This document shows, in pieces, positions 1 to 51,279 of a stretch of 51,279 bases of DNA. The notes below the pieces were generated by a model. That model had not been told where the DNA came from. It saw only the letters and a list, made by a program, of their open reading frames with translations, and did not search any database. The DNA is from Candidatus Dormiibacterota bacterium. Its GTDB lineage: Bacteria > Chloroflexota > Dormibacteria > Aeolococcales > Aeolococcaceae. Within the stretch, counting starts at the first letter, position 1, and every line of letters starts with the position of its first letter. The stretch is taken from positions 92,727 to 144,005 of the forward strand of contig PKXZ01000049.1 of NCBI GenBank assembly GCA_003132525.1, in the 5' to 3' direction. The position numbers and the translations under genes were made by a program.

Positions 1-453
1 AGAACCGTCCACGACGAGTGTCTTCTGGTGGGTGAGGTCGTACAGCGAGGTCGCCCAGCGCACGAGGACGCCGTGCCCCTTCAGATAGGAGAAGGCGGCG
101 TCGTTCTCCGAACCCGTGTACGCGCTGTTGAGCACGACCCTCACGTCCACGCCGCGCGCGGCGTCGCCGGCCAGGAGCTGCTCGGCTCGGGTGTCCTCGA
201 GGTCATACATGACGAGGTCGACCGTGTGCCGAGCGGATGCGAGCAGCGCATAGATCGGCCCCATGCTGGCGCCTGGCTCGATCAGCGTCGAGGGCGCCAC
301 GACGGGCTGAGCTGGGGCGGCGGTAGCCGGGGAAGGGGCGAGGGTAGGGTTGGCCGTACTGGCACTGGTCGCCGGCGCGGCAGGCGGCGCTGCGCAACCC
401 GCAAGCGCCAGCAGGCTCGTCACGGCAATTCGGGCGAGCCACCGAGCACTCAT
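1..453 (-). CDS. Phospholipase D-like lipoprotein (3' part cut by window edge)
   Basis: This ORF is missing from the track because it runs off the window. It starts at an ATG at 453 and stays open to base 1 (151 codons). The N-terminus is a lipoprotein signal: a short basic start, a hydrophobic run and a lipobox LALAGC with Cys20. An Ala/Pro/Thr-rich linker follows, then a PLDc_2-type domain: the stretch around HTVDLVMYDLED is the first core strand, and HQKTLVVDG near residue 142 is the HxK half of an HKD motif. PLD-family enzymes cleave or transfer phosphodiester bonds and usually need two HKD motifs, so the second should lie beyond the window. The likely location is the outer face of the membrane. 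It could be a cardiolipin synthase-like enzyme, a nuclease or a phospholipase; the substrate cannot be told from the fragment. Confidence 0.8.
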   Translation of the reverse strand, partial: MSARWLARIAVTSLLALAGCAAPPAAPATSASTANPTLAPSPATAAPAQPVVAPSTLIEPGASMGPIYALLASARHTVDLVMYDLEDTRAEQLLAGDAARGVDVRVVLNSAYTGSENDAAFSYLKGHGVLVRWATSLYDLTHQKTLVVDGS

Positions 454-693
454 GTTTGAAGCATGGCGGGCGCCCCCAGACGCGCTCCGGACCTCGTCGC
501 CGACCCACCAAGCGGCCTGAAAACCTCGTTCTGATCGTACGGAGCGTATGAATCGAACAAATCACTTGCACCTTGCGCACCCAGCGCGCCACAATCCTCG
601 CCTCGGTTCAGTCGATGTCGAGGGGGTGTCCCGTATGCCATGTCCGTTTGTGGAAAGAGGGTTTGGCGCAAATTCGCGCCGTGGAGGAGATTC

Positions 694-2784
694 ATGAAGT
701 CAGTTCGATCTTGGGCCGCCCTGGCATCGGTGGGGCTCGCGGCGTCAGCTGCGGCCGCGACCACCGGGACGCCGGCATCGGCAGCATCCTCGTCCAGCCG
801 CGCGTCGCTAAGCGGCTCGCTGGCCACAGGGGTCGAACGATCCAAGCCCGAAGGCAGGGTTGCGGCGTCTGCCGCGGTCGCCTTCGATCTCAATCTCTCG
901 CTGCGTGACGCGGCGGGGGCACAGGCCCTGGTGACGGCCGTGTCGACCCCCGGATCGGCGCAGTACCGTAACTACCTCACGATCGCCCAGTGGATGGCCC
1001 GCTTCGCGCCGACCCAGGCTGCGGTTGCATCCGCGGAAACCTGGCTGCGCCAGCAGGGCTTCAGGATCGGCGCGGTCCCGTCGGACCGGCTGTTCATCCC
1101 CGCGAGCGGCAGCGCCGCCCAGGTTGAGCGCGCATTCGGCACCACTCTCGGCACCTACAAGGTGAACGGGAAGGACGTGCGCCTCGCCAACACCGCGCTC
1201 TCAGTCCCCGGCACGCTTGCCGGCGTCGTGTCCGGTGTGGTCGGCGTCAACCAGTCGGTCGCAACCAACGATCTCAGCTCGGGATCGACGATGGCCGCGA
1301 CCACGACGAACAGCCCCACCCAGGAGCCGCCGCCACCAGCTGTCTTCAGGAACCCACAGCCGTGCTCGGGTTACTTCGGCCAGAAGGTCGACACCACCGA
1401 CAAGGCGTCGCTCTACGCGCCATACACAAGCCCGCAGCCATATGACATCTGCGGCTACAAGCCCGCGCAGCTCGAGGGCGCGTACAACCTTTCGACCGGC
1501 ATCAAGAACGGAACGGCGGACGGCCACGGCGTCAAGATCGCGATCGTCGACGCGTACGACTCGCCGACGCTGCTCTCTGATGCTCAGGAGTATTTCAAGA
1601 CCAACGACCCGTCCATCCCGCTCACCAAGAGCCAGTTCACGAACATCAAGCCATCGACGGTCGATGACGAGGCGGAGTGCGGAGCAAGTGGCTGGTACCC
1701 GGAGCAGGCGCTGGACGTCGAGTCCTCGCACACCATGGCGCCGGGCGCGCACATCATCTTCGTGGGCGCGGTCGATTGCAACGACACCAGCCTACTGGCG
1801 GCGGTGAACACCGCGATCACCAGCGGCGCATCGGTTGTCAGCGACTCGTGGGGCGACACGCTCGGTGACCTGCTCACCGACGCCGCCACCAAGACCGCCT
1901 TCGACAACACATTCATCCTCGCCGACACAACCGGGGTCAGCGTGCTCTTCTCGAGCGGCGATGACGGCGACAACTTCGCCGACTTCGGCATGACCGTTCC
2001 GGATTACCCACCCACCAGCCCGTATGTCACCGCGGTGGGCGGCACGTCGCTGGAGATCGGCCAGGCACACAATCGCCTCGCTGAGTACGGCTGGTCCACT
2101 GCCAAGCAGACCCTCTGCGAAGGCACCACCACCAACTGCGGTTCCGCGACCGTGCCTGCGGGAGCGATCGCGTTCCAGGCCGGCGGCGGCGTTGGTACCA
2201 GCTACACCTACCTTCAGCCCTCGTACCAGGCAGGCGTTGTGCCCGCTGCGCTCGCGCTCCGCAACGAGAACCTGTTCGGCCCGCAGCCGCTGCGTGTCGT
2301 CCCGGACATCTCGATGGACGCTGACGCGTCGACCGGAATGCTGATTGGGCTCACCCAGACCTTCTCGAACGGTAGCACCGGCTACTCGCAGTTCAAGGAA
2401 GGCGGAACGAGCCTTGCGTCGCCGCTGCTCGCCGGTGTCATCGCAGACGCCGACCAGGCCGCCGGCGGTTCGATCGGGTTCCTCAACCCAACCCTCTACA
2501 GCCTGGACACGAGCCATGCGAGCGCGTTCAACGACATCGTGCCGGCCGCCAATCCTGACGCCACCGCGGTGATCAGGGTCGACTACGCCAACACGGCGAA
2601 CGCGACTGACGGCTACGTCGTGAGCCTTCGCGCGATCGACTACCAGGGCGAAGAGACCTACTGCGACGGCACGGGCAACTGTGCGTCGCGTCTCGTCGAA
2701 GTGGACACAGCACCAGGTTTCGACGGCATGACCGGCATCGGGTCGGTCGGGCAGCGGTTCATCCACTTTATGGCCACCGCCTGA
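694..2784 (+). CDS. S53 family (sedolisin/kumamolisin-type) secreted peptidase with propeptide
   Basis: Secreted serine-carboxyl endopeptidase, a family usually active at acid pH. I use the ATG at 694, not 640, because GGAGGAG lies just upstream and a signal peptide (MKSVRSWAALASVGLAASAAAA) follows immediately. Residues ~45-185 look like the Pro-kuma_activ propeptide that is removed on maturation. The catalytic domain follows with Glu337 and Asp341 in EQALDVE, the oxyanion Asp423 in SSGDDGD, and the nucleophile Ser573 in GGTSLASP. The C-terminal NDIV and PGFDGMTGIGS segments fit the Ca2+ site of sedolisins. At 696 aa it has the full family length. It is followed by a strong terminator and so is probably monocistronic. 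A second S53 gene lies 6 kb downstream with a different architecture. Confidence 0.95.
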   Translation: MKSVRSWAALASVGLAASAAAATTGTPASAASSSSRASLSGSLATGVERSKPEGRVAASAAVAFDLNLSLRDAAGAQALVTAVSTPGSAQYRNYLTIAQWMARFAPTQAAVASAETWLRQQGFRIGAVPSDRLFIPASGSAAQVERAFGTTLGTYKVNGKDVRLANTALSVPGTLAGVVSGVVGVNQSVATNDLSSGSTMAATTTNSPTQEPPPPAVFRNPQPCSGYFGQKVDTTDKASLYAPYTSPQPYDICGYKPAQLEGAYNLSTGIKNGTADGHGVKIAIVDAYDSPTLLSDAQEYFKTNDPSIPLTKSQFTNIKPSTVDDEAECGASGWYPEQALDVESSHTMAPGAHIIFVGAVDCNDTSLLAAVNTAITSGASVVSDSWGDTLGDLLTDAATKTAFDNTFILADTTGVSVLFSSGDDGDNFADFGMTVPDYPPTSPYVTAVGGTSLEIGQAHNRLAEYGWSTAKQTLCEGTTTNCGSATVPAGAIAFQAGGGVGTSYTYLQPSYQAGVVPAALALRNENLFGPQPLRVVPDISMDADASTGMLIGLTQTFSNGSTGYSQFKEGGTSLASPLLAGVIADADQAAGGSIGFLNPTLYSLDTSHASAFNDIVPAANPDATAVIRVDYANTANATDGYVVSLRAIDYQGEETYCDGTGNCASRLVEVDTAPGFDGMTGIGSVGQRFIHFMATA

Positions 2785-2809
2785 CGCCGTTCTGACCGAC
2801 TGAAGCAAA

Positions 2810-2837
2810 GGGCGCCGGGAAACCGGCGCCCTTTCTT
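2810..2837 (+). terminator. Rho-independent terminator after the S53 peptidase
   Basis: A perfect 9-bp stem GGGCGCCGG / CCGGCGCCC around a GAAA tetraloop, followed by TTTCTT, 25 bases after the peptidase stop codon. It separates the peptidase from the SDR gene that follows. Confidence 0.9.
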
Positions 2838-2854
2838 GCTCTCTTCAGGGTGCA

Positions 2855-3631
2855 GTGCGCCATCATCTCCGCGTGGACCCGACGCGCCGGCCGATCACGA
2901 TCATCACCGGGGCGGGGAGGGGCATCGGCGCCGCCACGGCGCTCCACCTCGCCGAGATCGGTCACGACATCGTCGTGAACTACCAGCGGGATCACGCGGC
3001 TGCTCAGCAGGTCGTCGACGCGGCCCAGGCGTTGGGCGCACGCGCGATCGGGGTTCAGGCGGATGTCACGATCGAGGACGACGTCGCCCGGTTGTTTGCC
3101 GCCGCGCACGACGGCCTGGGGTCAGTTGACTGCCTCGTCAACAATGCCGGCGCAACCCTGCACATCGCGGACCTCGCCGACACGCCGGTCGCGACCATCC
3201 GTGCGGTGGTCGACGTCAACCTGATCAGCACGATTCTCTGCTCGCGTCGCGCTGCGCAGCTGATGTCGACAAGGCGCGGCGGTGCCGGAGGTGCGATCGT
3301 GAGTGTCTCTTCAGCCGCCGCGACACTCGGCAGCCCGCACGAGTATGTCCATTACGCGGCAGCGAAAGCCGGTGTCGAGGCGCTGACCATCGGGCTCGCG
3401 AAGGAGCTTGCCGGGGACGGGATTCGAGTCAACGCGGTGGCCCCGGGAATCGCCCGAACCGAGATCCATACGGCCGCCGGCGATCCGGATCGTGTCGAGC
3501 GGTCAGCGTCACGGATCCCGCTGGGACGTCCCGCGGACCCGCGCGAGATCGCCGTCGCGATTGCATGGTTGCTCGGCTCCGAAGCGACCTACGTCACCGG
3601 CGCGATCCTGCGGGTCGCAGGCGGCATGTAG
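2855..3631 (+). CDS. Short-chain dehydrogenase/reductase, FabG-like
   Basis: NAD(P)-dependent oxidoreductase of the classical SDR family. Visible motifs are the Rossmann glycine motif TGAGRGIG near the N-terminus, NNAG in the middle, the catalytic Ser in SVSSAA, the YAAAK Tyr/Lys pair, and a C-terminal ATYVTGAILRVAGGM typical of FabG-like enzymes. At 258 aa it is normal family size. The start is either the GTG at 2855 (CAGGG upstream) or the GTG at 2873, which would remove six residues and begin at MDPTRRP. The next gene starts 20 bp downstream on the same strand, so the two may be co-transcribed. The substrate cannot be inferred; 3-oxoacyl-ACP reductase is only one option in this broad family. 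Confidence 0.9.
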   Translation: MRHHLRVDPTRRPITIITGAGRGIGAATALHLAEIGHDIVVNYQRDHAAAQQVVDAAQALGARAIGVQADVTIEDDVARLFAAAHDGLGSVDCLVNNAGATLHIADLADTPVATIRAVVDVNLISTILCSRRAAQLMSTRRGGAGGAIVSVSSAAATLGSPHEYVHYAAAKAGVEALTIGLAKELAGDGIRVNAVAPGIARTEIHTAAGDPDRVERSASRIPLGRPADPREIAVAIAWLLGSEATYVTGAILRVAGGM

Positions 3632-3651
3632 CGACCCGCTAGGCTTCCGGC

Positions 3652-5010
3652 GTGAACCTCACGCCTCGCCAGCTCGCGGACGCGGCTGAGGTCGCTCGCC
3701 GCTGGATTCGCTTTCAGGCGATGCTCTGGGACATCCCCGGCATCTCGTTCGGGATGAGTTACCGCGGTCGCATCATGATGCTCGACGCCAAGGGCGTCGC
3801 CGACATCGCGACGGGTCGCGTTGCGACCCCGGATGCGACGAGCTACCGGTGCGCATCGATCACGAAGACGATGACCGCGACACTGGTGATGCAGCAGGTG
3901 GAATCGGGACGGATGCGACTCGATGCACCGATTACCACGTATGTGACCTGGACCCGCCGCCTGCCCGGAGCCCATGACATCAGCATCCGGCATCTCCTGA
4001 TTCACGGCGGTGGGGTGATCCGCGACGGCTCGAACGCATGGGGCGACGATGACTTCCCGGATCGAGATGCGGTGCGCCGGGAACTCCGCCAGCAGCTCAC
4101 ATTCGCCGAACCGGCGACGACATTTCGCTACTCGAATCTCGCCTACGTGCTCCTCGGTGAAGCGCTCGAATCCGTGACCGGCAGGCCCTTTGACGCGCTG
4201 CTGCAACGCGATGTGCTCGGCAGGCTCGGCCTGAGCGGCAGTGCGCCGTCGCTGACGCCGCGCGTCCGAAGGACTTTGGCGACCGGGTACTACCACCGCC
4301 GTCCCGGGGAGGAACCACATCCGGCACGACATGCTGAGGCGCGCGCGTTCACGCCCGCGGGGGGGCTGGTTTCGACCGTCCCCGACCTGCTCACGTATCA
4401 GCACGCGCATTTCCCGGGTGCGGGCGAGCTCATCTCAGATCTATCGCGGCGCGAGATGCAGCGGACTCAGTGGCAGCGACCCGAGGAGCCGAATCACGGG
4501 TTGGGCTGGATGGTCTGGCACGTCGACGGCATCGCAATTCGCGGCCACAGTGGTGGCTTCCCCGGATTCACGACCAAGATCGGCTTCTCGCCGGAGTGGG
4601 GTCTGGCCGCGGCGGCGCTGAACAACACGAACAGCGCGGTGCCGGCGCTCGGGGTCGACGCGATCTTCCACAGCACCGCGTGGGTCGTCCGCAGGTGGGC
4701 TGATGCTGCCGAGACCGCGCACGGACACACGCGCGCCAGCGTCGACCGCTTTGCGGGCCACTACCGCGGCGAGGTCGGCGAGCTGACGGTTGCTCGCATC
4801 AACCGATCGCTGTACCTGTTCGACCCCGAGATGCCAATGCCACTCGCGGCCGCCGCCCGGCTGCTGCCGAACGGTGCGCGCCGATTCACGATCGTGGAAG
4901 GCGACGACTACGGGCATTTCGGTGAGGAGGTGAGCTTTAGCGTGGACAGCGCGGGCCGTTCCATCGCGATGCGCTACGGGCCACACACGCTGTATCGGGC
5001 AGACGTCTAG
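3652..5010 (+). CDS. Serine hydrolase of the beta-lactamase/class C (S12) family
   Basis: A 452-aa serine hydrolase related to class C beta-lactamases, D-alanyl-D-alanine peptidases and EstB-type esterases. The acylation motif is SITK around residue 74, the second motif is YSN (YSNLAYVLLGEAL) near residue 159, and the third is HSGG (RGHSGGFPGF) near residue 301. There is no signal peptide or transmembrane segment, so a cytoplasmic peptidase or esterase role is more likely than cell-wall work. The GTG start at 3652 lies 20 bp after the SDR stop, suggesting an operon. A C-terminal ~110-residue domain resembles the lipocalin-like tail often found in this family. It could be an esterase, a D-amino-acid peptidase or an amidase. 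Confidence 0.9.
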   Translation: MNLTPRQLADAAEVARRWIRFQAMLWDIPGISFGMSYRGRIMMLDAKGVADIATGRVATPDATSYRCASITKTMTATLVMQQVESGRMRLDAPITTYVTWTRRLPGAHDISIRHLLIHGGGVIRDGSNAWGDDDFPDRDAVRRELRQQLTFAEPATTFRYSNLAYVLLGEALESVTGRPFDALLQRDVLGRLGLSGSAPSLTPRVRRTLATGYYHRRPGEEPHPARHAEARAFTPAGGLVSTVPDLLTYQHAHFPGAGELISDLSRREMQRTQWQRPEEPNHGLGWMVWHVDGIAIRGHSGGFPGFTTKIGFSPEWGLAAAALNNTNSAVPALGVDAIFHSTAWVVRRWADAAETAHGHTRASVDRFAGHYRGEVGELTVARINRSLYLFDPEMPMPLAAAARLLPNGARRFTIVEGDDYGHFGEEVSFSVDSAGRSIAMRYGPHTLYRADV

Positions 5011-5056
5011 CGGTTGATGCCGCTCCGGCGCATTGTTGGGTTGACCCTCGTGCAGG

Positions 5057-7414
5057 TCAGGCAGTTGTGCGATCAGCCGCCGCGACGATCGCGCGCAGGC
5101 GCTCGAGCCTGCTCTCGCGATCGTGGACGAAACGGCTGATGCCCTCGAGAATGTGCCGCGTCGTGAGGTGTGCCTCGTCCATGACCTCATCGACCGAGCC
5201 GCCCGTGCGCCAGCGGTTGTCCCAGTCGGCGCCCATGGAGTACTCGGCTGCGAGTGGACCATCGACCCAGTCACGCATCAGCTTGACGGTCCGGTTGGTG
5301 ATCGCCATCGCGTCGACACGATCGGCCGCGCTGATGACGGTGTCGCGATATGCTACGGGTTGCCTGTGAAACAGCTGCGGGCTGATGGCCGCGACGATCT
5401 TGACGTTGAGGCCAAGACTGTCAAGATCAGGGAGCGCCTTGACGAGGTTGGCGGTTGTCGTCGTGCCCTGGATGAACACGGTGCCCATGGCGGGCAGATC
5501 GTCGCGGAACGGACGGAGCACGTATGCGCCACGCGCCGCTTCGAAATGACTCGGCATACCGAGCGCCTCACGGTCGGGCAGCTCGATGGCAGGCCTGGTC
5601 AGGTGCAACGCGATGATGGGGATGTCGCTCGCCAGCGCCGCGCCGAGCACGACGAGCACCTCGTTGTACTCCCACGGGTGCAGATCGATGACCTTGCCTT
5701 CCGGAAAGAGTTGCGTGACCCCGGGCTCGTAGATGCCGAAGTGCGTGCGTGAATCCTCGGCCGTTTCCGGACCGGAGTGGCCGGCCACCCAGAGCACCTT
5801 GCCGACCTTGAGCTCACAGTCCTGGGCGAGCTGGCTGAACAGCCGCATCTCGCCGTACTTGAGGTAGCTGAACGATCCATAGGTCGAACACGCGCCCCAG
5901 AAACCGTTGAACGTCGAGAACGGATCGGACGACATGTTCACCGTGGCGAGGCCGGCGATCATCCCGGCGTTGGTGAACTCGGTGATCTCGGTGGGAAGGA
6001 GCGCTCCTTCGGGATTGGCGTTGCGCTCGTACCATCCATAGCCGGGCATGTCACCGAAGTCCTTGCCGAATCCCGCGAGGTTCGTCGAATCGGCGAGGTC
6101 CGCGGATGCCGCGATGAAGAGCGGGCGTCCGTAGTCCTGCCGCCCCATCGCGTTGACCCACGAGCTCCACGCCCCCAACGCGGCGCGGTTCGCCTGCTTC
6201 TCGCCGGGTTGCTTGTAGAGGGCCGCCGGATAGCTGCGGTAATCGGTCAGGCGAGCGTCGCTGAAGATGTCGCCGCCGTGACCACCCACGCGCAGGCCTT
6301 CAATCGCATCCGGGACCTGCTGCGCCAGCTCGATCAGACGGTCGGATATGGCGTCGACGACGTCCGGGTGATCCGCCAGCACGCCGGCGGCGCGGCGCAG
6401 GTTCTCCGCGGCCTGCTCGTGGACTGCCCCGGGATCGCTGGGGGCCGGCTCGCCAGTGCCGACATAGGTCATGCCGTATTTCGCCATGAACGCGGTGCGC
6501 AACTCCCAGAACGGCGCGCTGTTCATGGCATGCGCAGAGCCGTGACTCTTGTAGTCGTACTTGAGATAACCGCGTCCCTTGCGGGTGCGGAACCAGGCCA
6601 TCGAAGGCACGCGTTCGGGATTCTCGCCATGCGCAGCCTCGAGGACGGCCCTGGTCACCGGCGACCACTCCGAGCCCTCCATGGTTCCTGTGACGCGCCA
6701 GCCGTACGCCCCGAACCATGTCTCGGGGGTCCCGGGAACAACTGAGGACGCGGCGAACTCGTCGATGCCGTAATCGTTCCAGTCGACCAGGAACACGAGG
6801 TTCGAGAGCCCAAGGCCCCACGCGGCGTTCCGGGTCTCGTGGCTGGCACCTGCGGTCAGGCCACCCTCGCCCTCGACGACGAAGACGCGAACCGCATCCG
6901 CGCCGGCCAGCTTGAGCGCAAGCGCCTCACCCGCGGCGGGCGGCATCCCGTGGCCCGATGGCCCGGTGTTGAACTTGAGAAAGAGCGTCTTGCCCGCCAT
7001 CTCGGGATGCCCGGGCAGGCCGCCGCGATGACGCAGCGTCGTCAGGTGCTCGGGAAACAGGGCCCAGCGGCCATCGTCGGGCAGCACGAACGCCGGGTTG
7101 ACGTCTCGCCCCGCGCGCAGGCGGAGCGTCTCGTTGAGCGCCGCGAGGGTGGCATAGACCACCGGCACCGTATGGCCGGCCGAGAGCACGAAGCGATCGC
7201 CGAAGGGCAGCCATGGCCGGCGAAGATCCCAGCGCATCGCACCCGACAGGAGAGTCGAGAGCAGCAGGTGGACCTTGGAGCGCGAGCCCCCGGGATGTCC
7301 ACTCTGGCGGTAGTTGAGCGCGAGGTCGATGAATTCATCGACGACGTCCTTGAGCAGCTCCCACGCCGGGAATGACGCCTCCGCATCGGCGTAGAGGCGT
7401 TCGGTGGTCTCCAC
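5057..7414 (-). CDS. Transketolase-family thiamine diphosphate enzyme (long form)
   Basis: Thiamine diphosphate-dependent enzyme of the transketolase superfamily, about 785 aa. The N-terminal segment SGHPGGSRSKVHLL matches the transketolase start (SGHPG), and the ThDP/Mg site is GEGGLTAG followed by NLVFLVDWNDYGI around residue 220. The second (Pyr) domain carries LPTEITEFTNAGMIAGLATV with a Glu in the position expected to activate ThDP, and GPETAEDSRTHFGIYEPGV resembles the transketolase EDGPTHQP region. It is over 100 residues longer than standard transketolases (~660 aa) and lacks the phosphoketolase N-terminal signature, so I prefer transketolase-like over Xfp. The track start at 7456 (TTG) would overlap the divergent M20 gene start; the GTG at 7414 is more likely. 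The donor and acceptor sugars are unknown. Confidence 0.85.
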   Translation of the reverse strand: METTERLYADAEASFPAWELLKDVVDEFIDLALNYRQSGHPGGSRSKVHLLLSTLLSGAMRWDLRRPWLPFGDRFVLSAGHTVPVVYATLAALNETLRLRAGRDVNPAFVLPDDGRWALFPEHLTTLRHRGGLPGHPEMAGKTLFLKFNTGPSGHGMPPAAGEALALKLAGADAVRVFVVEGEGGLTAGASHETRNAAWGLGLSNLVFLVDWNDYGIDEFAASSVVPGTPETWFGAYGWRVTGTMEGSEWSPVTRAVLEAAHGENPERVPSMAWFRTRKGRGYLKYDYKSHGSAHAMNSAPFWELRTAFMAKYGMTYVGTGEPAPSDPGAVHEQAAENLRRAAGVLADHPDVVDAISDRLIELAQQVPDAIEGLRVGGHGGDIFSDARLTDYRSYPAALYKQPGEKQANRAALGAWSSWVNAMGRQDYGRPLFIAASADLADSTNLAGFGKDFGDMPGYGWYERNANPEGALLPTEITEFTNAGMIAGLATVNMSSDPFSTFNGFWGACSTYGSFSYLKYGEMRLFSQLAQDCELKVGKVLWVAGHSGPETAEDSRTHFGIYEPGVTQLFPEGKVIDLHPWEYNEVLVVLGAALASDIPIIALHLTRPAIELPDREALGMPSHFEAARGAYVLRPFRDDLPAMGTVFIQGTTTTANLVKALPDLDSLGLNVKIVAAISPQLFHRQPVAYRDTVISAADRVDAMAITNRTVKLMRDWVDGPLAAEYSMGADWDNRWRTGGSVDEVMDEAHLTTRHILEGISRFVHDRESRLERLRAIVAAADRTTA

Positions 7415-7446
7415 GCTTGTGCACAATAGCGGCCCAGGAGAACCGC

Positions 7447-8664
7447 ATGACGACAACTGTGCCCGTCGAAATCCACCAGGCGATCCACGACGCGACCAGC
7501 GCGGGCGCGGACGAGTTGATCTCCACGTCGCGTGCGATCCACGCGCTCGCCGAGATCGGTTTCGAGGAATACGAGTCGTCCCGCATTCTCAGCGGCGTCA
7601 TCGAGCAACACGGTTTCCACGTCGAGCGCGGGATCTCCGGGATGCCGACGGCGTTCGTCGCGAGACAGGGCAATACCGGGCCGCATGTCGCGTTTGTCTG
7701 CGAGTACGACGCGCTGCGCGGCCTCGGTCATGCGTGCGGTCACAACCTCATCGCAACATCGTCGGCGGGCGCGGGGATCGCCCTCGCCCGCGCGCTCAAG
7801 GCCGGCGGTGTCGACGCGCGGGTCAGCATCGTGGGCGCGCCGGCGGAGGAGGGTGGCGGCGGCAAGATTCCCTTGTGCCACGACGGACTCTTCGACGACT
7901 GCGACGCCGTGCTGATCTTTCATCCGTCAGACCGCACCGCGTCAGTGCAGTACGCGCTTGCTTGCACTCACTGGGAGTGGACATTCCGGGGCAAGGCCGC
8001 GCACGCGGCAGGCCATCCCGACCACGGCATCAACGCGCTCGACGCCTTCGTCCACGCGTACAACGGCGTGTCGCTCTGGCGCCAGCAACTGCGCGATGAC
8101 GCACGCGTGCACGGTTTCATCATCGAAGGCGGGACCGCGCCGAACATCATTCCGGAGCTGACCCGCGGCGAGTACCTGACGCGTGCGCGCGACGGTGAGT
8201 ACCTGCGCACCATGAACCTTCGCTTCCGCGCAATCTTCGAAGCAGCCGCTCGGGCAACGGGCTGCGAGCTACAGCTCGACGAGCGGGAGACCTATCTCGA
8301 CCTGCGATCCAATGCGGTCCTCGCCGAGCGCGCGAGCCTGCACCTGGCCGGGGTCGGTCTCAAAGAGGATCGAGTCGTCCCCTGGGAGCGCACGGGATCG
8401 ACCGACGTCGGTGACGTCTCCTACGCGGCTCCGACGTTGCATCCCGAGTTCGCCATCGCCGACCCGGGAATCGGGCCACACACCCATGGATTCCGCGATG
8501 CCGCTCTGTCGGCACGAGGCGAGCAGGCGATGTTGCAGGCCGCCGAGGTGCTGGCCAGGATCGGCGCCGATGTGATCCTCGATCCCGATGTGCGTCGTCG
8601 CGTCCGCGACGCGTTTCTCACCCAGCCGCAGCACCGCACCGACTGGACGGGGTCGGGGGAGTAG
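7447..8664 (+). CDS. M20 family metal-dependent amidohydrolase (AbgB-like)
   Basis: Zinc-dependent amidohydrolase/peptidase of the M20D group, related to the p-aminobenzoyl-glutamate hydrolase subunit AbgB and to aminoacylases. The metal ligands are visible in GLGHACGHN and in GAPAEEGGGGK, whose Glu pair supplies the general base and a ligand; a dimerisation domain follows around HWEWTFRGKAAHAAGHP. The true start is the ATG at 7447: AGGAGA lies 7 bases upstream, and the track version adds 25 non-conserved residues. Length is 405 aa, normal for the family. It is divergent from the transketolase-like gene with almost no intergenic space, so the two promoters must overlap the opposite coding starts. 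The substrate is an N-acyl or peptide amide, not further defined. Confidence 0.92.
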   Translation: MTTTVPVEIHQAIHDATSAGADELISTSRAIHALAEIGFEEYESSRILSGVIEQHGFHVERGISGMPTAFVARQGNTGPHVAFVCEYDALRGLGHACGHNLIATSSAGAGIALARALKAGGVDARVSIVGAPAEEGGGGKIPLCHDGLFDDCDAVLIFHPSDRTASVQYALACTHWEWTFRGKAAHAAGHPDHGINALDAFVHAYNGVSLWRQQLRDDARVHGFIIEGGTAPNIIPELTRGEYLTRARDGEYLRTMNLRFRAIFEAAARATGCELQLDERETYLDLRSNAVLAERASLHLAGVGLKEDRVVPWERTGSTDVGDVSYAAPTLHPEFAIADPGIGPHTHGFRDAALSARGEQAMLQAAEVLARIGADVILDPDVRRRVRDAFLTQPQHRTDWTGSGE

Positions 8665-8723
8665 CCGCCGGCCAGGACCCTCCAGGCTCGAGAGCGAGCC
8701 CGGAGAGCCTGACCGACGACCGC

Positions 8724-8742
8724 CGCGGTTCAGTGAACCGCG
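8724..8742. other. Inverted repeat across the stop codon of the second S53 gene
   Basis: Nine-base arms CGCGGTTCA / TGAACCGCG around a single base. The arm contains the TGA stop of the minus-strand S53 gene. No T-run follows on either strand, so it may be a weak bidirectional terminator or an mRNA 3' end structure between the convergent M20 and S53 genes. Confidence 0.45.
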
Positions 8743-10130
8743 TGCACCAGCTCTGGGACGAAGAGCGCCGCGTTCACGGTCCCAACCCCACTCGCGAGGT
8801 CGTAGCCGTTCACCGCGGCCCATCCATTGACAGTGTGCGTCGCACCACCCTGGGTCACGGTCACCGTGTTGTTCCCGTTGGTCACGTCGACGATTCCGGG
8901 AGCACCCGCTGCTTCCATCGAGTACAGGGCGGGGTTGATCAGGCCGAGGCCATGACCAGCCATCTGGTCAGCGATGGCGATGATGCCCGAGAACTCGGGC
9001 GACGCCTCGCTGGTCCCGCCGATCAGGTAGAACCCGGCAGTCCCCTGTGCGGCCTGGGCGCTCAGGTAGACGAGCGCCGCGCCGTTGACGGCTGCGCTCA
9101 TGGAGATATCAGGGAAGCCGCGCGATGCGCCGACGACCGACTTCACGCTGTTCTGATACGAGGGACGTGCGAAGACTGTCGAGGTGCCACCACCGCCTGC
9201 GGCCGGCGAGCCGAACAGGGCAGTGTCGTTCCAGACAGCCGGGGGCTGGGTTGCCTTGCCCTTCGCGTTCAGGAACAGCTCCAGGCCGCCGACGCCGGTG
9301 ACCAGCGGATCATCCGATGGCCACTCTCCAACCCGACGCAGGAAGTACGTGTTTGCGAAGCCCTGGGACGTCAACGTCTTCGGGCCGGATGGACCCTCGT
9401 CACCTGCCGCTGCCAGTACGGTGACGCCGTGTGCGGCCGCGTTCTTGTACGCGCTGCGGAGGCCGAGAATTTGCTGGGCATTCGCAAAGGTCGGCTCGGG
9501 TGCCGCGAAGCTCTGCGTGATGACCGTTCCAAGATGGTGGTTGATCACGTAGTTCTCGGCTGCGATGATCTGCGGGAAGCCGGTGACACCGAGTGTCTCG
9601 GCAACCGGCGTCTCGACCAGCAGGATGTTGGCGTCGGGCGCGATCGCGTGCGAGTACTCGACGTCAAGCGTCGTCTCCTGCGCCCATCCGACCATCATCG
9701 GACGCTTGGTCGCGTTGAACGGAGGGATCGGACCCTCTGGCTGCAGGACGATGAAGTGCGGCGGCGCCGGCAGGTTGAACGACTTGTCGAACGTGGCCAG
9801 CTCCTGCCCGATGCCCTGGTAACCGTAGGAGTCGACGATGACGATTGTCTCGCCCTTGCCGGTGAATCCCTTCTTGTACAACGGTCCGAGGTTGTAGGCC
9901 TTCTGGAACTGGAAGGGCGCGTAGCAGGCGAGGCCGGTCTGCTCGATGCAGTCCGCGGTGGTTGGCGGAGTCAGGAACGCGTGGTTGCTGAGCAGCTGCG
10001 CGAGCGGCACCGGTGCCCCCATCGCGGTTGTCGCAACGGCCGCGCCGGATCCGCCGACGGTCAGCAGTGTTGCCGCAAGCAGGCCCGATCCCGAAAGCAA
10101 GCCCGTCATGCGCTTTGGCATGGAAATCAT
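8730..10130 (-). CDS. S53 family peptidase without propeptide domain
   Basis: A second sedolisin-type serine-carboxyl peptidase, 466 aa from the ATG at 10130. I choose this start because AGGGGGA lies 11 bases upstream and a signal peptide follows (ISMPKRMTGLLSGSGLLAATLLTVGG); the track adds 29 residues. The catalytic residues are Glu152 and Asp156 in QETTLDVE, the oxyanion Asp244 in AAAGDEGPSG, and Ser374 in GGTSEASP. Only about 60 residues separate the signal peptide from the catalytic core, so the Pro-kuma_activ domain seen in the first S53 protein is missing. Related short S53 proteins exist, but whether they need a separate chaperone or are active at once is not clear. It is probably secreted and scavenges proteins. 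Confidence 0.93.
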   Translation of the reverse strand: MISMPKRMTGLLSGSGLLAATLLTVGGSGAAVATTAMGAPVPLAQLLSNHAFLTPPTTADCIEQTGLACYAPFQFQKAYNLGPLYKKGFTGKGETIVIVDSYGYQGIGQELATFDKSFNLPAPPHFIVLQPEGPIPPFNATKRPMMVGWAQETTLDVEYSHAIAPDANILLVETPVAETLGVTGFPQIIAAENYVINHHLGTVITQSFAAPEPTFANAQQILGLRSAYKNAAAHGVTVLAAAGDEGPSGPKTLTSQGFANTYFLRRVGEWPSDDPLVTGVGGLELFLNAKGKATQPPAVWNDTALFGSPAAGGGGTSTVFARPSYQNSVKSVVGASRGFPDISMSAAVNGAALVYLSAQAAQGTAGFYLIGGTSEASPEFSGIIAIADQMAGHGLGLINPALYSMEAAGAPGIVDVTNGNNTVTVTQGGATHTVNGWAAVNGYDLASGVGTVNAALFVPELVHAVH

Positions 10131-10157
10131 CAGTTCGAAGTTCCCCCTAAGTGTTTG

Positions 10158-10176
10158 CTCGGCGCGGTGCGCCGAG
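10158..10176 (-). promoter_or_regulatory. Leader hairpin just upstream of the S53 ribosome binding site
   Basis: A perfect 8-bp stem CTCGGCGC / GCGCCGAG with a 3-nt loop sits 10 bases before the AGGGGGA ribosome binding site of the second S53 gene. It could stabilise the 5' end of the mRNA or affect translation. No known riboswitch class is recognisable in the ~280-base leader and intergenic region. Confidence 0.4.
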
Positions 10177-10413
10177 TCCGGTCCTGACGAAAGGCGCGTC
10201 CGCTGCGACGCGCTCACGGCCGTCGATCAGACGCCCTGATCCCGACGGCGTCGCAACATGAATCCCAAGGGCTCTCCTCCATGAACATGCCGCCAGTGAT
10301 TGACGCGCGGAGAGACTCCCGAGCCTGCCCGTCGGCCACCTCCTCTCGGGGACGACTCACCGTATACACGCGGAGGTTACATCGCGACCCAAATGGCCCG
10401 CTCGGCGCAATCC

Positions 10414-11433
10414 TCAGGCGGGGTTTTCGGGCTTCCGAGCCCGGCTCGGCGCCACCCGGGACGGCTCTCCGGGCATCTTCGGGTACTGGGGCGGCCATGG
10501 CGCATCGACCTGTCCCGCCGCGGTATCCCGCTCGTGAAGCGCGAGCACGGGTTCGAGGGATTGCGGTGCGGTGGACATCGGCAGCCAGGGGTCACCGTCG
10601 CTGGCGACCCGGGGTGGCACCGTCGCGATGGTCAGGACGTCGGGCGTGATCGCCTCCAGCTCGTCCCAGGAGAACGGGGTCGACACCTGCGCCCCCGGAC
10701 GGGCCCGGACCGACCAGGCGCCGAAGATGGTCTTGTGGGGAGCGTTCTGATTGAAGTCGACAAAGACGCGGCGTCCGCGCTCCTCCTTCCACCAGGCGGC
10801 GGTGATCAGATCGGGTCGCCTGCGCTCCAGCTCACGTGCCACGGCGACCGCCGCCGAGCGAACCTCGTAGGAGGTCCACTCGGACAGGAGCCGAACGTAG
10901 ACGTGGATACCCCGGTTGCCCGTTGTCTTGGGGAGGCAGAGCACGCCAAGCTCATCGAACAGTGCGCGAACTTCACGCGCCGCCTCGCGCACCATCGGGA
11001 ACACGACGCCGGGGCTGGGGTCGAGGTCGATGCGGAGCTCGTCCGCGTGCTCCGGATCATTGGCCTTGGACGGCCAGACGTGGAAGCCGAGGCACCCGAG
11101 ATTCACCGCCCAGAGGACATGCGCGAGGTCGGCGGCCACCAGCGCCCGCGCCGTGGTGCCGTTGGGGGTGCTCACGATGGTCGTCTCGAGCCAGTCGGGA
11201 CGGGCGTCCGGGACGCGCTTCTGGAAGAACGACGGCCCGCTCGCCCCATTGGGGAATCGCTGGAGCAGCACCGGCCGCCCACCCATGGCGCGGAGCAACG
11301 GATCCTCGACCGACTGGTAGTAGCGAACCAGGTCGAGCTTGGTATCGCCTCGTTCGTTGAAATAGACCTTGCCCGGGTTGGTGATCGGGACCTCGCGGCC
11401 GGCCGCTTCGAACATTACGACGTCATCAGCCAT
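10414..11433 (-). CDS. Stand-alone LigD-type polymerase/primase domain protein
   Basis: Archaeo-eukaryotic primase-fold polymerase of the kind that fills gaps in bacterial non-homologous end joining (LigD PolDom). The protein opens with REVPITNPGKVYF, a hallmark of the family, and has the two catalytic Asp in RIDLDPSPG and a further Asp in VFVDFNQNAPHKT; the TTGNRGIHVYV stretch is also family-typical. The start is the ATG at 11433 (MADDVVMFEAAG); the track start adds 32 unrelated residues. At 339 aa it has only the polymerase domain, with no ligase or 3'-phosphoesterase domain and no Ku gene in this window, so partners must be elsewhere. It is divergent from the PLP-lyase gene. Confidence 0.93.
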   Translation of the reverse strand: MADDVVMFEAAGREVPITNPGKVYFNERGDTKLDLVRYYQSVEDPLLRAMGGRPVLLQRFPNGASGPSFFQKRVPDARPDWLETTIVSTPNGTTARALVAADLAHVLWAVNLGCLGFHVWPSKANDPEHADELRIDLDPSPGVVFPMVREAAREVRALFDELGVLCLPKTTGNRGIHVYVRLLSEWTSYEVRSAAVAVARELERRRPDLITAAWWKEERGRRVFVDFNQNAPHKTIFGAWSVRARPGAQVSTPFSWDELEAITPDVLTIATVPPRVASDGDPWLPMSTAPQSLEPVLALHERDTAAGQVDAPWPPQYPKMPGEPSRVAPSRARKPENPA

Positions 11434-11516
11434 CGCCGGCGAGCATAGACGCGCCGGCGCTTCTGCGCCCACGAGCGCGCTTCGACGACAATCCGGCGGC
11501 GATGGAGGAAGACCAC

Positions 11517-12983
11517 GTGCCCCAGGCATCCCGCAAGTCCGAGCAGAAGTCCCATTCCGAGCCCGAGCAAGAGCCCGAGGGAGACTTCGCGGCGCTCATC
11601 GACTTCCACCCCTATCGAGACCGGTTCGAGGCGTACCACCGGATCCCCGCCGAGCCACGCTCGCGCGAGAGCATCCTTGCCGAGCTCGGTGCCATGGCGG
11701 AGGAGGAGGACCGGATGGGCAATGCTGGTCGCGTCTCCGGCTCCATCTATCACGGCGGGCACGACCATTACCAGTTCCTCACCGAGGCATACGGACTCTT
11801 CGCGCACGCCAATGTCCTGCAACGAGACATGTATCCGAGTGCCACCAAGCTCGAGGGCGAGATCGTCGCGATGACGGCGTCGTTGCTGAACGGCGCGGCC
11901 GTCGCCGAGCATCATCCCGGGGAGGAGGTGTGCGGGGTGGTGACCTTCGGCGGTACCGAGAGCCTTATCAATCCAATGCTCGTGTACCGCGAGCGGGGGA
12001 GGGTGGAGAAGGGCATCGCCGCCCCGGAGGTGATCATCCCGGTCACTGCGCACGTCGCCCTGCAGAAGGCCGCGCACATGCTCGACATCGAGATCATCCA
12101 GGCGCCGGTGCGTGACGACTGGCGCGCCGACGTCGACTGGATGCGCGAGCACGTGACGCCGAACACGATCGCGATTGTCGGTTCGGCCGGGAACTACCCG
12201 CACGGGCTCATCGATCCGATCGAGGAGATATCGGCGCTCGCGCTCGAGCATGATCTCGGGTTCCACGTGGACGGATGCATGGGAGGCTTCATCCTTCCCT
12301 GGGCGGAGCGGCTGGGATATCCGATACCTGTGTTCGACTTCCGGCTCCCCGGAGTCACGTCGATCTCCGCCGACACCCACAAGTTCGGCTACGCGCTCAA
12401 GGGCACGTCGGTGCTCCTGTATCGGAACAGCACGCTGCGCCGCTACCAGTACTTCAGCTACCCGGACTGGCCGGGCGGCATCTACATGTCGCCGGGGCTC
12501 TCGGGCAGCCGTTCGGGGGGAGTCGTGGCGGCCGCGTGGGCCGCGATGCTCAGCCTGGGCGAGCAGGGATATATGGAGATCGCCGAACGGATCTTCGAGA
12601 CCGCGGCCACGATCCTCACCGGCATCGCGACCATCCCGGAGCTCGAGGTCTTCGGCGACCCGACATTCATCATCGCCTTCCGCGGGCGCGGCATCGACAT
12701 CTACCACGTCAACGATTTCCTGATCAGCAAGGGATGGCGCCTCAACGCGCTGCAGCTCCCGCCCGGGCTGCACTTCTGTGTCACGCGACCGAATACCGCC
12801 GATGGCGTTGCCGACGCTTTCCTCGCCGACCTGCGCGACGCCGTTGCGTACGCGAAGACCCCAGGGCTCGGTCCGGCGCGGAGCGGCGCGCTCTACGGGC
12901 TTGGCGGCTCCCCCGAGGGCAACGAGGCGCTGGACCTGCTGTTCGCCGCCGCTCTGGACGCGATGTACGACGTGGTCCCCTGA
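11517..12983 (+). CDS. PLP-dependent sphingosine-1-phosphate lyase-like enzyme
   Basis: Fold-type I PLP enzyme of the group II decarboxylase superfamily, closest in pattern to sphingosine-1-phosphate lyases (phosphorylated amino alcohol to aldehyde plus phosphoethanolamine). The GSIYHGGHDHYQFLTEAYGLF segment followed by RDMYPSATKLEGEI matches the SPL signature; TFGGTESLINPML is the cofactor phosphate region, HVDGCMGG holds the PLP-binding Asp, and SADTHKFGYALKGT carries the Schiff-base Lys (~289). I prefer the GTG at 11517, 6 bases after GGAGGAA, over the ATG at 11502. There is no transmembrane anchor, unlike eukaryotic SPL. It is 5 bp upstream of the FGGY kinase and the first gene of a three-gene operon. 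A decarboxylase role (Glu/Tyr type) is the main alternative. Confidence 0.88.
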   Translation: MPQASRKSEQKSHSEPEQEPEGDFAALIDFHPYRDRFEAYHRIPAEPRSRESILAELGAMAEEEDRMGNAGRVSGSIYHGGHDHYQFLTEAYGLFAHANVLQRDMYPSATKLEGEIVAMTASLLNGAAVAEHHPGEEVCGVVTFGGTESLINPMLVYRERGRVEKGIAAPEVIIPVTAHVALQKAAHMLDIEIIQAPVRDDWRADVDWMREHVTPNTIAIVGSAGNYPHGLIDPIEEISALALEHDLGFHVDGCMGGFILPWAERLGYPIPVFDFRLPGVTSISADTHKFGYALKGTSVLLYRNSTLRRYQYFSYPDWPGGIYMSPGLSGSRSGGVVAAAWAAMLSLGEQGYMEIAERIFETAATILTGIATIPELEVFGDPTFIIAFRGRGIDIYHVNDFLISKGWRLNALQLPPGLHFCVTRPNTADGVADAFLADLRDAVAYAKTPGLGPARSGALYGLGGSPEGNEALDLLFAAALDAMYDVVP

Positions 12984-12988
12984 CCCGG

Positions 12989-14548
12989 ATGGCCGAGCCG
13001 TGGATCCTCGCGGTGGATCTTGGAACCGGGGGGCCGAAAACCGGTGCGGTCACGCTGTCGGGCGAGCTGCTGGCGGTCGCGCATCGCAGCGTGGCGACGG
13101 CGTTCAGCGATGACGGGGGCGCGGTACAGGACCCACATGCGTGGTGGGACGGCATCCGCGAGGGCGTCGCGGAAGTCCTGAGCCACGGGGTCGATCCGGC
13201 CGCCGCGGTGGGGGTGGGGATCACCGGTCAGTGGGGATCGACGGTGGCGGTGGGCAAGGACGGTGACCCGGTTGCTCCGTGCATGCTCTGGTCGGACACG
13301 CGTGGACGCGCGCTTGCGGCGCAACGCCTTGGCGGGGCTCTCAAAATCGTCGGCTACTCGCCGGCCAATCTCGTGAGCTGGCTGCGTCTCACCGGTGGCG
13401 CTCCATCGCCGGGCGGAGCCGATCCGCTCGGACATCATCTGTATCTCGCCGCTCGCGAGCCCGATGTCTACGCGCGGGTCGAGACGCTCCTCGAGCCGCT
13501 GGATTACCTCGGCATGCGATTCACCGGCAGGCGGGCTGCGACTCAGGCTTCGATGATCCTGTCGTGGCTCACCGACAATCGTCCGCGCGGCAAGGGCGAC
13601 TATCAGCCGGGGCTGGTGCGCCGGTCGGGTCGCGAGCCCGCAAAGCTCCCGGAGATGGTGCCCACCGGCAGCGTCCTCGGAGGTCTGCAGACCGCGGTCG
13701 CCGCGGAGCTCGGGGTTCCGGAGGGAATCCCAGTCGTCGCGGGGATCCCGGACCTGCACACCGCGTATATCGGCTCTGGAGCGGTGGCGCCCTACGCCGG
13801 GCACGTGACCATCAGCACGAGCGCATGGATCGGGTGCGAGGTGCCGTTCAAGCGCACCGACGTGTTGCACCAGGTCGCGTCGGTTCCCGCGCTCCGCAAG
13901 GGCTCGTATCTCGTGGCCAACAACCACGAGACCGCGGGGTTGTGCTTGCAGTGGCTGCGGGACTCGGCCGGCGTGTGCGGTGGCACCGCTGCGTCCGGGA
14001 ATGACGGATATGAGCAGCTGACCGCGCTGGCGTCGACGGTACCGCCCGGTGCCGGCGGGGTGCTGTTCACGCCATGGCTCAACGGCGAGCGGAGCCCTGT
14101 GGACGATCGAACACTGCGCGCCGCGTTTCTCAACATCTCGATGACCACTGAGCGCGCTCACCTGGTGCGCGCCGTGCTCGAGGGGGTGGCGTTCAACGCT
14201 CGCTGGCTGCTCGACTCCGTGGAGCGGTTCATCAAACGGCCCATGACCACGCTTCGCATCCTCGGTGGCGGAGCGGTCTCGGATCTCTGGTGTCAGATCC
14301 ATGCCGACATCCTCGAGCGGCGCATCGAACGCGTGGCCGCGCCGATGTACGCAAACCTCCGCGGCGCGGCACTCTTCGCGTCGATGTCGCTGGGAAACAT
14401 CGACCTGGCGGGCGCAGCAGCGCGGGTTCTGCTCGACGCCACCTTCGATCCCGACCCGCAAGCGCGCAACGTCTACGCGCCCATGTACGCGGAATATCGC
14501 CGCCTGTACCATCGCCTCCACGGCGTGTACGAGAGGTTGAACGCTTGA
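12989..14548 (+). CDS. FGGY-family carbohydrate kinase (xylulokinase-like)
   Basis: ATP-dependent kinase of the FGGY family, 519 aa, which phosphorylates sugars, polyols or related compounds. The N-terminal half opens with AVDLGTGGPKTGAV (phosphate 1 motif) and has GITGQWGSTVAV; the C-terminal half carries HLVRAVLEGVAFNARW and ILGGGAVSDLWCQIHAD, the conserved ATP-domain signature. The track start at 12275 runs into the upstream gene; the ATG at 12989 is right, 5 bp after the lyase stop. The position between a PLP lyase and an MFS transporter suggests it phosphorylates the imported substrate before C-C cleavage. The specificity cannot be read from the sequence. Confidence 0.93.
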   Translation: MAEPWILAVDLGTGGPKTGAVTLSGELLAVAHRSVATAFSDDGGAVQDPHAWWDGIREGVAEVLSHGVDPAAAVGVGITGQWGSTVAVGKDGDPVAPCMLWSDTRGRALAAQRLGGALKIVGYSPANLVSWLRLTGGAPSPGGADPLGHHLYLAAREPDVYARVETLLEPLDYLGMRFTGRRAATQASMILSWLTDNRPRGKGDYQPGLVRRSGREPAKLPEMVPTGSVLGGLQTAVAAELGVPEGIPVVAGIPDLHTAYIGSGAVAPYAGHVTISTSAWIGCEVPFKRTDVLHQVASVPALRKGSYLVANNHETAGLCLQWLRDSAGVCGGTAASGNDGYEQLTALASTVPPGAGGVLFTPWLNGERSPVDDRTLRAAFLNISMTTERAHLVRAVLEGVAFNARWLLDSVERFIKRPMTTLRILGGGAVSDLWCQIHADILERRIERVAAPMYANLRGAALFASMSLGNIDLAGAAARVLLDATFDPDPQARNVYAPMYAEYRRLYHRLHGVYERLNA

Positions 14549-15744
14549 GCACCGACACCACCCGTGCTCGCGGGATCCGTTGGGCGATCCTCCTTGTCTA
14601 CGCATTGCTGGCGGCCTGCACGCAGTTGCTCTGGCTCAGCTTTGCGGCGATCGACACCGACTCGGCGCGTGTCCTGCACACCGATGTCGGCACCGTCGGC
14701 GACCTCGCGGCCATCTTTCCCTTCGTCTACGTGGTACTCGCCCTCCCCGTGGGCAGGTGGCTCGACACAAGGTTCACCCACGCCCTGGCGATCGGCGCGG
14801 TGCTCACCGGCGCGGGCGCCCTGCTGCGCATCGCCGCACCCACGTCGTTTGGCGTCCAGCTCGCCGGACAGTTCGTGATCGCTGCCGGCCAGCCATTCGT
14901 GCTCAACAGCATCACCAAGGTCGCCGCCCGCTACTTCCCGCAGCCGGAGCGCGCGACCGCCATCTCGATCGGAAGCGTTGCGCTGTTCCTCGGCATCCTC
15001 GCCTCGGTGCTCATCGCCGGTCCACTGTTCTCCGCGGGCGGCCTCGGGCTGGTGCTCACCGTCGAGGCGATCCCTTCAGTGGTTGCCGCGGTGCTCATGC
15101 TCGTTCTGCTCCGCGTGCCCGCCCTGTATCAGGATGACGCGTCCACTGCCGTGAGCCTTCGCTGGCTGCTCCGGGATCGATTCATGTGGCTGCTCGCCGG
15201 GCTCATCTTCATCGGCATGGGGGTGTACAACGCCGTGGCGACCTGGCTGCAGCCGGTGCTCGCGAACTTCGGCCAGGGCGGTGCGGCGGGCAATCTCATC
15301 GCCGTGCTCACCGCCGGAGGAATCGTCGGGGCGGCAATCCTGCCACCGGTAGTCGCGGCGCGCGATTGGCGCCGCCCGATGCTCATCATCGCGCTCGCGG
15401 TCTCCGCGATCGCGTTTGCGGCGACGGATCTTCGCCATGAGATCGCGTGGCTCGTGGTGTGGCTGTTCGCGGCCGGGTTCGTGCTCATGGCCTGCCTTCC
15501 GGTCGTGCTCGACTGGTCGGCGGTGCACGCGGGACGCGCGCGAGAGGGCGCGGCCGCCGGATTCCTGTTGATGGCGGGGAACCTCGGTGGCGTCGTCCTG
15601 GTGCTCGTGATTCAGGCGGTGATGGGCAACGCGTACCTCCCGCTTGCGGCACTTGCGGTCATCGGGATCCTCGGGCTGCCGCTTGCGCTCGGTCTGCCTG
15701 CCCGCGGCGCGGTGCGCGCAGTCGCTCAACCCGTGCGGGACTGA
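14545..15744 (+). CDS. MFS transporter, FLVCR-like
   Basis: Integral membrane transporter of the major facilitator superfamily, 399 aa with about 12 hydrophobic helices. The first helix is WAILLVYALLAACTQLLWLSF; GQPFVLNSITKVAARYFP followed by ERATAISIG resembles the FLVCR/DIRC2-type branch. The start is a TTG at 14545 that overlaps the TGA stop of the kinase (TTGA), with GAGAGG 8 bases upstream, so translation is probably coupled. The track version begins far upstream out of the kinase reading frame. It likely imports the substrate handled by the kinase and lyase. The stop is one base from the stop of the convergent arginase-family gene. Confidence 0.9.
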   Translation: MSTDTTRARGIRWAILLVYALLAACTQLLWLSFAAIDTDSARVLHTDVGTVGDLAAIFPFVYVVLALPVGRWLDTRFTHALAIGAVLTGAGALLRIAAPTSFGVQLAGQFVIAAGQPFVLNSITKVAARYFPQPERATAISIGSVALFLGILASVLIAGPLFSAGGLGLVLTVEAIPSVVAAVLMLVLLRVPALYQDDASTAVSLRWLLRDRFMWLLAGLIFIGMGVYNAVATWLQPVLANFGQGGAAGNLIAVLTAGGIVGAAILPPVVAARDWRRPMLIIALAVSAIAFAATDLRHEIAWLVVWLFAAGFVLMACLPVVLDWSAVHAGRAREGAAAGFLLMAGNLGGVVLVLVIQAVMGNAYLPLAALAVIGILGLPLALGLPARGAVRAVAQPVRD

Positions 15745-15745
15745 C

Positions 15746-16723
15746 TCAGGCGGCCCCTGCCGCGCCGTCGCGACGTTTCACGGCGAGTGCCGAGATCGCC
15801 TCGAGCAGGCAGCGATGCGCGTTCTGCGCGGTGATCTCGGCCCAGTCGTAGGGCGGTGACACCTCAACGACGTCCATGGCGACGATGTCGGTGCGGAGCA
15901 CGATCTGCCGAATCGCGTGGAGCAGATCGACCGGTTGCATACCACCTGGCTCGGGCGTCCCAGTGCCTGGCGCGAACCCGGGGTCGAGCACGTCGATGTC
16001 GACCGAGAGATAGATGTACTGCGGTCCGTCGAGCGCTTGGGCGATCGCGTCCTCGATGACGGCCGCGACGCCCCGATCACGGAGTTCGCCCATCAGGTGC
16101 CAGCGCATCCCCTGGTCGCGCATCCACTCGAACACGTCCTTGGGCGGCCAGTACCCGCGCAACCCGACCTGCACGAAGTTGCGGCCCGAAACCGCGCCTG
16201 ATTCGATGAGGCGGCGCATCGGTGATCCGTGGGAGTACAGATTTCCCCAACTGCTGTTGCCGGTGTCCGCATGGGCATCGAAGTGCACGATCCCGACGCT
16301 CCCAGGCGAATACGCTGCGGCAACCGCGGTGGCCGACGGCCAGGTGATGGAGTGGTCGCCGCCGATGACCATCGGGATGATCCTTCGCTGCGCGACGTCG
16401 CCGACCCGCTCGCGGATCGCCGCATGGGAAGCCTCCGCCAAGCCGGGCAGGCAGAGGGCATCGCCGTAGTCCACGACGCGCAACACCTCGAGCGGCGCAA
16501 CCTCGAGCTCGAGGTGCCACTCGGCGGCCTGGTACGACGCGGTGCGCACACTCCGCGGTGCGAAACGGGCGCCGGGGCGGTAGGTGACGCCCTCGTCCCA
16601 GGGTGCCCCGACGATTGCGACATCGGGCTTGACATCGTCGAGCTGAGCGGCGCTCGTCAGGAGCGGCACCTTGCAGAACGTGGTCGGGCCGAGGTATGCA
16701 GGCCCGTCGGCAGCGTTGTCCAC
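15746..16723 (-). CDS. Arginase/agmatinase family ureohydrolase
   Basis: Binuclear manganese hydrolase that releases urea from guanidino compounds (agmatine, guanidinobutyrate, arginine or similar), 325 aa. All metal motifs are present: IGGDHSITW, VHFDAHADTG and SVDIDVLDPGFAPGTGTPEPGG; the last motif is typical of agmatinase and guanidinobutyrase rather than true arginase. The protein is cytoplasmic. It is convergent with the MFS gene (1 base between stops) and divergent from the HAD hydrolase, so it is probably monocistronic. The exact substrate is open; agmatinase is the commonest assignment for this length and motif set. Confidence 0.9.
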   Translation of the reverse strand: MDNAADGPAYLGPTTFCKVPLLTSAAQLDDVKPDVAIVGAPWDEGVTYRPGARFAPRSVRTASYQAAEWHLELEVAPLEVLRVVDYGDALCLPGLAEASHAAIRERVGDVAQRRIIPMVIGGDHSITWPSATAVAAAYSPGSVGIVHFDAHADTGNSSWGNLYSHGSPMRRLIESGAVSGRNFVQVGLRGYWPPKDVFEWMRDQGMRWHLMGELRDRGVAAVIEDAIAQALDGPQYIYLSVDIDVLDPGFAPGTGTPEPGGMQPVDLLHAIRQIVLRTDIVAMDVVEVSPPYDWAEITAQNAHRCLLEAISALAVKRRDGAAGAA

Positions 16724-16760
16724 CGCGCGAAGACTACCAATCAGCGCCAGAGTGGCGAGA

Positions 16761-17495
16761 ATGAGCTGCCAGATGCAGCTGACTGATTTCGACGCGGTGA
16801 GCTTCGACTGTTACGGGACCTTGATCGACTGGGAGGCCGGCATCGGTGCGGTCCTCGGCCCATGGGCGAGCGCGCACGGCGTGACCGCAACCAGCGAGGA
16901 GCTGCTCGAGCGGTATGCGCAGATCGAGGCTCGATGGGAGGCGGAGCAACCTGCGGCGTTGTACCCAGACATCCTCGATGCCGCGATGCGCAGCCTCGGC
17001 GCGAGCTTGGGCGTCGACGTCAGCGCAGCCGAGTCCGAGCGGCTCGCAACCTCGGTGGGAGACTGGCCGGCGTTCCCAGATTCGCCGGCTGCGCTGCGTG
17101 CGCTCTCGCAACAGTACAAGCTCGTCATCCTCTCCAATGTCGACCGCGCGTCGTTCGCGATGAGCAATGCGAGGCTGGGCGTCCACTTCGACGCGATCAT
17201 CACCGCGCAGGACGTCGGCTCGTACAAACCAACGCTCAAGAACTTCGAGGTACTGGTGGAGGCCGTTCGCGCAATGGGCGTCGAAGACGGCCGTCTGCTG
17301 CACGTTGCCCAGAGCCTTTTCCACGACCATGTTCCGGCCCGGAGCCTAGGGCTTCCGACGGTGTGGATCGACCGTCGAAGAGCCCGTCACGGCTGGGGTG
17401 CGACGCCACCGCCGCCCGAGACGCCGACGCCTGACTGGACGTTCCCCTCGATGGCCGGATTCGCTGCTGCATGCCATTCGGAACAAAACGAGTAA
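16761..17495 (+). CDS. HAD superfamily hydrolase, haloacid dehalogenase type II-like
   Basis: HAD-fold hydrolase of 244 aa. Motif I is SFDCYGTLIDWE with the Asp nucleophile at residue 16; the F-D-C/x-Y-G-T-L-I-D form is typical of L-2-haloacid dehalogenase-like proteins. Motif II is ILSNVDR, motif III Lys lies in VGSYKPTLKNFE, and motif IV is LHVAQSLFHDHVPA. The conserved Asn/Asp pattern of true dehalogenases is only partly visible, so it may instead be a phosphatase or a related glycolate-type hydrolase. The start is the ATG at 16761 or 16773; the track start at 16671 lies in the divergent ureohydrolase gene. A strong hairpin follows the stop. Confidence 0.88.
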   Translation: MSCQMQLTDFDAVSFDCYGTLIDWEAGIGAVLGPWASAHGVTATSEELLERYAQIEARWEAEQPAALYPDILDAAMRSLGASLGVDVSAAESERLATSVGDWPAFPDSPAALRALSQQYKLVILSNVDRASFAMSNARLGVHFDAIITAQDVGSYKPTLKNFEVLVEAVRAMGVEDGRLLHVAQSLFHDHVPARSLGLPTVWIDRRRARHGWGATPPPPETPTPDWTFPSMAGFAAACHSEQNE

Positions 17496-17522
17496 GGGAT
17501 GCCGGCCTGAAGCCGGCATCCC
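17496..17522 (-). terminator. Terminator shared by the HAD and ABC binding-protein genes
   Basis: An 11-bp perfect stem GGGATGCCGGC / GCCGGCATCCC with a 5-nt loop directly after the HAD stop. On the minus strand it is followed by TTACTCGTTTTG, so it best serves the convergent binding-protein gene; on the plus strand there is no T-run. Confidence 0.8.
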
Positions 17523-17565
17523 CTGTCGATGTCGCCGTGTTGCTGGAGTTGTCGCAGTATCGAGG

Positions 17566-19419
17566 TCAGGACCAGCGCCAGTTCTCCGGGTAGATCTGGA
17601 GGAGCGGATCCTGCGGGCCGGTGCCCTTCAGGTCCTTGTTGATCTCCGAGAGCTGCGCATCCGCAACCGGCAGCCAGATCACTGGGAGCTGTGCGGCCAG
17701 GTAGTTCTCGTAGGTATAGAGCGTCGAGACGCTGTTGCTGTCCTCAGTCGCAACGATGTCCTGCTCCGCCTGCGCGTCGCAGTAACCGCCGGAGTCCGAG
17801 CCCGCGTACTGGACGCTGGCGCCGGAACCGGTGCACGACCACAGCTCGTCGCCGGTCGGGTAGTAGTCAGGGGCGTAGATCCAACCACCACCCCAGAACT
17901 CCATGTCCCACGTGCAGGCCTGCCCGGTCTTGCACGGGATCGCGTTCCCGATCACCGTGTCGAAGGGCGCGGACGTCAGATCGATGGCGATGCCGGCCTG
18001 CGCGAAATCGGTCTTCAGCTGTGCCATCTCCTGGTCGAGCGAAGGCTGACCGCTCTCGTACTGGAGGCTGAAGGAGGCCTTGGCGCCCTGAGGAATTCCC
18101 GCGCCGCACTGGCCGGTGCCGGTGCCCGGGCTGGTGCACGTGCTCACACCGCCTGAATTGACTGTCCACCCGTTGGCCTGCAGCAGCGACCTTGCCTTGC
18201 TCGGGCTGTAGGGGTAGGGATTGCTCCTCTCGAACGAGTCGACGAACGTCGAGGACGGCTTGGTGGGCACCGGGCCGTATGTCGGGTAGGCGTACCCGAA
18301 GAACGCCTTGCTGATGAAGGTGTTCTGGTCGATCAGGTCCTGCATCGCCTGTCGGAAGTAGAGCTGCTTGAAGATCGGGCCGCTGGTCGGGTTGGTGAAG
18401 TTCTCCGGGAAGAACAGGACCTGCCATCCGATCCAGGGCTCGAAGTTGTAGGCGCTGTTCAGCGAGCTTTTCTGCAGTGCGTCGTTGGCGGGGAGATAGC
18501 CGTAGTCGACGGTGGTGTTGGTGACCGAGGTCGCCGCCTTGAGCTGGTTGAACTCGGCTCCCGCCTGCGTGAAGGGAACCTCGTTGAACTGGGTCAGAGT
18601 CGGCTTGATCGGTCCGCCGTAGCCGGGATTCGGGACCATCGAGACGTCGCCCGCGGTGTCCATCGACTTCAGCTTCCACGGTCCGTCGACGACCTGCCAG
18701 AGCGGGTTGGTGTCGTAGGTCGAGATCGACTTCGACTGCGCATCGAGGAACTTGAACACTGCCTGCGCGCCGGCCGGGGTCTCGTCGTAGTTACCGACTG
18801 GACCGGTGGCCGACTCCTTGTCCCAGACCTGCTGGGGCAGTGGGGTGATCTGGCTCAGCTCGTTGTAGGTGAAGAAGTACGAGCCGTACGCCTGGCTGAG
18901 GTTGAAGGTGATCTGCAGCGGGTTGCTCGGGTTGATGGTCGTGCTCAGGACGTTGTCCGGGTACTCGCCAGGCGAGTAGCCGGCCCAGTTCTCCTTGTTG
19001 GCGGTGACCAGGTTCTGCCAGAACTGGATGTCACGGGCGGTGATCTGGGTTCCGTCCGACCACTTCCATCCCTTGAGGGTGATGGTCACCGACTTGCCGT
19101 CCGCGGAGTAGACAGGGGCGTCGGCGAGGCTGAGGCTCGGGTTGAGCTGCACCTGACCGTTGTCGCCGAACCAGTAGAGCGGCCGGTACATCAGGTACTG
19201 GAACTGGCTGAGGTTCGCGACACTGAAATAGGCGAGTGACGCGAGCGGGAAGATGTAGTTCGGCTGCGACCCCGGACCCTCGGCGAACGTCGCCGTGGTC
19301 TTGGTGACTGCCGGACCCGTGCTGGAGGGGCTGTTGCTCCCACAGGCGGCGAGTACCAGTACTCCGAGTCCCGCTGCGGCGACGACGCTCCTCCGTCCCA
19401 ACATGCGTTTCGACGCCAT
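17566..19419 (-). CDS. ABC transporter peptide-type substrate-binding lipoprotein (SBP_bac_5)
   Basis: Extracytoplasmic solute-binding lipoprotein, 617 aa, of the oligopeptide/dipeptide (family 5) type. The ATG at 19419 has AGGAGA 6 bases upstream. The N-terminus is a lipoprotein signal with lipobox LVLAAC and an S/T/P-rich linker. The body shows family features: YRPLYWFGDNGQVQLNPSLS, the GWKWSDGTQITARDIQFW segment, and YFRQAMQDLIDQNTFI in the second lobe. No permease or ATPase gene sits next to it, so it is an orphan in this window. Peptides are the usual ligands, but sugars, nickel and opines are also bound by this family. It is divergent from the MocR regulator, whose repeated operator-like sites lie in between. 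Confidence 0.92.
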   Translation of the reverse strand: MASKRMLGRRSVVAAAGLGVLVLAACGSNSPSSTGPAVTKTTATFAEGPGSQPNYIFPLASLAYFSVANLSQFQYLMYRPLYWFGDNGQVQLNPSLSLADAPVYSADGKSVTITLKGWKWSDGTQITARDIQFWQNLVTANKENWAGYSPGEYPDNVLSTTINPSNPLQITFNLSQAYGSYFFTYNELSQITPLPQQVWDKESATGPVGNYDETPAGAQAVFKFLDAQSKSISTYDTNPLWQVVDGPWKLKSMDTAGDVSMVPNPGYGGPIKPTLTQFNEVPFTQAGAEFNQLKAATSVTNTTVDYGYLPANDALQKSSLNSAYNFEPWIGWQVLFFPENFTNPTSGPIFKQLYFRQAMQDLIDQNTFISKAFFGYAYPTYGPVPTKPSSTFVDSFERSNPYPYSPSKARSLLQANGWTVNSGGVSTCTSPGTGTGQCGAGIPQGAKASFSLQYESGQPSLDQEMAQLKTDFAQAGIAIDLTSAPFDTVIGNAIPCKTGQACTWDMEFWGGGWIYAPDYYPTGDELWSCTGSGASVQYAGSDSGGYCDAQAEQDIVATEDSNSVSTLYTYENYLAAQLPVIWLPVADAQLSEINKDLKGTGPQDPLLQIYPENWRWS

Positions 19420-19545
19420 GTGTATCTCCTCAGAACAACCTCCACGAATCCTGACGCGCACGATACGTAACGGCTACGCGCGATCAAAGAGTTCTGGACG
19501 AAATTCACTCCAACGGGTGATGAAGTAGTTCGGCGCAACCTGCAG

Positions 19546-19577
19546 AATGGCTCGGCGGCTTTCAGCGAAAGTGGTAC
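19546..19577 (+). promoter_or_regulatory. Operator-like unit A (AATGG-16 bp-GAAAGTGG)
   Basis: AATGG and GAAAGTGG start 21 bases apart (two helical turns), both ending in TGG and in the same orientation. MocR regulators such as GabR and PdxR are known to bind direct repeats, so this is a candidate site for the adjacent regulator. Assignment is inference. Confidence 0.5.
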
Positions 19578-19709
19578 GGGGAAAGGGATTTCGTATTCGC
19601 GTCGTGGGTGCGTTCGCGCCCACCACGGAGCTCAGGCAATCGCTCCAATGTGGTGCACGCGCGAAAAATCATTCTGATGGGTGATGAGTAGTGGCCTGCA
19701 AACGCACAA

Positions 19710-19741
19710 AATGGCACGATGCGATTCGCGCAAAGTGGCTT
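19710..19741 (+). promoter_or_regulatory. Operator-like unit B
   Basis: Second copy of the pattern: AATGG at 19710 and CAAAGTGG at 19731, again 21 bases apart. It is exactly 164 bases from unit A and 5 bases before unit C. Confidence 0.5.
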
Positions 19742-19746
19742 GGTGG

Positions 19747-19778
19747 AATGGCCGTTCTCGAATGCGCGGAAGTGGTAC
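19747..19778 (+). promoter_or_regulatory. Operator-like unit C
   Basis: Third copy: AATGG at 19747 and GGAAGTGG at 19768, with the same 21-base step, ending in GTAC like unit A. It lies 37 bases after unit B and about 130 bases before the MocR start. Confidence 0.5.
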
Positions 19779-19909
19779 TCGCGTTTTGCGCGCCGCAACG
19801 TCAGGCTGATGGTGCCTGGCCGTCGGAGTGACGTGAGTCTCTGCCCCACGACGCCTCTGGCGTCGCCTCGTTGTTCACCGGCGGCCAGGCACTTCCGACG
19901 CTCGTTTCC

Positions 19910-21382
19910 ATGAAGACCGCGCCGAGCGCCGGACTCACTCCATACATCCCATTCGATCGTGCGTCGGGCGTGCCGTTCTACACGCAGATCTACGACGGCT
20001 ATCGCATGGCAATTCTGAGCGGACGGCTTGGGCCCGGTCAGCGGCTTCCATCCACCCGCACACTTGCCGCCGAGCTGCAGATCTCGCGCCTTCCAGTGCT
20101 CAACGCGTTCGAGCAGTTGCTCCACGAGGGATATCTCGAGGGCAAGGTCGGTTCTGGGACGTATGTCCGCGACTGTATCCCCGATGAGGTCGCGAGGCCG
20201 ATGCGACTCCGCCGTGCAATGCCGCCCACCCCCAAGCGGCCCTTCGTGGTCACGCCGAGCCCGCGTCGCAGCCGGCGCGACGATGGCTCGGGAGTCTTCA
20301 AGAGCCTCCCAGCCCTTGATCGCTTCCCCAATGAGACTTTCGCGCGGCTCACCCGGCGGCACGCGGGCCGGCTCAGCGAGGACCTGCTTGCCTACGCCGA
20401 CCCGGGAGGGTACGCGCCGCTCCGCGACGCGATCGCGGCGTATCTGCGCACAGCTCGTGCAGTTGACTGCGACCCCGACCAGGTGATCGTCGTGTCGGGA
20501 TCACAGATGGGCCTCCGGCTCGCCGCGATGACCCTGGCCACGCCGGAGTCGATCGCCTGCATGGAGGATCCCGGCTACCGCGGAGCGCGATCGGCGCTCG
20601 CGGGTTCAGCGGCGAGCATCGCTCCGATCGCCGTCGACAGCGACGGAATCGACGTCGCCGCGATCGCCCAGCTCGGGGAGCGCGCGCGGCTCGTCTACGT
20701 GACTCCCTCGCATCAATACCCGCTCGGCGTCTCGCTCGGGGTCTCGCGCCGTCTCGAGCTGCTCGGCTGGGCCGAACGCAACGAGTCATGGATCCTCGAG
20801 GACGACTACGACAGCGAGTTCCGCTATTCGAGCCGGACTCTCGGTGCCCTGCAGGGAATGGATACGGGTGACCGTGTCATCTATCTCGGCACCTTCAGCA
20901 AGGTGCTTTTCCCGGCGCTGCGCCTCGGATATCTGGTGGTCCCGCACGAGTTGATCCCGAGGTTCATCCGAATGCGCGAGGCGCTCGATCTCTTCTCGCC
21001 GCTGCTCTATCAACTCGTGCTCACCGACTTCCTCAGGGAAGGGCATTTCGCACGGCACCTGCGCCGCATGCGTGCGATCTACCTGGCCCGCCGCAACGCT
21101 CTGATCGCCGCCATCCGTGAACATGCCGGCGATGTGCTGACCATCGAGAACACCGACGCCGGACTGCACCTGGTGACTTTCATTCCCGAGCACGTCGATG
21201 ACCTGGAGGTGGCGAGGCGCGCGGCGGATCACGGCCTGTTCCCGGCGCCGCTCTCCGCCTGCTATGCGACGGCCCCGCGACGGGCCGGGCTCATCCTGGG
21301 ATTCGGCGGCGCCAACGAGCAAGTCCTCACCGAAGGAGTGCGAACGCTGGCCGGGCTCGTCAGGGACTGCCGCCAGCCCTAG
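19910..21382 (+). CDS. MocR/PdxR-type transcriptional regulator (GntR wHTH plus aminotransferase fold)
   Basis: 490-aa regulator joining an N-terminal GntR winged helix (residues ~15-85: FYTQIYDGYRMAILSGRL, LPSTRTLAAELQISR, GYLEGKVGSGTYV) to a fold-type I aminotransferase-like domain that binds PLP as effector. The PLP site is visible: VTPSHQYPLG, EDDYDSEFRY and the Lys in GTFSKVLFPALRLGY. Family members control vitamin B6 synthesis, GABA, taurine or amino-acid catabolism. The ATG at 19910 (MKTAPSAGLTPYIPFD) is preferred over the track start. It is divergent from the ABC binding protein and upstream of the acyl-CoA ligase. Three direct-repeat units upstream suggest autoregulation or control of the binding-protein gene. 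No pdxS/pdxT genes are nearby, so the target is unknown. Confidence 0.92.
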   Translation: MKTAPSAGLTPYIPFDRASGVPFYTQIYDGYRMAILSGRLGPGQRLPSTRTLAAELQISRLPVLNAFEQLLHEGYLEGKVGSGTYVRDCIPDEVARPMRLRRAMPPTPKRPFVVTPSPRRSRRDDGSGVFKSLPALDRFPNETFARLTRRHAGRLSEDLLAYADPGGYAPLRDAIAAYLRTARAVDCDPDQVIVVSGSQMGLRLAAMTLATPESIACMEDPGYRGARSALAGSAASIAPIAVDSDGIDVAAIAQLGERARLVYVTPSHQYPLGVSLGVSRRLELLGWAERNESWILEDDYDSEFRYSSRTLGALQGMDTGDRVIYLGTFSKVLFPALRLGYLVVPHELIPRFIRMREALDLFSPLLYQLVLTDFLREGHFARHLRRMRAIYLARRNALIAAIREHAGDVLTIENTDAGLHLVTFIPEHVDDLEVARRAADHGLFPAPLSACYATAPRRAGLILGFGGANEQVLTEGVRTLAGLVRDCRQP

Positions 21383-21384
21383 TC

Positions 21385-21394
21385 GCGAAAGTGG
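21385..21394 (+). repeat. Single extra copy of the GCGAAAGTGG half-site
   Basis: The ten bases GCGAAAGTGG, identical to the second half of operator unit A, occur directly after the MocR stop and ~120 bases before the acyl-CoA ligase start. There is no AATGG 21 bases upstream, so it may be chance or a lone half-site. Confidence 0.25.
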
Positions 21395-21512
21395 CGCTGA
21401 ACCTGGGTCGGACGCGGTCGCCGCCGCTCGTCTACGGCCGTCACGCCGGGTATGGTTGCGAGGTGCGGCCTCGCACATCGTGTCCATCGCCTGACGAGGA
21501 GGTCGACGCAGC

Positions 21513-23147
21513 ATGCTGTCGTACGCATCCGGGCCCAGCACCTTGCCGCTGCTGGGCGAGACCATCGGCGAGAACCTCAGGCGGACCGTCGAGCGGCACG
21601 GTGAGTCGGAGGCGCTCGTCGTCCCGCATCAGGGATATCGGGCAACGTACCGGCAACTCTGGAAGCAGACCTCGCTCGTGGCTCGGGGGCTGATCGCGCG
21701 CGGAGTCCGGCGCGGTGACCGGGTTGGCATCTGGGCGCCGAATCGCTTCGAGTGGGTGGTCGTCCAGTATGCGACCGCCCGGATCGGCGCGATTCTCGTC
21801 AACATCAACCCGGCATACCGAACGTCGGAGCTCGAATACGCGCTTGGTCAGTCGGGAGTCTCGTTTCTGATTCTTGCGCGCAGCTTCCGCCAGGCCGATT
21901 ACGTGCGCATGCTCCGCGAGGTGAAGGGCGCCTGCCCCGAGCTTCGCGAGGCGCTTGTGCTGGAGGACGGTTGGGGCTCGCTGCTGCGTGATGGCAACGG
22001 CGTTTCTGACGAAGCCCTCGCGGCGATCGAGTCGGTCCTTCAGTTCGACGACCCGATCAACATTCAGTACACATCGGGAACCACCGGCTTTCCGAAAGGC
22101 GCGACGCTGTCCCACCACAACATCCTCAACAACGGGTTCTTCATCGGCGAGGCCGTCAAATACACTCCCGAGGATCGGGTCTGCATCCCGGTGCCGTTCT
22201 ATCACTGCTTCGGCATGGTGCTTGGCAATCTCGCCTGTACGTCGCACGGCGCGTGCATCGTTGTGCCCGGCGAGGCATTCGACGCGGACACGGTGCTCCG
22301 CATCACCGAGCAGGAGCGCTGCACGTCGCTCTACGGCGTGCCGACCATGTTCATCGCCGAGCTCGAGCACGCCGGATTCGACAAGCACGACCTGAATCTT
22401 CTGCGCACCGGGATCATGGCGGGTTCACCGTGCCCCGTCGAGGTGATGAAGAAGGTGCAGTCGCTTATGCACATGCGTGAGGTGACCATCTGCTACGGCA
22501 TGACCGAGACTTCGCCGGTCTCCACGCAGAGTGCACTCGACGACCCGCTGGAAAAGCGCGTCGGAACCGTGGGCAGGGTGCATCCGCATGTCGAGGTGAA
22601 GGTCGTGGATCCGGAAACCGGCGCGATCGTGGGTCGTCGGGAATCCGGGGAGCTGTGCACGCGCGGATACGGCGTGATGCTCGGGTACTGGAACAATGAA
22701 GCCGCGACTGCCGACGCGATCGACAGTGCGCGCTGGATGCACACCGGCGATCTCGCCACGATGGATGACCTAGGCTATGTGAACATCGTTGGCCGTATCA
22801 AGGACATGATCATCCGTGGTGGCGAGAACATCTATCCACGCGAGATCGAGGAGTTCCTGTATGGGCATCCGGACGTCAGCGATGTGCAGGTCATCGGTGT
22901 CCCGTCCGAGCGCTATGGCGAAGAGGTGATGGCATGGGTCAAGCCGAGGGAAGGGAGCGCGCCCACCCCTGAATTGCTCGAGACCTTCTGCCGCGGACGC
23001 ATCGCGACCAACAAGATTCCGCGCTACTGGAAGCTCGTCGACTCGTTCCCCATGACCGTGACCGGCAAGGTGCAGAAATATCTGATGCGCCAGGCATCGG
23101 TCGAGGAGCTGGGACTGCAGGCCGCGGCGTCGGTGACCACCGCCTGA
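21513..23147 (+). CDS. Fatty acyl-CoA ligase (AMP-binding, ANL superfamily)
   Basis: Adenylate-forming acyl-CoA synthetase, 544 aa, activating a fatty or aryl acid with ATP and CoA. Motifs: [12 protein letters not shown] (P-loop, ~186), [22 protein letters not shown] (A5), [35 protein letters not shown] (A7-A8) and the C-terminal catalytic Lys in [11 protein letters not shown]. The pattern is that of medium-/long-chain FadD-type ligases. GAGGAGG lies 10 bases before the ATG. The stop overlaps the predicted start of the EamA transporter. Beta-oxidation or lipid synthesis are both possible; a WS/DGAT acyltransferase that would use acyl-CoA lies 8.5 kb downstream. Confidence 0.95.
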
Positions 23148-23974
23148 GCATCGGACTGGCGCTGGCCGCCGCTGCACTCTGGGGAAGTGGCGACTTCCTT
23201 GGCGGATTCGCCAATCGGGCGACGTCCCTGCTCTCGGTGCTCGTCATCTCCCAGGGCGTCGGTCTTGTCGGGATGCTCGTGGTCGCCACGATCATCGGTG
23301 GAACAGCCAGTGGCGCGGACCTTGGCTACGGCGCCCTTGCCGGGCTCGCCGGCGCTGCCGGAGTCGCGATGCTCTACCGCGGTCTCGCCTCGGGAGCGAT
23401 GTCGCTGGTCGCGCCCATCACCGGTGTCGTGGCCGTGGTGGTGCCGATCGTTGTGGGCGTCGGCGGTGGCGAGCGCCCCGCGACGCTGCAGTACGCGGGC
23501 ATCGCCGCGGCGGTTATCGCGGTCGCGCTGCTCAGCGGCGGCGGACATCGCACAGCGCGCCTCCAGCGCGGGACTCTGCTGCTCGCGCTCGGCGCGGGGC
23601 TCGGGTTCGGCCTCTTCTACGTAGCCATCGCGAAGACGTCGCCGGACGCAAATCTCTGGCCACTGGTGACTGCGCGCGGCGCGTCGGTGGCAGTCCTCCT
23701 CTTGGTCTCCGCCGCGGCGCGCCGGGTCCCATCCTTCGGCGCCGCCAACCCGGTCGTCATCGTCGCCGCGGGAGTGTTCGATGTGAGCGCCAACGCGCTG
23801 TACCTGCTGGCCGTCCACGGCGGCCTGCTCAGCATCATCGCGGTGCTGGTCTCGCTGTACCCGGTCTCGACCGTCCTCTGTTCGATGGTCGTGCTCGGTG
23901 AACGCCTTCGTGCGGCTCAGGTCGCCGGAGTCGTCGCCGCTCTGGTCGCGGTCGTCCTCATCACCGCCGGGTGA
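23144..23974 (+). CDS. EamA/DMT-family transporter, probable CTG start
   Basis: Membrane permease of the drug/metabolite transporter superfamily, 276 aa with ~10 helices in two EamA halves. The track starts at a GTG at 23237 and loses the first helix. The in-frame sequence upstream reads [21 protein letters not shown], the typical EamA N-terminus, but contains no ATG, GTG or TTG. The only near-cognate start is the CTG at 23144, which overlaps the TGA stop of the acyl-CoA ligase (CTGA), in the same style as the TTGA junction at 14545. Translational coupling would fit. Alternatives are a shorter protein from 23237 or a sequencing error. The transported compound is unknown. Confidence 0.8.
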
Positions 23975-23981
23975 GAGGCGA

Positions 23982-25517
23982 TCAGTCGAGCGCCTGCGAG
24001 AAGTCCGACTCGAGCTGCATGCGGCGGACGACGTGTGCCTGCATCGTGGAGCTGAAGAGCTTGTACGTGCCCTTGCCGGCGGCTTTGGCCGCGTACATCG
24101 CGACGTCGGCGTCGCGGAGGAGACTGTCCGCGTTGCTCAACGCGTCTCCGCTGAGGGCCACGCCGATGCTGGCTCCAGGATCGATCATCGTGCCCTGGAT
24201 TGCGACCGGTGCGACCAGTGACACCAGGATTCGCTCGCATGTGTTGACAACCCGCACCTCGCTCCCGATGTCCTCGAGCAGAATCGCGAACTCGTCGCCG
24301 CCGAACCGTGCGGCACTATCCGATGGGCGAAGTGATTCACGAAGCCGGCGTGCGATGACCACCAGAAGCTCATCGCCGGCGGCATGGCCGAGGCTGTCGT
24401 TGATGGCCTTGAAATTGTCGAGATCGGCAAACAGCACCGCGGTGATCCGCGTCGTGCGGCTGCTGCGCGCCAGGGCCTGCGTCACCCGGTCGATGAACAG
24501 TGCGCGGTTGGGGAGTCCGGTCAGCGCATCGTGAAACGCGAGGTGCGCCATCGAGTCCGCGATTCGAGCGTTGGTGAGTGCGACGCTCGCGTGGACCGCG
24601 AAGGTGACCAGCATCTGCTGCTCGGTCAGGCTGTAGGTACGGCCGCGGCGGTGCGTCGCGACGGTGAGAGCACCGATCACGTGGCCGTTCTCCTCGACCG
24701 GCGCCGACATGGCAGCCTCGAGACCCTCGCCACCGAGCACCTGGAGCCTGTCGGGACTCGTCTGATAGTTCTCGACGACGATCAGCCTGCCTTCGGTGAA
24801 CGCGCGACCGACAGCCCCTTCGTCGGTGCGGATCCGCGCCATGAATGGCTCGACCTCCGCGGAGTACCCGCGACCGGCGACGCGAATGAGATGCGTCGGA
24901 TCGACGGGATCCCGGAGGCGGAGATTCACCGTCTCATCGCCGATGAGCTCGGACGCGGCATCGACGATGGTGTCGAGGATATCCCGAAGCGGTGCCCGCT
25001 GCGACAGCGCGCGCTGGATCCCGGAGAGCTGGTCGAGCAGGGCGTCGCGGTCGCGCAGCAGCTTTCGCAGCCGGCCGGTTTCCATACCGTCGGTCTCGGC
25101 GCTCGCCCATCCGCCCTCGCGGGTCAATAACTCCAGCCCGGCCTCGGTGTACACGACTGCGGCCGCGATCACGGCAGCGATCGCCTGGTCCTGCTCGGTA
25201 AAGGGGGAGCCCGGAGCTCGCTGGAGACGCAACGCGCACTCGCGTCGCGAGCGCATGCCGCCCGCAGGGATCACGATGCAGGGGCCGAGCAATGGCGTCG
25301 AGGCGGCATCGGTTGTCTGTGGGCGACGCTCCGAGCCGGCCTCCGCACAGGCACGCTGACGCACATGCACCGACATCACCGTCTCGCCGTGGCGAAGCAA
25401 GGTCGCGACCTCGAGGTCGAGAGCGTCGATAGCGAGCTGGAGGACGCCGGTGATCGCCGAAGCGTTCTGATACGTTCCGAGCAAGTGACGCAGGTCACGA
25501 AGGCTACCCGGGGCCAT
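23982..25517 (-). CDS. GAF-GAF-GGDEF diguanylate cyclase
   Basis: 511-aa cytoplasmic diguanylate cyclase making c-di-GMP. The N-terminus holds a degenerate GAF-like region (~10-130), then a second clear GAF domain (~165-320, AVGRAFTEGRLIVVENY and MSAPVEENGHVIGALTV). The GGDEF domain follows (~325-490) with the active site RFGGDEF at 406-410 and the inhibitory I-site RPSD at 397-400, correctly spaced by five residues. The last residues (MQLESDFSQALD) match the linker that normally leads into an EAL domain, but the protein stops there, so it may be a GGDEF-EAL protein that lost its EAL part. It ends 8 bp from the convergent EamA stop. Confidence 0.93.
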   Translation of the reverse strand: MAPGSLRDLRHLLGTYQNASAITGVLQLAIDALDLEVATLLRHGETVMSVHVRQRACAEAGSERRPQTTDAASTPLLGPCIVIPAGGMRSRRECALRLQRAPGSPFTEQDQAIAAVIAAAVVYTEAGLELLTREGGWASAETDGMETGRLRKLLRDRDALLDQLSGIQRALSQRAPLRDILDTIVDAASELIGDETVNLRLRDPVDPTHLIRVAGRGYSAEVEPFMARIRTDEGAVGRAFTEGRLIVVENYQTSPDRLQVLGGEGLEAAMSAPVEENGHVIGALTVATHRRGRTYSLTEQQMLVTFAVHASVALTNARIADSMAHLAFHDALTGLPNRALFIDRVTQALARSSRTTRITAVLFADLDNFKAINDSLGHAAGDELLVVIARRLRESLRPSDSAARFGGDEFAILLEDIGSEVRVVNTCERILVSLVAPVAIQGTMIDPGASIGVALSGDALSNADSLLRDADVAMYAAKAAGKGTYKLFSSTMQAHVVRRMQLESDFSQALD

Positions 25518-25893
25518 CGTTCACGGAGAGAAGAACGCTGACCATCCGCCCGAGCGTAGCCCCACCCGCAGCGGTAGGACACCGCGTCACCGGGCTGCGA
25601 CCCACAGTCATCGGTGTCGATGCCACAGGATCTCAGCCGAACTGAACCCACGTTCCCGAGCTCAAAGTCATGTGCGCGCTCCGAACATGACGGTTGTCAC
25701 AGTCGCGAACAATGCCCACGTATGTGCGCTGTCGAACAGATCTCCTCCGCTGCGGCAGCGCAGCCTTGGCGGCGGAAGTGGAATGAAGACTCGTGGCAGT
25801 GGTCGCGGTGAGGGCGAGCGTGTTGTATGCCCCCATCGCGTCACTGTCCCCTGGGCGCACGCAGGAAGCCTGCCGCCGCTGAAGAGCGCCTGG
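25518..25893. other. 376-base intergenic region between two c-di-GMP genes
   Basis: I see no convincing gene. The short ORFs in the track here lack ribosome binding sites and family features. A short imperfect direct repeat (ATGTGCGCGCTCCGAACA at 25670 and ATGTGCGCTGTCGAACA at 25732) may be a regulatory element upstream of the 23982-25517 gene. No terminator hairpin with a T-run was found. Confidence 0.5.
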
Positions 25894-27858
25894 CTAGCTG
25901 ACGGACGGCACGCCAGGACGGGGCCGCAGCTGGCTCAGTGCCGCACGCTCGGCGAGCGCCGCGGCGACATCTTCGAGATCAGTGGCTATGGTTGGCTTGC
26001 CCAGTCCGAAGCCCTGACCGAGCCTGATGCCACCCGCCTTCATGAGGTCGGCGACGAACTCGTTCTCGACACCCTCGGCGATAACCGCGGCACCGCTGAC
26101 CCGCGCAAATGCGAGGGTCGCATCCATGGCGGCGTGTGACCCGACTTTAGTGGAGGTCATCGTCAGGCTCCGTCCCAGCTTGAGAAATTCGCTCCCCGAG
26201 GCGGCAAGGAGCTCGATGGTGGCGTGTCCCTCACCGACGTCATCGAGAGCAAAGCGAATCCCTTCAGCACGATATGCGTCGAGGACCTGGGCGAGTATGT
26301 CGTAGTCACGGATCCGTTCGTGTTCGGTGATCTCGAGCACGACACTCGACGGCGACCGTCCCGTACTCCTCAGGAGGAGCAGCAGCTGGTCGACACCGTG
26401 CACCGGATCGAGGAGTGCGGCCGCACTGATGTTCAGGAAGATGGTGGTGCCGTTCGGCAGCAGCCGGGCATCCTCCACCGCTCTGCGCCGGCACACCCAG
26501 TCGAGGTCGCGAATCTGGCCCCCAATCCGCGCGGCCTCGAAAACCGCCTCGACGGAGTCCATCGCCGCGAAACCCTCGGGACGCGCGAGTGCTTCGTAGC
26601 CGATCACGGCGCCGTTGTCGAGGCTCACGATCGGCTGAAACATCGTGGTGAGTGACCCGCCGTCGAGGAGGCGTGTGACCACGTCGGAATACGACCGCTC
26701 GGCGATGTCGGCCATCTCGCCGCCCTCGTAGGATGACCCGGTAACCCGGTCGCCACCCGCGCGCTTGGCCTGATACAGCGACTCGTCGGCGCGCTGCCAC
26801 ACGGACAGAGGATCCGCGCCCGCAGGGGCGGCGCTCCACCCGACGGTGATGCGGACGGGCCCGGTCGCGAGCACGAGAGAGTGCATGGCAACGCGCATGC
26901 GCTCCGCGACCAATTGGGCACCGAAGACACCGACCTCAGGCAGCAGGGCCGCGAACTCGTCGCCGCCCACACGTGCCATCACGTCCCAGCCGCGGACCAG
27001 CAGTCCGAGTGTGTGACCGACGACTCGCAGGAGAGCGTCTCCCCCGGTATGGCCCTCGGTGTCATTGATGTACTTGAGGCCGTCGACGTCCAGCGACAGC
27101 ACTGCAAAGGGCAGGCGCGGAATGGTGCGCAATGCTCGGTCGAACTCGCGGCGATTCTTGAGACCGGTCAGTGTATCCGTTGATGCAAGTGCCGCAAGTT
27201 CCATGGCGGACTCGTGAACCGCCGTCTCGGCGCGAGTGCGCTCGATGAAGCGGCCGAGATGCCGGCCGATGACCGGCATCGATGCCAGTGCAGCGCGTGA
27301 CGGCCGCAGCGGAGATTCCCGGAAGATGACCAGCACGCCGACGAGCGAGTCCTTGCCACGGATCGGAAAGGTCAGCGCGCTGTGGATGTCTGCCGATGCC
27401 GCGATTGCGGCACGGCTGCCCCTGCCTGCCGCAGCCACCGAGGATACTGCCGAAGCGCGACCGGTCCTCACCACACGGCTGACCAGTGCCGGCCCGGCAC
27501 CGAGACCGAGTGCCACTCCTTCCGCCTCGAACTCCACGAGGTCAGGAGTGCCGTCTGACGACGAGTAGCGCAGTTCGACGTCACGCGCTTCGCCTCGGCG
27601 CAACCAGATCTCGCCGACACGCCCCTCGAGCGCCATGGTGAGAATCGTGAGCGTCTTGCGCAGCGTCACGTCGAGGTCGTCGGACTCGTTGAAGAGCGCC
27701 AGCAAGGCGATCAAGAGCCCCTCTGGGCCGCTCGAGCTTTCGTGGATGGCGCGCCGCTCAGCGCGACCGATGACCTCGTGCTCGTGGCTTCGCGCGACTC
27801 GAATTGCGGTTGGACGGGGCGGACGCGTGTCCCGGGCGAGGGGAAGCGATACCGACAC
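25894..27858 (-). CDS. GAF-GGDEF-EAL dual-domain c-di-GMP enzyme
   Basis: 654-aa protein with a GAF-like domain (~45-210), GGDEF (~220-375) and EAL (~385-640). The cyclase site is ARVGGDEF at 298-302 with the I-site RGWD at 289-292. The phosphodiesterase motifs are present: EAL at 422-424, NISAAALLDP, EITEHE, DDVGEG, FLKLGRSLT, AEGVEN and GQGFGLGKP, so both halves could be active; KLGR replaces the usual KIDR. The start is a GTG. It shares long stretches and a C-terminal extension with the 36791-39571 protein, pointing to a recent paralogue pair. Cytoplasmic; no membrane segment. The GAF ligand is unknown. Confidence 0.93.
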   Translation of the reverse strand: MSVSLPLARDTRPPRPTAIRVARSHEHEVIGRAERRAIHESSSGPEGLLIALLALFNESDDLDVTLRKTLTILTMALEGRVGEIWLRRGEARDVELRYSSSDGTPDLVEFEAEGVALGLGAGPALVSRVVRTGRASAVSSVAAAGRGSRAAIAASADIHSALTFPIRGKDSLVGVLVIFRESPLRPSRAALASMPVIGRHLGRFIERTRAETAVHESAMELAALASTDTLTGLKNRREFDRALRTIPRLPFAVLSLDVDGLKYINDTEGHTGGDALLRVVGHTLGLLVRGWDVMARVGGDEFAALLPEVGVFGAQLVAERMRVAMHSLVLATGPVRITVGWSAAPAGADPLSVWQRADESLYQAKRAGGDRVTGSSYEGGEMADIAERSYSDVVTRLLDGGSLTTMFQPIVSLDNGAVIGYEALARPEGFAAMDSVEAVFEAARIGGQIRDLDWVCRRRAVEDARLLPNGTTIFLNISAAALLDPVHGVDQLLLLLRSTGRSPSSVVLEITEHERIRDYDILAQVLDAYRAEGIRFALDDVGEGHATIELLAASGSEFLKLGRSLTMTSTKVGSHAAMDATLAFARVSGAAVIAEGVENEFVADLMKAGGIRLGQGFGLGKPTIATDLEDVAAALAERAALSQLRPRPGVPSVS

Positions 27859-27953
27859 TTGGAGTCACCTTGAGACGGATGGGGGAAGCCGCACGATCAC
27901 GTTGCTGGAGGCTCAGAGAGCGGTCGGTACGCGAGCGCACTTACCGGTCAGAC

Positions 27954-27968
27954 CGCGACACTGTCGCG
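27954..27968. promoter_or_regulatory. Palindrome CGCGACACTGTCGCG between c-di-GMP and HxlR genes
   Basis: Seven-base arms CGCGACA / TGTCGCG around one base, in the 268-base divergent region upstream of the GGDEF-EAL gene and the HxlR gene. The size and symmetry fit a dimeric regulator site; the binding protein is not known. Confidence 0.4.
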
Positions 27969-28126
27969 TTGTTCGGTTGCACAGCGGTCATCCCGCGCGC
28001 AAATGAGGTGACGGCGCCGTGATATTCGCGACGCGCCGGCGTGAGCCAGGTCTCATCGCTCGGCCTTCTGGCCAGCAGCGCTCGCGGAGCTAGCGCAGCC
28101 CAAGTTCCTATCGCCCGCCCGGTACC

Positions 28127-28477
28127 ATGGGGTGCGAGATGGATCAGGAGTGTCGGGCGGGGGCGATTCACTGCGATGACGCGCTGACCTCGGTGTTCGC
28201 TGTGCTTGGCAAGCGCTGGACGGGGGTCGTGATCGGCGTGCTCCTCGAGCGCCCCGCTCGGTTCGCGGAGATCGCGCGCGCGATTCCGGGGATCACGGAG
28301 AGCATGCTCTCGGCCCGCCTCACCGAACTCCGGGATGCCGGCCTGCTGACGCGCGAGGTGATCGACGGTCCGCCGATTGCGTCGCTCTACCGGCTGACAC
28401 CGGGCGGCGAGGCGCTGCGACCTGCGCTGCTCGCACTCGGCGAGTGGGCACACACCCACATGGGCGCGCCGGCCTGA
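28127..28477 (+). CDS. HxlR-family winged-helix transcriptional regulator
   Basis: 116-aa DNA-binding protein of the HxlR (MarR-like) family. Typical features: a Cys near the N-terminus (HCDDALTSVFAVLGKRWT), the recognition region FAEIARAIPGITESMLSARLTELRDAGLL, a wing at IASLYRLTPGGEAL, and a short C-terminal helix for dimerisation. Some relatives sense aldehydes or oxidants through the N-terminal Cys, which is present here. There is no clear ribosome binding site before the ATG at 28127, so it may be leaderless; ATG 28139 is the alternative. It is convergent with the EAL-GGDEF gene, whose stop lies 40 bases away. The target is unknown. Confidence 0.9.
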   Translation: MGCEMDQECRAGAIHCDDALTSVFAVLGKRWTGVVIGVLLERPARFAEIARAIPGITESMLSARLTELRDAGLLTREVIDGPPIASLYRLTPGGEALRPALLALGEWAHTHMGAPA

Positions 28478-28517
28478 GCGATCCTGACCATTCGCCGCCG
28501 CTCAGCGGAGCGGCCGG

Positions 28518-31097
28518 TCAGCCCCCGGAGACGACGCCAGGAGCACTCGGACGCGGTGGGCGCCGCCGGGGAAGCGCAATGATCTTGCCCACCCCGGCCG
28601 CCGCGGTCGCGCGCACCGAGCGGTCCCGCCCCTCGTGCTTCGCCGAGTACATCGCGCGATCCGCCGAACCCAGCAGGAGGTCCAGCGTGGCGCCGTGCTC
28701 CGGATACGTGGCGATGCCGATCGACGCGGTGAGGCTCTCCAGGCTGCATCCCTCTGGCACGACCACATCGCGCACGGCTCCGCGGGCCGTCTCGGCGGCG
28801 ATCGTGGCGCCCTCCGCGGAGCACTCGTGGAGCAGCACGACGAATTCCTCGCCACCGAGTCGAACCACCGCGTCGGATCCGCGCACGGCGGTGCGCAACT
28901 GCGCCGCCACCCGCTGGAGCACGACGTCTCCGATGGCGTGCCCGGCGCTGTCGTTGACTGCCTTGAAATGGTCGAGGTCGACGAGGAGCAGCGACAGCGG
29001 CTTGCTGTCGCGCGCTGCACGGGCGATGTCGCGCTCGCCGGCGTCGCGCAGCCAGCGGCTGTTGTAGAGGCCGGTTAGCGGGTCGGTCATCGCTGCGTTG
29101 ACCAATTCACCGTAGAGCTGCGCGTTGCGCCATGCGGACGCGGCGACGTGCGCGAACAGCGACGCAGCCTCGAGCTCGCTTGCGCTGAACTGGTCGACGC
29201 CGAGGCGCCAGCAGTTGATGATGCCGAGCTTGTGCTCGGTCGCGACCAGTGGCACGAGGAGCAGTGACTCCTGCACGTAGGAGGTCCCCGGAATTTGCCG
29301 CGCAAGGGGGTGCCTCGACGTGTCGGGAATGTTCTGTGGCGTGCCCTTCGCGAAGGCCCAGCCGGTGATGCCGGCGTCGAGCGCCATGCTGTCAGCCATG
29401 ATCTCGTCGCGGTCGGGCCCGGTGGCAAGCACCGGAACCAGGCGGAAGGTTTCGTAGTCGGCGACGAAGATCGCCATCTCGCTGACCGGAACGACACGGC
29501 TCATCTGCTCGGCCATGACGCCGAGGATCCGCATCGGGTCGTGCTCGCTCTGCAGTGCCAGCGCGGCGTCGCTCAGCGCGCGGGCGAGTCCGCGTCTCGG
29601 CCGGGCCTTCGAGACCAGGCCTTCCGAAGCGATCTCTCCGGCAGCCGTGGGTTCCGACACCGCGGACGCAACTCGCGTGGGGGAGACCACTCGCTGCGCG
29701 AACCAGGTCGCGTCGACCACCTCCATCGAGGTGTCGCCCTTGAGCGGATGAGGAAGCACGGGCCGGCCGAGCAGCCAGCCCTGTCCGAACTGAACGCCGA
29801 GCGACTGCAGCGTCTCCTGCTCGCGCTGCGTCTCGATTCCCTCTGCGATGACGCGCGCGCCAATGTGCCCGCTGAATGATAGGAGCGCCACCACTAGGGC
29901 CCGCCGGGCGCGGTCGGCGTCGATCGCGGTGATCAAAGAGCGGTCGACCTTGATGAACTCCGGGCGCAACTCGGCAATCACTCGCATGCTCGCGTGGCCG
30001 GCCCCCGCGTCGTCGACGGCAATCCGGAAGCCGCGCGCGCGCAACTCCGCCGCAATGCGTTGCAGCAACGCGAGGTCGGGCACCGGTTCGCGTTCGCTGA
30101 ATTCAAGAACCACGGCTGCCGGGTCGACCCGGGCGTCATGGACGGCTTTGTCGAGTGCGGCAACACCGCTCTGGTCGACGAGCGTGCCGATCAGGACATT
30201 GACGAAGAGATCGGCTTCTCCGATGTTGGACGCCGCCTGCAGTGCCGCCCGTACGCACGCCCGGTCGACCGACGACTGCATGTTCAGCGCGGCGGCCGCG
30301 CCGAACAGCTGGTCAGGCGTATGGATTCGCGCCCGCGGTGGGAACCGGGCGAGCGCCTCATAGCCGATGACGGTGTCATTCACGAGGCGGACGATCGGTT
30401 GCAGCGCGGCGACGATCCCGCCGCTGGTGAGCAGGGATGCAATCGTGCCTCGCATCCGGCGGTCAGGTGCGGGCGATGCCGCTGCATCGAAATGCTGGAC
30501 GGCCGGCTGGGCCTCCGCCGACCAGGCACCCCCGAGCATCGCGCCCACCACCTCGAGGACTGGGCCGAGCTCCGGACTGGCCCCTGGTCCCCATACCGAG
30601 AGCACGGCGACGACGCGATCCCGGCAGGTCACCGGCACCGCCAGGACGTCGCGCTCGTCGGCCGCGTTCGGCAGCGCCTTGGCGAGCGCGGAGTCGGTGG
30701 TCAGCCGGCGGAGGGTCTCGGAGGCGTCGGCGGCGCCGTAGTACGGGCGCCGGAGGCGGACGGGTTTGCGCAGGGATTCGACGCCGTCGAGGGGGATGCG
30801 CATTCCCACCATGGTCCCGGCCAGTCGTGTGGAGAGCCTGGCCGTCAGCGCCGGCGGGACGTTCACGGCGAGCACCACCGCCATGTCCGATTCGACGGCG
30901 CTCACAATGCCGGCGACGTCGAGGGCAGCGAGGGCGTCGACAACCTCGGCGGACGCCTCTGCCGGGCTCCGTGCTCCCGGAAGTGAGTGTCCGAGCCGGG
31001 TCAGGACCTCGAGGCGCACATCAGAAGATCGTGTAGCCACGGAGAGAGTTTGCTGTCTCGCAGCGCGCCCGCTGACAACGGAATGGTCGCTTTCCAT
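28518..31097 (-). CDS. EAL-GAF-GGDEF c-di-GMP enzyme with inverted domain order
   Basis: 859-aa protein from the ATG at 31097 (the track adds 48 unlikely residues that overlap the divergent DksA-like gene). Order: N-terminal GAF-like region (~25-190), EAL (~215-450), a second GAF (~505-660) and a C-terminal GGDEF (~665-830). The EAL motifs are GYEALARF at 247-249, FVNVLIGTL, EFSERE, DDAGAGHA, FIKVDRSL, AEGIET and GQGWLLGRP. The cyclase site is RLGGEEF at 748-752 with the I-site RGSD at 739-742. Most dual enzymes have GGDEF before EAL; the reverse order here separates the two activities by a GAF sensor. Cytoplasmic. Both activities look possible from the residues. Confidence 0.93.
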   Translation of the reverse strand: MESDHSVVSGRAARQQTLSVATRSSDVRLEVLTRLGHSLPGARSPAEASAEVVDALAALDVAGIVSAVESDMAVVLAVNVPPALTARLSTRLAGTMVGMRIPLDGVESLRKPVRLRRPYYGAADASETLRRLTTDSALAKALPNAADERDVLAVPVTCRDRVVAVLSVWGPGASPELGPVLEVVGAMLGGAWSAEAQPAVQHFDAAASPAPDRRMRGTIASLLTSGGIVAALQPIVRLVNDTVIGYEALARFPPRARIHTPDQLFGAAAALNMQSSVDRACVRAALQAASNIGEADLFVNVLIGTLVDQSGVAALDKAVHDARVDPAAVVLEFSEREPVPDLALLQRIAAELRARGFRIAVDDAGAGHASMRVIAELRPEFIKVDRSLITAIDADRARRALVVALLSFSGHIGARVIAEGIETQREQETLQSLGVQFGQGWLLGRPVLPHPLKGDTSMEVVDATWFAQRVVSPTRVASAVSEPTAAGEIASEGLVSKARPRRGLARALSDAALALQSEHDPMRILGVMAEQMSRVVPVSEMAIFVADYETFRLVPVLATGPDRDEIMADSMALDAGITGWAFAKGTPQNIPDTSRHPLARQIPGTSYVQESLLLVPLVATEHKLGIINCWRLGVDQFSASELEAASLFAHVAASAWRNAQLYGELVNAAMTDPLTGLYNSRWLRDAGERDIARAARDSKPLSLLLVDLDHFKAVNDSAGHAIGDVVLQRVAAQLRTAVRGSDAVVRLGGEEFVVLLHECSAEGATIAAETARGAVRDVVVPEGCSLESLTASIGIATYPEHGATLDLLLGSADRAMYSAKHEGRDRSVRATAAAGVGKIIALPRRRPPRPSAPGVVSGG

Positions 31098-31216
31098 CGG
31101 CAAATCGCCACATTTCGACCGCCGGCGCGGTCCCTCTGAACTCGATCCGCCGGCCGGGACCCGGTCACGAACCCGCCCTCGACCCGCCCGGAGCGCGGCG
31201 TACGCTTGCGGCTTCG

Positions 31217-31585
31217 ATGGATCAGGCAGACACACAGGCACAGACGCGCGATCTGCTGATGCAGAAGCGCTCAGAGATCCTCACCAAGGTCGATCAGCTG
31301 GGTGCGCACGATCCCGCCGAGGTCGCCAACCTCGGCTTTGGCAAGCGAATCGGCGATGCCACCGCCTACGCCGTGGAGCGGATGACCGACGCATACCAGG
31401 CACGCACCATCTACTCGACGGTCGCGGAGATCGACCAGGCGCTGGAGCGACTCGAGGCCGGCACGTATGGGCGATGCGTGAGCTGTGGCCGGCCGATTCC
31501 GGAGGAGCGCCTGGCGGCGGTGCCCTGGGCAGCGTTGTGCGTTCCCTGCAGCGCCAGGCCGGGAAAGTCGAAGCTCGTCCGATGA
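31217..31585 (+). CDS. DksA/TraR-family zinc finger protein
   Basis: 122-aa protein with an N-terminal helical region and a C-terminal C4 zinc finger: RCVSCGRPIPEERLAAVPWAALCVPC. DksA/TraR proteins bind in the RNA polymerase secondary channel and alter promoter choice, in E. coli together with ppGpp. The acidic coiled-coil tip DDADA of true DksA is not present, so it is better called a DksA/TraR C4-type protein, like the short actinobacterial homologues whose role is less clear. It is divergent from the EAL-GGDEF gene with a 119-base gap and 96 bases upstream of the WS/DGAT start. Confidence 0.9.
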   Translation: MDQADTQAQTRDLLMQKRSEILTKVDQLGAHDPAEVANLGFGKRIGDATAYAVERMTDAYQARTIYSTVAEIDQALERLEAGTYGRCVSCGRPIPEERLAAVPWAALCVPCSARPGKSKLVR

Positions 31586-31681
31586 TCTGACAATCCCGGC
31601 CGCGATGGGTGATGATCGACAGCCGTGCGGATCGGGTCCGCCGCCCATACCTGGCTGTGTCGCCATCTGGAGGGACGTGAC

Positions 31682-33166
31682 GTGGATGTGATGAGCGTGC
31701 AGGACGCTGCGTTCCTCCACGTTGAGAACGGCAACAATCCGATGCACATCGGGTCGGTGGCGGTGCTCGAAGGGCCTGCCCCCGCGTATGGCGACCTGGT
31801 CCGGCTCATCGCCGGCAAGCTGCCGTTGGTGCCGCGATACCGCCAGAAGGTGCGCTTCGCCCCGGGCGGCATCGGGCGGCCGGTGTGGGTGGACGACCCC
31901 CACTTCCAGATCCTCTATCACATCCGCCACACCGCCCTTCCACCGCCCGGCGGCAGGGATGAGCTGCGCAACCTGGCCGGTCGCGTCTTTGCCCAGATGC
32001 TGGACCGGAGCAAGCCGCTCTGGGAACTGTGGATGGTCGAGGGCTTGAAGAATGGGCGGTGGGCGGTGATCTCCAAAGTGCATCACTGCATGGTCGACGG
32101 CGTCTCCGCGACCGATCTGCTGACCGTGATGTTCGACTCCACCGATGCGACGGCGGCGCAAACCCTGGCGGCCGAATGGTCACCGCAAGCGGAGCCCGGC
32201 ACGTTCACCGTCGCCGCCCACACGGTGATCCGCTCCGTCGCCGATCCGCTCGGTCGCCTTCGTGATCTTTCGGGCGGGCTTCGTATCACCGCCGGTCCTC
32301 GAACGCGGCTCGCGGAGGGTGCCGCGCTGCTGCGCTCGTTGGCAGAGTGGAGCAGGCGTTCAGCGACGTCGCTGAACGGACCGATCGGGCCGCATCGTCG
32401 CTGGAGTTGGGCGGAAGCCAGCCTCGATGACGTGAAGGTCGTCCGCGAGGGTCTGGGCGGCACGGTCAACGACGTCGTGCTCGCGGCGATTACCGGGGGA
32501 TTCCGGGCGCTGCTCCTGCACCGGGGCGAGGACGTGTCCAATCGTGTGGTTCGCACCCTGGTACCGGTGTCCGTGCGCGCGGACTCGGAACGCGGCGTCT
32601 ACAACAACCGGGTTTCCGGGATCTTTCCCGGGCTGCCGGTATCGATTGCGGACCCGAGGGAGCGTCTCGCGGCCATCGCCGGCCAGCTGTCCATGCTCAA
32701 GGCGTCGAAGCAAGCGGTCGCGGGTGACGCGCTCGTGAAGATGGCCGGTTTCGCACCACCGATGCTGCTCTCGCTCGGTGCGCGGCTCGCAGCCCGGACC
32801 CCGCAGCGCGCACTCCAGACCGTGACGACCAATGTTCCCGGTCCCCAGTACCCGCTCTACGTGGTCGGCCGCCGGATGGTCTACTCATACCCCTACGTGC
32901 CGATCATGGGAAGCGTCCGCATCAGCATCGCGATCTTCTCGTACTGCGGGCGGCTCTTCTTCGGGATCACCGGTGATTACGACACGGTGACCGACATCGA
33001 CGTGCTTCGCGACGGCATCGAGCAAGGCATGCGCGAACTGGTCGCTGCTGCCGGTGGATCGGTGGCCGACGCGCCGCGCGCCCGCAAGAAGCGGGCGCCA
33101 CGACCTACCCGCCCGCACTCGGCGTCGCCGGACGGTCAGGCGGCGGTGCGCTCCGGAAAGAGATGA
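31682..33166 (+). CDS. Wax ester synthase/diacylglycerol acyltransferase (WS/DGAT family)
   Basis: Acyl-CoA-dependent O-acyltransferase that makes wax esters or triacylglycerol for storage, ~494 aa. The catalytic HHCMVDG (HHxxxDG) motif is near residue 135; SVQDAAFLHVENGNNPMHIGS at the start and TTNVPGPQYPLYVVGRRM in the C-terminal domain are family-typical. I choose the GTG at 31682, 6 bases after GGAGGGA, over the track start at 31625. The C-terminal ~30 residues are basic and low-complexity and overlap 31 bp with the convergent lipase gene. With a FadD-type ligase and several esterases in the window, neutral-lipid storage is plausible. Confidence 0.93.
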   Translation: MDVMSVQDAAFLHVENGNNPMHIGSVAVLEGPAPAYGDLVRLIAGKLPLVPRYRQKVRFAPGGIGRPVWVDDPHFQILYHIRHTALPPPGGRDELRNLAGRVFAQMLDRSKPLWELWMVEGLKNGRWAVISKVHHCMVDGVSATDLLTVMFDSTDATAAQTLAAEWSPQAEPGTFTVAAHTVIRSVADPLGRLRDLSGGLRITAGPRTRLAEGAALLRSLAEWSRRSATSLNGPIGPHRRWSWAEASLDDVKVVREGLGGTVNDVVLAAITGGFRALLLHRGEDVSNRVVRTLVPVSVRADSERGVYNNRVSGIFPGLPVSIADPRERLAAIAGQLSMLKASKQAVAGDALVKMAGFAPPMLLSLGARLAARTPQRALQTVTTNVPGPQYPLYVVGRRMVYSYPYVPIMGSVRISIAIFSYCGRLFFGITGDYDTVTDIDVLRDGIEQGMRELVAAAGGSVADAPRARKKRAPRPTRPHSASPDGQAAVRSGKR

Positions 33167-33903
33167 CGGGCGAGCGACGGCGCTCGGAACGGCCGCCACG
33201 ATCCCTCGGGCTGGGCGAGACGGTCGGCGATCACCCAGAGCACCGCCGCGTTGTTTCCCATGCCCATGTGACTGCTGTACACCGCGACGTTTTCGCGGTT
33301 CGGCCCAGCTGTGTTGATGCACGCCTGCCACGGCACCACGCCGTCGAGCCGCGAGTAGATGGCGGTGGTCGGCACCGGTATCGGGCGTGACAGGCGTTCG
33401 CGCGGAGGCAACGAACCGGGGCTGACGTGGAGCACGCCGAGGCGTCGGTATGCCGCACTGGCGCGACTGTCTGCAGGGTCGCCGAGCCGGAACGGGCTGC
33501 CGAGCGTGATCACCTGGCGAGTCAGCGCGGGGCGGGCGCGGGCAAGTTCGCGCGCGAAGATCCCTCCAAGGCTCCAGCCCACCAGGCTCACCGAGCGCAC
33601 GGACGAGCGCTGTATCGCCTCGAGCCGGGCGGTCATGCCGTTGAGGATCGCGGCTGTCGGGCCAAGGTTGCGGCCGAGCCGCCAACCGTGCACCTCGTAG
33701 CCGAGTGAGCGGAGATACAGCCGCATGGTCGCGGTGGAGGCATCCTCGGCCAGCAGGCCCGGGAGTACGAGGACCGGGTGGCCGTCGCCTCGCGGCGCTC
33801 TGAGCAGGACCGGCGAAGTGGCGAGCGTCGCGCCAAAGTCGGCGATCGCGCGCCCGGGCTCGCTGATGAACAGGGCGAGTGATGGACGCATGGCCGCAGT
33901 CAC
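33136..33903 (-). CDS. Alpha/beta hydrolase, lipase-like
   Basis: 255-aa alpha/beta hydrolase. The N-terminal strand HPVLVLPGLLAED precedes the nucleophile elbow GWSLGG (Ser ~119); the acid is in YSRLDGVVPW and the His in SSHMGMGNN, completing a lipase-type triad. The oxyanion region (PGLLAED) resembles triacylglycerol lipases/acyltransferases that form small lids. There is no signal peptide, so it probably acts in the cytoplasm or on lipid bodies; this fits the convergent WS/DGAT gene, whose end it overlaps by 31 bp. The start is at 33903 or, four residues later, 33891. Confidence 0.88.
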   Translation of the reverse strand: MTAAMRPSLALFISEPGRAIADFGATLATSPVLLRAPRGDGHPVLVLPGLLAEDASTATMRLYLRSLGYEVHGWRLGRNLGPTAAILNGMTARLEAIQRSSVRSVSLVGWSLGGIFARELARARPALTRQVITLGSPFRLGDPADSRASAAYRRLGVLHVSPGSLPPRERLSRPIPVPTTAIYSRLDGVVPWQACINTAGPNRENVAVYSSHMGMGNNAAVLWVIADRLAQPEGSWRPFRAPSLARHLFPERTAA

Positions 33904-33943
33904 GAGGGCTTCATACCATCTGGGGCACGTGCGTGGACGGAGC

Positions 33944-34948
33944 TCAGCTCACCGGCAGTGGATGCGCCTCGAAGAACTGCCATATGGTGCTGTCGGCGTC
34001 GATCGCGTTGGATTGCGCGCCGAGCACGCTGGTGTCTGCCGTCGGAAGTGTCGGACCACCAGGCCATTCGTGGCCCTCGCCGGTGATCGTGTACAGCTCA
34101 ACCGCCGCAGCATCCTGGCAGCCGGCGTACTTGGTCAACGTCACTTTCGGTGCGGGAGTGGTCTGGTCCGGCATGGCGGCGCACCCGTCGTGCGCTGCCC
34201 AGCGCTGCGCTGCAACAGGCACGCTGTACGTCCAGTAGGCCTGCCCGTTGCCGCTGTATGGGTCGATCGGGTCGGCCGTTCCGTGAAACGAGATGACCGG
34301 GACGCTACGCGTGCCGGCGCACGGCGCGGGGAGGCGCAGCCCACTCACGGGGGCAATTGCTGCAATGGTGCCGGGCAGATCGCAACCGAGCTGGCTCGTC
34401 ATCCGCGCGCCACCAGAGAAGCCGGTGGAGAAGACCCTGTTCGGATCGATGCACATGCCCGCCTCGAGCCGCTGGATGACATCGGCAAGAAAGGCGACAT
34501 CGTTTGGGGCGTTCGCCGGCGCCGCAGCGCCACCGAGCAGGGGCTCACCGGGAACGTTCCAGTCGTATCCCGATCCCGACGTGATCCCGCCCTGCGGGTA
34601 GGCGACGATGAAGCCATCACTGTCGGACGCGGAATCCATGCCGCTGAACGCTTCCTGGGCGGCTGCCGTCGATCCCGAGCCGTGCAGGTTGAGAACCAGG
34701 GGCTCCGGCGTGCGGTCGGTATAGCCATTCGGGACGTGTACGACAACCGGCCGGCTCACGCCGTCGAACACGATCGAGACCGCGAGGTCGCCTGTGGAGA
34801 CACCGCCGGAACAGGCGCGTGCGGGCAGGTTGGTGGCCTGCGCAGCCGCTCCGGCGGACGATCCACTGCACCCGCTGAGCAGCGACCCGGTGACAAGCGC
34901 GAGAGCGCAGACCGCACCCGTTCGTGGCCCCAGGCGTCCACCGCGCAT
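33944..34948 (-). CDS. PHB depolymerase/feruloyl esterase-family lipoprotein (LpqC-like)
   Basis: 334-aa exported esterase of the polyhydroxybutyrate depolymerase/CE1 family. The N-terminus is a lipoprotein signal with lipobox LLSGC, then a short Ser/Ala linker. The catalytic domain has LNLHGSGSTAAAQ (oxyanion), the nucleophile GFSGGARM, the acid in SFHGTADPIDPY, and the His in GEGHEWPGG. Substrates in this family include short polyhydroxyalkanoates, feruloyl-polysaccharides and small esters; which applies here is not visible. It is one of four minus-strand genes from the Crp-like regulator downward, 27 bp after the epimerase. Confidence 0.9.
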   Translation of the reverse strand: MRGGRLGPRTGAVCALALVTGSLLSGCSGSSAGAAAQATNLPARACSGGVSTGDLAVSIVFDGVSRPVVVHVPNGYTDRTPEPLVLNLHGSGSTAAAQEAFSGMDSASDSDGFIVAYPQGGITSGSGYDWNVPGEPLLGGAAAPANAPNDVAFLADVIQRLEAGMCIDPNRVFSTGFSGGARMTSQLGCDLPGTIAAIAPVSGLRLPAPCAGTRSVPVISFHGTADPIDPYSGNGQAYWTYSVPVAAQRWAAHDGCAAMPDQTTPAPKVTLTKYAGCQDAAAVELYTITGEGHEWPGGPTLPTADTSVLGAQSNAIDADSTIWQFFEAHPLPVS

Positions 34949-34975
34949 GTCAGCGCCATTGTCCGCGATGGCCGG

Positions 34976-35899
34976 CTAGAGCGGCGCGATCCCCCACGTG
35001 CTGGTGTGCGCGTCTCCGGGCTCGAGGACCACGAGGCCCGCGCCAGAGTTGAACGCATCGGGCGCGCATGTCATCGGCTCGATGGCGAGGCCGCGACGGC
35101 GGCGCGTGACGTCTCCGAGCGTGTCGCCGCTGTAGATCATCGCGTAGCGGTGGGACCCGTCCATCCACACCTCAGCGCCGTGCCCTCCATCGGCCGCCAT
35201 CAGCGCGATTCTGATGACGCCGTCGACGTCCGCGGCAAGCTGCGTGAATGCCGTGTCCAGGATCTGTGGGCCAATGGCCCGCGGTTGCCGGAAATCGAAA
35301 TCGGTGCCGTCGACAGGAAGCTCCAACCCGGTGGGGATGCCACGAGCGTCGGCCTGCAGCATCGCGCCCGCGGGAAGGCGGAGCACCGCCCCGTCGATGG
35401 GATCGCCATCAGCGAGGCGAACGTAGGGATGGGCGCCGGCACCGTACGGGCACGACCGTTCACCGGTGTTCACCGCGGTGACGCTGGCCGTCAACCCGCT
35501 GTCGCTCACGGTGTACGTCGCCGTCAGGCCGAGCCGAAAGCGATACCCGTCCTGTGGCGCGAGGTCCAGCGCCAGTGTCACTGCCGCGGATGATGAGTCG
35601 ACCAGCCCCCACGGCTTGTCGCGGACAAGCCCGTGAATGGCGCTTCCGGTCCTGGGCTCGCTGACGGGCAGCCGAAACTTCTCGCCGGCAAAGCGATATG
35701 TGGCGCCGGCAATGCGATTCGGCCAGGGGAGGAGTAGTTGACCCCGGCCGCCGTCGGGTAGCTGCTCGACCCTGTACCCGTCGGCGATGGGGACGGAATT
35801 GCTGCCGTACTCGCGAAGTCCGGCACCCAGCTCGACGATGACAGCCCGCTGGGTCCCATGCACAAGCTCGTACTGCCGCCCTGTCGGCGCGGCGGTCAC
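34976..35899 (-). CDS. Aldose 1-epimerase family protein
   Basis: 307-aa galactose mutarotase-like protein that interconverts alpha and beta anomers of aldoses. Catalytic features: LLPWPNRIAGATYRF, AIHGLVRDKPW (first His), GAGAHPYVRL (second His) and the Glu in GLAIEPMTCAPDAFN. I choose the GTG at 35899, which overlaps the Crp-like gene stop (GTGA), instead of the track start 87 bases upstream. The overlap implies co-transcription and coupling with the regulator. Its sugar is unknown. Normal family length. Confidence 0.92.
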   Translation of the reverse strand: MTAAPTGRQYELVHGTQRAVIVELGAGLREYGSNSVPIADGYRVEQLPDGGRGQLLLPWPNRIAGATYRFAGEKFRLPVSEPRTGSAIHGLVRDKPWGLVDSSSAAVTLALDLAPQDGYRFRLGLTATYTVSDSGLTASVTAVNTGERSCPYGAGAHPYVRLADGDPIDGAVLRLPAGAMLQADARGIPTGLELPVDGTDFDFRQPRAIGPQILDTAFTQLAADVDGVIRIALMAADGGHGAEVWMDGSHRYAMIYSGDTLGDVTRRRRGLAIEPMTCAPDAFNSGAGLVVLEPGDAHTSTWGIAPL

Positions 35900-36657
35900 A
35901 GGCGCTCTGGAGCCACCTCTGGGGGCCGCCGCTGCGGCGACGCGTCGACGACGCGCTCCAGTTCCGTCCTGATCACCGAGTAGCACTCACAGGAGACCGC
36001 CTCGAGCCCGGAGCGGTCGACGATGGTGACGTGGCCGCGGACGTAGCGGATCAGCCCGGCTCGCTGGAGGATGCCGGCGGACACCGAGACTGTCGAGCGC
36101 CGGGCTCCGAGCATCTGTCCGAGGAACTCCTGGGTGATCATGAATTGGTCCGTGCCGACGCGATCGTGGCTCATCAGCAGCCAGCGGCTGAGGCGCTCCT
36201 CACTGGAATGGAGACGGTTGCACGCCGCGGCCTGGGAGATCTGACCGAAGAGCGCCTGCGTGTATTTGTCGACCAGGGCTTGAAATGCCGTGCTGCGCTC
36301 GGAGACTGCAACAAACGCGGCCGCGTCGATACGCAGGCTGTGGCCGGCGACCTGGGATATGGCGCGGACCGCGAGACCGCTGAGCGGCACCAGCGGAACG
36401 CCGACGATCCCCTCGTTGCCGATGGTGGCCACCTCGACGATCGCGCCGTCGTGGAGCGGCGTGACCAGCGAGATGACGCCATCGGTGGGGAAATACAGAG
36501 CTTCGATGGGCGCTCCGGGTTCAAACAGCACCGTTTTCACGGGCAGGGTGACCTTTCTCACAAGACCGAACAGCTCGTCACGGTCAGCCGAAGGAAGGGC
36601 GGTGAGAATCCTGTTCTCACCCGCAGCGGCGATGTGTTGTGACGCGTCCTGGCTCAT
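35896..36657 (-). CDS. Crp/Fnr-family transcriptional regulator
   Basis: 253-aa regulator with an N-terminal cyclic-nucleotide-binding-type beta barrel (~15-135: VLFEPGAPIEALYFPTDGVISLV, GNEGIVGVPLV) and a C-terminal winged helix (~155-215: RLSRWLLMSHDRV, FLGQMLGARRSTVSVSAGILQRAGLI). The cAMP-contacting RS/RT residues of Crp are not evident, so the ligand may differ. The recognition helix QMLGARRSTV is unlike the E. coli Crp RETVGR. The ATG at 36657 is preferred. It starts an operon with aldose epimerase. A palindrome 12 bases upstream of the start suggests autoregulation. Homologues with this pattern are common in soil bacteria with no known ligand. Confidence 0.92.
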   Translation of the reverse strand: MSQDASQHIAAAGENRILTALPSADRDELFGLVRKVTLPVKTVLFEPGAPIEALYFPTDGVISLVTPLHDGAIVEVATIGNEGIVGVPLVPLSGLAVRAISQVAGHSLRIDAAAFVAVSERSTAFQALVDKYTQALFGQISQAAACNRLHSSEERLSRWLLMSHDRVGTDQFMITQEFLGQMLGARRSTVSVSAGILQRAGLIRYVRGHVTIVDRSGLEAVSCECYSVIRTELERVVDASPQRRPPEVAPERL

Positions 36658-36668
36658 GCCCGGTCTTG

Positions 36669-36682
36669 AGGTGACATTACCT
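36669..36682. promoter_or_regulatory. Palindrome AGGTGACATTACCT upstream of the Crp-like gene
   Basis: A 14-base near-palindrome of form AGGTnAnnTnACCT lies 12 bases upstream of the Crp-like start. Its position fits an autoregulatory operator; it does not match the E. coli Crp site TGTGA-N6-TCACA. Confidence 0.45.
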
Positions 36683-36692
36683 ATGTGCGCTG

Positions 36693-36722
36693 TGGGACAG
36701 ACGTGTTGGAGAGAGTGTCCCA
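36693..36722. promoter_or_regulatory. Inverted repeat TGGGACA-N16-TGTCCCA in the divergent promoter region
   Basis: Perfect 7-base arms separated by 16 bases, between the Crp-like gene and the PAS-GGDEF-EAL gene. It could be an operator for a dimer binding two turns apart, or a hairpin in the leader of the GGDEF-EAL mRNA. Confidence 0.45.
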
Positions 36723-36790
36723 GATTATGCCTCACCAGAAGGGACGACAACGGGCGTGCAGGTTCGCTGCGTTAAAGGAGAGGCTGGCGC

Positions 36791-39571
36791 GTGACTGCAG
36801 AACGCAGTGTTCCGGAACCGGGTGGGTTGGACCCGGGCGATCGTTTCTGGCTCGAGGCCATGGCGGACGCCGTCCTCATCCTTTCCCCCGTGTACGGACG
36901 CCAGCAGAATGTCACCGACTTCCGCGTGGACTACGCAAACGCCGCAGCGGCAGAGCTCTCCGCTGACCTGGGTGCCGATCCGCTCCGGCCGGGTTCGCTC
37001 GTGAAGACAAGCTTTGGCGATCTCGAGCGCGAAGTGGCGAGCGCACTCGTCACCGCGTTCCGCGACGTGCTGGCAACTGACATTCCCTCCGCAATCGATG
37101 GGCTGAGATTTCGGATCCTGCGCGCCGATACGGTCACCGATCAGGTGCGCGATGTGCGAGTCAGCAGACACGGAGAACGCCTCCTCGTCACGCTTCGCGA
37201 CGTCACGGCTCGAGAGGCATCGGAGCAGGGCATCCGGCGGAGCGAAAAGAGCCTGCGCGCGCTCGTCGATGGCGTTTTCGATGAAGCGCTCATGACGGTC
37301 GATCCAGCCGGCACAGTGCTCAGCTGGAACACCGGCGCCAAGCGGATCTTCGGCTATACGGCCGGCCAGATGATCGGGCGGCATTACTCCGTGCTGTACC
37401 CACGAGGCTGGCCCGTCAGGATCGCCGGCGGCGACATCGACACGATTGCCGGAGAGACGGTGCACGAGACGTGGCAGATGCGCAAGGACGGCAGCCGCTT
37501 CTGGGCAAGCTTGTCCATTACTGCCACGTATGGCGATAACGATGAGCTGCGCGGCTTCTTCTCGGTGACCCGCGACCTCACCGAGCAGTCTGAGCAGCGG
37601 CGCCGCGACCTGCAGTTCTCACTCTTCCGCGCGCTCACCGAGTGCACCGACGTGGACGCTGCAGCCGAGCTCATCCTCGAGCTGACCACGCACCGGCTTG
37701 GCGCGACATTCAGCGAGATGTTCGTTGCGCGGCAGGAGCAGGGACGCGGCGATGCCACGTCGCGACATGCCTTTCCACACGCGACGCGAGATGCGCTCGA
37801 CATCGCCGCCGATGGCGCACCGGGCCCACTCGAAGCCCTGGTCGCGCGCGTGCGTACCACCGAGAATCTGGTGGTCGTCTCGGACCTCAACGAGCTGGGA
37901 ACGTCGGCGCAGGTTGCCACCGCGGTCTCTCTGGGCGTGCGCTCGGCGATCGCCTGCCCGATCACGACGGCGACCGGCATTGTTGGTGTGCTCGCGTATT
38001 TCTTCGACACCCTGCCGAGCGCCGAGACGCTCTCGGCAGAGGCGATCACCGAGATCGGCGCTGAGGCGGCACGCGTGGTGACGCGGATTCGCGTGCAGGG
38101 CGCCCTGCGCGAGGAGGCGCTCCGGATGGCTGAGCTGGCCAGCACGGATCGCCTCACCGGTTTGAAGAACCGCCGCGAGTTCGACCGCATCCTGGGAACC
38201 ATTCCGAGGCAACCGTTCGCGATTCTGGCCATCGATGTCGACCATCTGAAGCGTGTCAACGACGAGTTCGGCCATGAAGCGGGCGACACGGTGCTTCGCA
38301 CGGTGGCCACGACGCTTGCGCTGATGCTGCGCGGCTGGGACGTCATCGCACGCGTTGGTGGCGACGAGTTTGCGGCAATCCTCCTCGACGTCGATCCCGC
38401 CGAGGCTGCTTCCGCGGCCCAACGTCTGCGCGCCGCTATGCATCTTGTGCCCACCCCCGGCGGACGATCGAACATCAGCCTCGGCTGGGCGTCGGCGCCG
38501 TCGGGAACCGATCCGATGTCGGCGTGGCGTCGTGCCGATGAGTGCCTCTACGAGGCAAAGCGAAGTGGGCGCGACCGCGTTGTCGGGCGCCACGTTGACG
38601 GAGCCGAGCAGGTCACACCCTCCGGGTCGTCGGTCACCGAGCTGATCGGAGAGATCGTTGCCGGACGGCCAATCCACTCCGTATACCAGCCGATCATCGA
38701 CCTCAACGACGGCCACGTCGCCGGCTATGAGGCGCTGGCCCGCCCCGAGGGATTCGGCGCGTCGGACAGCGTTGAGACGCTGTTCGAGGTGGCCCATCGA
38801 TCCGGGCATATCCGTGACCTGGACTGGCTGTGCCGGCGCTCCGCACTGAGCCAGGCGGCCCCGCTTCCCGCGAGCATCCTGCTCTTCATGAATGTGAGCG
38901 TCGCTGCCCTACTCGATCCGCTCCATGACGTCGACCAACTCCTCCTGCTGCTCGAATGGACCGGACGGTCGCCGAACCGGCTGGTCCTCGAGATCGGCGA
39001 GCACGAGAGTGTCCGCGACTTCGATCGGCTGCGCCTCGTGCTTGCCTCCTACCGCCAGGCGGGGATTCGTTTTGCCATTGACGACCTCGGCGAAGGGTTC
39101 GCCACCATGGATCTGCTCGAAACGGCGGAACCGGAATTCGTCAAGCTGGCGCGCAGCCTGACCATGAATGCGTCGCGACGCAGTGCGCAGGCCGCTATCA
39201 AGACCGCGCTGAAGTTCGCGCGCACGCACCACTCGATCGTTATTGCCGAAGGTGTCGAGAACGAGCTGGTGAGCGACCGGATCCGCTCGCTGGACATCCC
39301 GCTCGGACAGGGTTTCGGGCTGGGGCGGCCCACGGTCGCCGCAGATCTCCTCGACTCGGCAGCTGCATGGAGGACGCGCGACACGCTGCGTCCCCTCCGC
39401 CCACGCCATGCGCCCTCGCGCGTCCGGGCGGCTCCGGCGGCCCAGGAGCGAGAGGATGCCAACGGTGTCGAGCGTCTTCAACTGCCAGGGAAGGCTCGCC
39501 GCGCGGATGACGCCAAGGAGCGCCTCCATGTCCAGCGCTCGGACAACGCCACGTCAGGGAGGGCCTCGTAG
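36791..39571 (+). CDS. PAS-GAF-GGDEF-EAL c-di-GMP enzyme
   Basis: 926-aa sensor enzyme. A PAS-like N-terminal region (~15-145) is followed by a clear PAS domain (~150-265, DPAGTVLSWNTGAKRIFGYTAGQ and HETWQMRKDGSRFW), GAF (~275-435), GGDEF (~450-600) and EAL (~615-865). The cyclase site is ARVGGDEF at 523-527 with I-site RGWD at 514-517. EAL motifs: EAL 647-649, MNVSVAALLDP, EIGEHE, DDLGEG, FVKLARSLT, AEGVEN, GQGFGLGRP. The GTG start has AAGGAGAGG 7 bases upstream. From the GGDEF onward it closely follows the 25894-27858 protein. The last ~45 residues are low-complexity and unconserved. Both activities are possible; sensory ligands unknown. Confidence 0.94.
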   Translation: MTAERSVPEPGGLDPGDRFWLEAMADAVLILSPVYGRQQNVTDFRVDYANAAAAELSADLGADPLRPGSLVKTSFGDLEREVASALVTAFRDVLATDIPSAIDGLRFRILRADTVTDQVRDVRVSRHGERLLVTLRDVTAREASEQGIRRSEKSLRALVDGVFDEALMTVDPAGTVLSWNTGAKRIFGYTAGQMIGRHYSVLYPRGWPVRIAGGDIDTIAGETVHETWQMRKDGSRFWASLSITATYGDNDELRGFFSVTRDLTEQSEQRRRDLQFSLFRALTECTDVDAAAELILELTTHRLGATFSEMFVARQEQGRGDATSRHAFPHATRDALDIAADGAPGPLEALVARVRTTENLVVVSDLNELGTSAQVATAVSLGVRSAIACPITTATGIVGVLAYFFDTLPSAETLSAEAITEIGAEAARVVTRIRVQGALREEALRMAELASTDRLTGLKNRREFDRILGTIPRQPFAILAIDVDHLKRVNDEFGHEAGDTVLRTVATTLALMLRGWDVIARVGGDEFAAILLDVDPAEAASAAQRLRAAMHLVPTPGGRSNISLGWASAPSGTDPMSAWRRADECLYEAKRSGRDRVVGRHVDGAEQVTPSGSSVTELIGEIVAGRPIHSVYQPIIDLNDGHVAGYEALARPEGFGASDSVETLFEVAHRSGHIRDLDWLCRRSALSQAAPLPASILLFMNVSVAALLDPLHDVDQLLLLLEWTGRSPNRLVLEIGEHESVRDFDRLRLVLASYRQAGIRFAIDDLGEGFATMDLLETAEPEFVKLARSLTMNASRRSAQAAIKTALKFARTHHSIVIAEGVENELVSDRIRSLDIPLGQGFGLGRPTVAADLLDSAAAWRTRDTLRPLRPRHAPSRVRAAPAAQEREDANGVERLQLPGKARRADDAKERLHVQRSDNATSGRAS

Positions 39572-39772
39572 ATGAGCGCACGTCTGTCGAAGCCGCGCCA
39601 GGAGCCGGTCGATCCTGATGAGATGTTCAGCGCACTCGTGACCCGCCTGATCATCACCAACCGGGCGGAGCGCGCCACCCGGCAGAGGATCAGCCCGCGC
39701 CTGTCAGCGCGACACGGTGTGCCGGGCGATGGCTCCGGCAAGCCGGAGGGCCGCGCTGTCGCCGAGGGTTAG
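39572..39772 (+). CDS. Small hypothetical protein after the PAS-GGDEF-EAL gene
   Basis: A 66-aa ORF beginning with an ATG directly after the upstream TAG stop, with GGGAGGG 8 bases before it. The sequence is basic with no recognised domain (DEMFSALVTRLIITNRAERATRQR). It overlaps the convergent ATP-grasp gene by 69 bases, which lowers confidence, as the overlapped part may be shadow. The ribosome binding site and exact junction favour a real, co-translated small protein; a homologue in related genomes would be needed. Confidence 0.4.
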   Translation: MSARLSKPRQEPVDPDEMFSALVTRLIITNRAERATRQRISPRLSARHGVPGDGSGKPEGRAVAEG

Positions 39773-40591
39773 GAACAGCGACGGTTCCGCGAGCTCAAGC
39801 TCGAGAAGCATCGGGCCCTCGTCACCACCCCGCACCACGTCGACGCGGGCGTAGAGCAGTTCTTCTCGAGCCCATCGCAGTGCATCGAGCGTAGCCTCGG
39901 CAATCGCTCGTTCGTCATCGTCCGGCGTTCGAAGGCTGATGTCCTCGACTGCCCAGAGTTGATCGGTGCTGCTACCCGGCACTCGGAGCAGCGGTCCCTT
40001 GCGGATCGCGTGGGAGAAAACCCCGTCGATGTAGATGAGCCCGGTCTCACCGTCGGCGTCCACGGAGCTGACATACGGTTGCACCATCACCTCGCGTCCG
40101 TCGGTCAGCAAACGCTCGACGTGGGCTCGCGCAGCATCGTGGTCCGATGGTCCATATCGCGCAGTGTTTTGTGCACCCGAGGAGACCGTCGGTTTCACCA
40201 CCAGCTGACCCTCGGGGAGCTGGAATCGTCCACCGTGCGAGTCACTCCCGACCCAGACGGTCGGAACTATCGGGATCCCCGCCGCCTCGAGGTCGCGCAG
40301 GTACGTCTTGTCGGTGTTCCACGCGAGCACCGGCACCGAGTTGAGCACTCGAGGCACGGCGGCGCTCCACTCGAGGAAGGCGTCGCGCTGGCGGCTGTAG
40401 TCCCACGTCGAGCGGACGACCACCAGCCGGACGTCGTCCCAGCGAACCGCCGGGTCATCCCACACGCGAGGTTCGGCAACCAGGCCCAGAGCCTCGAGCG
40501 CGGGGATCAGCGAGCGCTCGTCCGCGTCGAGCGCCGGGACCACAGAGCAGGTTGCGAGGGCGACGTCAGCCAGGGTCGAGAGGTCCTCCAT
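39704..40591 (-). CDS. ATP-grasp domain ligase, DcsG/RimK-like
   Basis: 295-aa ATP-grasp enzyme from the ATG at 40591 (MEDLSTLADVALATCS). The pattern VVVRSTWDYSRQRDAFLEW ... VLNSVPVLAWNTDKTYLRDLEAAGIPIVPTVW resembles the O-ureido-serine cyclo-ligase (DcsG) and related glutathione-synthetase-like group. ATP-site features: QLVVKPTVSSGAQNTARY, VMVQPYVSSVDADGETGLIYIDG and the metal region MLLELELAEPSLFL. Such enzymes join a carboxylate to an amine or hydroxyl through acyl phosphate. No cycloserine pathway genes are nearby, so the product is unknown. The track start adds 36 unlikely residues. Confidence 0.88.
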   Translation of the reverse strand: MEDLSTLADVALATCSVVPALDADERSLIPALEALGLVAEPRVWDDPAVRWDDVRLVVVRSTWDYSRQRDAFLEWSAAVPRVLNSVPVLAWNTDKTYLRDLEAAGIPIVPTVWVGSDSHGGRFQLPEGQLVVKPTVSSGAQNTARYGPSDHDAARAHVERLLTDGREVMVQPYVSSVDADGETGLIYIDGVFSHAIRKGPLLRVPGSSTDQLWAVEDISLRTPDDDERAIAEATLDALRWAREELLYARVDVVRGGDEGPMLLELELAEPSLFLTLGDSAALRLAGAIARHTVSR

Positions 40592-40793
40592 GACGGGCGA
40601 TGGACGGGACCGGCGGCGAGCTTGGTCCGCGCCTGAATCATGACTGGGACCCTTACCCACGAGCCCTCTGTACGCCAGCGGACCGCCGCGAGTGCCCATC
40701 CTGTGGCTTTAATGACGCCATTGATGCAAGACGACCGGTGTTGATTCGCACCTGGCCGCCGGGGTCTCGTCGAAACGCAACAGTGATCCTCTC

Positions 40794-41759
40794 GTGATGG
40801 AGGAGCGGTTCGCGACCGTCCGGGGTCAGCCCCTTCGCTACCTCGTGTGCGGCAGCGGCAAACCGCTGGTCCTCTGTCACGGTTTCCTCAGCTCGGCCGA
40901 AGAGTTCGGCGGCCGGTTCAGTGAGCTCGGCGCCTATCGAACCCTGATCATTCCCGACCTGCCCGGCAACGGTGCCTCACCGCCCCTCCCCGGGAAGCAT
41001 TCGTCGGGGGCCATGGCCGACGTGGTGTTCGACCTGCTCGGCGAGCTGGAGATCGACCGATTCGACGTCGGCGGTCTGTGTCTTGGGGCAACCGTCGCCT
41101 GTGCCCTCGCCAAGCGGGCGGGGACCCGGGCAGAGCGGTTGGTGCTGCACACGCCGCTGCTGTCCTCCGATCTCATGCGACGGCGATACCGGGACCAGGT
41201 GCGTCTGCTCAGCCGCCGTCCCATGTGGGACGGGGTGGTGTGGTTGAGCCGCCAGCGCTGGGTGAGCGATCTCTACAAGCGCTTCGTCATCGTCGAGGGT
41301 GACGTCGACGACAGGACCGCGGACATCAACTACGAGAATCAGCGCCGGGCCGATCCGCGAGCCGCCCGTGAGTGGCTGAATGACTGCCTGCGCCGCAATG
41401 ACGTCGATGTGGTCGCAGCTCGGGCAGAGAGGACGCTGATCATCGTTGCGCGGCACGATCGGCTGGTGGACGTGGGAAAGCTCAAGGGACTGATCGCGAC
41501 ACTCCCGGGCCTCAACGTCTTCACCGACAGCGACCAGGGTCACGGCTGGAATGAGGCCGCGGTCCATCGCCAGCTCGAGGTGCTCAAGGCGTTCTTCGGC
41601 AACTGCCACGGGAACGGCCACGCCGCTTCCAACGGCGGTCAGATGGCCATGTCAGCATCGCTCGGAAACGGAAACGGGAACGGGAACGGCAACGGCAACG
41701 GCGCATACGGACGACCCGCGCTGCGCGACACGGTCACGATCCCGCTCTCGCACGCCTGA
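40794..41759 (+). CDS. Alpha/beta hydrolase with Cys in the nucleophile position and Asn-Gly tail
   Basis: 321-aa alpha/beta hydrolase fold protein. The fold is clear: KPLVLCHGFLSSAEEFGGRF, PDLPGNGASPPLPG, and the elbow GGLCLGA, where Cys stands in the place normally held by Ser. The Asp is in ARHDRLVD and the His in DQGHGWNE, so a Cys-Asp-His triad like dienelactone hydrolase is possible. After residue ~265 comes a low-complexity tail with six Asn-Gly repeats (GNGNGNGNGNGNG) and a basic C-terminus. No signal peptide. The start is GTG 40794 or ATG 40797. The end overlaps the convergent Ogt gene by 26 bases. Substrate unknown; inactivity is also possible. Confidence 0.88.
   Translation: MMEERFATVRGQPLRYLVCGSGKPLVLCHGFLSSAEEFGGRFSELGAYRTLIIPDLPGNGASPPLPGKHSSGAMADVVFDLLGELEIDRFDVGGLCLGATVACALAKRAGTRAERLVLHTPLLSSDLMRRRYRDQVRLLSRRPMWDGVVWLSRQRWVSDLYKRFVIVEGDVDDRTADINYENQRRADPRAAREWLNDCLRRNDVDVVAARAERTLIIVARHDRLVDVGKLKGLIATLPGLNVFTDSDQGHGWNEAAVHRQLEVLKAFFGNCHGNGHAASNGGQMAMSASLGNGNGNGNGNGNGAYGRPALRDTVTIPLSHA
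41664..41699 (+). repeat. Six GGNAAC hexanucleotide repeats encoding (Gly-Asn)6
   Basis: In-frame tandem hexamers whose Gly codons run GGA GGA GGG GGG GGC GGC, with AAC unchanged. The paired third bases suggest stepwise change of duplicated units. The tract lies in the C-terminal tail of the alpha/beta hydrolase and could vary in copy number without changing frame. Confidence 0.85.
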
Positions 41760-42264
41760 CCGGGCGGCGATCCGGGTCCGCGCCCTCGAGCTCGAGCAGG
41801 CTGCGCTTGCGCTCCAGCCCTCCGCCGTAGCCGGTCAGATCCCCGCCGGCGCCGATGAGGCGATGGCATGGGACGACGATCGAGATCGGATTCTGCCCAT
41901 TCGCCGCTCCGACGGCGCGAGCCGCGCGTGGCCGGCCGATCCGCGCGGCGAGCGAGGCATATGTCGACGTCTGCCCATACGGGATCTCCAGCAGCGCCGA
42001 CCACACGGCAACCTGAAAAGGCGTCCCGTCAAATCTGACCGGGAGCTCGAATCGGGTGCGAGCTCGCTGGAAGTACTCGGCGAGCTGTGTGGCCACGGCC
42101 GTCAGCACTGAGCTGAAGGCAGACGGTTGGTCGGTGATCCGTGGCGTGCGGGCGTGGCCATCGAAATGGAGACCGGTGAGCTCGTCACCCCTGGTGATCA
42201 CCAGGACCCGCCCGAGCGGGGTCGGCGCGTAGCCAAATAAAGGGGGAGGAGCCGCCTGAGGCAT
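41734..42264 (-). CDS. ogt: O6-alkylguanine-DNA alkyltransferase (methylated-DNA-protein-cysteine methyltransferase)
   Basis: 176-aa suicide DNA-repair enzyme that moves alkyl groups from O6-alkylguanine to its own Cys. The acceptor motif is IVVPCHRLIGAGGDLTGYGGG, preceded by the helix-turn-helix/arginine finger region PYGQTSTYASLAARIGRPRAARAVGAANGQNP. The start is the ATG at 42264 (MPQAAPPPLFGYAPTPLG); the track start adds 34 residues that overlap the divergent adaA gene. It is divergent from adaA-alkA with a shared inverted repeat, consistent with an adaptive response to alkylation in which the Ada functions are split between two proteins. Ends within the alpha/beta hydrolase 3' end. Confidence 0.93.
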   Translation of the reverse strand: MPQAAPPPLFGYAPTPLGRVLVITRGDELTGLHFDGHARTPRITDQPSAFSSVLTAVATQLAEYFQRARTRFELPVRFDGTPFQVAVWSALLEIPYGQTSTYASLAARIGRPRAARAVGAANGQNPISIVVPCHRLIGAGGDLTGYGGGLERKRSLLELEGADPDRRPVRRARAGS

Positions 42265-42298
42265 CTGCGAAGCTTGCGCCTTGGGCACATCACGAACT

Positions 42299-42339
42299 GG
42301 CCGGATTCGGACAGATCGTTCGCATGTCCGGATATGGCC
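42299..42339. promoter_or_regulatory. Inverted repeat between ogt and adaA-alkA
   Basis: Arms GGCCGGATTCGGACA and TGTCCGGATATGGCC (12 of 15 pairs match) with an 11-base spacer. It lies in the divergent region and covers the ATG proposed for adaA. A candidate operator for the methylated Ada-type regulator; this is inference. Confidence 0.5.
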
Positions 42340-43784
42340 GGTGGCGCCCGGCCCATCGCGATACAAGTAGACGCATGAGCGGTTTCTCGGCGGTGGTCAC
42401 GACCGGCATCTACTGCCGGCCTGGATGTTCGGCGCGTCCAAACGCGGCCAACGTCCGCCACTTCGACCTGGCCGCCGCCGCGGAGGCCGCCGGTTTCCGG
42501 GCGTGCCTGCGCTGCCGTCCGTACCGCGCTGACGCGCCGATCGGGACCGCCGGGTCGGAGGTCGTGTGCCGCGCCATCAGGCTCGTGATCGACGGCGGCA
42601 TTCGCAGCGACAGCGAGGCGGCAGTCGCCGCCCACCTCGGCCTGTCGGCACGCCACCTGCGCCGGCTCTTCCAGGAACAGGTCGGGGTCACGCCGCTGCA
42701 GCTCGCGCGCTCGAGCCGGGCTCATTTCGCGAGGCGCCTGCTCGACGACACCGACCTGTCCATCACGGAGATCGCCTTTGCTTCCGGCTTCGGGAGCCTG
42801 CGCCAGTTCAACCGGACGCTGAGCGAGATCTTCAGGGCGACCCCGCGAGAGCTTCGCGGCCGGCGTCGCATGGCCGACCGTCTGGTCGCCGACGGCGGGC
42901 TGCCGCTGCGCCTGAGCTTCGCGGGCCCGCTCGAGTGGGAGCCGATGCTCGGATACCTCGCGGCTCGCGCGATCACGGGGGTCGAGCGCGTCGCCGGAGG
43001 CGTGTATCGAAGAACTATCACGGTCGAGGGCGACCCCGGGGCGATCGAGGTCGGGCCGGGTGGCCCGGACCACCTCGTGCTCACCGCCCATCTGCCGCGC
43101 TGGGGCGGTCTGATCCACGTCGTCCACCAGGTTCGCCGCATCTTCAACCTGGACTTCGAGATCGATCGCGCCAACGATGTCCTGGGACGAGATCCGCTGC
43201 TCGGCGCCCGGGTGGCGTCGCTGCCCGGGTTGCGAGTGCCCGGGGCATGGGATCCCTTCGAGGTGGGCGTCCGGGCGATCATCGGTCAGCAGGTCACCGT
43301 CGCCGGAGCCGGCACGATCATCGCGCGGGTTGTCGCGCGCCATGGGATACAGGTGCCTGGACTGGGAGCGTTCGGGCTCACCCACACCTTCCCAACGGCC
43401 GAGGTGCTGGCCGATGCGGACCTCGACGGCAGCGGACTCACCGGTGCTCGGATCGCGGCGATCCACAACTTCTCCCGGGCGGTGGCGGAAGGAGATCTGC
43501 GGCTCGACCGGAGTCGGCCGCTCGACGAGCAGGTGGCGGCGCTGGTGGCGGTGCCCGGGCTTGGTCCGTGGATTGCCAACTACGTCGCCCTGCGCATGGG
43601 CGAGGCCGATGCGTTTCCGTCCACCGACCTCGGCCTGCGTCGCGGGCTGGAAGCGCTCGGCGGCCCTACCACGGCGGCCGGTGAGGTTGAGAAGATCGCC
43701 GAGCGATGGCGCCCGTGGCGGGCTCACGCCGCCATCCACCTCTGGTCGACCCCACGACGACAGCCCGGCGCGGCGGTCGCCTGA
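42324..43784 (+). CDS. AdaA-AlkA fusion: Ada-type regulator plus DNA-3-methyladenine glycosylase
   Basis: 486-aa fusion. The N-terminal Ada Zn domain (~10-75) has the four Cys in YCRPGC and CLRC, including the methylphosphotriester acceptor, then an AraC-type HTH (~85-165: AHLGLSARHLRRLFQEQVGVTPLQLARSSR, ITEIAFASGFGSLRQFNRTL). The C-terminal AlkA-like part (~190-480) has an HhH-GPD domain with VPGLGPWIANYVALRMG and the catalytic Asp in FPSTDLGLRR. It would act as alkylation sensor/activator and as a base-excision glycosylase for 3-methyladenine. The MGMT domain of E. coli Ada is absent and is supplied by the divergent ogt. The track start 42324 keeps the RDTSRR-type lead-in to the Ada fold; ATG 42375 would cut into it. 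Confidence 0.93.
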   Translation: MSGYGRWRPAHRDTSRRMSGFSAVVTTGIYCRPGCSARPNAANVRHFDLAAAAEAAGFRACLRCRPYRADAPIGTAGSEVVCRAIRLVIDGGIRSDSEAAVAAHLGLSARHLRRLFQEQVGVTPLQLARSSRAHFARRLLDDTDLSITEIAFASGFGSLRQFNRTLSEIFRATPRELRGRRRMADRLVADGGLPLRLSFAGPLEWEPMLGYLAARAITGVERVAGGVYRRTITVEGDPGAIEVGPGGPDHLVLTAHLPRWGGLIHVVHQVRRIFNLDFEIDRANDVLGRDPLLGARVASLPGLRVPGAWDPFEVGVRAIIGQQVTVAGAGTIIARVVARHGIQVPGLGAFGLTHTFPTAEVLADADLDGSGLTGARIAAIHNFSRAVAEGDLRLDRSRPLDEQVAALVAVPGLGPWIANYVALRMGEADAFPSTDLGLRRGLEALGGPTTAAGEVEKIAERWRPWRAHAAIHLWSTPRRQPGAAVA

Positions 43785-43822
43785 GTTCAGGCTTCCCTCC
43801 GCGAGGAGGGGATTCGACTGCA

Positions 43823-44650
43823 ATGCGTTCGCAATCGGGGCGATTGCCCGATCATGTGGCCGTGGTTGCAAATCGTGATCTCGCGCATGCGCCGGAGCAT
43901 CTCCGCCACGGGAGCGCTGAGGAAGTGCTCGCCTGGACGTACATGCGCTTCCGGCGTGTGGCTCTGGTGGTCAGCTTCCAGGCCGAATCCATGGTGCTCA
44001 TCGACATGGCCTGCGGGATCGTGCCCGAACCGGAGGTCCTGACCCTCGACACCGGCCGTCTGCACGAGGAGACGCACGATTTCATCGAGCAGGTGAGGGG
44101 GCGCTACCCGATCCGGCTTCGCATCCTGGCTCCGGACGCGGGAGAGCTCGACGCGATGACCGGGGACCACGGGACCATGCAGTTCCGCCGCTCGGTGGCG
44201 CTCCGCAACGAGTGCTGCGCCGTGCGCAAGGTCAACCCGCTCGCGAGGGCGCTCCGGGGCTACGACGCCTGGATCACCGGCCTGCGCCGCGAACAGACCC
44301 CGACGCGGGCCGAGACGCCGGCGGTCGCCGCCGATCACGGCCACGGAGACATCACCAAGGTGGTGCCGCTGGCTGCCTGGTCACGCGCGCAGGTGTGGGA
44401 CTACCTCGCCGCTCGAGGCATCGACCATCACCCCCTGTACGACCGTGGCTACACGTCGATCGGGTGTGCGCCCTGCACTCGATCCACGCAGATCGGCGAG
44501 AACGAACGCGCGGGTCGCTGGTGGTGGGAAGGCGACTCCGACAAGGAGTGCCTGCTCCATCCGCCGCTCGAGACTGCCGGGCAGGCGAACCTGCGCGGCC
44601 GGCCGGTCAGTGTCCGGCTGGGAGCAGCGCGCTCAACTTCGCGGCCATGA
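43823..44650 (+). CDS. cysH: Adenylyl-sulfate/phosphoadenylyl-sulfate reductase, Fe-S type
   Basis: 275-aa reductase that uses thioredoxin to reduce activated sulfate to sulfite in assimilatory sulfur metabolism. Motifs: SFQAESMVLIDMA (PP-loop region), TLDTGRLHEET, the Cys pair RNECCAVRKVNPL and the later pair IGCAPCTRS that together bind a [4Fe-4S] cluster, plus GLRREQTPTRAE and the C-terminal DKECLLH with the catalytic Cys (usual form KECGLH/KECGIH). The cluster indicates an APS-type reductase rather than the E. coli PAPS type. The start is the ATG at 43823 with GAGGAGGGG about 10 bases upstream. No other cys genes are nearby. The end overlaps the convergent small-protein gene by 44 bases. 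Confidence 0.92.
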   Translation: MRSQSGRLPDHVAVVANRDLAHAPEHLRHGSAEEVLAWTYMRFRRVALVVSFQAESMVLIDMACGIVPEPEVLTLDTGRLHEETHDFIEQVRGRYPIRLRILAPDAGELDAMTGDHGTMQFRRSVALRNECCAVRKVNPLARALRGYDAWITGLRREQTPTRAETPAVAADHGHGDITKVVPLAAWSRAQVWDYLAARGIDHHPLYDRGYTSIGCAPCTRSTQIGENERAGRWWWEGDSDKECLLHPPLETAGQANLRGRPVSVRLGAARSTSRP

Positions 44651-45128
44651 GCACCGAGATCGCATCCTGGGCATCGTTGACCAGACGCGTCTCCTGAGCC
44701 TGGGTGATCACACCCTTGGTGACCCCGAGGGTCAGCCCGGCCCGTACCTCGGCGAGCGCGTCGGCCTCCACCTTGGCGGTGTGGGTCCCCGCGATCTGAC
44801 CGAGGGTCTCGCCACGAAGCAGATCGGCCCCAATCTGCTGCCAGGTCAGCTTGGTATCGGTGGTGAAGAAGTCGAAGACCTGCGACGCCCCGTTCTTGAA
44901 CTGTCCGGTCGCTGCGAAGGCGCCGGAGGAAAACAGGGAGGAAGCGGTCGTCGATGCCGCGGAGAGCGAAGCGGTCTGCGCCTTCGGCGCCGGAGTCGCG
45001 GTGTGGTCGACGGCCACCACGGTGCCGAGGCCGACCACGGCGGCGCCGAGGACGGCGATGACGACGTTCGTTGGGCGGAGCAGCGGGTGCATGGTCGGGT
45101 CCCCCGGGGTGTACGGTTGCTTGCTCAC
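44607..45128 (-). CDS. Hypothetical membrane-anchored exported protein
   Basis: 173-aa protein with one N-terminal hydrophobic segment (PTNVVIAVLGAAVVGLGTVVAVD, ~19-41) and the rest predicted outside. An Ala/Ser/Thr linker is followed by a helical C-terminal region (TWQQIGADLLRGETLGQIAGTH ... KVEADALAEVRAGLTLG) resembling small secreted DUF2680/YckD-like domains, where the GETLGQIA pattern recurs. The function is not known. The start is the GTG at 45128 or the ATG at 45092, which has GGGGGA upstream. It is divergent from the rpmG cluster and overlaps the end of cysH by 44 bases. I think it is real because it has a clear export segment and coherent composition. Confidence 0.75.
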   Translation of the reverse strand: MSKQPYTPGDPTMHPLLRPTNVVIAVLGAAVVGLGTVVAVDHTATPAPKAQTASLSAASTTASSLFSSGAFAATGQFKNGASQVFDFFTTDTKLTWQQIGADLLRGETLGQIAGTHTAKVEADALAEVRAGLTLGVTKGVITQAQETRLVNDAQDAISVLMAAKLSALLPAGH

Positions 45129-45224
45129 AGCGTAGTCCGATTGGCTCCACGGCGAGTTGGCGAGCAGGTGACAATCCGCCGCAGGTGGTCGGGCGCCGGC
45201 GACGTCGGCGGGGCTCCTGATCTG

Positions 45225-45233
45225 TGGTAAAGT
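45225..45233 (+). promoter_or_regulatory. Extended -10 promoter element upstream of rpmG
   Basis: TGGTAAAGT is an extended -10-like sequence (TGn plus TAAAGT). Transcription would begin about 45240, right at the leader hairpin. No convincing -35 is visible, as expected for an extended -10 promoter. Confidence 0.45.
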
Positions 45234-45240
45234 TCATCTT

Positions 45241-45264
45241 GACCTAGCGCCGCTAGGTCTCTTT
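45241..45264 (+). promoter_or_regulatory. 5' leader hairpin upstream of rpmG
   Basis: An 8-bp stem GACCTAGC / GCTAGGTC with loop GCC, followed by TCTTTT. It has terminator form but lies between the probable promoter and rpmG, so it could be an attenuator or a 5'-end stabiliser of the operon mRNA. No upstream gene on this strand needs a terminator here. Confidence 0.6.
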
Positions 45265-45285
45265 TGTGTTTGAGGCTATTGACAC

Positions 45286-45453
45286 GTGGCCACGGCGAAA
45301 GGCGGTTCCGCGATCATCACGTTGCAATGCAACGAGTGCAAGGAACGCAATTACACGACAGTCAAGAACAAGCGCAACGACCCGGATCGCCTGGAGTTGC
45401 GGAAGTTCTGCAGGCGTTGCCGCGTGCACAGGCAGCATCGCGAGACCAAGTGA
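45286..45453 (+). CDS. rpmG: 50S ribosomal protein L33
   Basis: A 55-codon gene too short for the ORF track. It starts at GTG 45286 with GAGG upstream and ends with TGA at 45453. The translation begins [20 protein letters not shown] and continues [21 protein letters not shown], the L33 core. Two CxxC pairs (CNEC and CRRC) show the zinc-binding (C+) form. It is the first gene of the cluster, 4 bases before tRNA-Trp, the same order as in many bacteria (rpmG-trnW-secE-nusG). Confidence 0.97.
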
Positions 45454-45457
45454 CCGA

Positions 45458-45533
45458 AGGGGCGTAGCTCAGCTGGTAGAGCATCGGTCTCCAAAACCGA
45501 GGGTCGCGCGTTCGAGTCGTGCCGCCCCTGCCA
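45458..45533 (+). tRNA. trnW: tRNA-Trp (CCA anticodon)
   Basis: A complete cloverleaf of 76 bases: acceptor AGGGGCG / CGCCCCT, D arm GCTC / GAGC, anticodon stem TCGGT / ACCGA with loop CTCCAAA (anticodon CCA), T arm with TTCGAGT, discriminator G, and an encoded CCA end. It sits between rpmG and secE and is probably processed out of their common transcript. Confidence 0.97.
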
Positions 45534-45587
45534 TCGCCCGCCCAGCCCCGCTCGCCCCGGCGTCACCATCAGGAGAGAACACCGTCA

Positions 45588-45941
45588 ATGGCCAAGGCTC
45601 GAAGCGCTACGGGCGGCCCCCGGACGCCGCGTCCGGTCCTTCCCACACCGGCTTCAGGCCGGAGCGGCCCGCTCGGCTATTTGCGGGGCGTCTGGGAGGA
45701 GCTGAAAAAGGTCGTCTGGCCCGCTCGGGACGAGCTGGCGCGGATGACCGGCATCGTCATTGCCACCGTGATCATCTTTGCCGCCCTGGTGGGGAGCGCG
45801 GACTACCTGCTCAGCCTGGGTGTCAAGCAGGCGATCACCACCCAGGCGGCCTCGGCCACTCCGACCGCAGTGCCGTCCACCACCGTACCGACCGCCGTAC
45901 CAACTGTCGCACCCACCGTCGCACCGACGGTATCGCCGTAG
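45588..45941 (+). CDS. secE: Preprotein translocase subunit SecE
   Basis: 117-aa single-helix SecE that clamps SecY in the Sec translocon. The conserved amphipathic part is LGYLRGVWEELKKVVWPARDEL, followed by the membrane helix (~MTGIVIATVIIFAALVGSADYLL). The true start is the ATG at 45588; the track start is in the tRNA. Unusually the helix is followed by a ~40-residue tail rich in Thr, Pro, Val and Ala (VPTAVPTVAPTVAPTVSP) that should lie outside the cytoplasm; normal SecE ends soon after the helix. nusG follows 13 bases downstream. Confidence 0.95.
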   Translation: MAKARSATGGPRTPRPVLPTPASGRSGPLGYLRGVWEELKKVVWPARDELARMTGIVIATVIIFAALVGSADYLLSLGVKQAITTQAASATPTAVPSTTVPTAVPTVAPTVAPTVSP

Positions 45942-45954
45942 CCGTCGTGGGAGA

Positions 45955-46521
45955 ATGAACATCGCTGTGAGCAACGCCGCCGTTTCCGCCAAGGACGCCC
46001 GCTGGTACGTGGTGCACGCGTATTCCGGCCATGAGGAAAAAGTTCGCGCGAACCTTCTGAAGCGCGTCGAATCGATGGACATGCACGATCAGATCTTCGA
46101 CGTCCTGGTCCCGACCGAGGAGGTCATGGAGATCAAGGATGGTCAGCGCCGTAAGGTGAGCAAGCGGATCTTCCCCGGCTACATCCTCGTCAACATGGTG
46201 ATGTCGGATGAGTCGTGGTACGTCGTTCGCAACACACCGGGCGTGACGTCCTTCGTCGGCTCGGGCAACAAGCCCGTTCCGTTGCAGGAGCACGAGATTC
46301 GCGGCATCCAGAAGCAGGTGAAGGCCGAGGCGCCCACCAAGGTCAACGTCGAATACGAGGTTGGCGAGAACGTTCGCGTCATCGATGGGCCGTTCACCGA
46401 CTTCCACGGCAAGGTGACCGAGATCAACGTCGAGAAAGGCAAGCTCAAGGTGCTCGTCAACATGTTTGGACGCGAGACACCTGTCGAGCTCGACCTGCTC
46501 CAGGTCGAGCGGCTCCGCTAG
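45955..46521 (+). CDS. nusG: Transcription termination/antitermination factor NusG
   Basis: 188-aa transcription elongation factor binding RNA polymerase and, through the KOW domain, ribosomal S10 or Rho. The NGN domain begins DARWYVVHAYSGHEEKVRANL and includes KRIFPGYILVNMVM and VRNTPGVTSFVGSGNKPVPL; the KOW domain has VGENVRVIDGPFTDFHGKVTEIN and ends with LLQVERLR. The ATG at 45955 is preferred to the earlier track start inside secE. Full normal length. Confidence 0.98.
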   Translation: MNIAVSNAAVSAKDARWYVVHAYSGHEEKVRANLLKRVESMDMHDQIFDVLVPTEEVMEIKDGQRRKVSKRIFPGYILVNMVMSDESWYVVRNTPGVTSFVGSGNKPVPLQEHEIRGIQKQVKAEAPTKVNVEYEVGENVRVIDGPFTDFHGKVTEINVEKGKLKVLVNMFGRETPVELDLLQVERLR

Positions 46522-46551
46522 GCAGCATCACAAGGAAACGCAAGGAAACCA

Positions 46552-46974
46552 ATGAGCAAGAAGAAGGTCAAGACGGTCATCAAGCTGCAGCTCCAGGCAG
46601 GCAAGGCCACCCCGGCCCCGCCGGTCGGGACCGCGCTGGGGCCGCACGGGCTGAACATCATGGAGTTCTGCAAGGCGTACAACGAGCGCACGGCGAATCT
46701 GTCCGGGGTCATTCCTGCGCAGATCACCGTATACGAGGACAGAACGTTCAGCTTCATCACCAAGACACCCCCGGCGTCGGAGCTCTTGAAGAAGGCCGCC
46801 GGTGTCGAGAAGGGATCGGGAACCCCGAACCGCGACAAGGTTGGAGCGCTGTCCAAGCAGCAGGTGCGCGAGATCGCCGAAGTCAAGCAGGCCGACCTCA
46901 ACGCCCACGACCTGGAGCACGCCACAAGGATCATCGAGGGCACGGCGCGATCAATGGGTCTGAACGTCAACTAA
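46552..46974 (+). CDS. rplK: 50S ribosomal protein L11
   Basis: 140-aa L11, part of the GTPase-associated centre on 23S rRNA. Conserved start [41 protein letters not shown], central [13 protein letters not shown] and C-terminal [21 protein letters not shown] are all present. AAGGAAA lies just upstream of the ATG. It is 30 bases after nusG and followed by rplA, the standard order. Confidence 0.98.
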
Positions 46975-47029
46975 ACCACTGAGTGGGAGGACGCCTGATG
47001 CGTCCGCCAACACCACGGAGCAAGTGAAG

Positions 47030-47740
47030 ATGCCCAAACAGCACGGCAAGAAGTACCGCGAAGCCGCGAGCGCGATCGAAGCGGGGAAGTTCTATCCACC
47101 GTCCGAGGCGGTGAGCCTGGTCCGCCAGACTGCGGTCACCGCGTTCGATTCGTCGATCGAGGCTCACGTCCGCCTCGGTATCGATCCACGCCACGCAGAT
47201 CAGGTGGTGCGCAGCACCGTGACGCTTCCCCACGGCACCGGGAAGACCCGGCGGATCGCGGTGTTCGCGACCGGCGAGAAGCTCCGCGAGGCCATCGAGG
47301 CCGGGGCGGAGGTCGTCGGCGGCGAGGACCTGGTCAAGAAGGTGCAGGACGGACAGATCGACTTCGACGTCGCGCTGGCCACTCCCGAGGTCATGGGCAT
47401 GGTTGGCCGCCTCGGCAAGATCCTCGGCCCTCGCGGTCTGATGCCCAACCCCAAGGCGGGGACGGTGACCTTCGATATCGCCAAGGCGATCCAGGATGTT
47501 CAGGGCGGCAGGGTCGAGTTCCGCAATGACAGGACTGGCATCATTCACACCGCAATTGGTAAAGCTTCGTTCGACGACGACAAATTGCGCGACAATTTCG
47601 CCGCTTTGATGGATGCAATTGTTCGGGCCAAGCCCTCCGGCGCGAAGGGCACCTACGTAAAGACGGTCACGATCGCCGCGACCATGGGACCAGGGATACC
47701 GGTCGACCCGGTACAGGCAGCACGCTTGACGGTGGGCTGA
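47030..47740 (+). CDS. rplA: 50S ribosomal protein L1
   Basis: 236-aa L1, which binds 23S rRNA at the L1 stalk and often represses its own operon through an mRNA mimic. Signature parts: ASAIEAGKFYPPSEAVSLVRQ, TVTLPHGTGKTRRIAVFATGEK, MGMVGRLGKILGPRGLMPNPKAGTVT and the C-terminal KGTYVKTVTIAATMGPGIPVD. The ATG at 47030, 9 bases after GGAG, is preferred to the track GTG at 47024. The next gene, 13 bases on, is cpaE-like rather than the usual rplJ. Confidence 0.98.
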   Translation: MPKQHGKKYREAASAIEAGKFYPPSEAVSLVRQTAVTAFDSSIEAHVRLGIDPRHADQVVRSTVTLPHGTGKTRRIAVFATGEKLREAIEAGAEVVGGEDLVKKVQDGQIDFDVALATPEVMGMVGRLGKILGPRGLMPNPKAGTVTFDIAKAIQDVQGGRVEFRNDRTGIIHTAIGKASFDDDKLRDNFAALMDAIVRAKPSGAKGTYVKTVTIAATMGPGIPVDPVQAARLTVG

Positions 47741-47753
47741 GGTCCCGATCGAT

Positions 47754-48986
47754 TTGATCAGGCTCCTTATCGTCGACGACATCGCGAGCACGCGGGATAA
47801 CCTGCGCAAACTCCTCGGGTTCGAAGAGGACATCGAGGTCATCGGCACCGCGGGCGACGGCAAGCAGGGACTCGAGGAAGCGCACCGCCTGCTCCCCGAC
47901 ATCGTGCTGACCGACGTGAACATGCCGATCATGGACGGCATCCAGCTCACCGAGCGGCTCGCTCAGGAGCTGCCGGCCTCGCCGGTGATCATCATGTCGG
48001 TGCAGGGCGAGCGGGACTACCTCCGCCGCGCCATGCAGGCGGGAGCGCGCGAGTACCTGATCAAGCCGTTCAGCCACGACGAGCTCGTCGCGGCGATCCG
48101 GCGCGTGCATCAGCTCGAGGAGAAGAAGGGAACCTTCGCGCGCGCCGCTACCCCGGACGGCTCCGGCGCCCCGCGTGCCGCAGCGCTCGGCGAGGTGATC
48201 GTGCTCTTCTCCGGCAAGGGCGGGGTGGGGAAGACGATGCTCGCAACCAACCTCTCGGTGGCGCTTGCCGTCGAGACGGAGTCACGCGTGGCGCTCGTCG
48301 ATCTCGATCTCCAGTTCGGGGACATCGGGGTCATGCTCAACCTCGATCACAGCCGGAGCATCACCGATGTCGTCGAGTCGGAGACCCTCGAGCCCGAGAT
48401 GCTCAACGAGATCATGGCCCAGGGACCGAACGGCGTCCGGGTCCTGCTCGCTCCCATCAGCCCGGAGCTGGCCGACCTCATCACCGGCGACCACGTTCGC
48501 ATGGTGATGGCGGAGCTGCGCAAGACCTTCGACTACGTGGTCATCGACACGTCGTCGCACCTGGCCGACTTCAACCTCGAGGTCATCGAGTCCGCGCAGC
48601 ACATCCTCGTGGTCACCGCGCTCACCATCCCCGCGATCAAGGACGCGAAACTGGCCCTGAAGGTCCTCGAGTCCCTCACCGTCGACCCGGCCTCCGTCCT
48701 GCTGGTCGTCGATCGGAGCGACTCGCATTCCGACTTTAACAAGGACTCGATCGAGCAGAACCTGCGCCACAGCGTCGGCGCCCAGATCCCGTACGACCCG
48801 CGCGTTGTCGGCGACTCCATCAACCGGGGCATCCCGTTCGTCACCTCGAGCCCCGAGGCGGAGATCAGCCGCTCGATCCGCGAACTCGCCGGCGCCCTCG
48901 TCCCAGGCGGCGGCCAGCCGGTCGGTGCCGGCGCCGCCGCGGGCAAGGCCGACGACAAGCGCAAACGCCGCATCTTCGGACGCTGA
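47754..48986 (+). CDS. CpaE-like receiver plus ParA/MinD-type ATPase (copy 1)
   Basis: 410-aa fusion of an N-terminal response-regulator receiver (~1-120) and a ParA/MinD-family ATPase (~145-385), as in CpaE/TadZ proteins that localise Tad/Flp pilus machinery. The receiver has the acidic pair VDD, phosphoacceptor Asp54 in VLTDVNMP and Lys104 in LIKPF, so it looks phosphorylatable. The ATPase has a complete deviant Walker A, FSGKGGVGKT (~153-161), LVDLDLQFGD and VVIDTSS. The start is TTG at 47754, 13 bases after rplA, so it may be read through from the ribosomal operon. The C-terminus is basic (KADDKRKRRIFGR). Two paralogues follow on the other strand. Confidence 0.92.
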   Translation: MIRLLIVDDIASTRDNLRKLLGFEEDIEVIGTAGDGKQGLEEAHRLLPDIVLTDVNMPIMDGIQLTERLAQELPASPVIIMSVQGERDYLRRAMQAGAREYLIKPFSHDELVAAIRRVHQLEEKKGTFARAATPDGSGAPRAAALGEVIVLFSGKGGVGKTMLATNLSVALAVETESRVALVDLDLQFGDIGVMLNLDHSRSITDVVESETLEPEMLNEIMAQGPNGVRVLLAPISPELADLITGDHVRMVMAELRKTFDYVVIDTSSHLADFNLEVIESAQHILVVTALTIPAIKDAKLALKVLESLTVDPASVLLVVDRSDSHSDFNKDSIEQNLRHSVGAQIPYDPRVVGDSINRGIPFVTSSPEAEISRSIRELAGALVPGGGQPVGAGAAAGKADDKRKRRIFGR

Positions 48987-49043
48987 GCGCCGCCGGGTTC
49001 GGACGCTGAGCGCCGCCGGCTTCGGACGCTAAGCGACGCACAC
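48975..49043 (+). repeat. 23-bp tandem repeat at the end of cpaE copy 1
   Basis: Three units of TTCGGACGCTGAGCGCCGCC-type sequence (48975, 48998, 49021); the first two differ only in the last base and the third is diverged after ACGCTAAGCG. The first unit encodes the terminal Phe-Gly-Arg and the stop, so the others are copies of the gene end lying in the intergenic region. Confidence 0.85.
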
Positions 49044-49111
49044 GGACGGAGAAGACCCCGGCTCCGGCTTCAAACCGGACTATTCAGCCTCCGCCGGGGT
49101 CTCCTCCGTCC
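49044..49111. terminator. Long hairpin between convergent cpaE genes
   Basis: Arms GGACGGAG-AA-GACCCCGGC (49044-49062) and GCCGGGGTC-TC-CTCCGTCC (49093-49111): 17 paired bases with a 2-base internal mismatch, and a smaller TCCGG/CCGGA hairpin in the loop. No strong T-run follows, so it may be a bidirectional or Rho-aided terminator. Confidence 0.6.
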
Positions 49112-49210
49112 ACGGTCGGTGGCGAATCCACCCTCAGCCCGAGTCTCCTCCGTCCGTCCGTAGGTGCGTATTAGTGCGGTATGAAGCCGGAGCCGGGGTC
49201 TCTTTAGTCC
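49054..49210. repeat. 18-bp perfect inverted repeat competing with the hairpin
   Basis: GACCCCGGCTCCGGCTTC (49054-49071) is exactly complementary in reverse to GAAGCCGGAGCCGGGGTC (49183-49200), which is followed by TCTTTAG. The left arm is shared with the 49044-49111 hairpin, so the two folds exclude each other. The 13 bases GTCTCCTCCGTCC also occur twice (49099 and 49143). Confidence 0.7.
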
Positions 49211-50457
49211 CTGCCGAATGCGAGCCGGCGCCGGCCGCGCTTCTTGCCGGGTTGCTCGGCAGCCGACTCCGCTCCCGCATCGCCGGTGAGGGCGGCGGCG
49301 AGGCGCTCGAAAGCGGCAGTGGCGGGGGAGGAGTGGCCGCCGATCACGACGGGGACACCTGAGCTGACCGATCCACCGATGGCCTGGGCGTCGTGGGGGA
49401 TCTCGGCCGCGACCGGGTGACGGAGGAAGTCTTCGATTCGGGCTTTGTCCATGCCTCCGGCGAGTGGCGCGTCGCGGTGGTTTGCGACCACGACGATTCG
49501 TTCCGGATCGACCTGGAGGACACCGATCACCGACATGATCAGGCGGGTGTTCTTCACCGAGGTGACGCTGAAGTCGGTGACGAGCACGATGTGGTCGGAG
49601 TTCTCGAGCGCCTCGAGGGTGATCTCGGAGAGCTGCGCCGTGGTGTCCGCAACGACTGTCTCGAAGGTCGAGCGCAGCTCGGCCACCAGTGAGCGCAGAT
49701 GGGCGGTGGTCACGTAGTCGGCAAGCTCGGGGCTCGGGGGTGCCGCGAGGACGGTCAGCCCCTGCGGGCCGAGGGAGAGCGCCTGCTGGATCACGTGACG
49801 ATCGGCCATGCCCGCGTCGCTGGCGGCGAACTCCGCGATCGATCCGTCCGGGGTCATCGCGAGCAACGCGGCAATGTCGCCGAACTGGAGCGAGAGATCC
49901 ACGAGCACAACGCTCCCCGGGTGTGGCCGGTTGAGCACCAGCGCGAGATTGGTGGCGATGATCGACTTGCCGACACCGCCCTTGCCCGAGACGATCGTGA
50001 TCATGCGGCCGTCGCGCCGACGGCCTCCGTCTGCGGCGGCGGGGCTTCCGGCTGCGGGTTGGTGAACCGCCTGGGCGGCGCGCTTGCGGGCCTGGAAGGC
50101 GTGGACCCGGTGAATCGCGGCAACCAGGTCGTCCCCGGCGAAGGGCTTCTGGAGCACCTCGCGGGCGCCGGCGAGCATCGCCCTCCGGAAGAGCTCGCTG
50201 CCGCTCTCCATCGACATCAGGATCACGCCGGCCTGGGGGGCATACTCCGCGAGCATCTCGGTCGTCTGGACACCATCGAGGCCGGTCAGCCCGGCATCGA
50301 GCACCGCGATGTCCGGCACCAGGTGGAGCGCTTCCTGGAGTGCCTGCTCGCCGTCAATTGCGGTGCCGCAAACCGTGATGTCCTCTTCGGCGGCGAGGCG
50401 CCGGACGAGGTTGGCGCGGATGCGCTCGCTGCCGTCGGCAACCAGGACGCGGATCAC
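49204..50457 (-). CDS. CpaE-like receiver plus ParA/MinD-type ATPase (copy 2)
   Basis: 417-aa paralogue of copy 1 with the same layout. The receiver keeps Asp54 (IAVLDAGLTGLDG) and Lys104 (LQKPF), but the acidic pair is reduced to VADGS. A low-complexity Ala/Gly/Arg linker (~125-150) leads to the ATPase, with Walker A VSGKGGVGKS (~157-165), VVLVDLSLQFGD and VVADTTAQL. It ends in a basic KKRGRRRLAFGRD. It lies 9 bases after copy 3 on the same strand, so the two form an operon whose promoter is off the window; it is convergent with copy 1. Probable role in placing or assembling Tad/Flp pili. Confidence 0.92.
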   Translation of the reverse strand: MIRVLVADGSERIRANLVRRLAAEEDITVCGTAIDGEQALQEALHLVPDIAVLDAGLTGLDGVQTTEMLAEYAPQAGVILMSMESGSELFRRAMLAGAREVLQKPFAGDDLVAAIHRVHAFQARKRAAQAVHQPAAGSPAAADGGRRRDGRMITIVSGKGGVGKSIIATNLALVLNRPHPGSVVLVDLSLQFGDIAALLAMTPDGSIAEFAASDAGMADRHVIQQALSLGPQGLTVLAAPPSPELADYVTTAHLRSLVAELRSTFETVVADTTAQLSEITLEALENSDHIVLVTDFSVTSVKNTRLIMSVIGVLQVDPERIVVVANHRDAPLAGGMDKARIEDFLRHPVAAEIPHDAQAIGGSVSSGVPVVIGGHSSPATAAFERLAAALTGDAGAESAAEQPGKKRGRRRLAFGRD

Positions 50458-50466
50458 GGCGCCACC

Positions 50467-51279
50467 TTACCTCCGCCCCAGGCTGAATCGGCGCCGGTAC
50501 ACCGGGGGCTCGGGCGCCGGTATCTCGACGGTGCCCACATCGACGCTCGCAGGCGCGGCGATGAGCTGGGCAAGCGAAGTCAGCCGGCGAGCCAGCTCCG
50601 AGCGGGGCTGGGCAAGGACGATCGGCATTCCGGAGTCGAGTGATGGATCGACACGGGGGTCGTAGGGGAGGTCGATGAGGACGCCCCGGCCAAGGATCTG
50701 CTCGATGTCCTCGCGGCGATAGTTGGTACGCGGACGCGTGTGGTTCAGGACGATATCGACACGATCCAGGTCGACACCCAGTGCCTCGAGCATGAGCAGC
50801 GTTGCCTTGGTGCCGCGCACGGCGCTGAGGTTGTAGCTGGTGACCAGGAGCAGTCGATCGGCGAGCTCGAACGCCTCCAGGACGCGCTCATCGACGCTGG
50901 ACGGCGTGTCCACCACGACGAACTCATGCGCCCGGGCAGTCGTCCGGATGATCGAGCGCAGGTGGGCGGCGCCGATCGCCTCGGCCAGCTCGGGGCTCGA
51001 CGGGGCACGGAGCACCCGCACCTCTCCAGAACCGGTGGCGAGGACGTCGTCGAGCAGGCTGGCGTCGATGTCCTCGCCGTGCGCTGCCAGATCGGCAATG
51101 GTGAGGGGGTGATGCTCAACATGGAGCATGCTCGCCGCATCACCGAACTGGAGATCGATGTCCAGCAGCGCTGCGCGGCCGTCGGCACCATGGGCGAGGA
51201 TCACCGCGAGGTTGGTGGCCACCATCGACGCGCCGGTGCCTCCTTTGCCGGAGAAGGCGACCACGATGGTCGCGCGACC
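50467..51279 (-). CDS. CpaE-like ATPase with altered P-loop (copy 3, cut by window edge)
   Basis: The track gives a start at 51264, but the frame stays open to the window edge and reads GRATIVVAFSGKGGTGAS, so the gene continues upstream, probably with a receiver domain. The ATPase core is clear: LLDIDLQFGDAASML, FVVVDTPSSVDERVLEAF, LLLVTSYNLSAVRGTKATLLMLEALG and the C-terminal basic YRRRFSLGRR. The Walker A reads KGGTGAS, so the P-loop lysine before Ser is replaced by Ala, while the signature Lys remains. This suggests weak or no ATP hydrolysis, as reported for some TadZ/CpaE proteins. It is 9 bases upstream of copy 2. Confidence 0.9.
   Translation of the reverse strand, partial: GRATIVVAFSGKGGTGASMVATNLAVILAHGADGRAALLDIDLQFGDAASMLHVEHHPLTIADLAAHGEDIDASLLDDVLATGSGEVRVLRAPSSPELAEAIGAAHLRSIIRTTARAHEFVVVDTPSSVDERVLEAFELADRLLLVTSYNLSAVRGTKATLLMLEALGVDLDRVDIVLNHTRPRTNYRREDIEQILGRGVLIDLPYDPRVDPSLDSGMPIVLAQPRSELARRLTSLAQLIAAPASVDVGTVEIPAPEPPVYRRRFSLGRR

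Follow-up and report, generated by a model that had tools for sequence, protein, structure and literature searches.

The window, that is, the whole stretch of 51,279 nucleotides that was analysed, comes from a soil-dwelling member of the phylum Dormibacterota. Its last part carries three genes coding for paralogous CpaE/TadZ proteins, a kind of protein that positions Tad pili; all three belong to a single Tad (type IVc, Flp) locus for pili. The features are as follows:

47024..47740, + strand: rplA-like gene, directly upstream of copy 1 (name inferred by inspecting translations)
47754..48986, + strand: copy 1, CpaE/TadZ-type, 410 aa (ORF, translation, Pfam, receiver residues)
49204..50457, - strand: copy 2, CpaE/TadZ-type, 417 aa (ORF, translation, Pfam, receiver residues)
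50467..51279, - strand: copy 3, ATPase half only, 270 aa seen; the gene runs past the window end
51226..51246, - strand: deviant Walker A motif of copy 3, KGGTGAS, with the Ala codon GCG at 51229-51231

Copy 1 begins 13 bases past the rplA-like gene, which follows secE-nusG-rplK (names again inferred from translations), and is transcribed away from copies 2 and 3. This rplA neighbourhood is shared by another genus (G026). Copy 3 precedes copy 2 in the direction of transcription, with 9 bases separating the two. The receiver of copy 3 is encoded past the window end, on G000:C95 as far as about 144460. Just past the window end, an 'NN' in the contig leaves the copy 3 receiver and ATPase domains in different frames. 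A programmed frameshift or a split gene was considered and rejected, the NN being located at the junction. Since the gene is one open frame in all sister species in which it is complete, the break is an assembly ambiguity.

Other Tad components are found on the same contig as the three copies, namely a Flp pilin (PF04964), two T2SSF proteins (TadB/TadC) and a SAF-domain CpaB-like gene. The wider locus also contains Soj-like ParA genes. In sister genomes, the same locus encodes two CpaF motors, each with a complete Walker A motif; these paralogues are about 58% identical and share the locus in two genera. The source genome has one complete CpaF, on a separate contig, C20. The contig of the three copies, C95, stops short of CpaF, and comparison with G002 and G005 places C20 next to it, so that the idea of a locus lacking CpaF was abandoned. 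A T2SSE match at the end of C86 shows no synteny with the Tad locus of the three copies. Hence, the expectation that other Tad genes accompany these ATPases is borne out, directly for TadB, TadC and the pilin and through sister genomes for CpaF.

ORFs, translations and Pfam domains confirm the sequence-only reading of 47754-51279 as three receiver-ATPases. Copies 1 and 2 associate a receiver with a ParA/MinD-type ATPase domain; copy 1 matches Response_reg (2e-29) as well as ParA/AAA_31/CbiA. The copy 3 receiver gives no Pfam receiver match, its signal being below detection. It was found by a profile against receiver structures and is present in the AlphaFold model, where helix 4 is missing. 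The full-length copy 3 model, built from a sister species (pLDDT 84), matches TadZ of Eubacterium rectale (3fkq) over both domains in Foldseek (E 5e-12, 410 columns), with an rmsd of 21, a high value that suggests a different domain arrangement. Its best match is 3ea0, a ParA-family ATPase of Chlorobium tepidum and the nearest solved structure by both sequence and fold. This protein is itself Lys-less (KGGDGGS), but its structure covers the ATPase domain only and the record gives no function. No CpaE/TadZ equivalog of NCBIfam is passed by these proteins, and the assignment therefore rests on architecture, context and fold. TadZ of E. rectale and of A. actinomycetemcomitans likewise combine an atypical receiver with a MinD/ParA-type ATPase whose Walker A is altered, and CpaE of Caulobacter crescentus shares this architecture. 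However, the two TadZ proteins occur once per locus in the literature searched, whereas here there are three copies, one of them with an intact receiver.

All three copies carry the KGG of the deviant Walker A with its signature Lys, and all end in a basic-aromatic C-terminal tail. The motif reads SGKGGVGKTM in copy 1, SGKGGVGKSI in copy 2 and SGKGGTGASM in copy 3. As first read, it is thus complete in copies 1 and 2 (KGGVGKT, KGGVGKS), with Ala at the P-loop Lys position in copy 3. Copy 3 retains the signature Lys, the Walker A Ser, the switch Asp and the Walker B Asp.

The three receivers differ in a graded manner. That of copy 1 is intact (DD/D/S/K). In copy 2, Asp-Gly replaces Asp-Asp while the phospho-acceptor Asp and the Lys are kept, which agrees with the reduced acidic pocket described earlier. 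In copy 3, the phospho-acceptor Asp is replaced by His, and the conserved Lys by Glu in the alignment. These states are constant for each copy across genera: copy 1 is intact, copy 2 has a reduced metal pocket and copy 3 is always a pseudo-receiver. Judged by the aligned residues, it is thus in the receiver and not in the P-loop that each copy stays constant.

The family retains the three paralogues as a set, and they fall into three clades, one for copy 1, one for copy 2 (support 99/98) and one for copy 3 (90/84); support for the latter is moderate, and long branches meet there. The dN/dS values are 0.035, 0.048 and 0.155 for copies 1, 2 and 3, respectively, showing purifying selection on each. 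Even the value of 0.155 indicates that copy 3 is constrained and not a pseudogene. Among 86 comparison loci, from genomes that are mostly incomplete MAGs, none has a second receiver-bearing CpaE. In 20 other Chloroflexota loci, a single CpaE lies directly beside CpaF-TadB-TadC. The three-CpaE set was not found in the literature searched either. What is unusual is the three-copy set with its differently decayed receivers, not the missing Lys.

The P-loop position of copy 3 is variable. It is Ala in the source and Thr in all six sister species, such that Lys is absent throughout the genus (7/7 species), as it is in G018 and G020. Copy 3 orthologues with Lys occur in five other genera, namely g2, g10, g12, g14 and, for one of two, g6; that of G011 is among them. 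We thus rejected the Ala as a conserved special feature: the absence of Lys holds within the genus, whereas the Ala itself is not conserved and several genera have Lys. Because of the latter, the ATPase state of copy 3 is not constant, which weakens the case for any set biochemical role that depends on the P-loop. Copy 1 in turn lacks the P-loop Lys in genera g13 and g14. On a tree of 98 rows, this residue changed at least nine times, the losses in copy 1 included. Lys-less P-loops are also present in 19 of the 20 single CpaE from Chloroflexota Tad loci outside the class, in 9/60 Tad-linked CpaE of mixed phyla, and in four of five CpaE annotated in plasmid Tad loci. A Lys-less P-loop is therefore an ordinary and common quirk of the CpaE family. 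The idea that it marks a special regulatory subunit is not supported: single CpaE, which lack any partner copy, usually have such P-loops, and the residue by itself does not imply hetero-oligomers.

Published data on relatives point the same way. TadZ, with its atypical Walker A, binds ATP and has low ATPase activity (PMC6668835, PMC13170226), and polar localisation stays intact after Walker A changes (PMC13189830). In CpaE of Liberibacter crescens, KGGVGSS is printed as the deviant Walker A (PMC8513845); like copy 3, this protein lacks the Lys, but it is a single copy and has Ser where Ala or Thr is found here. The paralogue set also shows the P-loop Lys to be expendable: it was lost repeatedly while the other residues of the nucleotide site stayed, a pattern that fits a role for ATP as ligand in dimerisation and not as fuel.

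Overall, the three paralogues are likely to form a scaffold for the Tad motor, with a division of labour in their receivers. If TadZ and Caulobacter CpaE are a guide, ATP would serve the ATPase domain mainly as dimerisation glue. The dimers would surround CpaF at the membrane and position or regulate this motor. Within such a scaffold, the Lys loss in copy 3 would join the many others that recur in this family, where ATP turnover is presumably low and dispensable; it probably reduces hydrolysis further and would leave the scaffold standing. The division of labour would then be located in the receivers: copy 1 is probably phosphorylatable and may carry the signal, copy 2 would be partly competent, and copy 3, everywhere in the family, would act as a pseudo-receiver blind to phosphorylation. 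More speculatively, and in our view doubtfully, the three types could co-assemble around the two CpaF, with ring composition or state as the means by which two-component signalling sets pilus extension or retraction. Receiver control of the Tad motor by CpaE/TadZ is unsettled in the literature searched. The family-wide presence, beside two CpaF, of paralogues whose receivers range from intact to partial to blind offers a ready comparison of the effect of phosphorylation.

The copies could instead be obligate hetero-oligomers, a reading that we consider possible but rather improbable. Copy 3 would have copy 1 or copy 2 as its partner, either in a sandwich dimer or within a mixed ring around CpaF. 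It would supply the signature Lys in trans to the partner's ATP site, with no turnover at its own Lys-less one; the partners' receivers would set the state of the resulting one-site dimer. Three paralogues are indeed kept with one TadB/TadC platform, and the signature Lys, Walker A Ser and Walker B Asp are found in every aligned copy 3 orthologue. In Caulobacter crescentus, the in situ model has six CpaE dimers around CpaF, with dimer contacts probably made through the REC domains (PMC13170226). In addition, genus g14 has a copy 1 without the P-loop Lys and a copy 2 without the signature Lys (QGGSGKS), so that of these two only a mixed dimer gives a complete site. As proof of heterodimers, this complementarity is weakened by signature positions that are also altered in single-copy loci (Gln in L147, Thr in L157 and L158). 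CpaE lacking either Lys are widespread in such loci, where heterodimers are impossible. Moreover, the seven species of genus g12 have Lys in every copy examined, and hence no dedicated non-hydrolysing subunit.

Separate homodimers with separate jobs, for instance one CpaE for each CpaF motor (extension, retraction) and one for positioning, without mixed complexes, seem unlikely. Two CpaF with intact Walker A motifs contrast with known Tad systems, in which a single CpaF drives both extension and retraction (PMC12019362); Caulobacter has a single CpaE and a single bifunctional CpaF, against three CpaE and two CpaF here. The position of copy 1 directly behind rplA, opposite to copies 2 and 3, also suggests different control. 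On the other hand, two CpaF and three CpaE do not match one to one, and two CpaF-like genes accompany a single CpaE in 2 of the 20 other Chloroflexota loci.

That copy 3 is a decaying duplicate, its lost Lys, blind receiver and faster change reflecting loss of function, is very improbable. It has the highest dN/dS of the three and is without a Pfam receiver match, but this dN/dS is far below 1, all seven species of the genus, like the other sampled genera with an orthologue, have an open ATPase frame, and its nucleotide-site residues are invariant apart from the Lys. The gene predates the genus, and decay would thus long be complete; a pseudogene was rejected on the dN/dS and the open frames. 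Equally remote is the reading of the copies as MinD-like division or ParA-like partition regulators lying by chance beside the Tad locus: MinD models give the best NCBIfam scores and the wider locus has the Soj-like ParA genes, but a MinD identity was rejected because these scores, at 56-105 bits, reach at best about half of the curated cut-offs (201-213), and the receiver-ATPase architecture, the 3fkq match and the single CpaE beside CpaF-TadB-TadC in the 20 other Chloroflexota loci all point to TadZ/CpaE.

Three genes of the CpaE/TadZ type, each joining a receiver to a ParA/MinD-type ATPase, lie at the end of the window, at the positions given in the sequence-only reading:

47754-48986, + strand, copy 1, CpaE-like, Walker A KGGVGKT
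49204-50457, - strand, copy 2, CpaE-like, Walker A KGGVGKS
50467-51279, - strand, copy 3, CpaE-like, cut by the window end, Walker A KGGTGAS

The remainder of copy 3 was taken from its own genome (contig C95, locus L013), where a GTG near L013:6461 marks the start of the receiver. An NN where the window ends (L013:6006-6007) breaks the frame. Every sister species in which the copy 3 gene is complete reads through this point in a single open frame; the break is therefore an assembly ambiguity and is ruled out as biology.

Upstream of copy 3, the same contig encodes a Flp pilin (PF04964), TadC and TadB (two T2SSF proteins) and a CpaB-like SAF-domain protein; CpaF is absent from this contig. Two sister genomes, G002 and G005, have the locus in one piece, with two CpaF motors that share about 58% identity and each carry a complete Walker A (GGTGSGKT, GGTGTGKT). 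In the window's own genome, one CpaF and the end of the other are found on contig C20, which comparison with the sisters places next to C95:

L098:6086-7702 (G002, contig C13), + strand, CpaF-type motor ATPase, complete Walker A
L098:8600-9766 (G002, contig C13), - strand, CpaF-type motor ATPase, complete Walker A
L102:11283-12569 and 12991-13395 (own genome, contig C20), CpaF-type motor ATPases

Given the Tad genes on the shared contig and CpaF in the contiguous sister loci, the locus is of the Tad type and has three CpaE-like genes and two CpaF-like ones. The two CpaF-type genes lie on opposite strands and converge. A single bifunctional CpaF is the state described for known Tad systems (PMC12019362).

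Clades of copies 1, 2 and 3 occur together in all seven species of the genus (7/7) and, as far as contigs allow, in five further genera of the family (g6, g10, g12, g13, g14); sister families have a single CpaE, grouping with copy 1. Judged by its named matches, the organism is related to Candidatus Dormibacterota MAGs, palsa_834 among them. More than one receiver-bearing CpaE was found in none of 66 named non-triplet loci and in none of 20 Chloroflexota loci, and the openly available literature, incomplete in coverage, yielded no published description of several CpaE in one Tad locus.

Across genera, the receivers differ copy by copy in a fixed manner. No genus departs from Asp-Asp, Asp, Ser and Lys in copy 1. 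Copy 2 retains the phospho-acceptor Asp and Lys; where most genera have Glu as the second acidic residue, the own genus has Gly or Ala, so that the reduced acidic pocket of this copy, correctly noticed beforehand, is for the most part a change at the level of the genus. Copy 3 has neither phospho-acceptor nor Lys in every genus read, with or without the P-loop Lys. An AlphaFold model of a sister-species copy 3 (pLDDT 84) combines a receiver-like fold lacking helix 4 with a MinD-like ATPase, and matches E. rectale TadZ (3fkq) across both domains. With a dN/dS of 0.155, against 0.035 and 0.048 for the other two, copy 3 evolves faster yet under constraint. The C-terminal basic-aromatic tail is alike in all three copies (e.g. 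RRRFSLGR or KRRIFGR), consistent with a common membrane or partner contact.

The lysine-less P-loop of copy 3, regarded as special in the sequence-only reading, is real. Judged from sequence comparison, it is ordinary variation, because the loss recurs within the family, in Chloroflexota, mixed-phyla and plasmid loci, in 3ea0 and in L. crescens CpaE. In the own genus, the position is Ala (GCG) in the own genome, Thr (ACG or ACC) in six other species and Lys in none; orthologues elsewhere in the family carry Lys (g2, g10, seven g12 species, two g14 species, G011) or Thr (G018, G020), and copy 1 itself is without this Lys in G018, both g14 species and G012. A tree of 98 ATPase domains, made with the P-loop columns left out, shows at least nine changes between Lys and non-Lys. 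Outside the class, 19/20 Chloroflexota Tad loci lack this Lys in their CpaE (Arg 14, Thr 3, Cys 2), which in each case is the only one and lies beside CpaF, TadB and TadC. It is missing in 9/60 named mixed-phyla loci with Tad partners (Ala 6, Arg 3), a fraction that is not a census, these loci being picked by similarity to the Dormibacterota set, and in four of five annotated CpaE of plasmid Tad loci (two Ala, two Thr). The closest solved structure, 3ea0, reads KGGDGGS, and L. crescens CpaE was published with KGGVGSS (PMC8513845). TadZ is described as an ATP-binding protein whose ATPase activity is low (PMC6668835), and Walker A changes reportedly keep polar localisation intact (PMC13189830). 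The arrangement suspected to be unusual is so, but not for this residue: what is truly unusual is that three CpaE with graded receivers are conserved as a set, along with two CpaF motors.

The Caulobacter model surrounds the CpaF hexamer with six CpaE dimers, which probably touch one another through their receivers (PMC13170226). By analogy, the simplest reading is that the three paralogues would supply such a layer: copy 1 would be the member that can be phosphorylated and bears the signal, copy 2 would be competent in part, and copy 3 would act as a scaffold blind to phosphorylation that binds ATP in order to dimerise. They may be mixed in one ring around CpaF. In both g14 species, copy 1 is without the P-loop Lys and copy 2 (L065:10125-11369, L067:7558-8805) without the signature Lys, that of KGG (QGGSGKS); such complementary defects would favour mixed dimers, but are no more than suggestive, since loci with a single copy have lost the signature Lys as well. 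Alternatively, each paralogue may dimerise only with itself, and the homodimers may act on different CpaF motors.

Copy 1 starts 13 bases behind rplA (window 47740-47754), the end of a secE-nusG-rplK-rplA run, and this Tad regulator gene may share a transcript with ribosomal protein genes; a further genus (G026) shows the rplA-copy 1 neighbourhood too. On the opposite strand, copies 2 and 3 follow the pilin gene side by side; a hairpin resembling a terminator lies between that gene and copy 3, although terminator counts do not exceed those of shuffled sequence. A stand-alone receiver within the locus (L013:8529-8915, + strand) and a histidine kinase farther along (L098:17809-19191, - strand), next to Soj-like ParA genes, are candidate signalling partners of the CpaE receivers. 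Elsewhere in the window (41734-43784), an Ogt-like gene (- strand) faces an Ada/AlkA-like fusion (+ strand), by the look of their translations a methylated-DNA repair pair.
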